From an uncultured Paracoccaceae bacterium (GTDB lineage Bacteria; Pseudomonadota; Alphaproteobacteria; Rhodobacterales; Rhodobacteraceae), in assembly GCA_947311485.1 (NCBI GenBank), contig CAMZLM010000186.1, positions 1-38,903 on the forward strand: a stretch of DNA of 38,903 bases, written 5' to 3'. How positions within the stretch are numbered: the stretch's first letter is position 1; the number at the start of each line of letters is the position of its first letter. The notes under the pieces were generated by a model that worked only from the letters and a program-made list of their open reading frames with translations, did no database searches and was not told the origin of the DNA. The translations under genes and the position numbers were made by a program. Below are positions 1 through 38,903 of the stretch, in pieces.

Positions 1-1
1 A

Positions 2-1372
2 CTGTCAGAAGCCGGTGCCGATGTGTTCCGTCTGAACATGAGCCATGGCAGCCAAAGCGACATCCGCGAGAAACACCAGATCATCCGTGACGTTGAACGC
101 GACACCGGCCGCCCGATCGGAATTCTGGCCGATTTACAGGGGCCAAAACTGCGCTGCGGGGTCTTTGCTTCGGACGAAGAAACGTTGGTTGAAGGGGAAA
201 GCTTCCGCTTTGATCTGGACGAGACACCCGGCGATGCCGATCGTGTTTGCCTGCCGCATCCCGAAATTTTCGATGCCTTGGCACCGGGGGAAACCCTGCT
301 GGTGAACGACGGGAAAATACGCCTGCGTGTGACGGATTGCGGTGACGATTTTGCCGATTGTTTTATCGAAGTCGGCGGCGTGATTTCCAACCGCAAGGGC
401 GTCAATGTGCCGGACGTGTTGTTGCCGCTGGCGGCCTTGTCGGACAAAGACCGCTCCGATCTGGAATTTGTGTGTGAATTGGGTGTCGATTGGCTGGCGC
501 TGTCCTTTGTGCAACGCCCCGAAGATGTGCTCGAGGCCAAAGAACTGGTGCAGGGACGCGCAGCGATTATTTCCAAGATTGAAAAACCGGCGGCGGTGAA
601 ATCCTTTGCCGATATTCTAAAGGTCACCGATGGCGTGATGGTTGCGCGCGGAGATCTGGGTGTCGAGCTGCCGGTACAGGACGTACCGCCGATCCAGAAG
701 CGTCTGGTCCGCGCCTGCCGCAAGGCAGGCAAACCGGTGATCGTTGCAACCCAGATGATGGAAAGCATGATCGAAGCCCCGATCCCCACCCGCGCCGAAG
801 TTTCCGATGTCGCCACCGCCATTTACGAGGGTGCCGACGCGGTGATGTTATCCGCAGAATCCGCCGCAGGCCAGTATCCGGTCGAGGCCGTAACCACCAT
901 GAACAACGTGGCCGAAAGCGTCGAATCCGATCCGACCTATCGCGCCATCATCGAAGCGTCACGCACACCATCCCGTGCAACCGTTGCCGATGCGATCACA
1001 CTGGCCGCGCGTGATGTGGCGGAAACCACCGAAATCCGGGCGATTTGCTGTTTTACGCATTCCGGCCACACAGCCATGCTCGCCGCCCGCGAACGCCCGT
1101 CGGTCCCCATTATCGCGCTCACGCCTTTGGTGCCAACGGCCCGCCGGATGACCCTGATTTGGGGGTTGCATTGTGTCCTGACCAACGAAGTGTCGCGTTT
1201 TAAAATGGCTGTTGTCAGCGCTGCACGCGCCGCACGCAACGCCGGATTTTCCGAGGATAAAGACAAAATCGTCGTCACCGCCGGCATTCCGTTCAACACA
1301 CCCGGATCCACAAATATTTTGCGGGTGGCCCCTGTACAGGAAAAGTTGATTTTTGAAGGCGAGTCTGATTAA
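2..1372 (+). CDS. pyk: Pyruvate kinase, 5' end cut by window
   Basis: Catalyses phosphoenolpyruvate + ADP to pyruvate + ATP, the last step of glycolysis and of the Entner-Doudoroff route. The reading frame is open from base 2, giving LSEAGADVFRLNMSHG, the usual early pyruvate kinase segment, so the true start lies a short way upstream of the window. Visible family motifs are NRKGVNVP, SFVQRPED, IISKIEKP, the active-site signature DGVMVARGDLGVE, ATQMMESMI and PTRAEVSDVATAIYEGADAVMLS, followed by a normal C-terminal allosteric-type domain. It sits next to edd-eda, which produce pyruvate and glyceraldehyde-3-phosphate, so the neighbourhood is central sugar catabolism. No intrinsic terminator is visible after it, and the next small gene starts 46 bases on, so the two may be cotranscribed. 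Confidence 0.97.
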   Translation: MSEAGADVFRLNMSHGSQSDIREKHQIIRDVERDTGRPIGILADLQGPKLRCGVFASDEETLVEGESFRFDLDETPGDADRVCLPHPEIFDALAPGETLLVNDGKIRLRVTDCGDDFADCFIEVGGVISNRKGVNVPDVLLPLAALSDKDRSDLEFVCELGVDWLALSFVQRPEDVLEAKELVQGRAAIISKIEKPAAVKSFADILKVTDGVMVARGDLGVELPVQDVPPIQKRLVRACRKAGKPVIVATQMMESMIEAPIPTRAEVSDVATAIYEGADAVMLSAESAAGQYPVEAVTTMNNVAESVESDPTYRAIIEASRTPSRATVADAITLAARDVAETTEIRAICCFTHSGHTAMLAARERPSVPIIALTPLVPTARRMTLIWGLHCVLTNEVSRFKMAVVSAARAARNAGFSEDKDKIVVTAGIPFNTPGSTNILRVAPVQEKLIFEGESD

Positions 1373-1418
1373 GCTAATCACAAGCCAGAAACGTCGAACA
1401 GGTTATAAAGGAATTCAG

Positions 1419-1643
1419 ATGGGATATGACCTTCAACTAGTCGGCGGCGTTTTATTGTTGATTTTTGGTTTTGTCGGGGTCGCCAATTCATACGTTGACC
1501 AACGGTCCCCCTTATATTCCTTGATTGGAATGCTTGTTGGCGGTGCATTAATCCTCTGGGCTTGGCTGTTATCCGGCCAAACCCTGACCGCCAACCAAAT
1601 TCCGAACGCCATTTTTCGGGTGATCGGCTACTGGCTTTATTAA
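1419..1643 (+). CDS. Small two-helix membrane protein, unknown function
   Basis: A 74-residue protein starting at the ATG at 1419, chosen because AAAGGA lies 6 bases upstream. The reading frame continues open further upstream without a good start. It has two hydrophobic stretches, about residues 7-25 (LVGGVLLLIFGFVGVA) and 34-53 (YSLIGMLVGGALILWAWLL), which fit two transmembrane helices joined by a short polar loop, and a short tail. I do not recognise the family. It follows pyk by 46 bases on the same strand and its stop codon overlaps the stop of the convergent eda gene. No function is assigned. Confidence 0.7.
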   Translation: MGYDLQLVGGVLLLIFGFVGVANSYVDQRSPLYSLIGMLVGGALILWAWLLSGQTLTANQIPNAIFRVIGYWLY

Positions 1644-2278
1644 GCCAACCGAGACGCCTCGGCTGCCAACTTCGTGATGCCGCCCCAATCCTTGGCCATA
1701 ATCAAGGATTTCGGCGCGACCCAGCTGCCGCCTGCGCAAATTGTATTTGGCAACGCCAGATATGCCGGCGCATTCTGCAAGGTCACCCCGCCCGTCGGAC
1801 AAAACCGCACTTGCGGGATCGGGGCACCGATTGCCTTGATTGCTGCCGCCCCGCCTGCGGCCTCGGCCGGAAAAAATTTCTGAATGGTGTACCCCTGCTC
1901 CAGCAATCGCATGGCTTCGGTCGCGGTTGCCGCCCCGGGCAACAAGGGTAAATCATGCTCCATACAGGCCGCCAACAACTGCGCCGTGGCCCCCGGCGAA
2001 ACACCGAATTTGGCACCGGCCTGTTTTGCGGCTTTGACATCCTGCGGGGTCAACAGCGTTCCTGCCCCGACCACACCACCCGGAACCGAAGCCATGGCAC
2101 GAATAGCGTCAAGCGCGGCAGGCGTGCGCAGGGTGACCTCCAACGCGGGCAAACCACCCGCCACCAATGCCTGTGCCAAAGGGATGGCATCTGCGGCATC
2201 ATCCAATACCAAAACCGGTACAATCGGGGCCAAACGGCATATTTTTTCACAAGCGATGCTGGCGTTATTCGGGGTCAT
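1640..2278 (-). CDS. eda: KDPG aldolase (2-dehydro-3-deoxy-phosphogluconate aldolase)
   Basis: Cleaves 2-keto-3-deoxy-6-phosphogluconate into pyruvate and glyceraldehyde-3-phosphate, the last specific step of the Entner-Doudoroff pathway. The 212-residue length is normal for this TIM-barrel class I aldolase. ALEVTLRT (about 45-52) carries the catalytic Glu47 and phosphate-site Arg51, GAGT follows at 71-74, and QKFFPAEA (133-140) carries Schiff-base Lys134. It lies 9 bases after edd on the same strand, so edd-eda is one operon driven from the promoter upstream of edd. Its stop codon overlaps that of the convergent small membrane protein gene. Confidence 0.97.
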   Translation of the reverse strand: MTPNNASIACEKICRLAPIVPVLVLDDAADAIPLAQALVAGGLPALEVTLRTPAALDAIRAMASVPGGVVGAGTLLTPQDVKAAKQAGAKFGVSPGATAQLLAACMEHDLPLLPGAATATEAMRLLEQGYTIQKFFPAEAAGGAAAIKAIGAPIPQVRFCPTGGVTLQNAPAYLALPNTICAGGSWVAPKSLIMAKDWGGITKLAAEASRLA

Positions 2279-2287
2279 GGTATTCTC

Positions 2288-4093
2288 CTACAAAATCACA
2301 GCCGCGCCACGGGTGGCGGGGCCGACATTCTTGCGAAACACGTCGAACAGTTCACGGCCAATCCCGTGACCGTTTTCCGACAGGTCCGGAACCACGGGCG
2401 TACGGGTATCAAACCCCTTGGCCGTTACGTTCAACACGCCCTTTTCGGCGTCAAGCTCGATCATATCCCCGTCCTGCAAACGGGCCAGCGGGCCACCATC
2501 GGCAGCCTCGGGCGATATGTGAATGGCGGCCGGCACTTTGCCGGACGCACCGGACATGCGGCCATCGGTTAACAACGCCACCTTCAATCCGCGATCCTGC
2601 AACACGGATAGAATGGGGGTCAGGTTGTGCAGTTCCGGCATGCCGTTTGCCTTGGGTCCCTGAAACCGCACAACGATTACTGTGTCGGTGGTAAACCTGT
2701 TTTTGTTAAAGGCCTCGCGCACAGCTTCTTGGGAATGGAACACCCGCGCAGGCGCGCAAATATGTCGACGATCCGCAGCAACCGCAGATATTTTCATCAC
2801 GCCATCGCCCAAATTCCCCGACAACGCCGCCAACCCACCCATTTTTTGAAACGGGTTACTGACCGGGCGCAAAATTTTATCGTTCAGGGGCATTTTCGCC
2901 CCTTCCTCCCAAACCAGACACCCGTCACGCAATTTTGGTTCTTGGGTATAATCCACCAACCCACGGCCATAAACCGTCGTGGTGTCGCCATGCAGCAAAC
3001 CCGCATCAAGCAATTGGCCGATCAAATACCCCAACCCGCCAGCTGCATGAAAATGGTTCACATCCGCCAACCCGTTTGGATACACTTTGGTCAGCAAAGG
3101 GGTCACGGTAGACACTTCTGCCATGTCATCCGGTTCAATCAGAATACCCGCCGCCCGCGCCATGGCCGGTAAATGCAACACCAGATTGGTCGATCCCCCT
3201 GTGGCCATCAACCCAACCATTGCATTCACAAAACAACGTTCATCCAGAACCTGCGCCACCGGCCTGTAATCCTGCCCCAAAGCCGAAATTTCCAAGGCCC
3301 GTTGCGCACCCCGTTCGGTTAACGCCGCCCGTAACGGCGTATCCGGATTGACAAAGGATGCCCCCGGCAAATGCAGCCCCATGAATTCCATCAACATCTG
3401 ATTCGAATTCGCCGTACCGTAAAACGTACACGTTCCCGGCCCGTGATAGCTGGCCATTTCCGCCTGCATCAGGGCTTCCCGATCACATTCACCCTTGGCA
3501 AATTGCTGGCGTATACGGGATTTTTCATCATTAGGCAGGCCTGACACCATCGGACCAGCCGGCAAAAACACTGCTGGCAAATATCCATAGGTCGCCGCCG
3601 CCATCACCAAACCCGGCACGATTTTATCGCACACGCCCAGATAAACCGCCGCATCAAATGTATTATGCGACAACCCGATGCCGGCAGACAAGGCGATCAC
3701 GTCCCGCGAAAATAGCGATAGTTCCATACCCACCTGCCCCTGCGTAACCCCGTCACACATGGCCGGCACCCCACCTGCCATTTGCGCCGTAGCCCCAACA
3801 GCCCGCGCCGCCCTGCGGATCATTTCCGGATAATGTTCAAACGGCTGATGCGCAGAAAGCATATCGTTATAGGCGCTGATCATGCCCAAATTGGGGGTTT
3901 TCCCCGCCGCCAACAGCCCCTTGTCATCTGTCATCGCCGCATAGGCGTGCGCCTGATTCCCACAGGTCAAATGCGCGCGGCGCGGGCCTTCTTCGCGGGC
4001 TTGTTCCATTCGGAAGAGATACGTTTTGCGCAAGGATTGGCTGCGTTTGCGAATACGGTCTGTTACACGCAAAATTGTTGCATTCATCGTCAT
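2288..4093 (-). CDS. edd: 6-phosphogluconate dehydratase
   Basis: Dehydrates 6-phosphogluconate to KDPG, the committing step of the Entner-Doudoroff pathway. It is an IlvD/Edd-family iron-sulfur dehydratase of 601 residues, the length expected for Edd rather than the shorter IlvD. Conserved cysteine motifs are [10 protein letters not shown] (Cys113), GVCDKIVPG (Cys155) and [13 protein letters not shown] (Cys222), which supply the cluster and active site. The start at 4093 is preferred over an in-frame ATG two codons later because AGGAG lies about 7 bases upstream of it. It is the first gene of the edd-eda operon. A promoter whose -35 box overlaps a perfect 12-base palindrome lies just upstream, suggesting repression relieved by gluconate or a phosphorylated sugar acid. 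Confidence 0.97.
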
Positions 4094-4122
4094 GGGTGGG
4101 CTCCTGCCAGATGATTCGGTTT

Positions 4123-4151
4123 TTTATAGCCACTTACGTTATCGATAACAA
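4123..4151 (-). promoter_or_regulatory. Predicted sigma-70-type promoter of edd-eda
   Basis: On the minus strand TTGTTA (4151-4146) and TATAAA (4128-4123) are separated by exactly 17 bases. The -10 box ends about 30 bases upstream of the edd ATG, leaving room for a short leader with the AGGAG ribosome site. The -35 hexamer lies partly inside the palindrome at 4138-4149, so a bound repressor would block polymerase. Confidence 0.65.
4138..4149. promoter_or_regulatory. GntR/LacI-type operator candidate upstream of edd
   Basis: GTTATCGATAAC is a perfect 12-base palindrome centred on CG, as is usual for LacI-family operators. It is close to the operator of the gluconate repressor GntR of enterobacteria, which has TGTTA and TAACA arms around a four-base centre. 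It overlaps the predicted edd -35 box. No LacI-family regulator gene is present in this window, so the cognate protein would be encoded elsewhere. Confidence 0.6.
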
Positions 4152-4174
4152 ACCATATTTACTTGGCTTTACGG

Positions 4175-5581
4175 TTACTCCGCCAGAATGGATTTCAACA
4201 TGGCGTAAATTTCAGGTGCAGTCGATTGCGCCACGTTAAACCGCAAATACTGCCCTGCTGTTCCGGCTAGGCTGAATACATTCCCCGGCGCTAACACTAT
4301 TCCTTGCACATGGGCTTTTTGGGCAACCTCCTCTGCTAGTCGGCCATCGGGCAATGCCCCCCACAAATAAATCCCCGCCTGCGGCTTAATCCACGGCGAG
4401 ATCCCGATCTGGCGCAAACAATGTTCCGTTTCATCCATCACGCTGGACAACCGACGCCGCAAGTCCACAAGGTGTTTGCGATATGACCCATCCGTCAGCA
4501 CACGCCACGTTAGCTCCGCCGCAAAGGGATCCCCCCCGAACGAAGTCGCAATTTTCATATCCACCAACCCATCAATCCAGTCAGCCCGCGCCGCAATAAA
4601 CCCGCACCGCACCGACGCCGACAGCGTTTTGGAAAAACTGCCAATGTGAATTACCCGATTCAGCCCATCCAACGCGGCCAGACGGGGGGCCGGTATGATT
4701 TCAAAATCTGCAAAAATGTCATCTTCAATAATGATCAGATCCGATTGCTCCGCCAGTTTCAGCACTTGATGCGCCACCACCGGCGACAAAACAGCCCCCG
4801 TGGGGTTATGAATTGCAGAATTGGTAATATAAAGCCGTGGATGATGCACGCGCAGGGCCTCTGCAAATAGGCTTACGTCCGGACCTTGCGCCGTATACGG
4901 TACGCTCACAACCTCGACCTGATGCGCCTTGAGCAGCGCATGAAAGTTGAAATAACACGGGTCATCCACCAAAACCGTATCCCCGGGTTCCAGCAAAAAC
5001 CGACACAACAGATCCAGAGACTGGGTGCCGGAACCGGTTAACAAAACCTGTTCCGGTGTGGCCATGATCTGTAAATCCAGCATGCGCCGCATAATATATT
5101 CCCGCAAAGGTCGAAATCCGTGAGGCGTGCCATAATCCGTTAACACCGCATTTTGGGAACGCGCTACAGAACGCAATGCCCGCCGCAGGCTATCCTGGGG
5201 CATCCAGGACGCCGGTAGCCACCCGCAACCCGGCTTTAACATGGTCTTGTCCGCCTCCAGAGACTGGCGAGAAACCCACAGTGGGTCTATTTCCCTGCGA
5301 ACCTGCGGATGAACCGCCGCCAATTGCAACGGTGGTTGATGGGTTGATACGTAAAAGCCAGATCCTTTGCGGGCTTGAATAACGCCTTCTGCCGCCAAAC
5401 GGTCATAGGCATCCACCACCGTGGATTTCGACACCTCCATACGCGCCGCCATCTGCCGAATAGACGGAAGCCGCGCCCCCGTCCCCAAACGGTGACTGGC
5501 AATTCGATCACGGATTTCCTGCATGACCTGCGTCACAAGTGTGCCGGAGTTCTGCGACGGATTTGCGCTTTGTAATGCCAT
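4175..5581 (-). CDS. MocR/PdxR-type regulator (GntR winged helix fused to class I aminotransferase domain)
   Basis: Residues about 15-85 form a GntR-type winged helix (VMQEIRDRIASHRLGTGARLPSIR, then RMEVSKSTVVDAYDRLAAEG), followed by a fold-type I aminotransferase-like domain. That domain has VLLTGSGTQSLDLLCRFLL, a DDPCYFNF segment, NPTGAVLS, and HIGSFSKTLSASVRCGF, where the Lys is the usual PLP Schiff-base residue. The frame is open up to 5791, but I place the start at the ATG at 5581 (468 residues). The extra 70 residues would overlap the divergent transporter gene and are unlike the family. No Shine-Dalgarno sequence precedes this ATG, and a TGTAC palindrome lies two bases upstream, so a leaderless or self-repressed transcript is possible. 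MocR proteins commonly control a divergent neighbour, here the EamA transporter. The effector is unknown. Confidence 0.9.
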   Translation of the reverse strand: MALQSANPSQNSGTLVTQVMQEIRDRIASHRLGTGARLPSIRQMAARMEVSKSTVVDAYDRLAAEGVIQARKGSGFYVSTHQPPLQLAAVHPQVRREIDPLWVSRQSLEADKTMLKPGCGWLPASWMPQDSLRRALRSVARSQNAVLTDYGTPHGFRPLREYIMRRMLDLQIMATPEQVLLTGSGTQSLDLLCRFLLEPGDTVLVDDPCYFNFHALLKAHQVEVVSVPYTAQGPDVSLFAEALRVHHPRLYITNSAIHNPTGAVLSPVVAHQVLKLAEQSDLIIIEDDIFADFEIIPAPRLAALDGLNRVIHIGSFSKTLSASVRCGFIAARADWIDGLVDMKIATSFGGDPFAAELTWRVLTDGSYRKHLVDLRRRLSSVMDETEHCLRQIGISPWIKPQAGIYLWGALPDGRLAEEVAQKAHVQGIVLAPGNVFSLAGTAGQYLRFNVAQSTAPEIYAMLKSILAE

Positions 5582-5582
5582 T

Positions 5583-5594
5583 TGTACCAGTACA
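5583..5594. promoter_or_regulatory. Palindrome in the MocR/EamA intergenic region, candidate operator
   Basis: TGTACCAGTACA has perfect 5-base arms around a 2-base centre and sits 2 bases upstream of the MocR start codon, in the short divergent spacer. MocR regulators typically bind their shared promoter region. A related half-site, TTGTGCTGG, follows about 10 bases on, but the match is loose. Binding is inferred from position only. Confidence 0.4.
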
Positions 5595-5672
5595 GTTTGG
5601 TCGAATTGTGCTGGAGTGTCTCTGGAAGCCCAGCTTTTTACAAGCCATATCTTCACAAAAAAGGCACATAAT

Positions 5673-6539
5673 ATGACAACGACAACACGTGGCTGGATCA
5701 ACGGTATGATCGGAGTCCTGATTTTTAGCGCATCGTTACCGGCCACACGGATGGCCGTTGCCGATTTTGACCCCCTGTTCCTGACATCCATACGCGCAAC
5801 AATCGCCGCGATTTTAGGAATGATAATGCTGGGCGGTTTTCACATTCCGCGCCCGGACCGCACAGAGTTGTTTTCCCTCGCCTTGGTCAGCATCGGCGTT
5901 GTCATCGGATTTCCCTTTCTAACCGCACTGGCCCTGCAGCACATTACGGCTGCTTATTCTATTGTCTTTATCGGACTGCTTCCGCTCAGCACCGCGTTCT
6001 TCGCCGTTTTGCGCGCCAGCGAAACCCCGCCCCCTGCTTTTTGGATATTTTCCTTGCTTGGCAGCTTTCTGGTGGCCGGATTTGCCTTGTCCGGCGGTGT
6101 CGAAACCTCTTTCCGGGGAAATCTGTATATGACCGCCGCCATTGTTGTGTGTGGGCTGGGGTATGCCGAAGGCGCAAAGCTTTCGCGAACACTGGGCGGA
6201 TGGCAAGTTATTTCCTGGGCGCTGGTTCTGGCGTTTCCTTTGATGGCCTGCCTAACCTACATCACAATGCCTGGCACCTTTGAAGGTATCCAACGGTCCG
6301 CTTGGGTCGGCCTTGGCTATGTATCCGTATTCAGCATGCTCATCGGGTTTGTCTTCTGGTATCGCGGTCTGGCGCAAGGAGGCATTGCTGCGGTTGGCCA
6401 ACTACAGCTTCTACAACCCTTTTTCGGCTTATTACTTACCGCAACCGTGTTGGGAGAAACCGTTAGCACCGCAATGATAGCCATTACAATCGCCGTTGTA
6501 TTATGCGTTGTCGCAGCCAAACATTTCGCCCGCCCATAA
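5673..6539 (+). CDS. EamA/DMT-family transporter (RhaT/YdcZ-like exporter or permease)
   Basis: A 288-residue protein of the drug/metabolite transporter superfamily, with about ten hydrophobic helices and two repeated EamA halves. The first half runs from GMIGVLIFSASLPATRMAV to about residue 135. The second starts near NLYMTAAIVVCGLGYAEGAKL and ends in a helix at the C terminus after LLQPFFGLLLTATVLGE, a segment typical of EamA proteins. The ATG at 5673 is preferred because AAGG lies about 8 bases upstream; the frame is open further upstream, but that part runs into the MocR gene on the other strand. It is divergent from the MocR-type regulator, which probably controls it. Substrate is unknown; amino acids or amines are common for MocR-paired EamA proteins. 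Confidence 0.9.
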   Translation: MTTTTRGWINGMIGVLIFSASLPATRMAVADFDPLFLTSIRATIAAILGMIMLGGFHIPRPDRTELFSLALVSIGVVIGFPFLTALALQHITAAYSIVFIGLLPLSTAFFAVLRASETPPPAFWIFSLLGSFLVAGFALSGGVETSFRGNLYMTAAIVVCGLGYAEGAKLSRTLGGWQVISWALVLAFPLMACLTYITMPGTFEGIQRSAWVGLGYVSVFSMLIGFVFWYRGLAQGGIAAVGQLQLLQPFFGLLLTATVLGETVSTAMIAITIAVVLCVVAAKHFARP

Positions 6540-6540
6540 G

Positions 6541-6617
6541 TGGTGACCCCGAGTGGATTCGAACCACTAACCTGCCCCTTAGGAGGGGGCTGCTCTATCC
6601 AGTTGAGCCACGGGGCC
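6541..6617 (-). tRNA. tRNA-Arg (anticodon CCT)
   Basis: Read on the minus strand it folds as a standard 77-base cloverleaf. The acceptor stem is GGCCCCG against CGGGGTC (one G-U pair), with discriminator A and an encoded CCA at 6541-6543. The anticodon stem GCCCC/GGGGC encloses loop CTCCTAA with CCT at positions 34-36. The T arm contains GGTTCGAATCC. It decodes AGG, a rare arginine codon in such genomes. The CCA end lies 1 base after the stop codon of the convergent EamA gene. Confidence 0.97.
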
Positions 6618-6776
6618 ACAGCAGACAAAAGCCATATTCTGCCGTGAGGTGCAAGTGTTCTATTTCCGACAGCTGTTTTTATACTGAATCGTGAATTTTC
6701 ATGGGTAATGCTTCTTTTCATTTCCGCTTCTGGGCGTTTTCGGCTATCGTTCAGATAAACAACGCGCCAAAATGAC

Positions 6777-7460
6777 ATGCAACGTAATGAACTCACCTTT
6801 CCGCCCAGCTCTTTGCTGGGGCGGATCAATCAGGCGAGCTGGGAACAGCTCTCCGATAAATGGACGGTAAACACTTACCGGCCCGGCCATTTTCTGATCT
6901 CTGCCGATGATGACGGGCTTGATGTTTTTTTCATTATTAACGGCACCGTCAAGGCCAGCATTTATACGGATGGTGGACGCGAGGTTTCCTTTCTTTCTTT
7001 GACGAATGGTGATTGTCTCGGCGAATTTTCCGCCATCGACGAAGCCCCCCGTTCCTGCGATGCCATTACCGAAACCGATTGCATCGTTGCACGCATTTCG
7101 GCCCAGAGCTTTCGGGATCTGCTCAAGGTCAACCCGGACATGAGCTTTGTTCTTCTTAGCTTGTTGGTTGGCCATTTGCGCCGGCTGGATAAACGCGTTG
7201 TGGATTTCAATTCCAAATCCGCAGACGTGCGTTTGCGGGAAAAACTGCTGGAGCTGGCCGAAACCTACAACAAGAATGACGAAGCCCTGATCGAAAAACC
7301 GCCAACCCAGATACAGTTGGCAGCGTTTGTATTTTCCAGCCGGGAATCGGTGGCACGTGAAATGGGCCGAATGCGCAAGGCCGGGGTTTTGGGGCGTAAA
7401 CGACGCGCTTTACATTTTCCTTCGGTAACCCGTCTGCGCAAATATATCGGCGAGCAATGA
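6777..7460 (+). CDS. Crp/Fnr-family transcription regulator with cyclic-nucleotide-binding domain
   Basis: A 227-residue, two-domain regulator. Residues about 12-130 form a cNMP-binding beta-roll (VFFIINGTVKASIYTDGGREVSF). Its phosphate-binding cassette, GEFSAIDEAPRS, carries Glu83, Arg92 and Ser93, which are the residues that contact cAMP in CRP. That favours a true cyclic nucleotide sensor over an Fnr-type sensor, and the N terminus has no Fnr cysteine set. A long dimer helix follows, then a helix-turn-helix (177-203, PTQIQLAAFVFSSRESVAREMGRM). The start is the ATG at 6777, and no strong ribosome site is visible. The 159-base region between the tRNA and this gene holds its promoter, but I could not identify clear boxes. 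Target genes are unknown. Confidence 0.92.
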   Translation: MQRNELTFPPSSLLGRINQASWEQLSDKWTVNTYRPGHFLISADDDGLDVFFIINGTVKASIYTDGGREVSFLSLTNGDCLGEFSAIDEAPRSCDAITETDCIVARISAQSFRDLLKVNPDMSFVLLSLLVGHLRRLDKRVVDFNSKSADVRLREKLLELAETYNKNDEALIEKPPTQIQLAAFVFSSRESVAREMGRMRKAGVLGRKRRALHFPSVTRLRKYIGEQ

Positions 7461-7513
7461 AGTGGCTTGCGCCTTACCCACCTCAAAGCTATCGAGCCTG
7501 AACTCGCCGCGTT

Positions 7514-8275
7514 TTAGGATTTACGCGTAAAAACCAAAGCATTTTCCTGCGACAGTTCCGGTTGGAAACCATACCCGTCTGTGTCAAAATCTTTTAGCTT
7601 ATCAATTGTTTCCACACGGTTTTGAATGATATATCGCGCCATGGATCCACGCGCCTTTTTGGCATAAAACCCGATCATTTTCAGGCCACCCTCACGCTCT
7701 TCCTTAAAAGCAACGTCAATGATGGGTGACTGCATGGTTTTGGCACTTACGGCCTTGAAATACTCATTCGAGGCCAGATTAACCACCGGTGCGCCACCCG
7801 ATGCCGCATCCAGAGCCTTGCCAATCCGGTCCCCCCAATAGGCATAAAGGTTTGAACCTGCATCATTTGCCAGACGGCTCCCCATTTCCAACCGATAGGG
7901 TTGAATCCGGTCCAAGGGTCGCAATGCCCCGTAAAGCCCTGACAAGACACGCAAATGATCCTGCGCATAGGCAAGGTCGTCTGTATCGAACGCGCTTGCG
8001 GACAAGCCGGTATAAGTGTCTCCGGCAAAGGCAAACATGGCCTGCTTGGAATTTCGCGCATCGGATTTTTCGGCAAAGGCCTGAAACCGCTCCCGATTCA
8101 GGATTGCAAGGTCTTCACTGATTTTCATCAGCTTACGCAGATCAGACACGCTTAACTGTTTCGCAATCCTTGCAAGTCGGTTTGCATCCTTTTGAAATTC
8201 AGGAAAACTTTCGCCCACAGCATCGGGCAAAGGGTCGAAATTCAGTTTTTTGGCTGGTGAAATAACAGCAAGCAT
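7514..8275 (-). CDS. yaaA: YaaA-family peroxide stress protein (UPF0246)
   Basis: A 253-residue member of the YaaA/DUF328 family, which in E. coli lowers intracellular free iron and limits oxidative DNA damage under hydrogen peroxide. The start MLAVISPAKKLNF matches the family's MLxxISPAKxL opening. Internal family segments include YTGLSASAFDTDDLAYAQDHL, LSGLYGALRPLDRIQPYRLEMG and NLASNEYFKAV. Two in-frame starts lie upstream (ATG at 8281, GTG at 8287). I prefer 8275 because GGGGA precedes it by about 6 bases and it fits the family start. It lies 60 bases after recQ on the same strand and may be cotranscribed with it, which would pair iron/peroxide control with DNA repair. Confidence 0.93.
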   Translation of the reverse strand: MLAVISPAKKLNFDPLPDAVGESFPEFQKDANRLARIAKQLSVSDLRKLMKISEDLAILNRERFQAFAEKSDARNSKQAMFAFAGDTYTGLSASAFDTDDLAYAQDHLRVLSGLYGALRPLDRIQPYRLEMGSRLANDAGSNLYAYWGDRIGKALDAASGGAPVVNLASNEYFKAVSAKTMQSPIIDVAFKEEREGGLKMIGFYAKKARGSMARYIIQNRVETIDKLKDFDTDGYGFQPELSQENALVFTRKS

Positions 8276-8335
8276 ATCCATCCCCACAGGTTGATCCGGT
8301 CAAGACATAGCACGCAGCCCCGAATTGCCAAGGCT

Positions 8336-10408
8336 CTATTCGCTATGGATGACCGCCAGAAAAGCATCGCCAAAGCGTTCCACCCTGACCGCGTCCATTC
8401 CCTTGATCCGCGCCAAAGCATCCAGCGTGTCGGGCTGGAGTTCAGCAACCTTGGCCAAGGCACTGGTTGTACAGCTTAAAAGCTTGTCCGTCCCCGCCGG
8501 CCCGCGCTGTAATTCCAGCTGCACCGCTTGCAAACGATCAAATAACGCGCCCGCCGGTTTACCCGCCAGTTTCTGCCGCTGCGGGTGCAGGTCTTCGGCC
8601 ACACCGTTCAGCACTTCCAGAAACGCCTTGCCATACCGTTTGAGCTTCACAGCGCCCACCCCCGGCAAACCTGCAAAATCATCCAGATTTTCAGGGCGCT
8701 GTGCCACCATGGAAATCAGGGTACTATCGGGAAAAACCACATAGGCCGGTGCGTTCAGCGCATCGGCCAGCGCGCGGCGCTTGGCCTTGAGCGCAGAAAG
8801 CAACGGTTCATCTTCTTCAGACACCAGCGCCTTGACGCTGGCACTGCGACGGCGACCGGCAGCGGTGGCCTTGACGATGGTATCCTTGCGCAGTTCGATG
8901 CTTGCCTCGCCCTTCAGGATCGGTCGTGCCGCCGGTGTCATTCGCAATGCGCCGTGACGTTCCATATCCGGGCGGATCAGGTCATAACCCATCATCTGCC
9001 GGAAAATTGCCTGCCACTGGCGTTGGTCATATTCCTTGCCCACCCCGAATGTCGGCAACTGGTCATGCCCGCGCGAAATAACCTTTTCCGTGGTCTTTCC
9101 CAGCAAAATATCGATCAAATGACCGGCCCCGAAATATTCCCCCGTGCGCAGTATCGCCGACAAGGCCTTGCGCACCGCTGTTGTGCCATCAAACAGTTCC
9201 GGCGGATTTTCGCAGAGATCACAGTTATCGCAGTGCGCCACGTCGTCGCCAAAATAACGCAGCAGCACCCGCCGCCGGCAGCGCCGTGCCTCGGCCAGAC
9301 CAAGCAACGCATTCAGGCGGGCGTGGTCGGCCTCTTTGCGCTCGGCCGGGGCGACGCCCTCGTCAATGCGCGCGCGTTGCAGGCGGATGTCATCTGCCCC
9401 GTACAGGGTGAGCGTATCCGCCGGTGCGCCGTCACGCCCCGCACGGCCAATTTCCTGATAGTAGGATTCCACCGATTTCGGCAAATCCGCGTGGGCCACC
9501 CAGCGGATATCCGGTTTGTCGATGCCCATACCAAAGGCAATGGTGGCGCAAACGATCAGCCCGTCCTCGCGTTGAAAACGGGTTTCGGCCAGCTTGCGGT
9601 CATCCCGATCCATCCCCGCATGATAGGAAATCGCCGTATGGCCTTCGCTGCGCAGGGCCTGCGCCAGTGTTTCGGTTTTATTGCGCGAGGAACAGTAAAC
9701 GATCCCCGACTGCCCTTTACGTGCCGCCGCAAAGCGCAAGATCTGTTGGCGGGGACTGTTTTTCGGCAAAAAGGCCAGATGCAAATTAGGGCGATCAAAT
9801 CCGCGCAGGAAAATTTCTGGCTCCTGCCCGTCAAACAACCGCTGTACGATTTCATCACGGGTTTCCGCATCCGCCGTTGCCGTAAAAGCGGCCAGCGGCA
9901 CATCCAGATCGCGGCGCAAATCCCCGATCCGCAGGTAATCGGGCCGGAAATCATGGCCCCACTGGCTCACACAATGGGCCTCGTCCACCGCAATCAAACG
10001 GGTGTTGACCTTGCGCAACATCCGCAACGTACCCGGGTTGGCCAACCGTTCCGGCGCAATATAAAGCAGCTTCAGGCGGCCTTCTTCCAGTGCCTGAAAC
10101 ACTTCTTCGCTTTCTTCGGCACTGTTGCCGGATGTCAGGGAACCGGCCTCTACCCCAATTTCGCGCAGGGCGCGCACCTGATCGCGCATCAGCGCAATCA
10201 ATGGGGAAATCACAACGGTGACACCATCCAGACACAGGGCAGGCAGTTGAAAACACAGGGATTTCCCGCCCCCCGTCGGCATGATCGCCAGCGCATTTTT
10301 ACCGGCCAACACCGCATCGACAATTTCCGCCTGACCATCGCGAAAGGCATCAAAGCCAAAGACATCAGCCAACAGCTGCTTTGGATCAGGGCGGGTGAAT
10401 TCATTCAT
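8336..10408 (-). CDS. recQ: ATP-dependent DNA helicase RecQ, with two HRDC-like domains
   Basis: A 3'-5' DNA helicase of recombination and fork repair, 690 residues against about 610 for E. coli RecQ. Motif I is PTGGGKS (44-50) and the DEAH box is VDEAHCVSQWGHDFRPDY (from 141). The second RecA-like lobe has SGIVYCSSRNKTE, ISYHAGM, FGMGIDKPDIRWV and QEIGRAGRDG. A zinc-binding RQC region follows with CRRR and CDNCDLC (about 375-400). The extra length is explained by two HRDC-like domains at the C terminus, about 530-600 and 615-690, each with an LPGVG- or IKGMD-type turn followed by a V(K/R)xxRxGxAFLxV helix. The start is the ATG at 10408, without a strong ribosome site. It is divergent from the lipid A gene at 10532. 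Confidence 0.96.
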   Translation of the reverse strand: MNEFTRPDPKQLLADVFGFDAFRDGQAEIVDAVLAGKNALAIMPTGGGKSLCFQLPALCLDGVTVVISPLIALMRDQVRALREIGVEAGSLTSGNSAEESEEVFQALEEGRLKLLYIAPERLANPGTLRMLRKVNTRLIAVDEAHCVSQWGHDFRPDYLRIGDLRRDLDVPLAAFTATADAETRDEIVQRLFDGQEPEIFLRGFDRPNLHLAFLPKNSPRQQILRFAAARKGQSGIVYCSSRNKTETLAQALRSEGHTAISYHAGMDRDDRKLAETRFQREDGLIVCATIAFGMGIDKPDIRWVAHADLPKSVESYYQEIGRAGRDGAPADTLTLYGADDIRLQRARIDEGVAPAERKEADHARLNALLGLAEARRCRRRVLLRYFGDDVAHCDNCDLCENPPELFDGTTAVRKALSAILRTGEYFGAGHLIDILLGKTTEKVISRGHDQLPTFGVGKEYDQRQWQAIFRQMMGYDLIRPDMERHGALRMTPAARPILKGEASIELRKDTIVKATAAGRRRSASVKALVSEEDEPLLSALKAKRRALADALNAPAYVVFPDSTLISMVAQRPENLDDFAGLPGVGAVKLKRYGKAFLEVLNGVAEDLHPQRQKLAGKPAGALFDRLQAVQLELQRGPAGTDKLLSCTTSALAKVAELQPDTLDALARIKGMDAVRVERFGDAFLAVIHSE

Positions 10409-10531
10409 GGGGTTTTCTGGCCTGTTTTGCGGACAATGTCACGTTCCATTCTGGCAAACAACCGGCGAATTGAACGGTTTCCCCCGCCGGCGGATTGCAT
10501 TATTACGAGCAGGCAACAAACACGGGTTACG

Positions 10532-11407
10532 ATGAAAACCGATCGCTTCAAAAAGGCTATCCATCTGGCACAATACCTCCCGATTGCGGGGCTATTGGCC
10601 GTTGGGCGATTGCTGTCCTTTGATGCCCGTGGCCGGCTGAGCGCGGCGATTGTTGGCTGGGGCACGCGCTGGCTGCCGCCATTTCGCAAACGGATTGAAC
10701 GGGGACTGCGGCTTGTCTATCCCGACATGCCCAAAGCCGAGCGGAACCGGATTGCCCATGCGGTAGGCCGCAACACAGGGCGTACCCTGTCCGAAATCCT
10801 GCATAATGCCGAATTTGCGCAAAAACTGGACCGTTTCCATGCGGCAGGCCCGGGCTTGCAATCACTGGAACAGGCCAAAGCAGCGGGTAAAGGTGCCATC
10901 ATCGTTTCCGCCCATTTCGGCCAGTGGGAAGCCATCCGCCATGTGCTGAAATCCCGCGATATGGAAACCGGTGCCGTATATCGGGAAAACAACAATCCCT
11001 ATTACGAAAAACACTTTCTGAACGGCATTCGGCAAGGCGGTTCCCCGATTGTGGCCAAGGGACGCAAGGGCACGATGGATATGGTACGCCATGTGCGCAA
11101 AGGCGGGTTTTTCGCGATTTTGCCGGATCAATACGTGCATGGAGCCGCCAATCTGCCGCTATTGGGACATGTGGCCGGCACCACGCTTGGCCCCGCCGAA
11201 CTGGCGTTGAAATACGACTTGCCACTGGTGCCGGCCTTTGGGCTGCGGCGCGAAAACGGCACCGATATAGATGTGGAATTCGAAACGGAAATCCGCCACA
11301 GCACCGCCGAACAAATGATGGCCGAATTCAATGATCGGCTGAGCGCCCGCATCCGGCAAAACCCCGGTCAATGGTATTGGCTGCATCACCGCTGGAAGCG
11401 GTTCTAG
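10532..11407 (+). CDS. Lipid A biosynthesis lauroyl/late acyltransferase (LpxL/HtrB family)
   Basis: A 291-residue inner-membrane acyltransferase of the LpxL/LpxM family, which adds secondary acyl chains to Kdo-lipid A precursors. The catalytic HX4(D/E) motif is HFGQWE (His128, Glu133). Downstream family segments are the AVYRENNNPYYEK stretch, the FAILPDQYVHGAA block that positions the acyl substrate, and a closing QWYWLHHRWKRF. A hydrophobic stretch near residues 12-30 fits membrane association. The ATG at 10532 gives the normal family length, although the frame stays open far upstream inside recQ's complementary strand. It is followed 9 bases later by waaA, so acylation and Kdo addition are in one operon. 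LpxL and LpxM cannot be told apart here. Confidence 0.9.
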   Translation: MKTDRFKKAIHLAQYLPIAGLLAVGRLLSFDARGRLSAAIVGWGTRWLPPFRKRIERGLRLVYPDMPKAERNRIAHAVGRNTGRTLSEILHNAEFAQKLDRFHAAGPGLQSLEQAKAAGKGAIIVSAHFGQWEAIRHVLKSRDMETGAVYRENNNPYYEKHFLNGIRQGGSPIVAKGRKGTMDMVRHVRKGGFFAILPDQYVHGAANLPLLGHVAGTTLGPAELALKYDLPLVPAFGLRRENGTDIDVEFETEIRHSTAEQMMAEFNDRLSARIRQNPGQWYWLHHRWKRF

Positions 11408-11416
11408 GGGGCTGGA

Positions 11417-12667
11417 ATGGTAATTTACCGGATCATAACCCTGATTGCCGCCCCGCTGATCTGGCTGATGCTGCTGGGGCGTTGGTTGTTCGGGGCGGAC
11501 AGTTTCAGCCATTTCAAAAACCGCCTTGGGTTTGCCACTGCGCAGGCTGGAGGACCGGTGATCTGGCTGCATGCGGCCAGCGTGGGCGAACTTCAATCCG
11601 CCAGACAGCTCTTGGCCTATCTGCATCGGCAATTTCCCCACTACCGGTTGCTGGTTACAGCCAACAATCCAACCGCACTGACCTTGGCGCAGGACTGGCC
11701 GGGGATGATTTTGCAAGCGGCCCCGCTGGATACTGCCGGTGCTTTGCGGCGATTTCTGAAACATTGGAAAATATCGGCCTATATCAACATCGAAGGCGAG
11801 CTTTGGCCGAACCGGCTGGCGCTGTTGGCACGGCGCGGGGTGCCCGTGGTGCTGGTGAATGCGCGGTTGTCCAAAACGAGTGCCAAACGGTTTGGCTGGT
11901 TTGGTATCGGGCGCAGGATGCTGACCGGCGTACAGGTGGTTTTTGCACAGGATACAGCCTCGGCCGAGCGGTTTCAGAACCTGACACAAGCGCCGATAGA
12001 GGTGATCCAGAACCTGAAATCGCTGGCGGCGGAACAGATTGAAGGCCTTGAAGATACAGACCTCAACCAATTGCTCCCAAGAGATAAAACAATTCTGGCA
12101 GCCTCGACCCACAAGGGCGAAGAGGCTTGGGTTCTGGCCGCTTTTGCCAAGGTTCTGAAACAGGTGCCAGATGCAAAATTGATACTGGCCCCACGCCACC
12201 CCAAGCGGGGCAAAGAGGTTGCAAGAATTATCAAGAATGCCAATTTATCGTTTAAACAACGTGGGTTAAACGAAGAGTATCAAGCTGATGTGCCTGTATA
12301 TCTGGCCGATACACTGGGCGAAATGGGGGTGTTCTATGCTTTGGCGGGGATTACCTTTGTCGGCGGATCGCTGCTGAACAAGGGCGGGCATACGCCATAT
12401 GAGCCGGCGCTTTATGGGTCGGCGATTGTTACCGGCCCTTATGTTGATAATTTTTCACGCGAATACAGCATGTTATCAGAAAACAATGCCTGTCTAACCG
12501 TTCGAAATGTCGATGAACTGACCGCGGCCTTTACCACCCTTCTGGATGAAACGACACGCTTGCAAATGGCGCATCAGGCGCAGAAGGTGTTGGGGCAGAA
12601 TACCGACACAACGACCTTGTTTTTGCGGCTGATTGCGCCTTTGGATCTGGAGCGGTTGGATGAATAG
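11417..12667 (+). CDS. waaA: 3-deoxy-D-manno-octulosonic acid (Kdo) transferase
   Basis: Transfers Kdo from CMP-Kdo onto the lipid A precursor, the first step of the LPS inner core. It is a 416-residue GT30 protein of GT-B fold, the standard length. An N-terminal membrane anchor (about residues 3-22) is followed by FKNRLGF and WLHAASVGELQS, with Glu58 at the position of the catalytic base. The C-terminal Rossmann half has LAASTHKGEE, LILAPRHPKR, VYLADTLGEMGVFYALAGITFVGGSL and GGHTPYEPALYG, typical of WaaA. It follows the acyltransferase by 9 bases and overlaps the GT29-like gene by 8 bases, so translation of all three is probably coupled. Whether it adds one or two Kdo units cannot be read from sequence. 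Confidence 0.95.
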   Translation: MVIYRIITLIAAPLIWLMLLGRWLFGADSFSHFKNRLGFATAQAGGPVIWLHAASVGELQSARQLLAYLHRQFPHYRLLVTANNPTALTLAQDWPGMILQAAPLDTAGALRRFLKHWKISAYINIEGELWPNRLALLARRGVPVVLVNARLSKTSAKRFGWFGIGRRMLTGVQVVFAQDTASAERFQNLTQAPIEVIQNLKSLAAEQIEGLEDTDLNQLLPRDKTILAASTHKGEEAWVLAAFAKVLKQVPDAKLILAPRHPKRGKEVARIIKNANLSFKQRGLNEEYQADVPVYLADTLGEMGVFYALAGITFVGGSLLNKGGHTPYEPALYGSAIVTGPYVDNFSREYSMLSENNACLTVRNVDELTAAFTTLLDETTRLQMAHQAQKVLGQNTDTTTLFLRLIAPLDLERLDE

Positions 12668-13277
12668 CATATCATTTACCCTGCGCAAATGGTTGCAAGG
12701 AGAGGGTTTTTTACAATCCCTTTCCGCAACCCCCACGCAGTTGCAGATTGATCTGCAAGGCAAGAGCATCGCCATCGTCGGCAATGCCCGTTCCCTGAGT
12801 GCGCGGGGATTTGGGTCGGCGATTGATGCCGCAGATATTGTGATCCGCATGCATGCAGCCCCTTTGGTGACGTCCCTTTCCCATGGCAGCAAGACGGACT
12901 GGCTCGCGCTGGCGATGCCGGTACCGGAAAAAACCATCTGCGATAGGTCGCCTAAACGATTGTTATGGATGGCAAAAAAGCGCAAACGTCTACGGTGGCG
13001 TTTTGCCCGTCGCAAAGGTTTTTATCTGCATCCCGTACCCGAATGGGAACGGATGCAAGATACGCTGGGGGCACCGCCGACCACGGGGGTTATGTTGATA
13101 GATCTGGTGGCGCGATCAAACGCCGGCAAGATCGACCTCTATGGCTTTGATTTCTTTGCCAGCCTGTCGCTTTCGGGGCGGCGGCGTGCCGATCAGGTGC
13201 CGCATAATTTTGCTGCGGAAAAAGCGTTTGTCGAAACCCTGATCAGCAACGACAAACGCGTGATGCTCAATCTTTAA
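12660..13277 (+). CDS. GT29-like (sialyltransferase-motif) glycosyltransferase
   Basis: A 205-residue protein starting at the ATG at 12660, inside the last codons of waaA. It shows the sialylmotifs of family GT29 in order. Motif L is residues 36-67, starting SIAIVGNARSL and ending DIVIRMHAAP. Motif S is residues about 139-165, PPTTGVMLIDLVA then IDLYGFDFF. A VS-like HX4E follows (His182, Glu187 in PHNFAAEKAF). The paired cysteines that link motifs L and S in animal enzymes are absent, as expected for a cytoplasmic protein. It is shorter than eukaryotic members, and I see no transmembrane anchor. GT29 enzymes use CMP-sialic acid; the CMP-sugar made for the gene next door is CMP-Kdo, a related ulosonic acid. 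A role in inner-core LPS is inferred; the actual donor is unknown. Confidence 0.75.
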   Translation: MNSISFTLRKWLQGEGFLQSLSATPTQLQIDLQGKSIAIVGNARSLSARGFGSAIDAADIVIRMHAAPLVTSLSHGSKTDWLALAMPVPEKTICDRSPKRLLWMAKKRKRLRWRFARRKGFYLHPVPEWERMQDTLGAPPTTGVMLIDLVARSNAGKIDLYGFDFFASLSLSGRRRADQVPHNFAAEKAFVETLISNDKRVMLNL

Positions 13278-14125
13278 ATACCGGTTTTGCGGCTTTCTTC
13301 GATATAGATTTCCAGCAGGCGTTTGGCGATCGGCCCGGGGGTGCCATCACCGATTTGCGCGTTGTCGATTTCGACAACCGGCTGCACGAATGTGGTGGCC
13401 GAGGTGATAAACGCCTCATCCGCATTGCGGGCTTCTTCTTCGGTAAAGGAACGTTCCACCACTTGCAGCTGGGCTTCTTTTGCCAGACGCAGAACCGAAT
13501 TGCGGGTGATGCCGTGCAAAATGTCATTGGACAATTCGCGGGTGATGATCTGGCCATCCTTGACAATATAGGCGTTGTTGGAGGAGCCTTCGGTAATCTT
13601 GCCATCCTCGACCAACCACGCATCATGTTTGCCGGCAGCCTTGGCCATCATTTTGCACATGCTGGGATAGAGCAACTGCACGGTTTTGATATCACGGCGG
13701 TGCCAGCGGAGGTCGTCTGCAAAAATAACCTTGATACCGGTTTTGGAGGCTGGCGTATCAATCAGGCCTGCTTCTTGAGTGAACAAAACCAAGGTGGGTT
13801 CGGCATCCTTGGGGTAAACGAAATCGCGGTCCGCGGCCCCCCGGGTGATTTGCCAATAGACACGACCGGATTCAATATTGTTCAACCGAACCAGTTCGCG
13901 ATTGATTTCCAGCAAATCGTCGTAATCCTTTGGCTTGCCCATTTCCAGTTCGTTTAACGAACGTTCCAACCGCGCCAGATGGCCATCAAATTCCAGCAGC
14001 TTGCCGTCCAGCACGGAAACAACTTCGTAAACGCCATCCGCCATCAGAAATCCCCGATCAAAGATCGAAATCTTGGCGTCTTCTTCGGGCAAATACTGCC
14101 CATTCAAAAATACGGTGCGGCTCAT
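13274..14125 (-). CDS. dat: D-amino acid transaminase (class IV aminotransferase)
   Basis: A 283-residue fold-type IV PLP enzyme. The opening FLNGQYLPEEDAKISIFDRGFLMADGVYEV matches D-amino acid transaminases. Lys147 in RRDIKTVQLL is the expected Schiff-base lysine (Lys145 in the Bacillus enzyme), and TEGSSNNAYIV and HGITRNSVL are the usual cofactor-binding segments. The reaction interconverts D-amino acids and 2-oxo acids, with D-glutamate or D-alanine central. Branched-chain aminotransferase and aminodeoxychorismate lyase are related, but the N terminus and length favour D-AAT. It follows dgcA by 4 bases on the same strand. With dgcN and dgcA it forms a cluster for handling D-glutamate and other D-amino acids, such as those from peptidoglycan. 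Its stop overlaps that of the convergent GT29-like gene. Confidence 0.9.
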   Translation of the reverse strand: MSRTVFLNGQYLPEEDAKISIFDRGFLMADGVYEVVSVLDGKLLEFDGHLARLERSLNELEMGKPKDYDDLLEINRELVRLNNIESGRVYWQITRGAADRDFVYPKDAEPTLVLFTQEAGLIDTPASKTGIKVIFADDLRWHRRDIKTVQLLYPSMCKMMAKAAGKHDAWLVEDGKITEGSSNNAYIVKDGQIITRELSNDILHGITRNSVLRLAKEAQLQVVERSFTEEEARNADEAFITSATTFVQPVVEIDNAQIGDGTPGPIAKRLLEIYIEESRKTGI

Positions 14126-14129
14126 GTTA

Positions 14130-15098
14130 TTATCCCCAGAGTGCTGCTTTGGGCGGGTAAACGCCCTGTTCGTCGAATTTCAAAGGTGTGTCCCTGTCTT
14201 CGGCCAACAGAAGCGGCCCGTCAAGGTCTGTTACGGCGACCCCCTGCGCCACCAGTGTTGCCGGTGCCATGGCGAGGGAGGAACCGACCATGCAGCCGAC
14301 CATCACCTGATAACCGGCATCACGACCCGCTTGTAGCAGGGCGATAGCCTCGGTCAGGCCGCCGGTTTTATCCAGCTTGATATTGATCATATCGTATTTT
14401 CCCTTGAGCGCGGGCAGGCTGTCCCGGTCATGGCAGCTCTCGTCCGCACAAACCGGCAGCACGCGATCCAGTGTCAGCAGTGCATCATCATCACCGGCAG
14501 GAAAGGGTTGTTCGACCATTTCCACCCCCAACCGCACCAATACCGGCGCAAGGGTTTCGTATAATTCCGGTGTCCAGCCTTCGTTGGCATCCACAATGAT
14601 GCGGGCCTCCGGTGCGCCTTTGCGCACGGCTTCAATCCGCGCCACATCTTCCGGCCCGCCACCCAGTTTGGTTTTCAACAGCGGGCGAAAGGCATTTTCC
14701 GCCGCCTGTGTCTGCATTTTTTCGGGCGTATCCAGCGACAGGGTATAGGCGGTAATTTCCGGCCCGGGTTCAGGCAGACCGGCCAGTTCCCAGACTCGCT
14801 TGCCAGCCTTTTTGGCCTCCAGATCCCAGAGCGCGCAATCCACCGCGTTGCGGGCAGCGCCGGCGGGCAACAGGGTCAGCAGCTGTTCACGGCTGACCGG
14901 CAGCGGCAGGTTTTCAATTTGCGCGGTCACCGATTCAAGGGTTTCACCATAACGGGCATAGGGAACACATTCGCCCCATCCGGTCTGCCCGTCATCGGTG
15001 ATGGTCACGGTGAGCACTTTGGCTTCGGTTCGGGAACCACGCGCGATGGTGAAAACCTGCGCCAGTTGAAAAGTATCGGCAGTAACAGTGAGTTTCAT
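14130..15098 (-). CDS. dgcA: N-acetyl-D-glutamate racemase DgcA (enolase superfamily, dipeptide epimerase-like)
   Basis: A 322-residue member of the muconate-lactonizing/AEE subgroup of the enolase superfamily. The KxK acid/base pair is LLKTKLGGG (Lys142, Lys144). Metal ligands are Asp170 (IIVDANEGW), Glu196 (MVEQPF) and Asp219 (VCADES), and the opposite-face base is Lys241 (MINIKLDKTGG). Older annotation would be L-Ala-D/L-Glu epimerase. Next to DgcN (DUF1611) the better call is DgcA, which racemises N-acetyl-D-glutamate to the L form in the D-glutamate catabolic route described in marine Proteobacteria. The ATG at 15098 is chosen because AGAGG precedes it; the frame extends 11 codons upstream into a terminator-like hairpin. 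dat follows 4 bases downstream. Confidence 0.85.
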   Translation of the reverse strand: MKLTVTADTFQLAQVFTIARGSRTEAKVLTVTITDDGQTGWGECVPYARYGETLESVTAQIENLPLPVSREQLLTLLPAGAARNAVDCALWDLEAKKAGKRVWELAGLPEPGPEITAYTLSLDTPEKMQTQAAENAFRPLLKTKLGGGPEDVARIEAVRKGAPEARIIVDANEGWTPELYETLAPVLVRLGVEMVEQPFPAGDDDALLTLDRVLPVCADESCHDRDSLPALKGKYDMINIKLDKTGGLTEAIALLQAGRDAGYQVMVGCMVGSSLAMAPATLVAQGVAVTDLDGPLLLAEDRDTPLKFDEQGVYPPKAALWG

Positions 15099-15116
15099 CT
15101 GGGACCTCTGGCAATG

Positions 15117-15142
15117 AAAAACCCCGACCACCGGTCGGGGTT
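15117..15142 (-). terminator. Terminator-like hairpin between dgcN and dgcA
   Basis: On the minus strand AACCCCGACC (15142-15133) pairs perfectly with GGTCGGGGTT (15129-15120) around a 3-base loop, followed by TTT, giving a run of five T with the stem end. It begins 8 bases after the dgcN stop and ends about 18 bases before the dgcA start. It therefore looks like an intrinsic terminator or attenuator inside the cluster, which would make dgcN more abundant than dgcA-dat. Confidence 0.8.
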
Positions 15143-15150
15143 ACAGGAGT

Positions 15151-16152
15151 TTAGATGGCTTCTAGCGCATCCACAAGGCGACCGGCACCCTGACGGAAGG
15201 GATCAACCGCGGGCAAGCCCATGGAGTCCTCGAGTTCGGCCAGATAGGCGAGCGCGTCGGTTTCGCTCATGTGCTGGGTATTGACGGAAATCGCCGCAAC
15301 CTTGCAATCCGGATTGGCCACTTGGGCGATGGGCAGGGCGATTTCGCGCAGTTTCTCAAGGCTGGGCGGTGTGTAATCCGGCAGCCCGCGCATATGGGTG
15401 CGGGTGGGTTCGTGGCACAGGATCAGCGCGTCCGGCTGACCACCATGGATCAGGGCCATGGTGACACCGGAATAGGACACATGGAACAAGGATCCCTGAC
15501 CCTCGATCAGATCCCAGTGATCCGGATCATTGTCAGGGGTAATGTATTCCACCGCACCGGCCATGAAATCGGCAATCACCGCATCCAGCGGCACACCGGA
15601 GCCAGTGATCAGAATGCCGGTCTGACCCGTGGCACGAAAGGTCGCCTTCATCTTGCGCGCGTGCATTTCACGTTCCATGGCAATGCCGGTGTACATTTTA
15701 CCCACAGAACAGTCGGTCCCCACTGCCAAACAGCGTTTGCCGGTGCGTTTCTTGCCGTTGGCAATCGGATAGGCATCCGAGGGAATACGCACATCATGCA
15801 GCCAGCAACCATGTGTCTGTGCTGCCGCCACTAGTTCGCGTTCCTCGTTCAGCAGGTTGTGCAAACCGGAAGCGATGTCGAAACCCATTTCCAGAGCCTC
15901 GACCAATACGGTTTTCCAGGCGTCGGAAATAACCCCGCCCCGATTGGCCACACCAATTACCAGCGTTTTGGCACCGGCAGCCTTGGCCTCGGCCAACGTC
16001 ATATCCTTGAGGCCCATGTCGGCATTGCAGCCTTCCATGCGGAACTGTCCGACAGAAGCATCGGGACGCCAATCCTTGATGCCTTGGGCAACTTTGGCAG
16101 CAAGGGCGTCTGGCGCGTCGCCAAGGAAAAGAAGATAGGGTGTTTGGATCAT
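15151..16152 (-). CDS. dgcN: D-glutamate N-acetyltransferase DgcN (DUF1611)
   Basis: A 333-residue DUF1611 protein with a C-terminal P-loop NTPase-like domain: LAVGTDCSVGKMYT (143-155) is the nucleotide-binding loop, and an N-terminal Rossmann-like half precedes it (LVIGVANRGG at 64-73). Other family blocks are RATGQTGILITGSGVPLDAV, WDLIEGQGSLFHVSYSG and HEPTRTHMRG. DgcN proteins acetylate D-glutamate to N-acetyl-D-glutamate, which DgcA racemises before deacetylation. Pairing with dgcA and a D-amino acid transaminase supports this over older annotations. The ATG at 16152 has GGAGG about 8 bases upstream. The LysR-type regulator sometimes linked to these genes is not in the window; a dyad element lies 70 bases upstream instead. 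Confidence 0.88.
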   Translation of the reverse strand: MIQTPYLLFLGDAPDALAAKVAQGIKDWRPDASVGQFRMEGCNADMGLKDMTLAEAKAAGAKTLVIGVANRGGVISDAWKTVLVEALEMGFDIASGLHNLLNEERELVAAAQTHGCWLHDVRIPSDAYPIANGKKRTGKRCLAVGTDCSVGKMYTGIAMEREMHARKMKATFRATGQTGILITGSGVPLDAVIADFMAGAVEYITPDNDPDHWDLIEGQGSLFHVSYSGVTMALIHGGQPDALILCHEPTRTHMRGLPDYTPPSLEKLREIALPIAQVANPDCKVAAISVNTQHMSETDALAYLAELEDSMGLPAVDPFRQGAGRLVDALEAI

Positions 16153-16221
16153 TGTTCAGGCCTCCGGTCAGATTTCAATCCTGTTTAGGAGGCTTTTATT
16201 CGAAGGATCTGGAAATAAACC

Positions 16222-16235
16222 TGACCTATCGGTCA
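16222..16235. promoter_or_regulatory. TGACC-N4-GGTCA dyad upstream of dgcN, candidate operator
   Basis: TGACC and GGTCA are perfect 5-base inverted arms around TATC, 70 bases upstream of the dgcN start codon. Extended by one base on the minus strand it reads TTGACC, a plausible -35 box, so a bound regulator could control dgcN. GACC/GGTC dyads are common for TetR-family operators, and the spacing also permits a LysR-type T-N11-A reading. The regulator is not known. Confidence 0.4.
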
Positions 16236-16447
16236 AATATCAGGAACTTTTGGCGCGTTTTGTACAGTTTACCGAAGAACCTTCGAACTATTTCAAAAAT
16301 AACTCTGTTATCTACGCAAGTTTCCGGAATCAAAGCATCAAAGTCGTCACCCCGGACCGGACCGAGTGCCGGCACCGGTTTCGATGAAAACCGCGCTGAT
16401 CTCTGGCGTAAACAGGCCAGAACCTGTGGGTCAATGTGATCATCCAA
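16226..16447 (-). CDS. Hypothetical 73-residue protein with TTG start (doubtful)
   Basis: This open frame begins at a TTG at 16447 with a strong AGGAGG 8 bases upstream (16461-16456), which is the main reason to consider it real. The product begins MDDHIDPQVLACLRQR and ends in a basic, hydrophobic stretch (RRFFGKLYKTRQKFLIF). I recognise no family, signal peptide or clear membrane helix. It lies downstream of the cobM stop on the same strand. Its ribosome site lies inside one arm of the stem-loop at 16448-16499. The alternative is non-coding DNA with a chance open frame. Confidence 0.3.
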   Translation of the reverse strand: MDDHIDPQVLACLRQRSARFSSKPVPALGPVRGDDFDALIPETCVDNRVIFEIVRRFFGKLYKTRQKFLIFDR

Positions 16448-16499
16448 AACCGAATCCTCCTACGTGCTACGGCTAAACAAGTCATAGGAGGATTTGGTT
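16448..16499 (-). promoter_or_regulatory. 15-base-pair stem-loop masking an AGGAGG ribosome site
   Basis: On the minus strand AACCAAATCCTCCTA (16499-16485) pairs with TAGGAGGATTCGGTT (16462-16448) over 15 positions with one position that is a wobble or mismatch, around a 22-base loop. The downstream arm contains AGGAGG, 8 bases before a TTG-started ORF, and the upstream arm is a perfect anti-Shine-Dalgarno. It could be a translational off switch, the cobM operon terminator (though the T run after it is only TTTT, interrupted by GG), or a DNA dyad. Confidence 0.5.
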
Positions 16500-16539
16500 A
16501 AACTAAGGTGACGATCTGGTGAATTTTTGAAGACACCGA

Positions 16540-17331
16540 TCAGGTATTATGATCTTCGACCAAATCCACCCCTGACACCGGCCGCAAGACATGCGGTTTG
16601 CTGGCATCATAAAGCGCGGAGTCCACAAATTCGTGGCTGGCAGCCAGCGCCGGCCCAACAAGGATCAACGCCGTGCGGGTGATCTTGTGTTTGCGTACCT
16701 TCTTGCGGATATCCGACAGTGTGCCACGAATGATTATTTCGTCCGGCCAGCTAACGCGATAGCCCACAACAACAGGACAATCCGCCCCGTAATGGGGGAT
16801 CAGCTGGCGTTCGATTTCGCGCATGTTGCGCACCGCCAGATGGATGGCCAGCGTGGCCCCTGTCCGGCCAAAATTTTCCAGCGTTTCACCGGCGGGCATG
16901 CCTGTGGATTGCATCGACATGCGGGTCAACACGATGGATTGGGCAATTTCCGGAATCGTCAACTCCTGCCCGATGCTCGCCGCCATCGCGGCATAGGCAG
17001 GCACGCCGGGGATGATCTCGAACGGGATGTTATCCGCCCGCAAGCGGCGGATCTGCTCGGCAATTGCGCCATAAAGCGATGGATCGCCGGAATGGACCCG
17101 CGCCACATCTTCGCCGCGCCCGTGGGCCGCGAGGATCTCCGCATGGGTATCATCCAGCGTCATCACCGCCGTATCCTTGACGATTGCCCCTTCAGGCGCG
17201 CAGGCAACCACGGCTTCGGGAACAAGGGAACCGGCAAACAGACACACAGGGCAGGCCTCGATGCGGGCTTTGGCCTTGACGGTAATCAGGTCGGGATCGC
17301 CCGGACCTGCGCCGATGAAATATACAGTCAT
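16540..17331 (-). CDS. cobM: Precorrin-4 C11-methyltransferase
   Basis: A SAM-dependent tetrapyrrole methylase of 263 residues that methylates C11 of (cobalt-)precorrin-4 in cobalamin synthesis. The opening VYFIGAGPGDPDLITVKA is the family's SAM-binding GxGxGD loop. It is followed by CLFAGSLVPEA, DVARVHSGDPSLYGAIAEQ, IPGVPAYAAMAASIGQELT and a C-terminal VGPAL segment, all typical of CobM/CbiF. Its ATG overlaps the stop codon of the upstream cobJ fusion (ATGA), so translation is coupled. It is the last gene of the cob operon in the window. Whether the substrate carries cobalt at this point depends on the CbiX question raised for this operon. Confidence 0.95.
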   Translation of the reverse strand: MTVYFIGAGPGDPDLITVKAKARIEACPVCLFAGSLVPEAVVACAPEGAIVKDTAVMTLDDTHAEILAAHGRGEDVARVHSGDPSLYGAIAEQIRRLRADNIPFEIIPGVPAYAAMAASIGQELTIPEIAQSIVLTRMSMQSTGMPAGETLENFGRTGATLAIHLAVRNMREIERQLIPHYGADCPVVVGYRVSWPDEIIIRGTLSDIRKKVRKHKITRTALILVGPALAASHEFVDSALYDASKPHVLRPVSGVDLVEDHNT

Positions 17332-19163
17332 GAGTTATCCTTTTGCGACAGATCGCCATCAATGCGCCGGGCATAGCCGCGCGGGGTGTACATGCGCGGG
17401 CCTTCGCCCAGTTGCGCTAATTTGGAATGACTGGAGCCAACCAGAACCACGGTCAGCATATCGACTTCGTCCACTTGCAAATCCTCCAGTCGCCGATAGC
17501 GGATGTTTTCCTCGGGCCGGCCCAAAGAAGCGGCTAGCATCACAGGCGTATCCGCCGGGCGGTGTTGCAACAGGATGTCACGGGCCTCGGCCAGCAGGGT
17601 GCGGCGGCGTTTGGAAACGGGGTTGTAAAAAGCAATCACAAAATCCCCTTCGGCAGCAGCACGCAAGCGTTTCAGAATATCCGCGCGGGGGGTCAGCAGA
17701 TCGCTGAGCGAAATGGCACAAAAATCATGGCCCAGCGGCGCACCCGCACGCGCGGCAGCACCTTGCAGCGCGCTCACCCCCGGTGCAGATACGACCTCCA
17801 CCCGACGCGCGGCTTCGCTGACGCCCAATTCATCCGGCGACCGGTCCAGCAATTCGAAAACCAACGCCCCCATGGCGTAAATACCCGCATCACCGGAACA
17901 GATCAGAGCGACGTTCTTGCCTTTACCCGCCTGTTCCAGCGCATAACGGCAGCGGTCTTCTTCGCCGCCCAGCGGGAAATCGGAACGGGTTTTTCCATGG
18001 GCCAGCGCTCCGAGCAGATCAATATACAGGCCATAGCCAACCAGCTCCTCGGCCTCGGCCACCAATGCGGATGCTTCCGGTGTGCGCCATGAATGTTGCC
18101 CCGGTCCAATCCCGATGATCGACAGCTTGCCACGCGCAGCACCGCGCAGTTCTGTGATCGGTTGACGCGCCACACCAATGGCACAAGTCGCCATGGCGGA
18201 TTTGTACTTTGGGCCACCGAGAATACCGGTTTCCCCCGCCCCCGCCAAGGCAGCCCCTTCGCTCACGCCATGACAGCCGACCTCGGCAAACACCACATCG
18301 GACGGGTTTTCCAAACGCGGGGTTTCGGCCTCCAGTTCCGCAGCGGTGAACAAACGCAGCGGCAAACCCAGTTCTTTTGCCAACTCCAGCACCGCCGGTT
18401 CATCCGCCTTCAAATCCAGCGTATAGATGCCGCGCAGCGCCTTGGGCGCAATATCGGCCTCTTTGAGCGCCTTATGCACCAACACGGATAATTCTTCAGG
18501 CGGACAATTTCGCGAACAGCCAACCCCCAGCGTTGCCCGTTGCGGATGAAACAACAGTGAGGTGTTGTCCTTGGTTATCGGCCACTCCTCGCAGGTGCAG
18601 ATGATCTCGACCTCCTCGCCGGTTGGCAAATCGTCGAGCCATCCGGCGCGGGCAGCTTCGTCCCCGCACACCCGTGCGCCGCCGCCATTCAGCAACGCCA
18701 TCATCGCGCCTTTGGCAGCCGCCGGATTGGCCAGAACCCAGCCCGCCGGCGGTTCATCCAGCGCCACGCCCAACGCCACATCGCCCGCCGTTGTCACCGC
18801 CGCATGCGATTGCAGCCCCTCGGCAATCTGCCGCGCCAGCCGGTTCGCGCCGTGATGCCCCCCCAACAGCGGCACCACGGTTGACCCGTCATCCGGGATC
18901 GCCAGAACCGGCGGCTCGCTACGTTTATCATTCAACAACGGTGCCACACCACGCACCAGAATACCGGCGGCACAAACGCCAACAATCGGGGTGCCGGCAG
19001 CAAATAACGTGCGTACATGCTCCAGCGCATTCGGGAAATAGGCATCGGCACCGGAAACGCGGCCTTCACGGCCATGCACAGGTGCATTCAGGATTGCGGC
19101 CACTTTGGCGGCAACGGCCTCGCCCGATTTGGACAGGCACAGGACAACGGGGGTTACAGCCAT
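17328..19163 (-). CDS. cobJ: CbiG-like/CobJ fusion: cobalamin ring-contraction protein
   Basis: A 611-residue fusion. Residues 1-340 resemble CbiG, the cobalt-precorrin-5A hydrolase. The N-terminal part has GVCAAGILVRGVAPLL (62-77) and IPDDGSTVVPLLGGHHGANR (89-108). The CobE/CbiG C-terminal part has LGVGCSRNCPPEEL (212-225) and FAEVGCHGVSEGAAL (292-306). From about 346 (KLSIIGIGPGQHSWRT) it is CobJ, the precorrin-3B C17-methyltransferase that contracts the ring, with VGYGLYIDLL, ALICSGDAGIYAMG, APGVSALQGAAARAGAPLGHDFCAISLSDLLTP and VIAFYNPVSKRR. A full CbiG is needed only when cobalt is inserted early, which agrees with cbiX heading the operon. The gene overlaps cobI by 10 bases and cobM by 4. 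Confidence 0.92.
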   Translation of the reverse strand: MAVTPVVLCLSKSGEAVAAKVAAILNAPVHGREGRVSGADAYFPNALEHVRTLFAAGTPIVGVCAAGILVRGVAPLLNDKRSEPPVLAIPDDGSTVVPLLGGHHGANRLARQIAEGLQSHAAVTTAGDVALGVALDEPPAGWVLANPAAAKGAMMALLNGGGARVCGDEAARAGWLDDLPTGEEVEIICTCEEWPITKDNTSLLFHPQRATLGVGCSRNCPPEELSVLVHKALKEADIAPKALRGIYTLDLKADEPAVLELAKELGLPLRLFTAAELEAETPRLENPSDVVFAEVGCHGVSEGAALAGAGETGILGGPKYKSAMATCAIGVARQPITELRGAARGKLSIIGIGPGQHSWRTPEASALVAEAEELVGYGLYIDLLGALAHGKTRSDFPLGGEEDRCRYALEQAGKGKNVALICSGDAGIYAMGALVFELLDRSPDELGVSEAARRVEVVSAPGVSALQGAAARAGAPLGHDFCAISLSDLLTPRADILKRLRAAAEGDFVIAFYNPVSKRRRTLLAEARDILLQHRPADTPVMLAASLGRPEENIRYRRLEDLQVDEVDMLTVVLVGSSHSKLAQLGEGPRMYTPRGYARRIDGDLSQKDNS

Positions 19164-19855
19164 GGATCATCACCTTTTGTGACCAGTATCATTGAAAAAT
19201 AGGGGGCCGTGGCCGGCGCATCCGCCAGCGGGCTTATCTGTTGGTTTGGCAAGCTGGCCCGTTCGACATAGCCGGCGCGGTCGGTCAGGTTCAACTGTTC
19301 CAGAACGCGGCGGATTTTCGGCAGGTGGCGACCCACCTTCATAATCGCGACGGCCTCTGCGGTTTTGATCCGTTCCAGCATGTGCGCTTCCGGCATCGGG
19401 CCGGGGATGATGCTCAGCACCTCGTTACGCGCGCTCAAGGGTCTTGCCAAGGCAGCAGCGCAGGCGGTGACGGATGTCACACCCGGAATAATTTCGGTTT
19501 CAAAACGCTCCGCAAGCCGTGAAAACAAATACATAAAAGAACCGTAAAAGAACGGGTCACCCTCGCAGAGAACCACAACATTCTTGCCGGTTTCAAGGCT
19601 CTTGGCGATTTCAGCGGCACCGGTATCATAGGCCGCTTGTGCCGGGCCGCGTTCCACGGTCATCGGAATCGGAATGGGGATTTCCGGCACCCCCGGTTTA
19701 ATCGATCCGGCAGCGATAGAGCGGGCAAAGCTGTCACCTTTCTCAAGGCACGGATAGGCCAGCACATCCGCCGAACCAATCAGGCGGTGGGCTTTCAATG
19801 TCATCAGTTCAGGGTCTCCGGGGCCAAGCCCGACACCGTAAAGTTTACCGGTCAT
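19154..19855 (-). CDS. cobI: Precorrin-2 C20-methyltransferase
   Basis: Methylates C20 of precorrin-2 or cobalt-factor II, the entry to corrin synthesis from sirohydrochlorin-level intermediates. The 233-residue start MTGKLYGVGLGPGDPELMTLKA has the SAM-binding loop. CEGDPFFYGSFMYLF, IIPGVTSVTACAAALARPLSARNEVL and AVAIMKVGRHLPKI are CobI/CbiL segments. The frame extends 15 codons upstream to 19900, but the ATG at 19855 overlaps the cobL stop as ATGA, as elsewhere in this operon, and fits the family start. Its last codons overlap the cobJ start by 10 bases. Sequence alone cannot show whether it uses the metal-free or the cobalt substrate. Confidence 0.95.
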   Translation of the reverse strand: MTGKLYGVGLGPGDPELMTLKAHRLIGSADVLAYPCLEKGDSFARSIAAGSIKPGVPEIPIPIPMTVERGPAQAAYDTGAAEIAKSLETGKNVVVLCEGDPFFYGSFMYLFSRLAERFETEIIPGVTSVTACAAALARPLSARNEVLSIIPGPMPEAHMLERIKTAEAVAIMKVGRHLPKIRRVLEQLNLTDRAGYVERASLPNQQISPLADAPATAPYFSMILVTKGDDPWL

Positions 19856-21051
19856 CTTTTGATCAGGCTCCATTGGGTTACCGGCCGCAGCGGTTTCCAT
19901 GCAGAAAGCTTGCCCAGCGGTTCCACCCGATCCACCGAGAGTTTCACCAGCTGACCACCGTGGTCGCGGTGTAATTCCACCAGCAAAGCTTCGCTTTCAA
20001 GCGTCACCGCATTTGCCACCAGCCGCCCCAGCGGGCGCAAGGCCTGCCAACAGGCATCAAAAGTTTCGCGCGACAACCCGCCTCCGATAAAAATCGCATC
20101 CGGTGCTTGCAGTCCTTGCAGGGCATCCGGCACCATTCCATCGATCAGTTCCAGCTTGGGCGCGCCCAGCGCCGCCGCATTTTGCGCCGCAAACAGACGA
20201 CGATCGGCACGCGGTTCAATGCCGATGGCGCGGGCATAGCGCGCGCCTCGCATCCACTCCACCGCCACCGAGCCACAGCCACAGCCAACATCCCAGAGCA
20301 AAGCCCCCCGCATCGGCATCAGCTTGGCCACAGTCACAGCGCGCACTTCCTGTTTGGTCATGGTGCCGTCATGAGCAAACAGATCATCTGCCAACCCCGG
20401 CACCCGCGGCAACAGCGCCGCATCCGGTGCGGCGATACAGTCAACCGCAAGGGTATTGAAGGCAGGAACGTCGTGATTCCAGCTTTCGGCGGTCCCCTCG
20501 AAACGTTGTTCTTCTGCGCCGCCCATAAAGGCCAGCACGGTCATTTTGCTCTGGCCAAATCCGCGTTCCGTCAAAAATTTGGCAATTTGCGCCGGCGTTT
20601 CCGCCCCTGTAGTCAGGATCAACAACCGCTGGTGCGGCTGGATAAAAGCGATCATCTGCTCCACAGGCCGGCCATGCACCGTCAGGGTTTCCAGATCCGC
20701 CATGGACCAGCCCATCCGCGCCGCCGCCAGTTGAAAGGCGGAAACCTGCGGGTGATAGGTAATTTCGGCAGGATCAAGTTGGCGGCCAATGCGCGCGCCA
20801 ACGGAATACCAGAGCGGATCCCCCGTGGCCAAAACCACCACGCGCTTGCCTTTGTGCTGCTGCAAGGTGTCGATCAGGGTGGAAAACGGCGACGGCCATT
20901 CGATCCGTTCCGCATCGGCACACCGGGCAAGCGATTGGTGGCGTCCCCCGCCTACCAGCACTTCGGCGGCCTCGACCACAGCACGGGTAGCCGGGGTAAG
21001 GCCGTCCAGCCCGTCCTCGCCAATGCCGACAATATGTAACCAAGGAGTCAT
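19852..21051 (-). CDS. cobL: Precorrin-6Y C5,15-methyltransferase (decarboxylating), CbiE-CbiT fusion
   Basis: A 399-residue bifunctional enzyme that methylates C5 and C15 and decarboxylates the C12 acetate side chain. The first half (to about 195) is the CbiE-type tetrapyrrole methylase (WLHIVGIGEDGLDGLTPATRA, VVVLATGDPLWYSVGARIG, FQLAAARMGWSMADLETLTVHGRP). The second half (from about 205) is the CbiT-type methyltransferase (DLFAHDGTMTKQEVRAVTVAKLMP, then the SAM loop LLWDVGCGCGSVAVEWMR). This fused form is the standard aerobic CobL layout. Its ATG overlaps the cobH stop by 4 bases, and its stop overlaps the cobI start. Confidence 0.96.
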   Translation of the reverse strand: MTPWLHIVGIGEDGLDGLTPATRAVVEAAEVLVGGGRHQSLARCADAERIEWPSPFSTLIDTLQQHKGKRVVVLATGDPLWYSVGARIGRQLDPAEITYHPQVSAFQLAAARMGWSMADLETLTVHGRPVEQMIAFIQPHQRLLILTTGAETPAQIAKFLTERGFGQSKMTVLAFMGGAEEQRFEGTAESWNHDVPAFNTLAVDCIAAPDAALLPRVPGLADDLFAHDGTMTKQEVRAVTVAKLMPMRGALLWDVGCGCGSVAVEWMRGARYARAIGIEPRADRRLFAAQNAAALGAPKLELIDGMVPDALQGLQAPDAIFIGGGLSRETFDACWQALRPLGRLVANAVTLESEALLVELHRDHGGQLVKLSVDRVEPLGKLSAWKPLRPVTQWSLIKR

Positions 21052-21755
21052 GTTTTTTCCTCCGGCAACCCTGCGGCCAACGCATTTACCGCCGCCGATG
21101 CCATGGCAGAACCGCCACGCCGCCCCCGCAGGGCCACAAAATCACAACCACGCGGGCGGGCGGCCAATTCGGCCTTGCTCTCAGCGGCACCGACAAATCC
21201 GACAGGAAAGCCAAGGATACAGGCCGGCTTTGGCCACCCCTGATCCAGCAATTCCAGCAGATGAAACAGGGCGGTTGGCGCATTACCAATGGCCACAACG
21301 GCGCCTTCGATGTGGTCACGCCACAATTCCACCGCAGCAGCAGAACGGGTGTTGCCGATCATCTGTGCAAGGGCGGGGGTTTGGGGATCATTCAAGGTCA
21401 CAATCACAGGATTGTTGGCGGGCAGATAGCGCCGGATGATCCCCGCACCAACCATTTCACAATCACACAACACCGGCGCGCCGTTTAGCAGCGCAGCCTG
21501 CCCAGCCGCATATGCATTTGGCGAGAACGCCAGCCGGTCGGCAATTTCCACCATGCCGCAAGAGTGAATCAAGCGTACCACCAGCCGCTGCATTCCCGCA
21601 TCGAACCGGTCCAGCCGTGCCTCCCTACGCACCGTTTCAAAGCTCTGCGCATAGATATCGGCAGGCGCGCGCGTGTACCGCAGCGCGTCGAGCGGCAAGG
21701 TGCCTCCCCCTTGGGGGAGGTCCGCACCGTTCGAATTTCCCTTGTGGCCGGTCAT
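21048..21755 (-). CDS. cobH: Precorrin-8X methylmutase
   Basis: Moves a methyl group from C11 to C12 to give hydrogenobyrinate or cobyrinate. The 235-residue protein has the catalytic His64 in LIHSCGMVEIADRL. The family blocks APVLCDCEMVGAGI, VAIGNAPTALFHLLELL, KPACILGFPVGFVGAAESK and GRRGGSAMASAAVNAL follow. The ATG at 21755 overlaps the cbiX stop as ATGA. The first 25 residues or so, before RYTRAPADIYAQSF where the family usually begins, are extra. Part of that extension (about ADLPQGGGT) is encoded by a strong GC-rich inverted repeat at 21699-21728, which looks like a palindromic element that entered the reading frame. Confidence 0.95.
   Translation of the reverse strand: MTGHKGNSNGADLPQGGGTLPLDALRYTRAPADIYAQSFETVRREARLDRFDAGMQRLVVRLIHSCGMVEIADRLAFSPNAYAAGQAALLNGAPVLCDCEMVGAGIIRRYLPANNPVIVTLNDPQTPALAQMIGNTRSAAAVELWRDHIEGAVVAIGNAPTALFHLLELLDQGWPKPACILGFPVGFVGAAESKAELAARPRGCDFVALRGRRGGSAMASAAVNALAAGLPEEKT
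21699..21728. repeat. GC-rich palindromic element inside the 5' end of cobH
   Basis: CCTCCCCC (21703-21710) and GGGGGAGG (21713-21720) form perfect 8-base arms around TT, flanked by a second inverted pair, GGTGC (21699-21703) and GCACC (21724-21728). CCTCCCCC/GGGGGAGG palindromes of this look are familiar as dispersed intergenic repeats in several alphaproteobacteria. No second copy occurs in this window. In mRNA it would be a stable hairpin about 28 bases after the cobH start codon. Confidence 0.65.
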
Positions 21756-22840
21756 TTGCTGCGCGCGCTTTCCGGTCCGTGCGGGTGTTTGGCGTGGGGA
21801 TACTCCGGGTGGCTGTGGTCGTGGTGATGGTGATCATGCCCGTGATCGTGGGAATGATCGTGATGATGATGGTGGGCATCCATATCCAGCCGGCATTCGC
21901 CGGTGCAATAGGTATCGCACAGATCGCAGGTTTCCACGGTAGCCCCCGGCGCATTGGCACCCTGACCTTCTACATGGTGGTGGTGGCTTTCCTGCACGGC
22001 ACCGACCTCGGCCTCGAATCCCAGAACCTGCGTGCGGTATTTACAGGTGCCGCAGGTGGGCGGAACCACATCGCCAATTTGTTCCGTCACCCGTTCGGCG
22101 AAGGTTTCCAGCACTTTCGGGTGGTCGCGCAGGTATCCGGCTTTGACAAAATCGATATCGGGATATTTCGCGGCACATTTATCGGTAAACCCATAAATCC
22201 GGTCGATCAGAATGCCGGTAAACAGGAAATACGGGAACACGATGACCCGCTTATAACCAAGCTTGGCCACATGATCGAGCGTCGGTTCCACCAGCGGAAA
22301 GGTCACGCCGGAATAGCCGACTTCGCACCAACCAAAACCCATGCCTTCCCACAACATGCGGGCGACTTTTGACACATTGCCGTTGGCATCCGGATCAGAG
22401 GCCCCCCGCCCGATCACGACCAGCGCGGTTTCGGCCAATGGCAGATCCCCGTGTTCGGCATTGGCCTGATCCACCGCCTGTTTCACCCGATCACCGGCAG
22501 CCGCCAGCATTTTCGGATCCACCCCCAATTCGCGCCCGTAGGTCAGATCAATGCCATGTTTTGTACCATAGGTATTCAGAACCGTCGGAATATCGTTTTT
22601 GGTATGCATCGCCGCAAACAGCATCCCCGGCACCGCCAGAATACGGGTGCAACCCTGTGCGCGCAAATTGTCCAGACCGTCGCGGATCACCGGATTGGCA
22701 AATTCCAGATAGCCATAATCCACCGCCCAGTCATCCGGCAGATAGGCGGGCAGTTTTTCCGCCAGAACCGCAAATTCATCCACGGCAGACTGGCTCCGCG
22801 AGCCATGCCCGCAAATCATAACCCCAATTTTTTCGGCCAT
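21752..22840 (-). CDS. cbiX: Sirohydrochlorin cobaltochelatase CbiX (long form, Cys- and His-rich tail)
   Basis: Inserts Co2+ into sirohydrochlorin, the first step of the cobalt-early corrin route. The 362-residue protein has two chelatase halves. The first has VMICGHGSRSQSA (His12) and LAVPGMLFAAMHTKNDIP; the second has ALVVIGRGASDPDANGN and VIVFPYFLFTGILIDRI. From about residue 262 there are cysteine pairs (CGTCKYRT, then CDLCDTYCTGEC), a candidate Fe-S or metal site like that of Bacillus megaterium CbiX. The end is very rich in His-Asp-His-Ser-His runs (about 322-355), a metal-storage or delivery tail. The ATG at 22840 has AAAGGA upstream. It is the first gene of the operon, with a promoter about 130 bases upstream. 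Confidence 0.93.
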   Translation of the reverse strand: MAEKIGVMICGHGSRSQSAVDEFAVLAEKLPAYLPDDWAVDYGYLEFANPVIRDGLDNLRAQGCTRILAVPGMLFAAMHTKNDIPTVLNTYGTKHGIDLTYGRELGVDPKMLAAAGDRVKQAVDQANAEHGDLPLAETALVVIGRGASDPDANGNVSKVARMLWEGMGFGWCEVGYSGVTFPLVEPTLDHVAKLGYKRVIVFPYFLFTGILIDRIYGFTDKCAAKYPDIDFVKAGYLRDHPKVLETFAERVTEQIGDVVPPTCGTCKYRTQVLGFEAEVGAVQESHHHHVEGQGANAPGATVETCDLCDTYCTGECRLDMDAHHHHHDHSHDHGHDHHHHDHSHPEYPHAKHPHGPESARSK

Positions 22841-22971
22841 CGGCGCGGTCCTTTCATATCTGTTGCGGAAAGGCAGCCGCTATTCTTGTGACGATTTCGC
22901 CGCTGGCCCCCTATTTGGGTCGACCCTTGGCAAACACCTCTCCGGCCCCTTGTGGGCGTCGTCTTGGGGCG

Positions 22972-23000
22972 GTTATAGAATGGCCGGAAACAAGAAACAA
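22972..23000 (-). promoter_or_regulatory. Predicted promoter of the cbiX-cob operon
   Basis: On the minus strand TTGTTT (23000-22995) and TATAAC (22977-22972) are spaced 17 bases apart. This predicts a leader of roughly 125 bases before the cbiX ATG. The leader contains the palindrome GGGTCGACCC (22917-22926), but I could not find the conserved B12-box core of a cobalamin riboswitch. Confidence 0.5.
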
Positions 23001-23037
23001 TCCGCTTTACGCCCGTGCAGGGATCAAAAACGGCGGA

Positions 23038-23757
23038 TTACAGCATCCGGATCACATCCGCGTCAATGGCGAGCATATAGCCTTTGCGGCTGATGTTTTT
23101 CACCAGAAGTTGCGACACCATCTGGTTGCCCAGCTGATCGCGCAATCGTTTGATACGGGTGGCACCGGCGGATTCGTCGCAATCAACCGCTGCTTTACCG
23201 GTAATCATGGACTCAAGATCGGCACCGGAGATCACCTCGTCATCCAAACGGGCCTCGCACAGCACCGACAGGGTTTCACAGATGCTCTCGGTCAGGGAAA
23301 ATTCCATATTGTTGATATGCACAACCCGTTCATCTCGGCTCACGATCAGGCTGGTGATGTGGATACCGTTCTGTTCAATTTCCGACATCCGCCGCGACAG
23401 GCCGTAATTTGTGATCAGAAAGTACAGCGCCGACAACAACAAGGCAGAGGCCAGCATAAGCAGCACAAATATAATGTAGCGATAACTTTGCAGCACTTCG
23501 GCAAAGGCCGTACCGGATTGGGCCATGACCTCGAGCAATTTCACCTGCTCTGTGGTGGTCAGCGCGTCATTTTCCATAAAGATACGTTCAACCCGATCGT
23601 TAAACGCATTGGCATCCGGCAGGGTCGTAAACAGCACAACCGCCGTCACCATCAACAACAACAGCACAAGAACAGACCCCGATACCACAACGGAGCGGGG
23701 TTTAATCAGGTTTTGCAATTTCGCCAGTTTAGTAGCGGAGGAAGTATTGTCCTGCAT
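23038..23757 (-). CDS. Membrane-anchored protein with C-terminal OmpR/PhoB-like winged helix
   Basis: A 239-residue protein starting at the ATG at 23757, chosen for AAAGG 7 bases upstream; the frame is open 30 codons further. Two membrane helices (about 23-45 and 95-117) flank a 49-residue segment predicted to be periplasmic. The C-terminal part (about 146-232) resembles the Trans_reg_C winged helix: hINNMEFSLTESICETLSVL, EVISGADLESMI, then ATRIKRLRDQLGNQ and LLVKNISRKGYML, where the IxRLRxxLG recognition-helix pattern and the GYxL wing are recognisable. This is the ToxR/CadC idea with the DNA-binding domain at the opposite end. It overlaps the end of the upstream secreted-protein gene by 29 bases, so that protein may be its partner or signal. 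Target and signal are unknown. Confidence 0.7.
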   Translation of the reverse strand: MQDNTSSATKLAKLQNLIKPRSVVVSGSVLVLLLLMVTAVVLFTTLPDANAFNDRVERIFMENDALTTTEQVKLLEVMAQSGTAFAEVLQSYRYIIFVLLMLASALLLSALYFLITNYGLSRRMSEIEQNGIHITSLIVSRDERVVHINNMEFSLTESICETLSVLCEARLDDEVISGADLESMITGKAAVDCDESAGATRIKRLRDQLGNQMVSQLLVKNISRKGYMLAIDADVIRML

Positions 23758-24043
23758 CCATTTGCCTTTGGTTGGCACCATTTTGGTCAAACCGCGATAA
23801 AACCCGCAGCAGAACCCAGTTATCTTGTGCAATACGCGTTGCGACACGTTGTTTCAACAAAGCCGGATTACTGCATACCGGCCCTTGCAACCGCATCACA
23901 CCATAGTGAAGCTGCAAATTGCCCGCGCCCGCCTGTTTGGCTTTGTAATCGACAAAGCATACATTCTGTGCGGATGCCACCGTTGGCAAGGCAAGAACCG
24001 TTACAACAAATGCCGCGGTCATTATTTTTCTGATCTGTTCCAT
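23729..24043 (-). CDS. Small secreted protein, unknown function
   Basis: A 104-residue protein with a clear signal peptide (MEQIRKIMTAAFVVTVLALP, then TVASAQN with cleavage after ASA). The mature part, about 80 residues, starts NVCFVDYKAKQAGAGNLQLHYGV and has two cysteines (about 30 and 58) that could form a disulfide. It ends RQMDAGQYFLRY. I do not recognise a named family. The start at 24043 is chosen because it begins the signal peptide; the frame extends 14 codons upstream to a TTG. It overlaps the membrane-anchored winged-helix gene by 29 bases, which suggests a functional pair. Confidence 0.7.
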   Translation of the reverse strand: MEQIRKIMTAAFVVTVLALPTVASAQNVCFVDYKAKQAGAGNLQLHYGVMRLQGPVCSNPALLKQRVATRIAQDNWVLLRVLSRFDQNGANQRQMDAGQYFLRY

Positions 24044-24201
24044 GCATCGGAATGTGGCGGTAACGCGGGTGTAATTCAATATCAAACGCCAAAAACAACG
24101 ATGTTATCGGATAACAACCGCCCGTAATTGCCTGACAGACGGGGTTGAGGCCAAGTGATTGCAGACAGCGACTCATCGCATAACACCCGAAAGGACATCC
24201 C

Positions 24202-24534
24202 ATGTTTCGTACATTTTCTATCGTAGGTATCACCACAATTGCATTGGCTGCCGCGCCTCAGGTGCAGGCCCGCAGTAGTCTTGATAACTTCTTGCTCGGG
24301 GCAACAGCCATCGCCATTCTCGGGATTGCTGTAAACAAGAGCAAAGCCCGCCCGGCCCCTGTTATACAGCCCTATGAACACCCACGCCCTTCCTACACGC
24401 GTGAGCCGGTACGCATGCACAAACCCAAACATTGCTTGCGTCAGCGTTGGACAAATACCGGTTGGGTGACCTACTATAGCAAACAGTGCCTCACCAGATA
24501 TCGCCTGAACCACGATTACAGCTTTAACCGGTGA
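24202..24534 (+). CDS. Small exported basic protein, unknown function
   Basis: A 110-residue protein with AAAGGA 6 bases before the ATG at 24202 and an intrinsic terminator straight after, so a real monocistronic gene. The N terminus is a signal peptide (MFRTFSIVGITTIALAAAPQ, probable cleavage after VQA-R). A hydrophobic stretch at about 30-44 (NFLLGATAIAILGIAV) may be a membrane helix. The C-terminal half is basic and rich in Pro, Tyr and Arg, with a WTNTGWVTYYSKQCL segment and two cysteines (78, 95). Similar short envelope proteins are common in Rhodobacterales, but I cannot name a function. It diverges from the secreted-protein gene at 24043. Confidence 0.75.
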   Translation: MFRTFSIVGITTIALAAAPQVQARSSLDNFLLGATAIAILGIAVNKSKARPAPVIQPYEHPRPSYTREPVRMHKPKHCLRQRWTNTGWVTYYSKQCLTRYRLNHDYSFNR

Positions 24535-24544
24535 TCGCATTTAA

Positions 24545-24582
24545 AACGCATTGAGAGGCAGCCCTCGGCTGCCTTTTGCGTT
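24545..24582 (+). terminator. Intrinsic terminator after the small exported protein gene
   Basis: GGCAGCC (24557-24563) and GGCTGCC (24567-24573) form a perfect 7-base stem with a 3-base loop, followed by TTTT. An outer AACGCA/TGCGTT pair (24545-24550 and 24577-24582) extends the structure. It ends at the stop codon of the convergent PstS/OmpA gene and may serve both strands. Confidence 0.8.
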
Positions 24583-26165
24583 TACGGGTCTTTAATCCAG
24601 ACCTCGACCCGCCGATTGATGCCTTTGCCGACTTGAGAATCCTCACAGGCAAGGGGGGCGGCCTCGCCAAAACCGCTCACTTTGAACACCACATCATCCA
24701 GCCCACCATCCGGTGCCGCCGCCCGCAAGGCCTGTAGCACAGCTTCTGCACGCTGTTTTGACTGTTTTATATTTTGTTCTGATCCGCTTGCCGCATCACT
24801 GAACCCGACCAAATGGATGGTTTTGTCCGCATAATTCCCAAGGATCAATCCCGCGGCCAGAGACTGAATATTTTGGCGCGATGGGCCATTCAATGCGTCC
24901 GATTCCGGTTTGAACCGAAAGGTCGCAGACAAACGATCGGCCCCGTTGTGCAAACGCATAAGCCGTTGAACGGTTGCCAAGGGAACAGCTTTGTCCGCCT
25001 GCGCAAAGGAATTAATCAAACGCAAACCCTGTTGATCGACCGGCAGCGCCGAAATACCCAAATCCCCATAGCCCAGATTACGCAACAGGTTTTGCGCCTG
25101 ATCCGATTGGACGAATTCCAGAAACTCCCGTGCAAACAGGGGCAGGCGCGTATCAGGAAGGTACAGATAATGGTTAAACACCAGCGGGTATCCTCCCGAT
25201 TTTATTGTAAAACCGGATGGTAGGGTATAGATTCCACACTCCCCCCGCAAACCAAGCGCGCGTGCATTGCGCAGGTTGGAATAGCTGGTCAGCGCGAGAC
25301 CAAAAGGATCACCGGCCACCGCATCGGAAACCGCCGCCAGCGACGCCGCTGTTCTGGCATCCGGGGTAATTTGCGCAACCGACACCCCCAAAGGGGAATT
25401 TTCCAAAGCATTGGCAAAAGCCGCGTTGTTTTTGACAATATACACCGTGATTTCCGCATCCGGCCCGCCAACCCTGCGCCAGTTGGTTACCTCGCCGCGC
25501 AAAATGCGGGCCAGATCATTCATGCTCAGGCTTTGCAGCGGGTTAACCTGTGAAACGGCGGCAATCACACCATCCACGGCCAAAACCTGCTTGTGGCCGG
25601 ATTGGGCTGAATCCCCCTGCCCCGCCGCAACGAGGGCTTCGGCCTCGCCGGCGGTCCGTTTTCGGCTCGCGGCAACAATGATGTTCCCGCCCTTGGCCAA
25701 AGTTTTGAAAGCTGCGATTTCCGACTGTGTTTCAACCCGAATTTCTGCAATCGGGTGCATGTCTGTATCCACAACAGACAAGGTTTTTCCCGCCGGTGAT
25801 ATGTCGCTGACGGTGACAGAGTAGCCCTGTGATCCAGCAAATGTTTCCAACAAGGTCGGCAATAAAACCCGTCCCAGAACATCAGACCCCAACACCGAAA
25901 AACGCGATACCATGTCTTGCAGGCCTGGGCAGGCATCGCCACTGCAATTGACCGTGCGCCCGTCAATTGTCAGCACCCCATAACCGGTCTCTACCTGATA
26001 AAATTCTCCATCAAAACCAATCAGCTTGCCTTCGACACGCACTTCACCAACTTTTGCTTGCAAAACAACTTGTTGCGCTGCGGTCATCATCGGGGAAAAG
26101 ACACCTGCAAACAGGGCCATCGCGGCAAACCATCCCGCAAACCGACTACCTAGGAAATTCAACAT
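24582..26165 (-). CDS. Phosphate-binding-like (PstS) protein fused to a C-terminal OmpA domain
   Basis: A 527-residue exported protein. A signal peptide (RFAGWFAAMALFAGVFSPMM) precedes a short N-terminal segment (about 30-85, with Cys pair NCSGDACPG). Two PBP-like lobes follow, with GGNIIVAASRK, LAVDGVIAAVSQVNPLQSLSMNDLARILRGEVTNW, YPLVFNHYLYLP and FLEFVQSDQAQNLL, which are standard PstS segments. The last 120 residues are OmpA-type (RFKPESDALN, IHLVGFSDAASGSEQN, QSKQRAEAVLQAL, VSGFGEAAPLA, NRRVEVWI) and would bind peptidoglycan. The ATG at 26165 has GAGG 6 bases upstream; an in-frame ATG lies two codons earlier. It reads as a peptidoglycan-anchored ligand-binding protein, with no ABC transporter genes nearby, so sensing or structure is as likely as uptake. 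Confidence 0.85.
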   Translation of the reverse strand: MLNFLGSRFAGWFAAMALFAGVFSPMMTAAQQVVLQAKVGEVRVEGKLIGFDGEFYQVETGYGVLTIDGRTVNCSGDACPGLQDMVSRFSVLGSDVLGRVLLPTLLETFAGSQGYSVTVSDISPAGKTLSVVDTDMHPIAEIRVETQSEIAAFKTLAKGGNIIVAASRKRTAGEAEALVAAGQGDSAQSGHKQVLAVDGVIAAVSQVNPLQSLSMNDLARILRGEVTNWRRVGGPDAEITVYIVKNNAAFANALENSPLGVSVAQITPDARTAASLAAVSDAVAGDPFGLALTSYSNLRNARALGLRGECGIYTLPSGFTIKSGGYPLVFNHYLYLPDTRLPLFAREFLEFVQSDQAQNLLRNLGYGDLGISALPVDQQGLRLINSFAQADKAVPLATVQRLMRLHNGADRLSATFRFKPESDALNGPSRQNIQSLAAGLILGNYADKTIHLVGFSDAASGSEQNIKQSKQRAEAVLQALRAAAPDGGLDDVVFKVSGFGEAAPLACEDSQVGKGINRRVEVWIKDP

Positions 26166-26210
26166 ATCCATCCTCTGCCATTGTGATTTGGGAATACTGA
26201 CCTTTGCCAG

Positions 26211-27146
26211 TTATCTTTGGGCTATTGTCATGCTTTCCAGCACATTGTTCAATACCACGTTGTTGCTGTCCTGAACACAGTCAGGAAATTCCAAATGCAA
26301 CCGGCGGCCGGTTTGTCCGGTTCCAGGCAGAACCCGTGCGGTTTGCAGGTTTAGTACCCCCGCACACCCCTTGATCGCCAACGCCATCGAAACGCTTTTC
26401 CTCGGTGCCAGAGGCCGAAAGAATGTCACAATCTGTGTCTGTACCGGTTCAGCCAAATCAGGATTGCCCAAAACAGTCATATACCCGCCGTTATCCATCA
26501 ATGCCTGATACACAGACCGTGGGTTTCGCGGCGAAAGGCGGTGATTTAAAGACGCATTCACCTGCAATTCAATATCACGGTTGCCACGCCATGAAATTGC
26601 TGCGCGGTGGATATTTGCCAAACCGGACACAGCGGCGGTGGCGGTGGCTTGCTGGCCATCTGGCAGATCCACCTCAAAACGCGCAAAATCCGCAAATGCC
26701 GGAACGGTCAGCTGCAACGATCCTTGCGGGGATAATTGTTCACGAAATGACAGCCCCGCATGATGGATGGTAACCGCAGTAGACGGCAAGCATGGCGCAT
26801 CGATTTTCAGCAAAACCTGTGCCGCCATTTTCGGGGTTGCGGACACATCGACACGACACAATCCGGCAGCCGTCGCCCCCGATACAGGGTTTTCTGTCGG
26901 GAACGCAGCAGTATTCATCAGCCGAGGCATTTCAGCCAATACAATTCGATCATCATGGGCCGGAATGTGGGCCGGCACGGGTGACTCATCTGCCTTGGTC
27001 AATAACAAAACCGGTGAAGGCGCGGCATTGGCAGGAGCAAACCCGGCCATATCCGCATTATCTCGCAGGAAAAAACCGGCCACCCCGACCCCAAGGGCAA
27101 GGCACAGCCCGGTTATCATCGTCAAGTTCTGATCGGTGAGTCGCAT
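26211..27146 (-). CDS. Conserved periplasmic or membrane-anchored protein of unknown function
   Basis: A 311-residue protein whose N terminus (about 9-27, TMITGLCLALGVGVAGFFL) is a single membrane anchor or uncleaved signal. The remaining part is extracytoplasmic. About residues 95-175 look like an Ig- or carboxypeptidase-regulatory-like beta fold (VLLKIDAPCLPSTAVTIHHAGLSF, then QLTVPAFADFARFEVDLPDGQ). Cysteines occur at about 96, 118, 265 and 290. AAGGG precedes the ATG at 27146. I do not recognise a named family. It lies downstream of secA on the same strand but beyond its terminator, so it is probably transcribed separately. The PstS/OmpA gene follows 45 bases downstream, so the two may form an envelope operon. 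Confidence 0.75.
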   Translation of the reverse strand: MRLTDQNLTMITGLCLALGVGVAGFFLRDNADMAGFAPANAAPSPVLLLTKADESPVPAHIPAHDDRIVLAEMPRLMNTAAFPTENPVSGATAAGLCRVDVSATPKMAAQVLLKIDAPCLPSTAVTIHHAGLSFREQLSPQGSLQLTVPAFADFARFEVDLPDGQQATATAAVSGLANIHRAAISWRGNRDIELQVNASLNHRLSPRNPRSVYQALMDNGGYMTVLGNPDLAEPVQTQIVTFFRPLAPRKSVSMALAIKGCAGVLNLQTARVLPGTGQTGRRLHLEFPDCVQDSNNVVLNNVLESMTIAQR

Positions 27147-27318
27147 TGGTTACCCTTACTTTCGCGCCCATTATCGCAAATTCAGGGGGAAACATCATTA
27201 CGACAACCAAATTGGTGCCTGCCTGATGATCCAAAGCAACAGAATTCCACTAGTCGCTATCAAGACCAAAACGGACACTATATCTTGTTGAAAAACAGGC
27301 CTTATTCCCGCCATAATA

Positions 27319-27344
27319 AAAAACCCGCACAAAGGCGGGTTTTT
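27319..27344 (-). terminator. Intrinsic terminator downstream of secA
   Basis: AAAAACCCGC (27319-27328) and GCGGGTTTTT (27335-27344) are perfect inverted arms around a 6-base loop, giving a GC stem with a T run on either strand. On the minus strand it lies 22 bases after the secA stop and ends transcription of secA. No plus-strand gene upstream needs it. Confidence 0.88.
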
Positions 27345-27366
27345 CGGGTGACGGTTGAGCCGGATT

Positions 27367-30204
<2,838 letters not shown>

Positions 30205-30460
30205 ATCTGCTCCGTTTTCATACTTTTGCGCCGGACGTTAACGCCGGCAAGAACTGGCGTAAAGTTGAAAGGGCCGGCAATCTATCACCTTGTCGATCAC
30301 AATTTGACCGCTTATGTAGTTTACGAGCGTACCTGTTCCAACAAACAAGCCAGATTGGCATGTAAGCGGGTAGGCGGGGAGTGTCAATGTTGGCCCATGG
30401 CCGACAAGACGCAAATGGCTTAAAAGACGCCCGAAACGCGGCATAAATTGAGGAAGCTTC

Positions 30461-31300
30461 ATGAAATTCAGAACACTTTTGGCAACATCGGCCTGTCTGG
30501 CATTTGTTAGCACGGCAACATTCGCCCAGGAAACACAGTCTGTGGACACGGTTTTGGCCACTGTAAACGGCGTTGATATTACCATCGGTCACGTGATTGC
30601 CCTGACCTCGCGCTTGCCGGAGCAGTATCAATCCATCCCTGACAAAGACCTGTATCAAGGTGTGCTGGACCAATTGATCCATCAAACCGCGATCAGCACC
30701 ACCGCCAATGCCGATTCCGAATTCATGAAACTGGCAATCGAAAACGAAACCCGCGCCTTGCTGGCCGGAGACACACTCGCAAAAATTGGTGAGGCAGCCA
30801 AGACCGAAGACAAGGTCAAAGCGGTTTATGAAGAGAAATACCTGAACCAGCCGCGCGACACCGAATACAAGGCTTCGCATATTCTGGTAAAAACCGAAGA
30901 CGAAGCCAAAGAGCTGGTAAAAGCACTGGAAGGCGGCAAAGACTTTGCCGAGCTGGCCAAGGAAAAATCCACCGGCCCATCCGGTGCGCGTGGTGGCGAC
31001 CTCGGTTGGTTTACACCTGAAAAAATGGTGCCGGAATTTGGCGATGCCGTTAAATCAATGGAAAAGGACGGGGTGTCTGCGCCGATAAAAACCCAGTTCG
31101 GCTGGCATATCATCAAATTGTTCGATTCCCGTGAAATTCCTGCCCCTACATTGGAGGAGGTTCGCACCAAAATTGAAGGTGACCTCGAGGATGCCGCGCT
31201 CAAAGCCGCCATTGACGCCTTTCAGGAAGACGCGAAAATCACCCGCAATGACATAGAGGTCGACCCCGCGATCATTCGCAAAACCGACTTGCTCAAGTAA
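30461..31300 (+). CDS. Periplasmic parvulin-type peptidyl-prolyl isomerase
   Basis: A 279-residue exported foldase. A signal peptide (MKFRTLLATSACLAFVSTAT, cleavage about FA-Q) precedes a SurA/PrsA-like N-terminal segment. The parvulin domain follows (about 136-222: EYKASHILVKTEDEAKEL, FAELAKEKSTGPSGARGGDLGWF, MVPEFGDAVKSM, TQFGWHIIKL) with the two conserved histidines (140, 216). GAGGA precedes the ATG. Divergent from secA, it would help fold proteins after export, a sensible neighbour. argJ follows after 26 bases on the same strand with its own AAAGGA site and is probably cotranscribed. Confidence 0.93.
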   Translation: MKFRTLLATSACLAFVSTATFAQETQSVDTVLATVNGVDITIGHVIALTSRLPEQYQSIPDKDLYQGVLDQLIHQTAISTTANADSEFMKLAIENETRALLAGDTLAKIGEAAKTEDKVKAVYEEKYLNQPRDTEYKASHILVKTEDEAKELVKALEGGKDFAELAKEKSTGPSGARGGDLGWFTPEKMVPEFGDAVKSMEKDGVSAPIKTQFGWHIIKLFDSREIPAPTLEEVRTKIEGDLEDAALKAAIDAFQEDAKITRNDIEVDPAIIRKTDLLK

Positions 31301-31326
31301 GCACGCGTTCAAACAAAGGAAATACC

Positions 31327-32673
31327 ATGGCCGAACAAACACCGCCCAAGAACGAGCTTACCCGTCTGCGGGGGCGCATCAAACGCCTGCGCAAAAAGCT
31401 CCGCCGCGCGCAGGCGGCACCAAAGGCTCTTGGTATTTCCCCGCTTGCCCCTGCCGGTTTCCCGCAGCTCCCGATCATTCAGGGCGTACGGTTTGCTGCC
31501 GGCGCGGCCGAAATAAAATACACGGGACGCAATGACGTGAGCCTTGTGGAAATTGCCGACGGCAGCAGTGTTGCAGGGAGCTTTACCACCTCCCTGACCC
31601 GGTCGGCATCGGTGCTGGACTGCGAAACCAAGCTTGCAACGCTGCTCAAGAAAAAGACCAAAGGCCCGATCGGGCTGGTGGTGAATTCCGGCAACGCAAA
31701 TGCCTTTACCGGCAGTGCGGGCGATGGATCGGTTGAGGCGATTTCACAGGCCACGGCAAAAATCCTTGGCACCGATGCAGGGCAGATTTTCACGTCGTCA
31801 ACAGGCGTGATCGGCGAACCCCTGCCGCATGACAAAATCGTCGGCATTCTGGAAGAAATGTCTGCAACCCTGTCTGAAAACGCGGCCGAAGCCTCTGCTC
31901 GCGCGATCATGACCACCGACACCTTTGCCAAGGGGGCCGCCGCCGAATTTATTCTGGACGGGCGCACCGTAAAAATTGCCGGTTACGCCAAAGGCTCCGG
32001 CATGATCGCGCCGGACATGGCCACCATGCTGGTCTATATCTTCACCGATGCCGCCATCAGCCCGGCAGTGCTGCAAAAGATCGTAAGCACCAATACAGAT
32101 ACATCCTTCAACAGCATTACCGTGGATGGGGATACATCGACGTCCGATACCTTGCTGGTGTTTGCCACAGGGGCCGCCGGCAACGCCGAAATCAAATCCA
32201 CCACCAGCAAGGCTGCCAAATTGTTTGCGGCGGAACTGCACGGGGTTATGCTCGATCTGGCGAAACAGGTTGTGCGTGATGGCGAAGGCGCAACCAAATT
32301 TATCGAGGTTGAAGTCACCGGTGCCGGTTCCGATGCAGCCGCCCGCAAAGTAGGCATGTCGATTGCCAATTCCCCCTTGGTCAAAACCGCCTTTGCCGGC
32401 GAAGATCCGAATTGGGGGCGTGTGGTGATGGCCGTTGGGAAATCCGGCGAAAAGGCGGATCGCGACAGCCTAACCATTCATTTTGGCGATATTCTGGTGG
32501 CAGAAAAAGGCTGGGTCGCCGAAAGCTATCGCGAAGAAGACGGTGTCGCCTACATGAAAGGTTCCGAGTTGAAATTATCGGTGGATCTGGGAATCGGTAA
32601 AGGATCCGGCACGGTCTGGACCTGCGATTTGACCCATGGTTACATCCAGATCAACGCAGATTACCGATCATGA
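31327..32673 (+). CDS. argJ: Bifunctional ornithine acetyltransferase/N-acetylglutamate synthase ArgJ, with basic N-terminal extension
   Basis: Transfers acetyl from N-acetylornithine to glutamate, and makes N-acetylglutamate if bifunctional, in arginine synthesis. The proenzyme cuts itself before a threonine in the motif GSGMIAPDMATML, here Thr233, which becomes the N-terminal nucleophile. Other family blocks are NSGNANAFTGSAG, SSTGVIGEPLPH, SFNSITVDGDTSTSDT, IANSPLVKTAFAGEDPNWGRV and the closing WTCDLTHGYIQINADYRS. The usual start corresponds to about residue 36 (GISPLAPAGFPQLP). The first 35 residues are extra and strongly basic (LTRLRGRIKRLRKKLRRAQA). AAAGGA 8 bases before the ATG at 31327 argues that this extension is translated. 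The stop overlaps the mutT start (ATGA). Confidence 0.96.
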   Translation: MAEQTPPKNELTRLRGRIKRLRKKLRRAQAAPKALGISPLAPAGFPQLPIIQGVRFAAGAAEIKYTGRNDVSLVEIADGSSVAGSFTTSLTRSASVLDCETKLATLLKKKTKGPIGLVVNSGNANAFTGSAGDGSVEAISQATAKILGTDAGQIFTSSTGVIGEPLPHDKIVGILEEMSATLSENAAEASARAIMTTDTFAKGAAAEFILDGRTVKIAGYAKGSGMIAPDMATMLVYIFTDAAISPAVLQKIVSTNTDTSFNSITVDGDTSTSDTLLVFATGAAGNAEIKSTTSKAAKLFAAELHGVMLDLAKQVVRDGEGATKFIEVEVTGAGSDAAARKVGMSIANSPLVKTAFAGEDPNWGRVVMAVGKSGEKADRDSLTIHFGDILVAEKGWVAESYREEDGVAYMKGSELKLSVDLGIGKGSGTVWTCDLTHGYIQINADYRS

Positions 32674-33068
32674 AGACCGTTCTGGTGGCCGCCGTCGCCC
32701 TGATTGACAAAGATGGCCGCGTCTTGTTGGCACAGCGCCCCGAAGGGAAATCCATGGCCGGCCTATGGGAATTCCCCGGTGGAAAAATAGAAACCGGCGA
32801 GACACCGGAACAGGCCCTCGTTCGCGAGCTGGAAGAGGAGCTGGGCATTAACACATGGGAAAGCTGTCTGGCACCGTTAACTTTTGCCAGTCACAAATAT
32901 GAAGATTTTCATTTACTTATGCCCTTGTTTGCCTGCCGAAAATGGCAAGGCATTCCCACCGGTGTCGAAGGCCAACAGCTCGCCTGGGTCCGGGTAAACC
33001 AGCTGCGAGACTACCCGATGCCGGCGGCCGATGTCCCCTTGATCCCTGTCTTGCGGGATTGGTTGTAA
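32670..33068 (+). CDS. mutT: 8-oxo-dGTP diphosphatase (MutT, Nudix)
   Basis: Hydrolyses oxidised dGTP so that it is not incorporated into DNA. The 132-residue protein has a complete Nudix box, GKIETGETPEQALVRELEEELGI (about 36-58), which fits GX5EX7REUXEEXGU, preceded by LLAQRPEGKSMAGLWEFPGG, the hallmark of MutT. The C-terminal half (HKYEDFHLLMPLFAC, LAWVRVNQLRDYPMPAADVPLIPVL) also matches MutT. It begins in the argJ stop (ATGA overlap), so the two are translationally coupled. This argJ-mutT order is common in Rhodobacterales. Confidence 0.95.
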   Translation: MKTVLVAAVALIDKDGRVLLAQRPEGKSMAGLWEFPGGKIETGETPEQALVRELEEELGINTWESCLAPLTFASHKYEDFHLLMPLFACRKWQGIPTGVEGQQLAWVRVNQLRDYPMPAADVPLIPVLRDWL

Positions 33069-33087
33069 CCCCCGGCGCACGGTCCCG

Positions 33088-33102
33088 TTAACCTTTATTA
33101 AC
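33088..33102 (+). promoter_or_regulatory. TTAAC-N5-TTAAC direct repeat, possible regulator site
   Basis: Two TTAAC units (33088-33092 and 33098-33102) are spaced 10 bases start to start, one helical turn. This is 73 bases upstream of the GTG start of the 45-residue gene. It resembles the CtrA box TTAA-N7-TTAAC, but the gap here is N6, one short, so the match is imperfect. Downstream TATACAAT (33152-33159) could be the -10 box. Confidence 0.3.
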
Positions 33103-33174
33103 AAAAAACCATTAGTAATTACCAAGTATTTCGGTCATAGTTTACAAAGCGTATACAATCCGGGGAGATTTATC

Positions 33175-33312
33175 GTGTACAGAACCATTATTATCGGCAG
33201 CTGTGTTGCCGTTCAGGGGCTTTTCCTGAAAAGTCTGGCCAATGGAAGTATCGCCATCAAGGTTGGCAATCGGGTGTTCGAGGGAATGCCTATTGAAGAC
33301 TACGCCGGTTAA
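33175..33312 (+). CDS. Small 45-residue protein, unknown function (GTG start)
   Basis: A short gene reading MYRTIIIGSCVAVQGLFLKS, then LANGSIAIKVGNRVFEGMPIEDYAG. It starts at a GTG with GGGGAG 8 bases upstream and is followed at once by an intrinsic terminator, a complete gene layout of its own. The N terminus (about 4-18) is hydrophobic with one cysteine, giving a possible lipoprotein-like, export or membrane segment. The rest is short and looks like one beta hairpin. I recognise no family. Confidence 0.6.
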   Translation: MYRTIIIGSCVAVQGLFLKSLANGSIAIKVGNRVFEGMPIEDYAG

Positions 33313-33341
33313 AAAGCACCCGCCCTTTGGCGGGTGTTTTT
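33312..33341 (+). terminator. Intrinsic terminator, probably shared by the small gene and hemH
   Basis: CACCCGCC (33317-33324) and GGCGGGTG (33329-33336) form a perfect 8-base stem with a CTTT loop, followed by five T (33337-33341) and preceded by five A, so it can work on both strands. The hemH stop codon overlaps its end. It follows the stop codon of the 45-residue gene directly. Confidence 0.88.
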
Positions 33342-34374
33342 ACATCCAGCCTTGCAATTCACGCAGGACAACTTTTTCCATCACATCGATATGATCCGCA
33401 CTGGCGTTCAGGCATGGAATATAGGTGAACACCTCGCCCCCCGCCGCAATAAAGCTGTCTTTGATCTCTTCTTTGATTTCTTCCAGTGTCTCCAGACAAT
33501 CGGTTGAAAACGCCGGTGCCATAATCGCAAGGTGCTTTTTGCCTGCCTTGGCCAAACGGGCGACTTCTTCGACGGTATAGGGTTTCAGCCACTCTTCCGG
33601 CCCGAAACGCGACTGAAACGTCACAGCGATATCCGTTTCCGCCCAGCCCAGTTTTTCCCGCAACAGACGCGTGGTTTTCTGGCAGTGGCAATGATAGGGG
33701 TCACCTTCGTGCAAATAGCGTTCCGGCACCCCGTGATAAGACGTCACCAGAATATCCGGCTTGCGCGCCAACGCGTCATAGGCCTGCGTCACCGAATTGG
33801 CCAAGGCCTGAATGTACAGCGGTTCTTCGAAATAGGCAGGCACGGTACGAAACGCCGGTTGCCAGTTCATTTTCATCAATGCCCGAAAGGCCTCGTCGTT
33901 GGCCGTGGCCGTGGTGGCAGCGGCATATTGCGGGTACAGGGGGAAAAACAGAATCCGGTCGCAGCCCTTGGCCTTGAGCCGCTCAATCGCGTTTGCCGTG
34001 GAGGGATTGCCGTAGCGCATGCAAAAATCCACCTCGACCCGATCCCCCATCCGTGCGGCCAACGCCTCTGCCTGTTCGCGGGTTGTCGTCAAAAGCGGCC
34101 CTTCGTTGCGTTCCGTATTCCATACCGATTGATAGGCCTTGCCCGAAGAAAACGGGCGTTTGCTGAGGATAATCAGCTGCAAAAGCGGTTGCCATTTCCA
34201 GCGCGGGTAATCAATCACCCGCCGATCCGACAAAAATTCGCTCAGATAGCGGCGCATCGACCAATAGCCGGTGTCATCCGGTGTTCCGAGGTTGGAAATA
34301 ATCACACCCAATTTGCCAAATTTGACATCTGGATGATCGGCAGGGGCGGCAGCGGAGAGGTTTTTCTGTGTCAT
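33340..34374 (-). CDS. hemH: Ferrochelatase
   Basis: Inserts Fe2+ into protoporphyrin IX, the last step of heme synthesis. The 344-residue protein has the opening GVIISNLGTPDDTGYWSMRRYLSEFLSDRRVIDYPR. RILFFPLYPQYAAATTATAND follows, then the catalytic-His segment LVTSYHGVPERYLHEGDPYHCHC and SRFGPEEWLKPYT. The C-terminal part (VFTYIPCLNASADHIDVMEKVV) is normal; cysteine pairs in YHCHC and IPCLN could bind an Fe-S cluster as in some bacterial enzymes, but the spacing is not conclusive. The ATG at 34374 has no clear ribosome site. It is transcribed toward the shared terminator at 33312-33341. Confidence 0.96.
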   Translation of the reverse strand: MTQKNLSAAAPADHPDVKFGKLGVIISNLGTPDDTGYWSMRRYLSEFLSDRRVIDYPRWKWQPLLQLIILSKRPFSSGKAYQSVWNTERNEGPLLTTTREQAEALAARMGDRVEVDFCMRYGNPSTANAIERLKAKGCDRILFFPLYPQYAAATTATANDEAFRALMKMNWQPAFRTVPAYFEEPLYIQALANSVTQAYDALARKPDILVTSYHGVPERYLHEGDPYHCHCQKTTRLLREKLGWAETDIAVTFQSRFGPEEWLKPYTVEEVARLAKAGKKHLAIMAPAFSTDCLETLEEIKEEIKDSFIAAGGEVFTYIPCLNASADHIDVMEKVVLRELQGWM

Positions 34375-34411
34375 GGCCGTGCTTTTACAGAGAGTTTTAC
34401 CATTCGTCCAA

Positions 34412-35227
34412 TCACCCTTTTTTCGGGGCCAGAACTTTGGCCAAGGAAACCTGTGCCGAACCAGGGCGTAGGGGCTTTTGCTGGGTTTCTGACGGGCACC
34501 ATCCGGTCAGAAACGCCAGCTCGAACGTGGCTGCAATTCGCCCGCCATCCACCGCATGGTTTTTCTGATAGCTGGCCAGAACTGCCGCCAATGTATCCTG
34601 TCGCAGCACGGTTTTCCGGCGCTCGCGAAGGATGTTGGTTTCCCCCATCAGCCGCAATTCACGCATCAGATGCAGCGGGCTGGCGTAACTGGTGCGCACT
34701 GGCAACGTATCCGCAACCGGCAGGCCATACCCCGCGCGTTGTAACAGGGCACCCAAGGCCCGGATTTCCCCCATCGGGGCCACACGGGGGCTAATCCCGC
34801 CCTCTATTTCCGCCTCGGCCAACGTAAAGGCATCGCGTAATTCGGTCAGGGTTTCGCCGGCAAACATCACCGCAATCATCAACCCGTCCGGGCGCAACCC
34901 GCGCCGCATCTGGATCAATTGTCCGACCGGATCATTGGCCCAATGCAACCCCATCGCGTGAATAATCAAATCCGCCTGCCCTTCCGGCAGGTCCAGCACA
35001 TCGCCATCCGGAATACATCGCGCCGTGAATCCCAGCTCTTTTGCCCAATAATCGGCCTTCCAGCCCACAATAACCGGATCTGTAAAGGTTCTGTTAATGT
35101 CTTTCAGTCTTTCTGAAACCTCTGCAATGGCAATGTCATGCACAAACAGAACCGATGGGTCATCAGAAGCCCGCGCCCGATGCAATTGCAGGGCGGTCTG
35201 GTCGAAAAGTCGGGGAATGGGTTGCAT
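34412..35227 (-). CDS. SAM-dependent methyltransferase or hydroxylase-like protein (BioC/NDUFAF5-like)
   Basis: A 271-residue class I methyltransferase-fold protein. It opens with a RLFDQTALQLHRARA segment close to that of NDUFAF5 homologues of complex I assembly and of BioC. The methyltransferase core is partly visible: DLPEGQADLIIHAMGLHWANDPVGQLIQMRRGLRPDGLMI is the motif after the SAM loop. The canonical SAM-loop GxGxG is weak here (VIVGWKADYWA), so it may bind SAM differently. Alphaproteobacterial NDUFAF5-like proteins commonly carry this N terminus. AGGAGG 7 bases before the ATG at 35227 is a strong ribosome site. It lies 38 bases before hemH on the same strand and is divergent from comF. 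Confidence 0.8.
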   Translation of the reverse strand: MQPIPRLFDQTALQLHRARASDDPSVLFVHDIAIAEVSERLKDINRTFTDPVIVGWKADYWAKELGFTARCIPDGDVLDLPEGQADLIIHAMGLHWANDPVGQLIQMRRGLRPDGLMIAVMFAGETLTELRDAFTLAEAEIEGGISPRVAPMGEIRALGALLQRAGYGLPVADTLPVRTSYASPLHLMRELRLMGETNILRERRKTVLRQDTLAAVLASYQKNHAVDGGRIAATFELAFLTGWCPSETQQKPLRPGSAQVSLAKVLAPKKG

Positions 35228-35998
35228 GCGAATCCTCCTGCCGTTCTCCTATCCAATGCCAAAGCAAAGGTTAAGACCATCCTGACCGCTCTGCTCAAAA
35301 CATTGTATCCACCTTGCTGCCTGTCTTGTGGCAAAACCACCGAATCCGGTGCTGAATTTTGCGCGCAATGCTGGTCAGAGGCCCATTTCATCGCCGGCAA
35401 TATATGTGACTCCTGCGGGGTGCCGCTTTTTGAAACAGAACACGACGGCGACGCCCGTTGTGAAACCTGTCACAGCTTTCCGCCCGCATGGCAGAAAGGC
35501 CGCGCTGTCGCGCTGTACGAGGGGCCGGTTCGACGCATGGTGCTCTCCCTGAAACACGGCGACCGGCTTGACATCGCCCTGCCAGCCGCACGCTGGATGG
35601 CGCAAAAATCCGGCCCGCTGATCTGTCCGGACACGCGCGTGATCCCGGTTCCCCTGCATTGGCGGCGATTGGCGTTGCGGCGCTATAATCAGGCTGCCGT
35701 ACTGGGACAAAAGCTCGCGATGGCGCTGGGTCTGCCTTTTCTGCCCGATGCCTTGCTGCGGGTGCGCCCAACCCCCATGCAAAAGGATATGAACCGCGAA
35801 CAACGTTTTGAAAACCAAAGTGCAGCCATTACAATCAACCCCCGTGCCGCGAACCAAATTGCCCATCATCCCCTGTTGATTGTGGACGATGTGATGACAA
35901 CCGGTGCGACTCTGTCCGCTTGTACCGAAGCCTGCCTTGCGGCCAATGCCCGCGCCGTGAATGTGATTGTACTTGCCCGCGTTGCAAGACCGGAATAA
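35222..35998 (+). CDS. comF: ComF-family phosphoribosyltransferase-like protein (competence/DNA uptake), start uncertain
   Basis: A double-zinc-finger plus phosphoribosyltransferase-fold protein. Cysteine pairs lie in PPCCLSCGKTTESGAEFCAQC, then CDSCGVPL and CETCHSFPP. The PRT part has RRMVLSLKHGDRL, VIPVPLHWRRLALRRYNQA and the PRPP-loop HHPLLIVDDVMTTGATLSAC. ComF is needed for DNA uptake or recombination in competent bacteria. The start is not clear. The frame is open from 35138 (ATG), giving 286 residues, but the first 90 bases overlap the divergent methyltransferase gene. I list a TTG at 35222 with GGGG upstream; ATGs at 35138 and 35180 and a TTG at 35303 are alternatives. Everything from YPPCCLSCG onward is secure. 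grxC follows 40 bases later. Confidence 0.88.
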   Translation: MHANPPAVLLSNAKAKVKTILTALLKTLYPPCCLSCGKTTESGAEFCAQCWSEAHFIAGNICDSCGVPLFETEHDGDARCETCHSFPPAWQKGRAVALYEGPVRRMVLSLKHGDRLDIALPAARWMAQKSGPLICPDTRVIPVPLHWRRLALRRYNQAAVLGQKLAMALGLPFLPDALLRVRPTPMQKDMNREQRFENQSAAITINPRAANQIAHHPLLIVDDVMTTGATLSACTEACLAANARAVNVIVLARVARPE

Positions 35999-36038
35999 CC
36001 GCGTATAACACCGGTAAATTCTGGAACGGAGCGTCCCT

Positions 36039-36296
36039 ATGAAAAAAGTCGAAATCTATACCACCCCAATTTGCGGTTTCTGTACCGCGGCCAAACGCCT
36101 GCTGAGCAGCAAAAACGTTGAATTCACCGAATACAACGTCATGCTGAAACCGGCCTTGCGTGCAGAAATGACCCAACGTGCCAATGGGGGGCGCACCGTG
36201 CCGCAAATTTTTATCGGTGACGAACACGTCGGTGGCTGTGACGACCTGTTCGAACTGGAACAGGCGGGCAAACTGGATGCCATGCTGGCCGAATGA
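36039..36296 (+). CDS. grxC: Glutaredoxin 3
   Basis: An 85-residue glutaredoxin that reduces protein disulfides with glutathione. The active-site motif is CGFC (IYTTPICGFCTAAK), one residue different from the usual CPYC, and TVPQIFIGDEHVGGCDDLFELE holds the glutathione-binding TVP and GG segments. GGAG lies about 8 bases before the ATG. Its stop overlaps the next gene's start (ATGA). Placed between comF and a Nit-type amidase, it joins a likely comF-grxC-nit-marR transcript with a glutathione theme. Confidence 0.95.
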   Translation: MKKVEIYTTPICGFCTAAKRLLSSKNVEFTEYNVMLKPALRAEMTQRANGGRTVPQIFIGDEHVGGCDDLFELEQAGKLDAMLAE

Positions 36297-37129
36297 CCCT
36301 AACAGTTGGTCTGATCCAGCTCAATTCGCGTGATGACCCTGCGGCCAATCTGGTGACAACACTTGCTTTGGTGACCGAAGCCGCCAATCGTGGTGCGCAA
36401 TTTGTATTGACGCCGGAAGTCACCAACATTGTATCGGGCAACCGCAGATATCAGGCCGCTGTGCTGCAGACCGAACCCGACGACCAGACCCTTGCCGCCC
36501 TGCGCACGCTGGCGGCAGCGCGGGGCATTTGGGTGTTGATCGGGTCTTTGGCCCTGAAAACCAACGACCCTGACGGGCGTTTTGTCAACCGCAGTTTTCT
36601 GATCGACCCATCGGGGAAAATTGTGGCGCGGTATGACAAAATGCACATGTTTGATGTCACGGTATCCGACACCGAAACCTATCGGGAATCAGCCGGCTAT
36701 CGCCCCGGAAACCGCGCGGTGCTGACGCAAACAGATTTTGGAACCCTTGGGCTAAGCATCTGCTACGACCTGCGTTTTCCGCTGTTGTACCGCTCTTTGG
36801 CGCAGTCAGGCGCGAAAATACTGACCGTGCCTTCGGCCTTTTCACCCGTCACGGGGGCCGCCCATTGGGAAATCCTGTTGCGCGCCCGCGCCATTGAAAC
36901 CGGCTCTTTCGTGCTGGCACCGGCACAAACAGGCAGCCACGGGGGTGGACGCCGGACATTTGGTCATTCACTGATCATAGACCCTTGGGGCCGGGTCTTG
37001 TTAGATGCCGGCACAGAAACCGGTGCTTTTCTTGCCAAAATTGATCTGAACGCGGTAGAACAGGCCCGCGCACGGATTCCATCCCTGTCGCATGACCGCG
37101 CTTATCAAGGCCCAGAAAATGCCCAATGA
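36293..37129 (+). CDS. Carbon-nitrogen hydrolase, deaminated glutathione amidase (Nit1-like)
   Basis: A 278-residue nitrilase-superfamily amidase. The catalytic triad is visible: Glu in LTPEVTN (about 43), Lys in YDKMHMFDV (about 115) and Cys in SICYDLRFP (about 161). The following PSAFSPVTGAAHWEILLRARAIE and GHSLIIDPWGRVL are Nit1/Nit2 segments. Nit1-type enzymes remove the amide from deaminated glutathione made by transaminase side reactions, and overlap with grxC supports a glutathione-repair role. An omega-amidase role (Nit2) is the alternative. The start overlaps the grxC stop. Confidence 0.88.
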   Translation: MTLTVGLIQLNSRDDPAANLVTTLALVTEAANRGAQFVLTPEVTNIVSGNRRYQAAVLQTEPDDQTLAALRTLAAARGIWVLIGSLALKTNDPDGRFVNRSFLIDPSGKIVARYDKMHMFDVTVSDTETYRESAGYRPGNRAVLTQTDFGTLGLSICYDLRFPLLYRSLAQSGAKILTVPSAFSPVTGAAHWEILLRARAIETGSFVLAPAQTGSHGGGRRTFGHSLIIDPWGRVLLDAGTETGAFLAKIDLNAVEQARARIPSLSHDRAYQGPENAQ

Positions 37130-37556
37130 CACCAACACAAACCTCGCAATTGCACTTTTCTCGGAGGTGGTCGCCGCAGAGCAGGCTATCAAGTCCGCGT
37201 TGGCACATAATTTGCCAAAAGGTATGGAAACCTCGCATTTCTCTGTGCTGAACCATTTACACAGCACCGGCGAGAAATCCCCTGTACAGCTCGCACGGGC
37301 CTTCCATGTCACCAAAGGTGCAATGACGAACACCCTGCAAAAGCTTGAAGTTGCGGGGTATATTCACATTCGCCCTGATTGGGACGATGCCCGCAAAAAA
37401 TGGGTATCTATCAACAAAGCGGGGGAGGCTGCCCGCGAACAGGCGATGCGTGCGGTGAGTCCGTTATTTGAAAGGATCGTTGAAAACATCGGGGCCGACG
37501 ACATCAAGCTGACGTTGCCGACCCTGCGTTCTTTGCGTCAATTACTGGAACGCTAA
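37119..37556 (+). CDS. MarR-family transcription regulator
   Basis: A 145-residue MarR-type winged helix. The recognition-helix region [33 protein letters not shown] is preceded by [20 protein letters not shown]. The wing is [17 protein letters not shown]. The frame is open from 37092, but the ATG at 37119 has AAGG about 8 bases upstream and overlaps only the end of the Nit gene, so I use it. MarR proteins usually bind phenolic or oxidant-like ligands; the targets here are unknown and no autoregulatory palindrome was recognised. Its stop overlaps the stop of the convergent ubiG by 4 bases. Confidence 0.92.
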
Positions 37557-38296
37557 ACCGGTTTTGTGCTGGCAGTAACATAGTTTACGCTCAGATCTTT
37601 ATCTGAAATCGACCATGTCCACAGCAACGGATTAAACACAAACCCCTTGCGGTCAACCGCCGTCAAACCTGCCTTGCCGATCAGGTCAAACAGCTCATCC
37701 GGCGTGATAAACTTGCTCCATTCATGTGTCCCTTTGGGCAGCCAGCGCATAATATGTTCCGCCCCGACAATCGCCACCATAAAGCTTTTGGGGTTGCGGT
37801 TCAGGGTTGAACAAATCATCAGGCCACCGGGCTTTAACAACTGCTGGCAAGCCGTTAAAAAACCTTGTGGATCGGCCACATGTTCGATGACTTCCATGTT
37901 CAAGACGACATCGAACTGCTCGCCATCGGCAGCCATTTTTTCTGCTGTTACATATCGATAGTCAATATCCAGACCGGATTGTTCTGCATGGATGCGGGCG
38001 ACAGGCAGGTTGCCCTCCGCGGCATCGGCCCCCACAACATCCGCCCCCAGACGCGCCATAGGTTCGGACAACAGCCCCCCCCCGCAACCGATATCCAGAA
38101 TCCGCAGCCCCTTGAGGCTATCGAGCTGCTTTGGGTCTCGGCCAAATTCGGCCGTGATCTGATCGACGATGTAGTCCAGCCGACACGGATTCAACATATG
38201 CAAGGGTTTAAACTTGCCATTCGGATCCCACCATTCGGCTGCCATTGCCTCGAATTTGGCGACTTCATTTGGGTCTACGGTGTTTGCGGATACCAT
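37553..38296 (-). CDS. ubiG: Ubiquinone biosynthesis O-methyltransferase
   Basis: Does the two O-methylation steps of ubiquinone synthesis. The 247-residue class I methyltransferase has the SAM loop [29 protein letters not shown], followed by [15 protein letters not shown] and [16 protein letters not shown], which with [11 protein letters not shown]-like and LNPCRLDYI segments are UbiG hallmarks. The frame extends 15 codons upstream to 38341, but the ATG at 38296 begins the usual family start ([16 protein letters not shown]) and has GAAGG just upstream. The gene is divergent from the proline iminopeptidase, with a 64-base spacer. Confidence 0.95.
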
Positions 38297-38360
38297 TTGC
38301 CTTCTCGCTTTCAAACTGCCAAGGTCCCTCTCGGGAGCCACTTAACCATATAGAGCAAAC

Positions 38361-38903
38361 ATGCGAAACTCCGAAAGCCAAATAGGCGCATACCGCCCGC
38401 TTTATCCTGTCGTTCAACCCTATAATTACCGGATGCTGGCCGTTCCGGGCGACCATGTGCTCTATGTCGAGGAATGCGGAAATCCGGACGGTATTCCCGT
38501 GGTGGTTTTGCACGGTGGTCCCGGTGGCGGCTGTAGCCCCGGCATGCGACGTTTTTTCAATCCGGACACCTATCGGATTATCCTGTTTGATCAACGCGGG
38601 TGCGGGCGATCCAAACCCCATGCAAACACAGAAAATAACACCACCTGGGATCTTGTTGCGGATATCGAATTGATTCGTGCGGAACTTGGCGTTGCTAAAT
38701 GGATCGTTTTTGGTGGTTCGTGGGGCGCAACACTATCGTTGGCCTATGCGCAGACCCATCCGGATCGGGTTACCAATCTGGTGCTGCGCGGTATCTTTAT
38801 GATGACCAAGCGGGAGCTTGACTGGTTTTACGGCGGCGGCGCGGGCCGGTTTTTTCCGAGCCAATGGGCAGAGTTCACCAAACTGGTCCCGAAAGAAGAG
38901 GCC
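38361..38903 (+). CDS. pip: Proline iminopeptidase, 3' end cut by window
   Basis: An alpha/beta hydrolase that removes N-terminal proline from peptides. The first 181 residues are present. IGAYRPLYP and VLYVEECGNPDG precede the oxyanion region VVVLHGGPGGGCSPGMRRFFNPD, then IILFDQRGCGRSKPHANTENNTTWDLVADIE, and the nucleophile elbow WIVFGGSWGATLSLAYAQTHP with the catalytic Ser in GGSWG. These are specific to Pip rather than to general hydrolases. The ATG at 38361 is the first good start after the ubiG promoter region, and the frame is open to the window end; Asp and His of the triad lie beyond it. Confidence 0.96.
   Translation, partial: MRNSESQIGAYRPLYPVVQPYNYRMLAVPGDHVLYVEECGNPDGIPVVVLHGGPGGGCSPGMRRFFNPDTYRIILFDQRGCGRSKPHANTENNTTWDLVADIELIRAELGVAKWIVFGGSWGATLSLAYAQTHPDRVTNLVLRGIFMMTKRELDWFYGGGAGRFFPSQWAEFTKLVPKEEA

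What the first reader, a model, noticed from the sequence alone, without database searches (positions are those of the whole stretch)
12660..13277. GT29 sialyltransferase-like protein fused into the waaA operon: possible CMP-Kdo transferase
Seen: motifs L, S and HX4E of GT29 in the right order, in a 205-residue protein overlapping waaA by 8 bases. Known: GT29 enzymes use CMP-sialic acid; plant GT29-like proteins have been linked to Kdo-containing pectin; WaaA is GT30. Inference: the donor may be CMP-Kdo, adding a further Kdo or related ulosonic acid to the inner core. A bacterial GT29 acting on LPS core would be notable. No CMP-sialic acid synthesis gene is in the window.
Basis: partly seen in the sequence, partly recalled or inferred. 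Interest (0 to 1): 0.8.

Follow-up and report, generated by a model that had tools for sequence, protein, structure and literature searches.

The report
Bacterial sialyltransferase relative, probably Kdo-adding
A marine bacterium carries a small relative of the animal enzymes that add sialic acid, placed in an operon with the enzyme that starts the endotoxin sugar core; no route to sialic acid was found in its genome, so the protein probably adds the related sugar Kdo instead, which would be a new use of this enzyme family in bacteria.

Summary
ORF 12660-13277 encodes 205 aa that pass Pfam's GT29 cut-off, model like sialyltransferases and overlap waaA by 8 bases. It is under purifying selection. 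It belongs to a Rhodobacteraceae "clade A", distinct from "clade B", whose genes sit in nonulosonate (neuB) clusters.

No NeuB was found in 22 of 23 sampled clade A genomes, the window's included. In 21 of 23 the only strong cytidylyltransferase match is KdsB-like. The window WaaA is the only one of the genome's two GT30s that keeps the catalytic-Glu motif. In 7 of 80 named relatives a KpsF/KdsD-family gene directly follows GT29. CMP-Kdo is the likeliest donor, inner-core Kdo the likeliest acceptor. Plant RCKT1 and the Loktanella rosea core are precedents.

Against: a close relative (L132) has neuBAC beside GT29; a GT4, not waaA, is the usual neighbour (49 of 80); motif III is not recognisable. 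Donor and acceptor are inferred, not shown. Bacterial GT29s were reported in 2018: a new variant, not a new kind.

The parts
12660..13277 (+). GT29-family protein, 205 aa (P0001), the finding
   Evidence: PF00777 37 bits; AF2 + Foldseek to sialyltransferases; dN/dS ~0.11 vs L130
12759..12899 (+). sialylmotif L region (residues 34-80: G41 N42, R63-M-H65; H65 replaces the Asn found in 48 of 59 rows)
13071..13157 (+). sialylmotif S region (residues 138-166, PTTG...LYGFDFF)
13203..13220 (+). motif VS H182-x4-E187, putative catalytic base
   Evidence: same in 59 of 59 rows; catalytic role recalled from mammalian GT29
11417..12667 (+). waaA, GT30 Kdo transferase, 416 aa, with H-A-A-S-V-G-E58; of the genome's two GT30 matches the only one that keeps this motif
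   Evidence: PF04413 5.6e-47, 2xci 1.4e-26, paralogue comparison
10532..11407 (+). LpxL-like lipid A acyltransferase, 291 aa, upstream gene of the operon
   Evidence: PF03279 1.8e-38 on the last 255 aa; start
13274..14125 (-). class IV aminotransferase, convergent; end of the operon
   Evidence: PF01063 5.5e-47

Best explanation
The gene encodes a GT29-fold, inverting transferase that uses CMP-beta-Kdo to add an alpha-linked Kdo (or Kdo-derived ulosonic acid) to the Kdo that WaaA has put on the lipid A precursor. The overlap with waaA suggests co-translation, so that a short ulosonic-acid core is built in sequence. Shown here: GT29 family and predicted fold, the gene order, no NeuB match in the genome, KdsB and a KpsF/KdsD-family gene present, purifying selection. 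Inferred: CMP-Kdo as donor, inner-core Kdo as acceptor, inversion and alpha linkage (from GT29 in general), cytoplasmic location (no membrane prediction was run), order of steps.
For: PF00777 and fold. No NeuB in own genome. Clade A: NeuB in 1 of 23 genomes, against 52 of 198 in the family sample. A strong near-full-length PF02348 match in 23 of 23; a second clear one in 2 of 23 (G024, G165). The own-genome gene is KdsB by NCBIfam: 338 bits, cut-off 234; the others were not named. The genome's other GT30 lacks the Glu motif. LpxL-WaaA-GT29 order in 8 of 80 named loci, WaaA directly upstream in 9. A KpsF/KdsD-family gene directly downstream in 7 of 80; the L134 copy scores 287.5 bits for KpsF/GutQ, cut-off 203.7. 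Clade B: 5 of 5 tree-confirmed loci hold neuB and two GT30s. Precedents: Arabidopsis RCKT1 (PMC11288761 passages); Loktanella rosea core made only of Kdo and Neu (PMC3210612 passages).
Against: L132, 69% identical, has neuB-, neuA- and neuC-like genes between GT29 and the KdsD-family gene, so a close relative could use a nonulosonate. L148 and L155 have a neuB-family gene about 4.5 kb away; L148's is PseI, L155's was not named. A GT4 is the direct upstream neighbour in 49 of 80 loci and lies within 2.5 kb in 53. Four genomes with distant GT29s (G006, G007, G094, G153) also lack NeuB, so its absence is not special to clade A. The NeuB deficit (Fisher p 0.010) is not corrected for phylogeny. Ten clade A genomes have weaker partial PF02348 matches (E 2e-7 or worse) in long frames that I take for GlmU- or MobA-like proteins without having searched them. 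G120, same genus, has no GT29. The window genome is 96.7% complete, so a missed neuB is possible. The KdsD equivalog model is not met (279 bits of 505). Motif III is not recognisable. TM-scores are moderate, 0.50-0.62.
Confidence: 0.6

Rival explanations
1. It is a true sialyl- or nonulosonyltransferase that uses CMP-Neu5Ac, CMP-Leg or CMP-Pse made from a scavenged or undetected nonulosonic acid, and caps the inner-core Kdo as in Loktanella rosea.
For: Family name and fold; clade B sits in neuB clusters; L132 has neuBAC-like genes next door; G024 has both GT29 and neuB, on different contigs; Loktanella rosea core carries Neu on Kdo; Neu5Ac is reported in Rhodobacter capsulatus LPS (PMC9631793 passages).
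Against: No NeuB and no second strong cytidylyltransferase match in own genome; NeuB absent in 22 of 23 clade A genomes. Sialic acid uptake genes were not searched.
Confidence: 0.17
2. It is a GT29-fold enzyme with a non-CMP donor (such as UDP-Gal or UDP-GlcA) decorating the core; the changed motif III region reflects a donor change.
For: Plant GALT29A is listed with GT29 and galactosyltransferase in 8 papers (search listing only; its UDP-Gal activity is recalled). Clade A has no recognisable motif III. A UDP-glucose dehydrogenase-like gene lies upstream in 4 of 80 loci (family named on L081).
Against: Motif L and S residues that in solved enzymes hold CMP and the carboxylate (recalled) are largely invariant, the Asn-to-His change apart; lipid A and Kdo genes are the partners in the window's own subclade.
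Confidence: 0.12
3. It adds Kdo, but not to the LPS inner core: for example to a capsule or glycolipid acceptor made by the GT4 that accompanies many clade A copies.
For: GT4 directly upstream in 49 of 80 loci; a PS_pyruv_trans-family gene between WaaA and GT29 in 4 loci.
Against: In the window and its nearest relatives the partners are LpxL, WaaA and, in 7 loci, a KdsD-family gene; an LpxL-like gene also sits directly upstream in 3 GT4-linked loci (L144, L167, L196).
Confidence: 0.11

Closest known systems
CAZy GT29 mammalian sialyltransferases (ST8SiaIII 5bo8, ST3Gal1 2wnb, ST6GalNAc2 6apl)
   Same: Pfam PF00777, motifs L, S and H-x4-E, sialyltransferase fold
   Different: 205 aa; 15-20% identity and TM-scores of 0.5-0.6 in Foldseek; one Cys only, so no motif L-S disulfide; motif III not recognisable; no CMP-sialic acid source found in the genome
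Bacterial GT29 sequences of Petit et al. 2018 (PMC5811610, passages read)
   Same: Mostly alphaproteobacterial GT29-like proteins, Loktanella named; the authors remark that an LPS core with Kdo and Neu is known there
   Different: The passages treat them as sialyltransferase-like and report motif III as retrieved in bacteria; I saw no waaA/kdsD linkage, NeuB absence or Kdo donor for the bacterial ones in the passages
Arabidopsis RCKT1/MGP2, GT29 (PMC11288761, passages read)
   Same: GT29 protein in an organism with little or no sialic acid, with genetic evidence for CMP-Kdo as donor
   Different: Golgi enzyme, acceptor is pectin RG-II; activity not confirmed in vitro
GT30 WaaA (Kdo transferase)
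   Same: Probable shared donor CMP-Kdo and shared pathway
   Different: Different fold: no GT30 among the 50 Foldseek matches listed of 974; WaaA is the neighbouring gene

Membership tests
GT29 (CAZy/Pfam PF00777) | Match over the curated Pfam cut-off | tested here: met
   37 bits vs 23; 59 of 59 rows of A3 match at E<=1e-3
GT29 (CAZy/Pfam PF00777) | Sialylmotifs L and S | tested here: met
   but the motif L Asn is His65 here and in 11 of 59 rows
GT29 (CAZy/Pfam PF00777) | Sialylmotif III | tested here: inconclusive
   By alignment S-L-S-L-S/T-G in clade A, T-Y-Y-N in clade B; the loop 167-174 has pLDDT < 50 and no structural superposition was made. PMC5811610 passages report III in bacterial GT29s, and its absence in two of three Arabidopsis ones
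GT29 (CAZy/Pfam PF00777) | Motif VS, H-x4-E | tested here: met
   H182 and E187 in 59 of 59 rows
GT29 (CAZy/Pfam PF00777) | Sialyltransferase (GT-A-like variant) fold | tested here: met
   25 of 25 Foldseek matches at E<=1e-3 are sialyltransferases, TM 0.50-0.62 over the query
Sialyltransferase by activity | CMP-sialic (nonulosonic) acid supply in the cell | tested here: not met
   No NeuB, no second strong cytidylyltransferase match in a 96.7% complete genome; uptake genes not searched
Sialyltransferase by activity | Transfers sialic acid from CMP-Neu5Ac | not testable with these tools
   Needs enzyme assay
CMP-Kdo transferase by activity | CMP-Kdo supply in the cell | tested here: met
   KdsB 338 bits over cut-off, KpsF/GutQ family 285 bits over cut-off; KdsA and KdsC not searched
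CMP-Kdo transferase by activity | Transfers Kdo | not testable with these tools
   Needs enzyme assay or LPS analysis

The most novel reading that the evidence does not exclude
Rhodobacteraceae build an inner core made only of ulosonic acids with a two-enzyme relay: a GT30 sets the first Kdo, and a GT29 of the sialyltransferase superfamily adds the next ulosonic acid. The donor follows the genome: nonulosonate where neuB is present (clade B), Kdo where it is absent (clade A). Clade A would be the first bacterial Kdo transferases of the GT29 family, and the Asn-to-His change in motif L would mark the WaaA-coupled branch.
Probability: 0.45. Interest if true: 0.78.

Novelty: new variant of a known kind. 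Interest (0 to 1): 0.6.

Why it matters
It would tie a sialyltransferase-family enzyme to endotoxin core assembly in bacteria for which no route to sialic acid was found. It would also give a bacterial counterpart to the plant GT29 Kdo transferase, and make testable how the GT29 family moved between Kdo and sialic acid. The bacterial protein is small (205 aa) and may be easier to express than plant RCKT1, whose expression in E. coli failed and whose activity awaits confirmation (PMC11288761 and PMC12168206 passages). An orthologue occurs in Paracoccus denitrificans (L156, 53% identity).

Tried and rejected
Fold-level GT30 relative: rejected, no GT30 among the 50 Foldseek matches listed of 974. 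GT42 membership: CstII matches, but weaker than GT29. Pseudogene or chance ORF: rejected by dN/dS and by 59 of 59 family matches. Viral origin: one IMG/VR scan gave two weak relatives, 25% and a 40% partial. NCBIfam on the protein: no match. Structural second look with pdb_via: library not available. Statistics: the Fisher tests treat related genomes as independent; the value (motif L His against direct waaA linkage, L138 left out as untestable) is in effect one evolutionary event and I give it no weight. Literature: GT29 with Rhodobacteraceae gave 0 papers. GT29 + Kdo + sialyltransferase-like + bacteria (6 papers), GT29 + CMP-Kdo + bacterial, Kdo transferase + GT30 + GT73 + lipopolysaccharide and sialyltransferase + Kdo transferase + waaA + Rhodobacterales gave none whose listing describes a bacterial GT29 Kdo transferase; only the held open library was searched. 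Searches for Rhodobacter LPS and Paracoccus LPS core gave little. A passage search of a 2026 Kdo-transferase paper (PMC12887879) showed no GT29 Kdo transferase.

Rows dropped: A3 held P0001 plus 58 of the 80 named loci, chosen without inspecting the other 22. The tree left out L095 and G117's GT29; rows L093 and L094 are long and unsure; L094 was cut to its first 200 aa. L084 (39% identical) was labelled clade A but falls on the clade B side of the midpoint. The unnamed (G) and named (L130-L209) samples overlap (several contig lengths coincide), so their counts are not independent. The 80 named loci are the best 80 of 230. LpxL was scanned as its last 255 aa. Twenty of 35 weak GT30 matches outside the own genome were fetched for the motif check.

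Full report
What is there. The ORF starts with ATG at 12660 and ends with TAA at 13277, 205 codons, overlapping the waaA stop (12665-12667) by 8 bases, with GGAG upstream of the ATG. The gene order is lpxL-like (10532-11407), waaA (11417-12667), GT29 (12660-13277); a class IV aminotransferase converges from the other strand and overlaps by 4 bases. It is the only GT29 match in the genome.

Is it really GT29? Pfam PF00777 scores 37 bits against a cut-off of 23; 59 of 59 aligned clade A proteins match too. An AlphaFold2 model from 59 sequences has mean pLDDT 89.6 and pTM 0.87. The 25 PDB matches at E<=1e-3 are all sialyltransferases: ST8SiaIII, ST3Gal1 and ST6GalNAc2 first, then the GT42 enzyme CstII; TM-scores over the query are moderate (0.50-0.62), and no GT30 is among the 50 listed of 974. 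A profile finds ST3Gal1 at 5.3e-7. G41, N42, T142, G143, H182 and E187 are the same in 59 rows. Sialylmotif III is not recognisable by alignment: clade A has S-L-S-L-S/T-G where clade B has T-Y-Y-N, and this loop (167-174) is the poorly predicted part, so its status is open; PMC5811610 reports motif III in bacterial GT29s (passages). dN/dS against L130 is 0.104/0.977, so the gene is maintained.

Distribution. In a sample of 198 genomes of the family, 32 match PF00777 and 34 match the protein itself. Across the class, 2 of 385 match, one being the window genome. In the named genome collection 230 relatives were found and the best 80 kept: Amylibacter, Neptunicoccus, Paracoccus, Thioclava, Defluviimonas and others. 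A tree of 42 rows separates clade A from clade B with support 99/97; one row labelled A (L084) falls on the B side of the midpoint. The 34 genomes divide into 23 with clade A, 7 with B-like proteins (5 in the tree's group B, plus G117 and G175, whose neuB clusters lie away from their GT29), and 4 with distant ones (G006, G007, G094, G153).

Donor evidence. NeuB (PF03102) is absent from the window genome (96.7% complete). Among the GT29-bearing genomes NeuB is present in 1 of 23 clade A genomes (G024, on another contig), 7 of 7 B-like ones and 0 of 4 distant ones; the base rate in the family sample is 52 of 198. Fisher p for clade A against the rest is 0.010, without phylogenetic correction. 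All 23 clade A genomes have a strong near-full-length PF02348 match; only G024 (beside its neuB) and G165 (a gene in a glycosyltransferase cluster) have a second clear one, and ten have weaker partial matches (E 2e-7 or worse) that I take for GlmU- or MobA-like proteins, unsearched. The own-genome gene is KdsB by NCBIfam; the others were not named. A KpsF/GutQ-family gene, taken as KdsD, is present elsewhere in the genome. KdsA, KdsC and sialic acid uptake genes were not searched.

Operon evidence. Among the 80 named loci WaaA lies within the flank in 13: directly upstream in nine (L130-L137, L142), and with a pyruvyltransferase-family gene between in four (L151, L192, L197, L209). In the unnamed sample WaaA is near 5 of 24 further clade A genes. 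A KpsF/KdsD-family gene follows GT29 directly in seven (L133-L138, L142), and in L132 after neuB-, neuA- and neuC-like genes; the L134 copy passes the KpsF/GutQ model but not the KdsD equivalog model (279 of 505 bits). The window itself has no such gene here. A GT4 is the direct upstream neighbour in 49 of 80 and lies within 2.5 kb in 53. In the five tree-confirmed clade B loci, GT29 lies with neuB-, neuC- and neuA-like genes and two waaA genes. In the window's subclade (P0001, L130-L138, L142; 11 of 59 rows) the Asn of motif L's R-x-N is His; L138's contig starts too close to GT29 to test its upstream gene.

WaaA. The genome has two GT30 matches. The window copy keeps H-A-A-S-V-G-E58; the second (contig C52, beside a gene that reads like lpxK, recalled, not searched) is 28% identical and reads W-L-H-T-A-D-M-A-G there. 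21 of 23 clade A genomes have two GT30 matches, G016 and G077 one. Twenty of the 35 other weak GT30 matches were fetched and all 20 lack the G-E of this motif; the 38 strong rows aligned (one gene listed twice) keep it. The catalytic role of the Glu is recalled from work on Aquifex WaaA (2xci, matched). So the window waaA is probably the working Kdo transferase, and GT29 is probably co-translated with it.

Mechanism proposed. WaaA sets Kdo on the lipid A precursor; GT29 adds a further alpha-ulosonic acid from CMP-beta-Kdo by inversion, with H182 as base. In Loktanella rosea, a relative (placement recalled), the core is alpha-Neu-(2->8)[alpha-Kdo-(2->4)]-alpha-Kdo, made only of ulosonic acids (PMC3210612, passages); clade B would fit the Neu step there, and clade A would do the like with Kdo. 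Whether L. rosea has a GT29 was not tested. Arabidopsis RCKT1, also GT29, is needed for Kdo on RG-II (PMC11288761, passages). Donor, acceptor and linkage are inferred.

Against it. L132, 69% identical and in the same operon type, has neuBAC-like genes next to GT29, so nonulosonate use is possible in a near relative. G120, same genus, has no GT29 but a neuB-neuC-waaA-neuA-like cluster. Most clade A copies among the 80 are not beside waaA. A non-CMP donor is claimed for plant GALT29A (listing; activity recalled). NeuB absence also holds for the 4 distant GT29 genomes.

Novelty. Bacterial GT29s, mostly alphaproteobacterial, were reported in 2018, with a remark on Kdo and Neu in the LPS core (PMC5811610, passages). 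What seems new is the clade without neuB, its coupling to waaA and a KdsD-family gene, and the changed motif III region. Literature searches showed no bacterial GT29 Kdo transferase in the held library's listings.

Noticed in passing
L097:841-2226 (own genome, contig C52) and L243-L262: A divergent GT30 (WaaA-like) paralogue in Rhodobacteraceae has lost the S-x-G-E catalytic motif: the own copy and 20 of 20 fetched lack the G-E. Its role is unknown.
   Followed up: partly
L239 (G120, same genus), L085, L086, L087, L089, L090: GT30 (waaA) genes are embedded in neuB-neuC-neuA-like clusters: one copy in G120, two in tandem in the five clade B loci. This fits an inner core built of Kdo and a nonulosonic acid.
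   Followed up: partly
L132:8402-12372: neuB-, neuA- and neuC-like genes sit between the GT29 operon and the KdsD-family gene in a close relative, which looks like an insertion into the operon.
   Followed up: partly
L265:3602-4453 (G165): A second cytidylyltransferase in a glycosyltransferase cluster of a genome without a NeuB match; its CMP-sugar is unknown.
   Followed up: partly
L094 (G153), 6343-7761 minus: A GT29-like domain appears joined to a longer C-terminal region in one open frame; a long branch in the tree.
   Followed up: no
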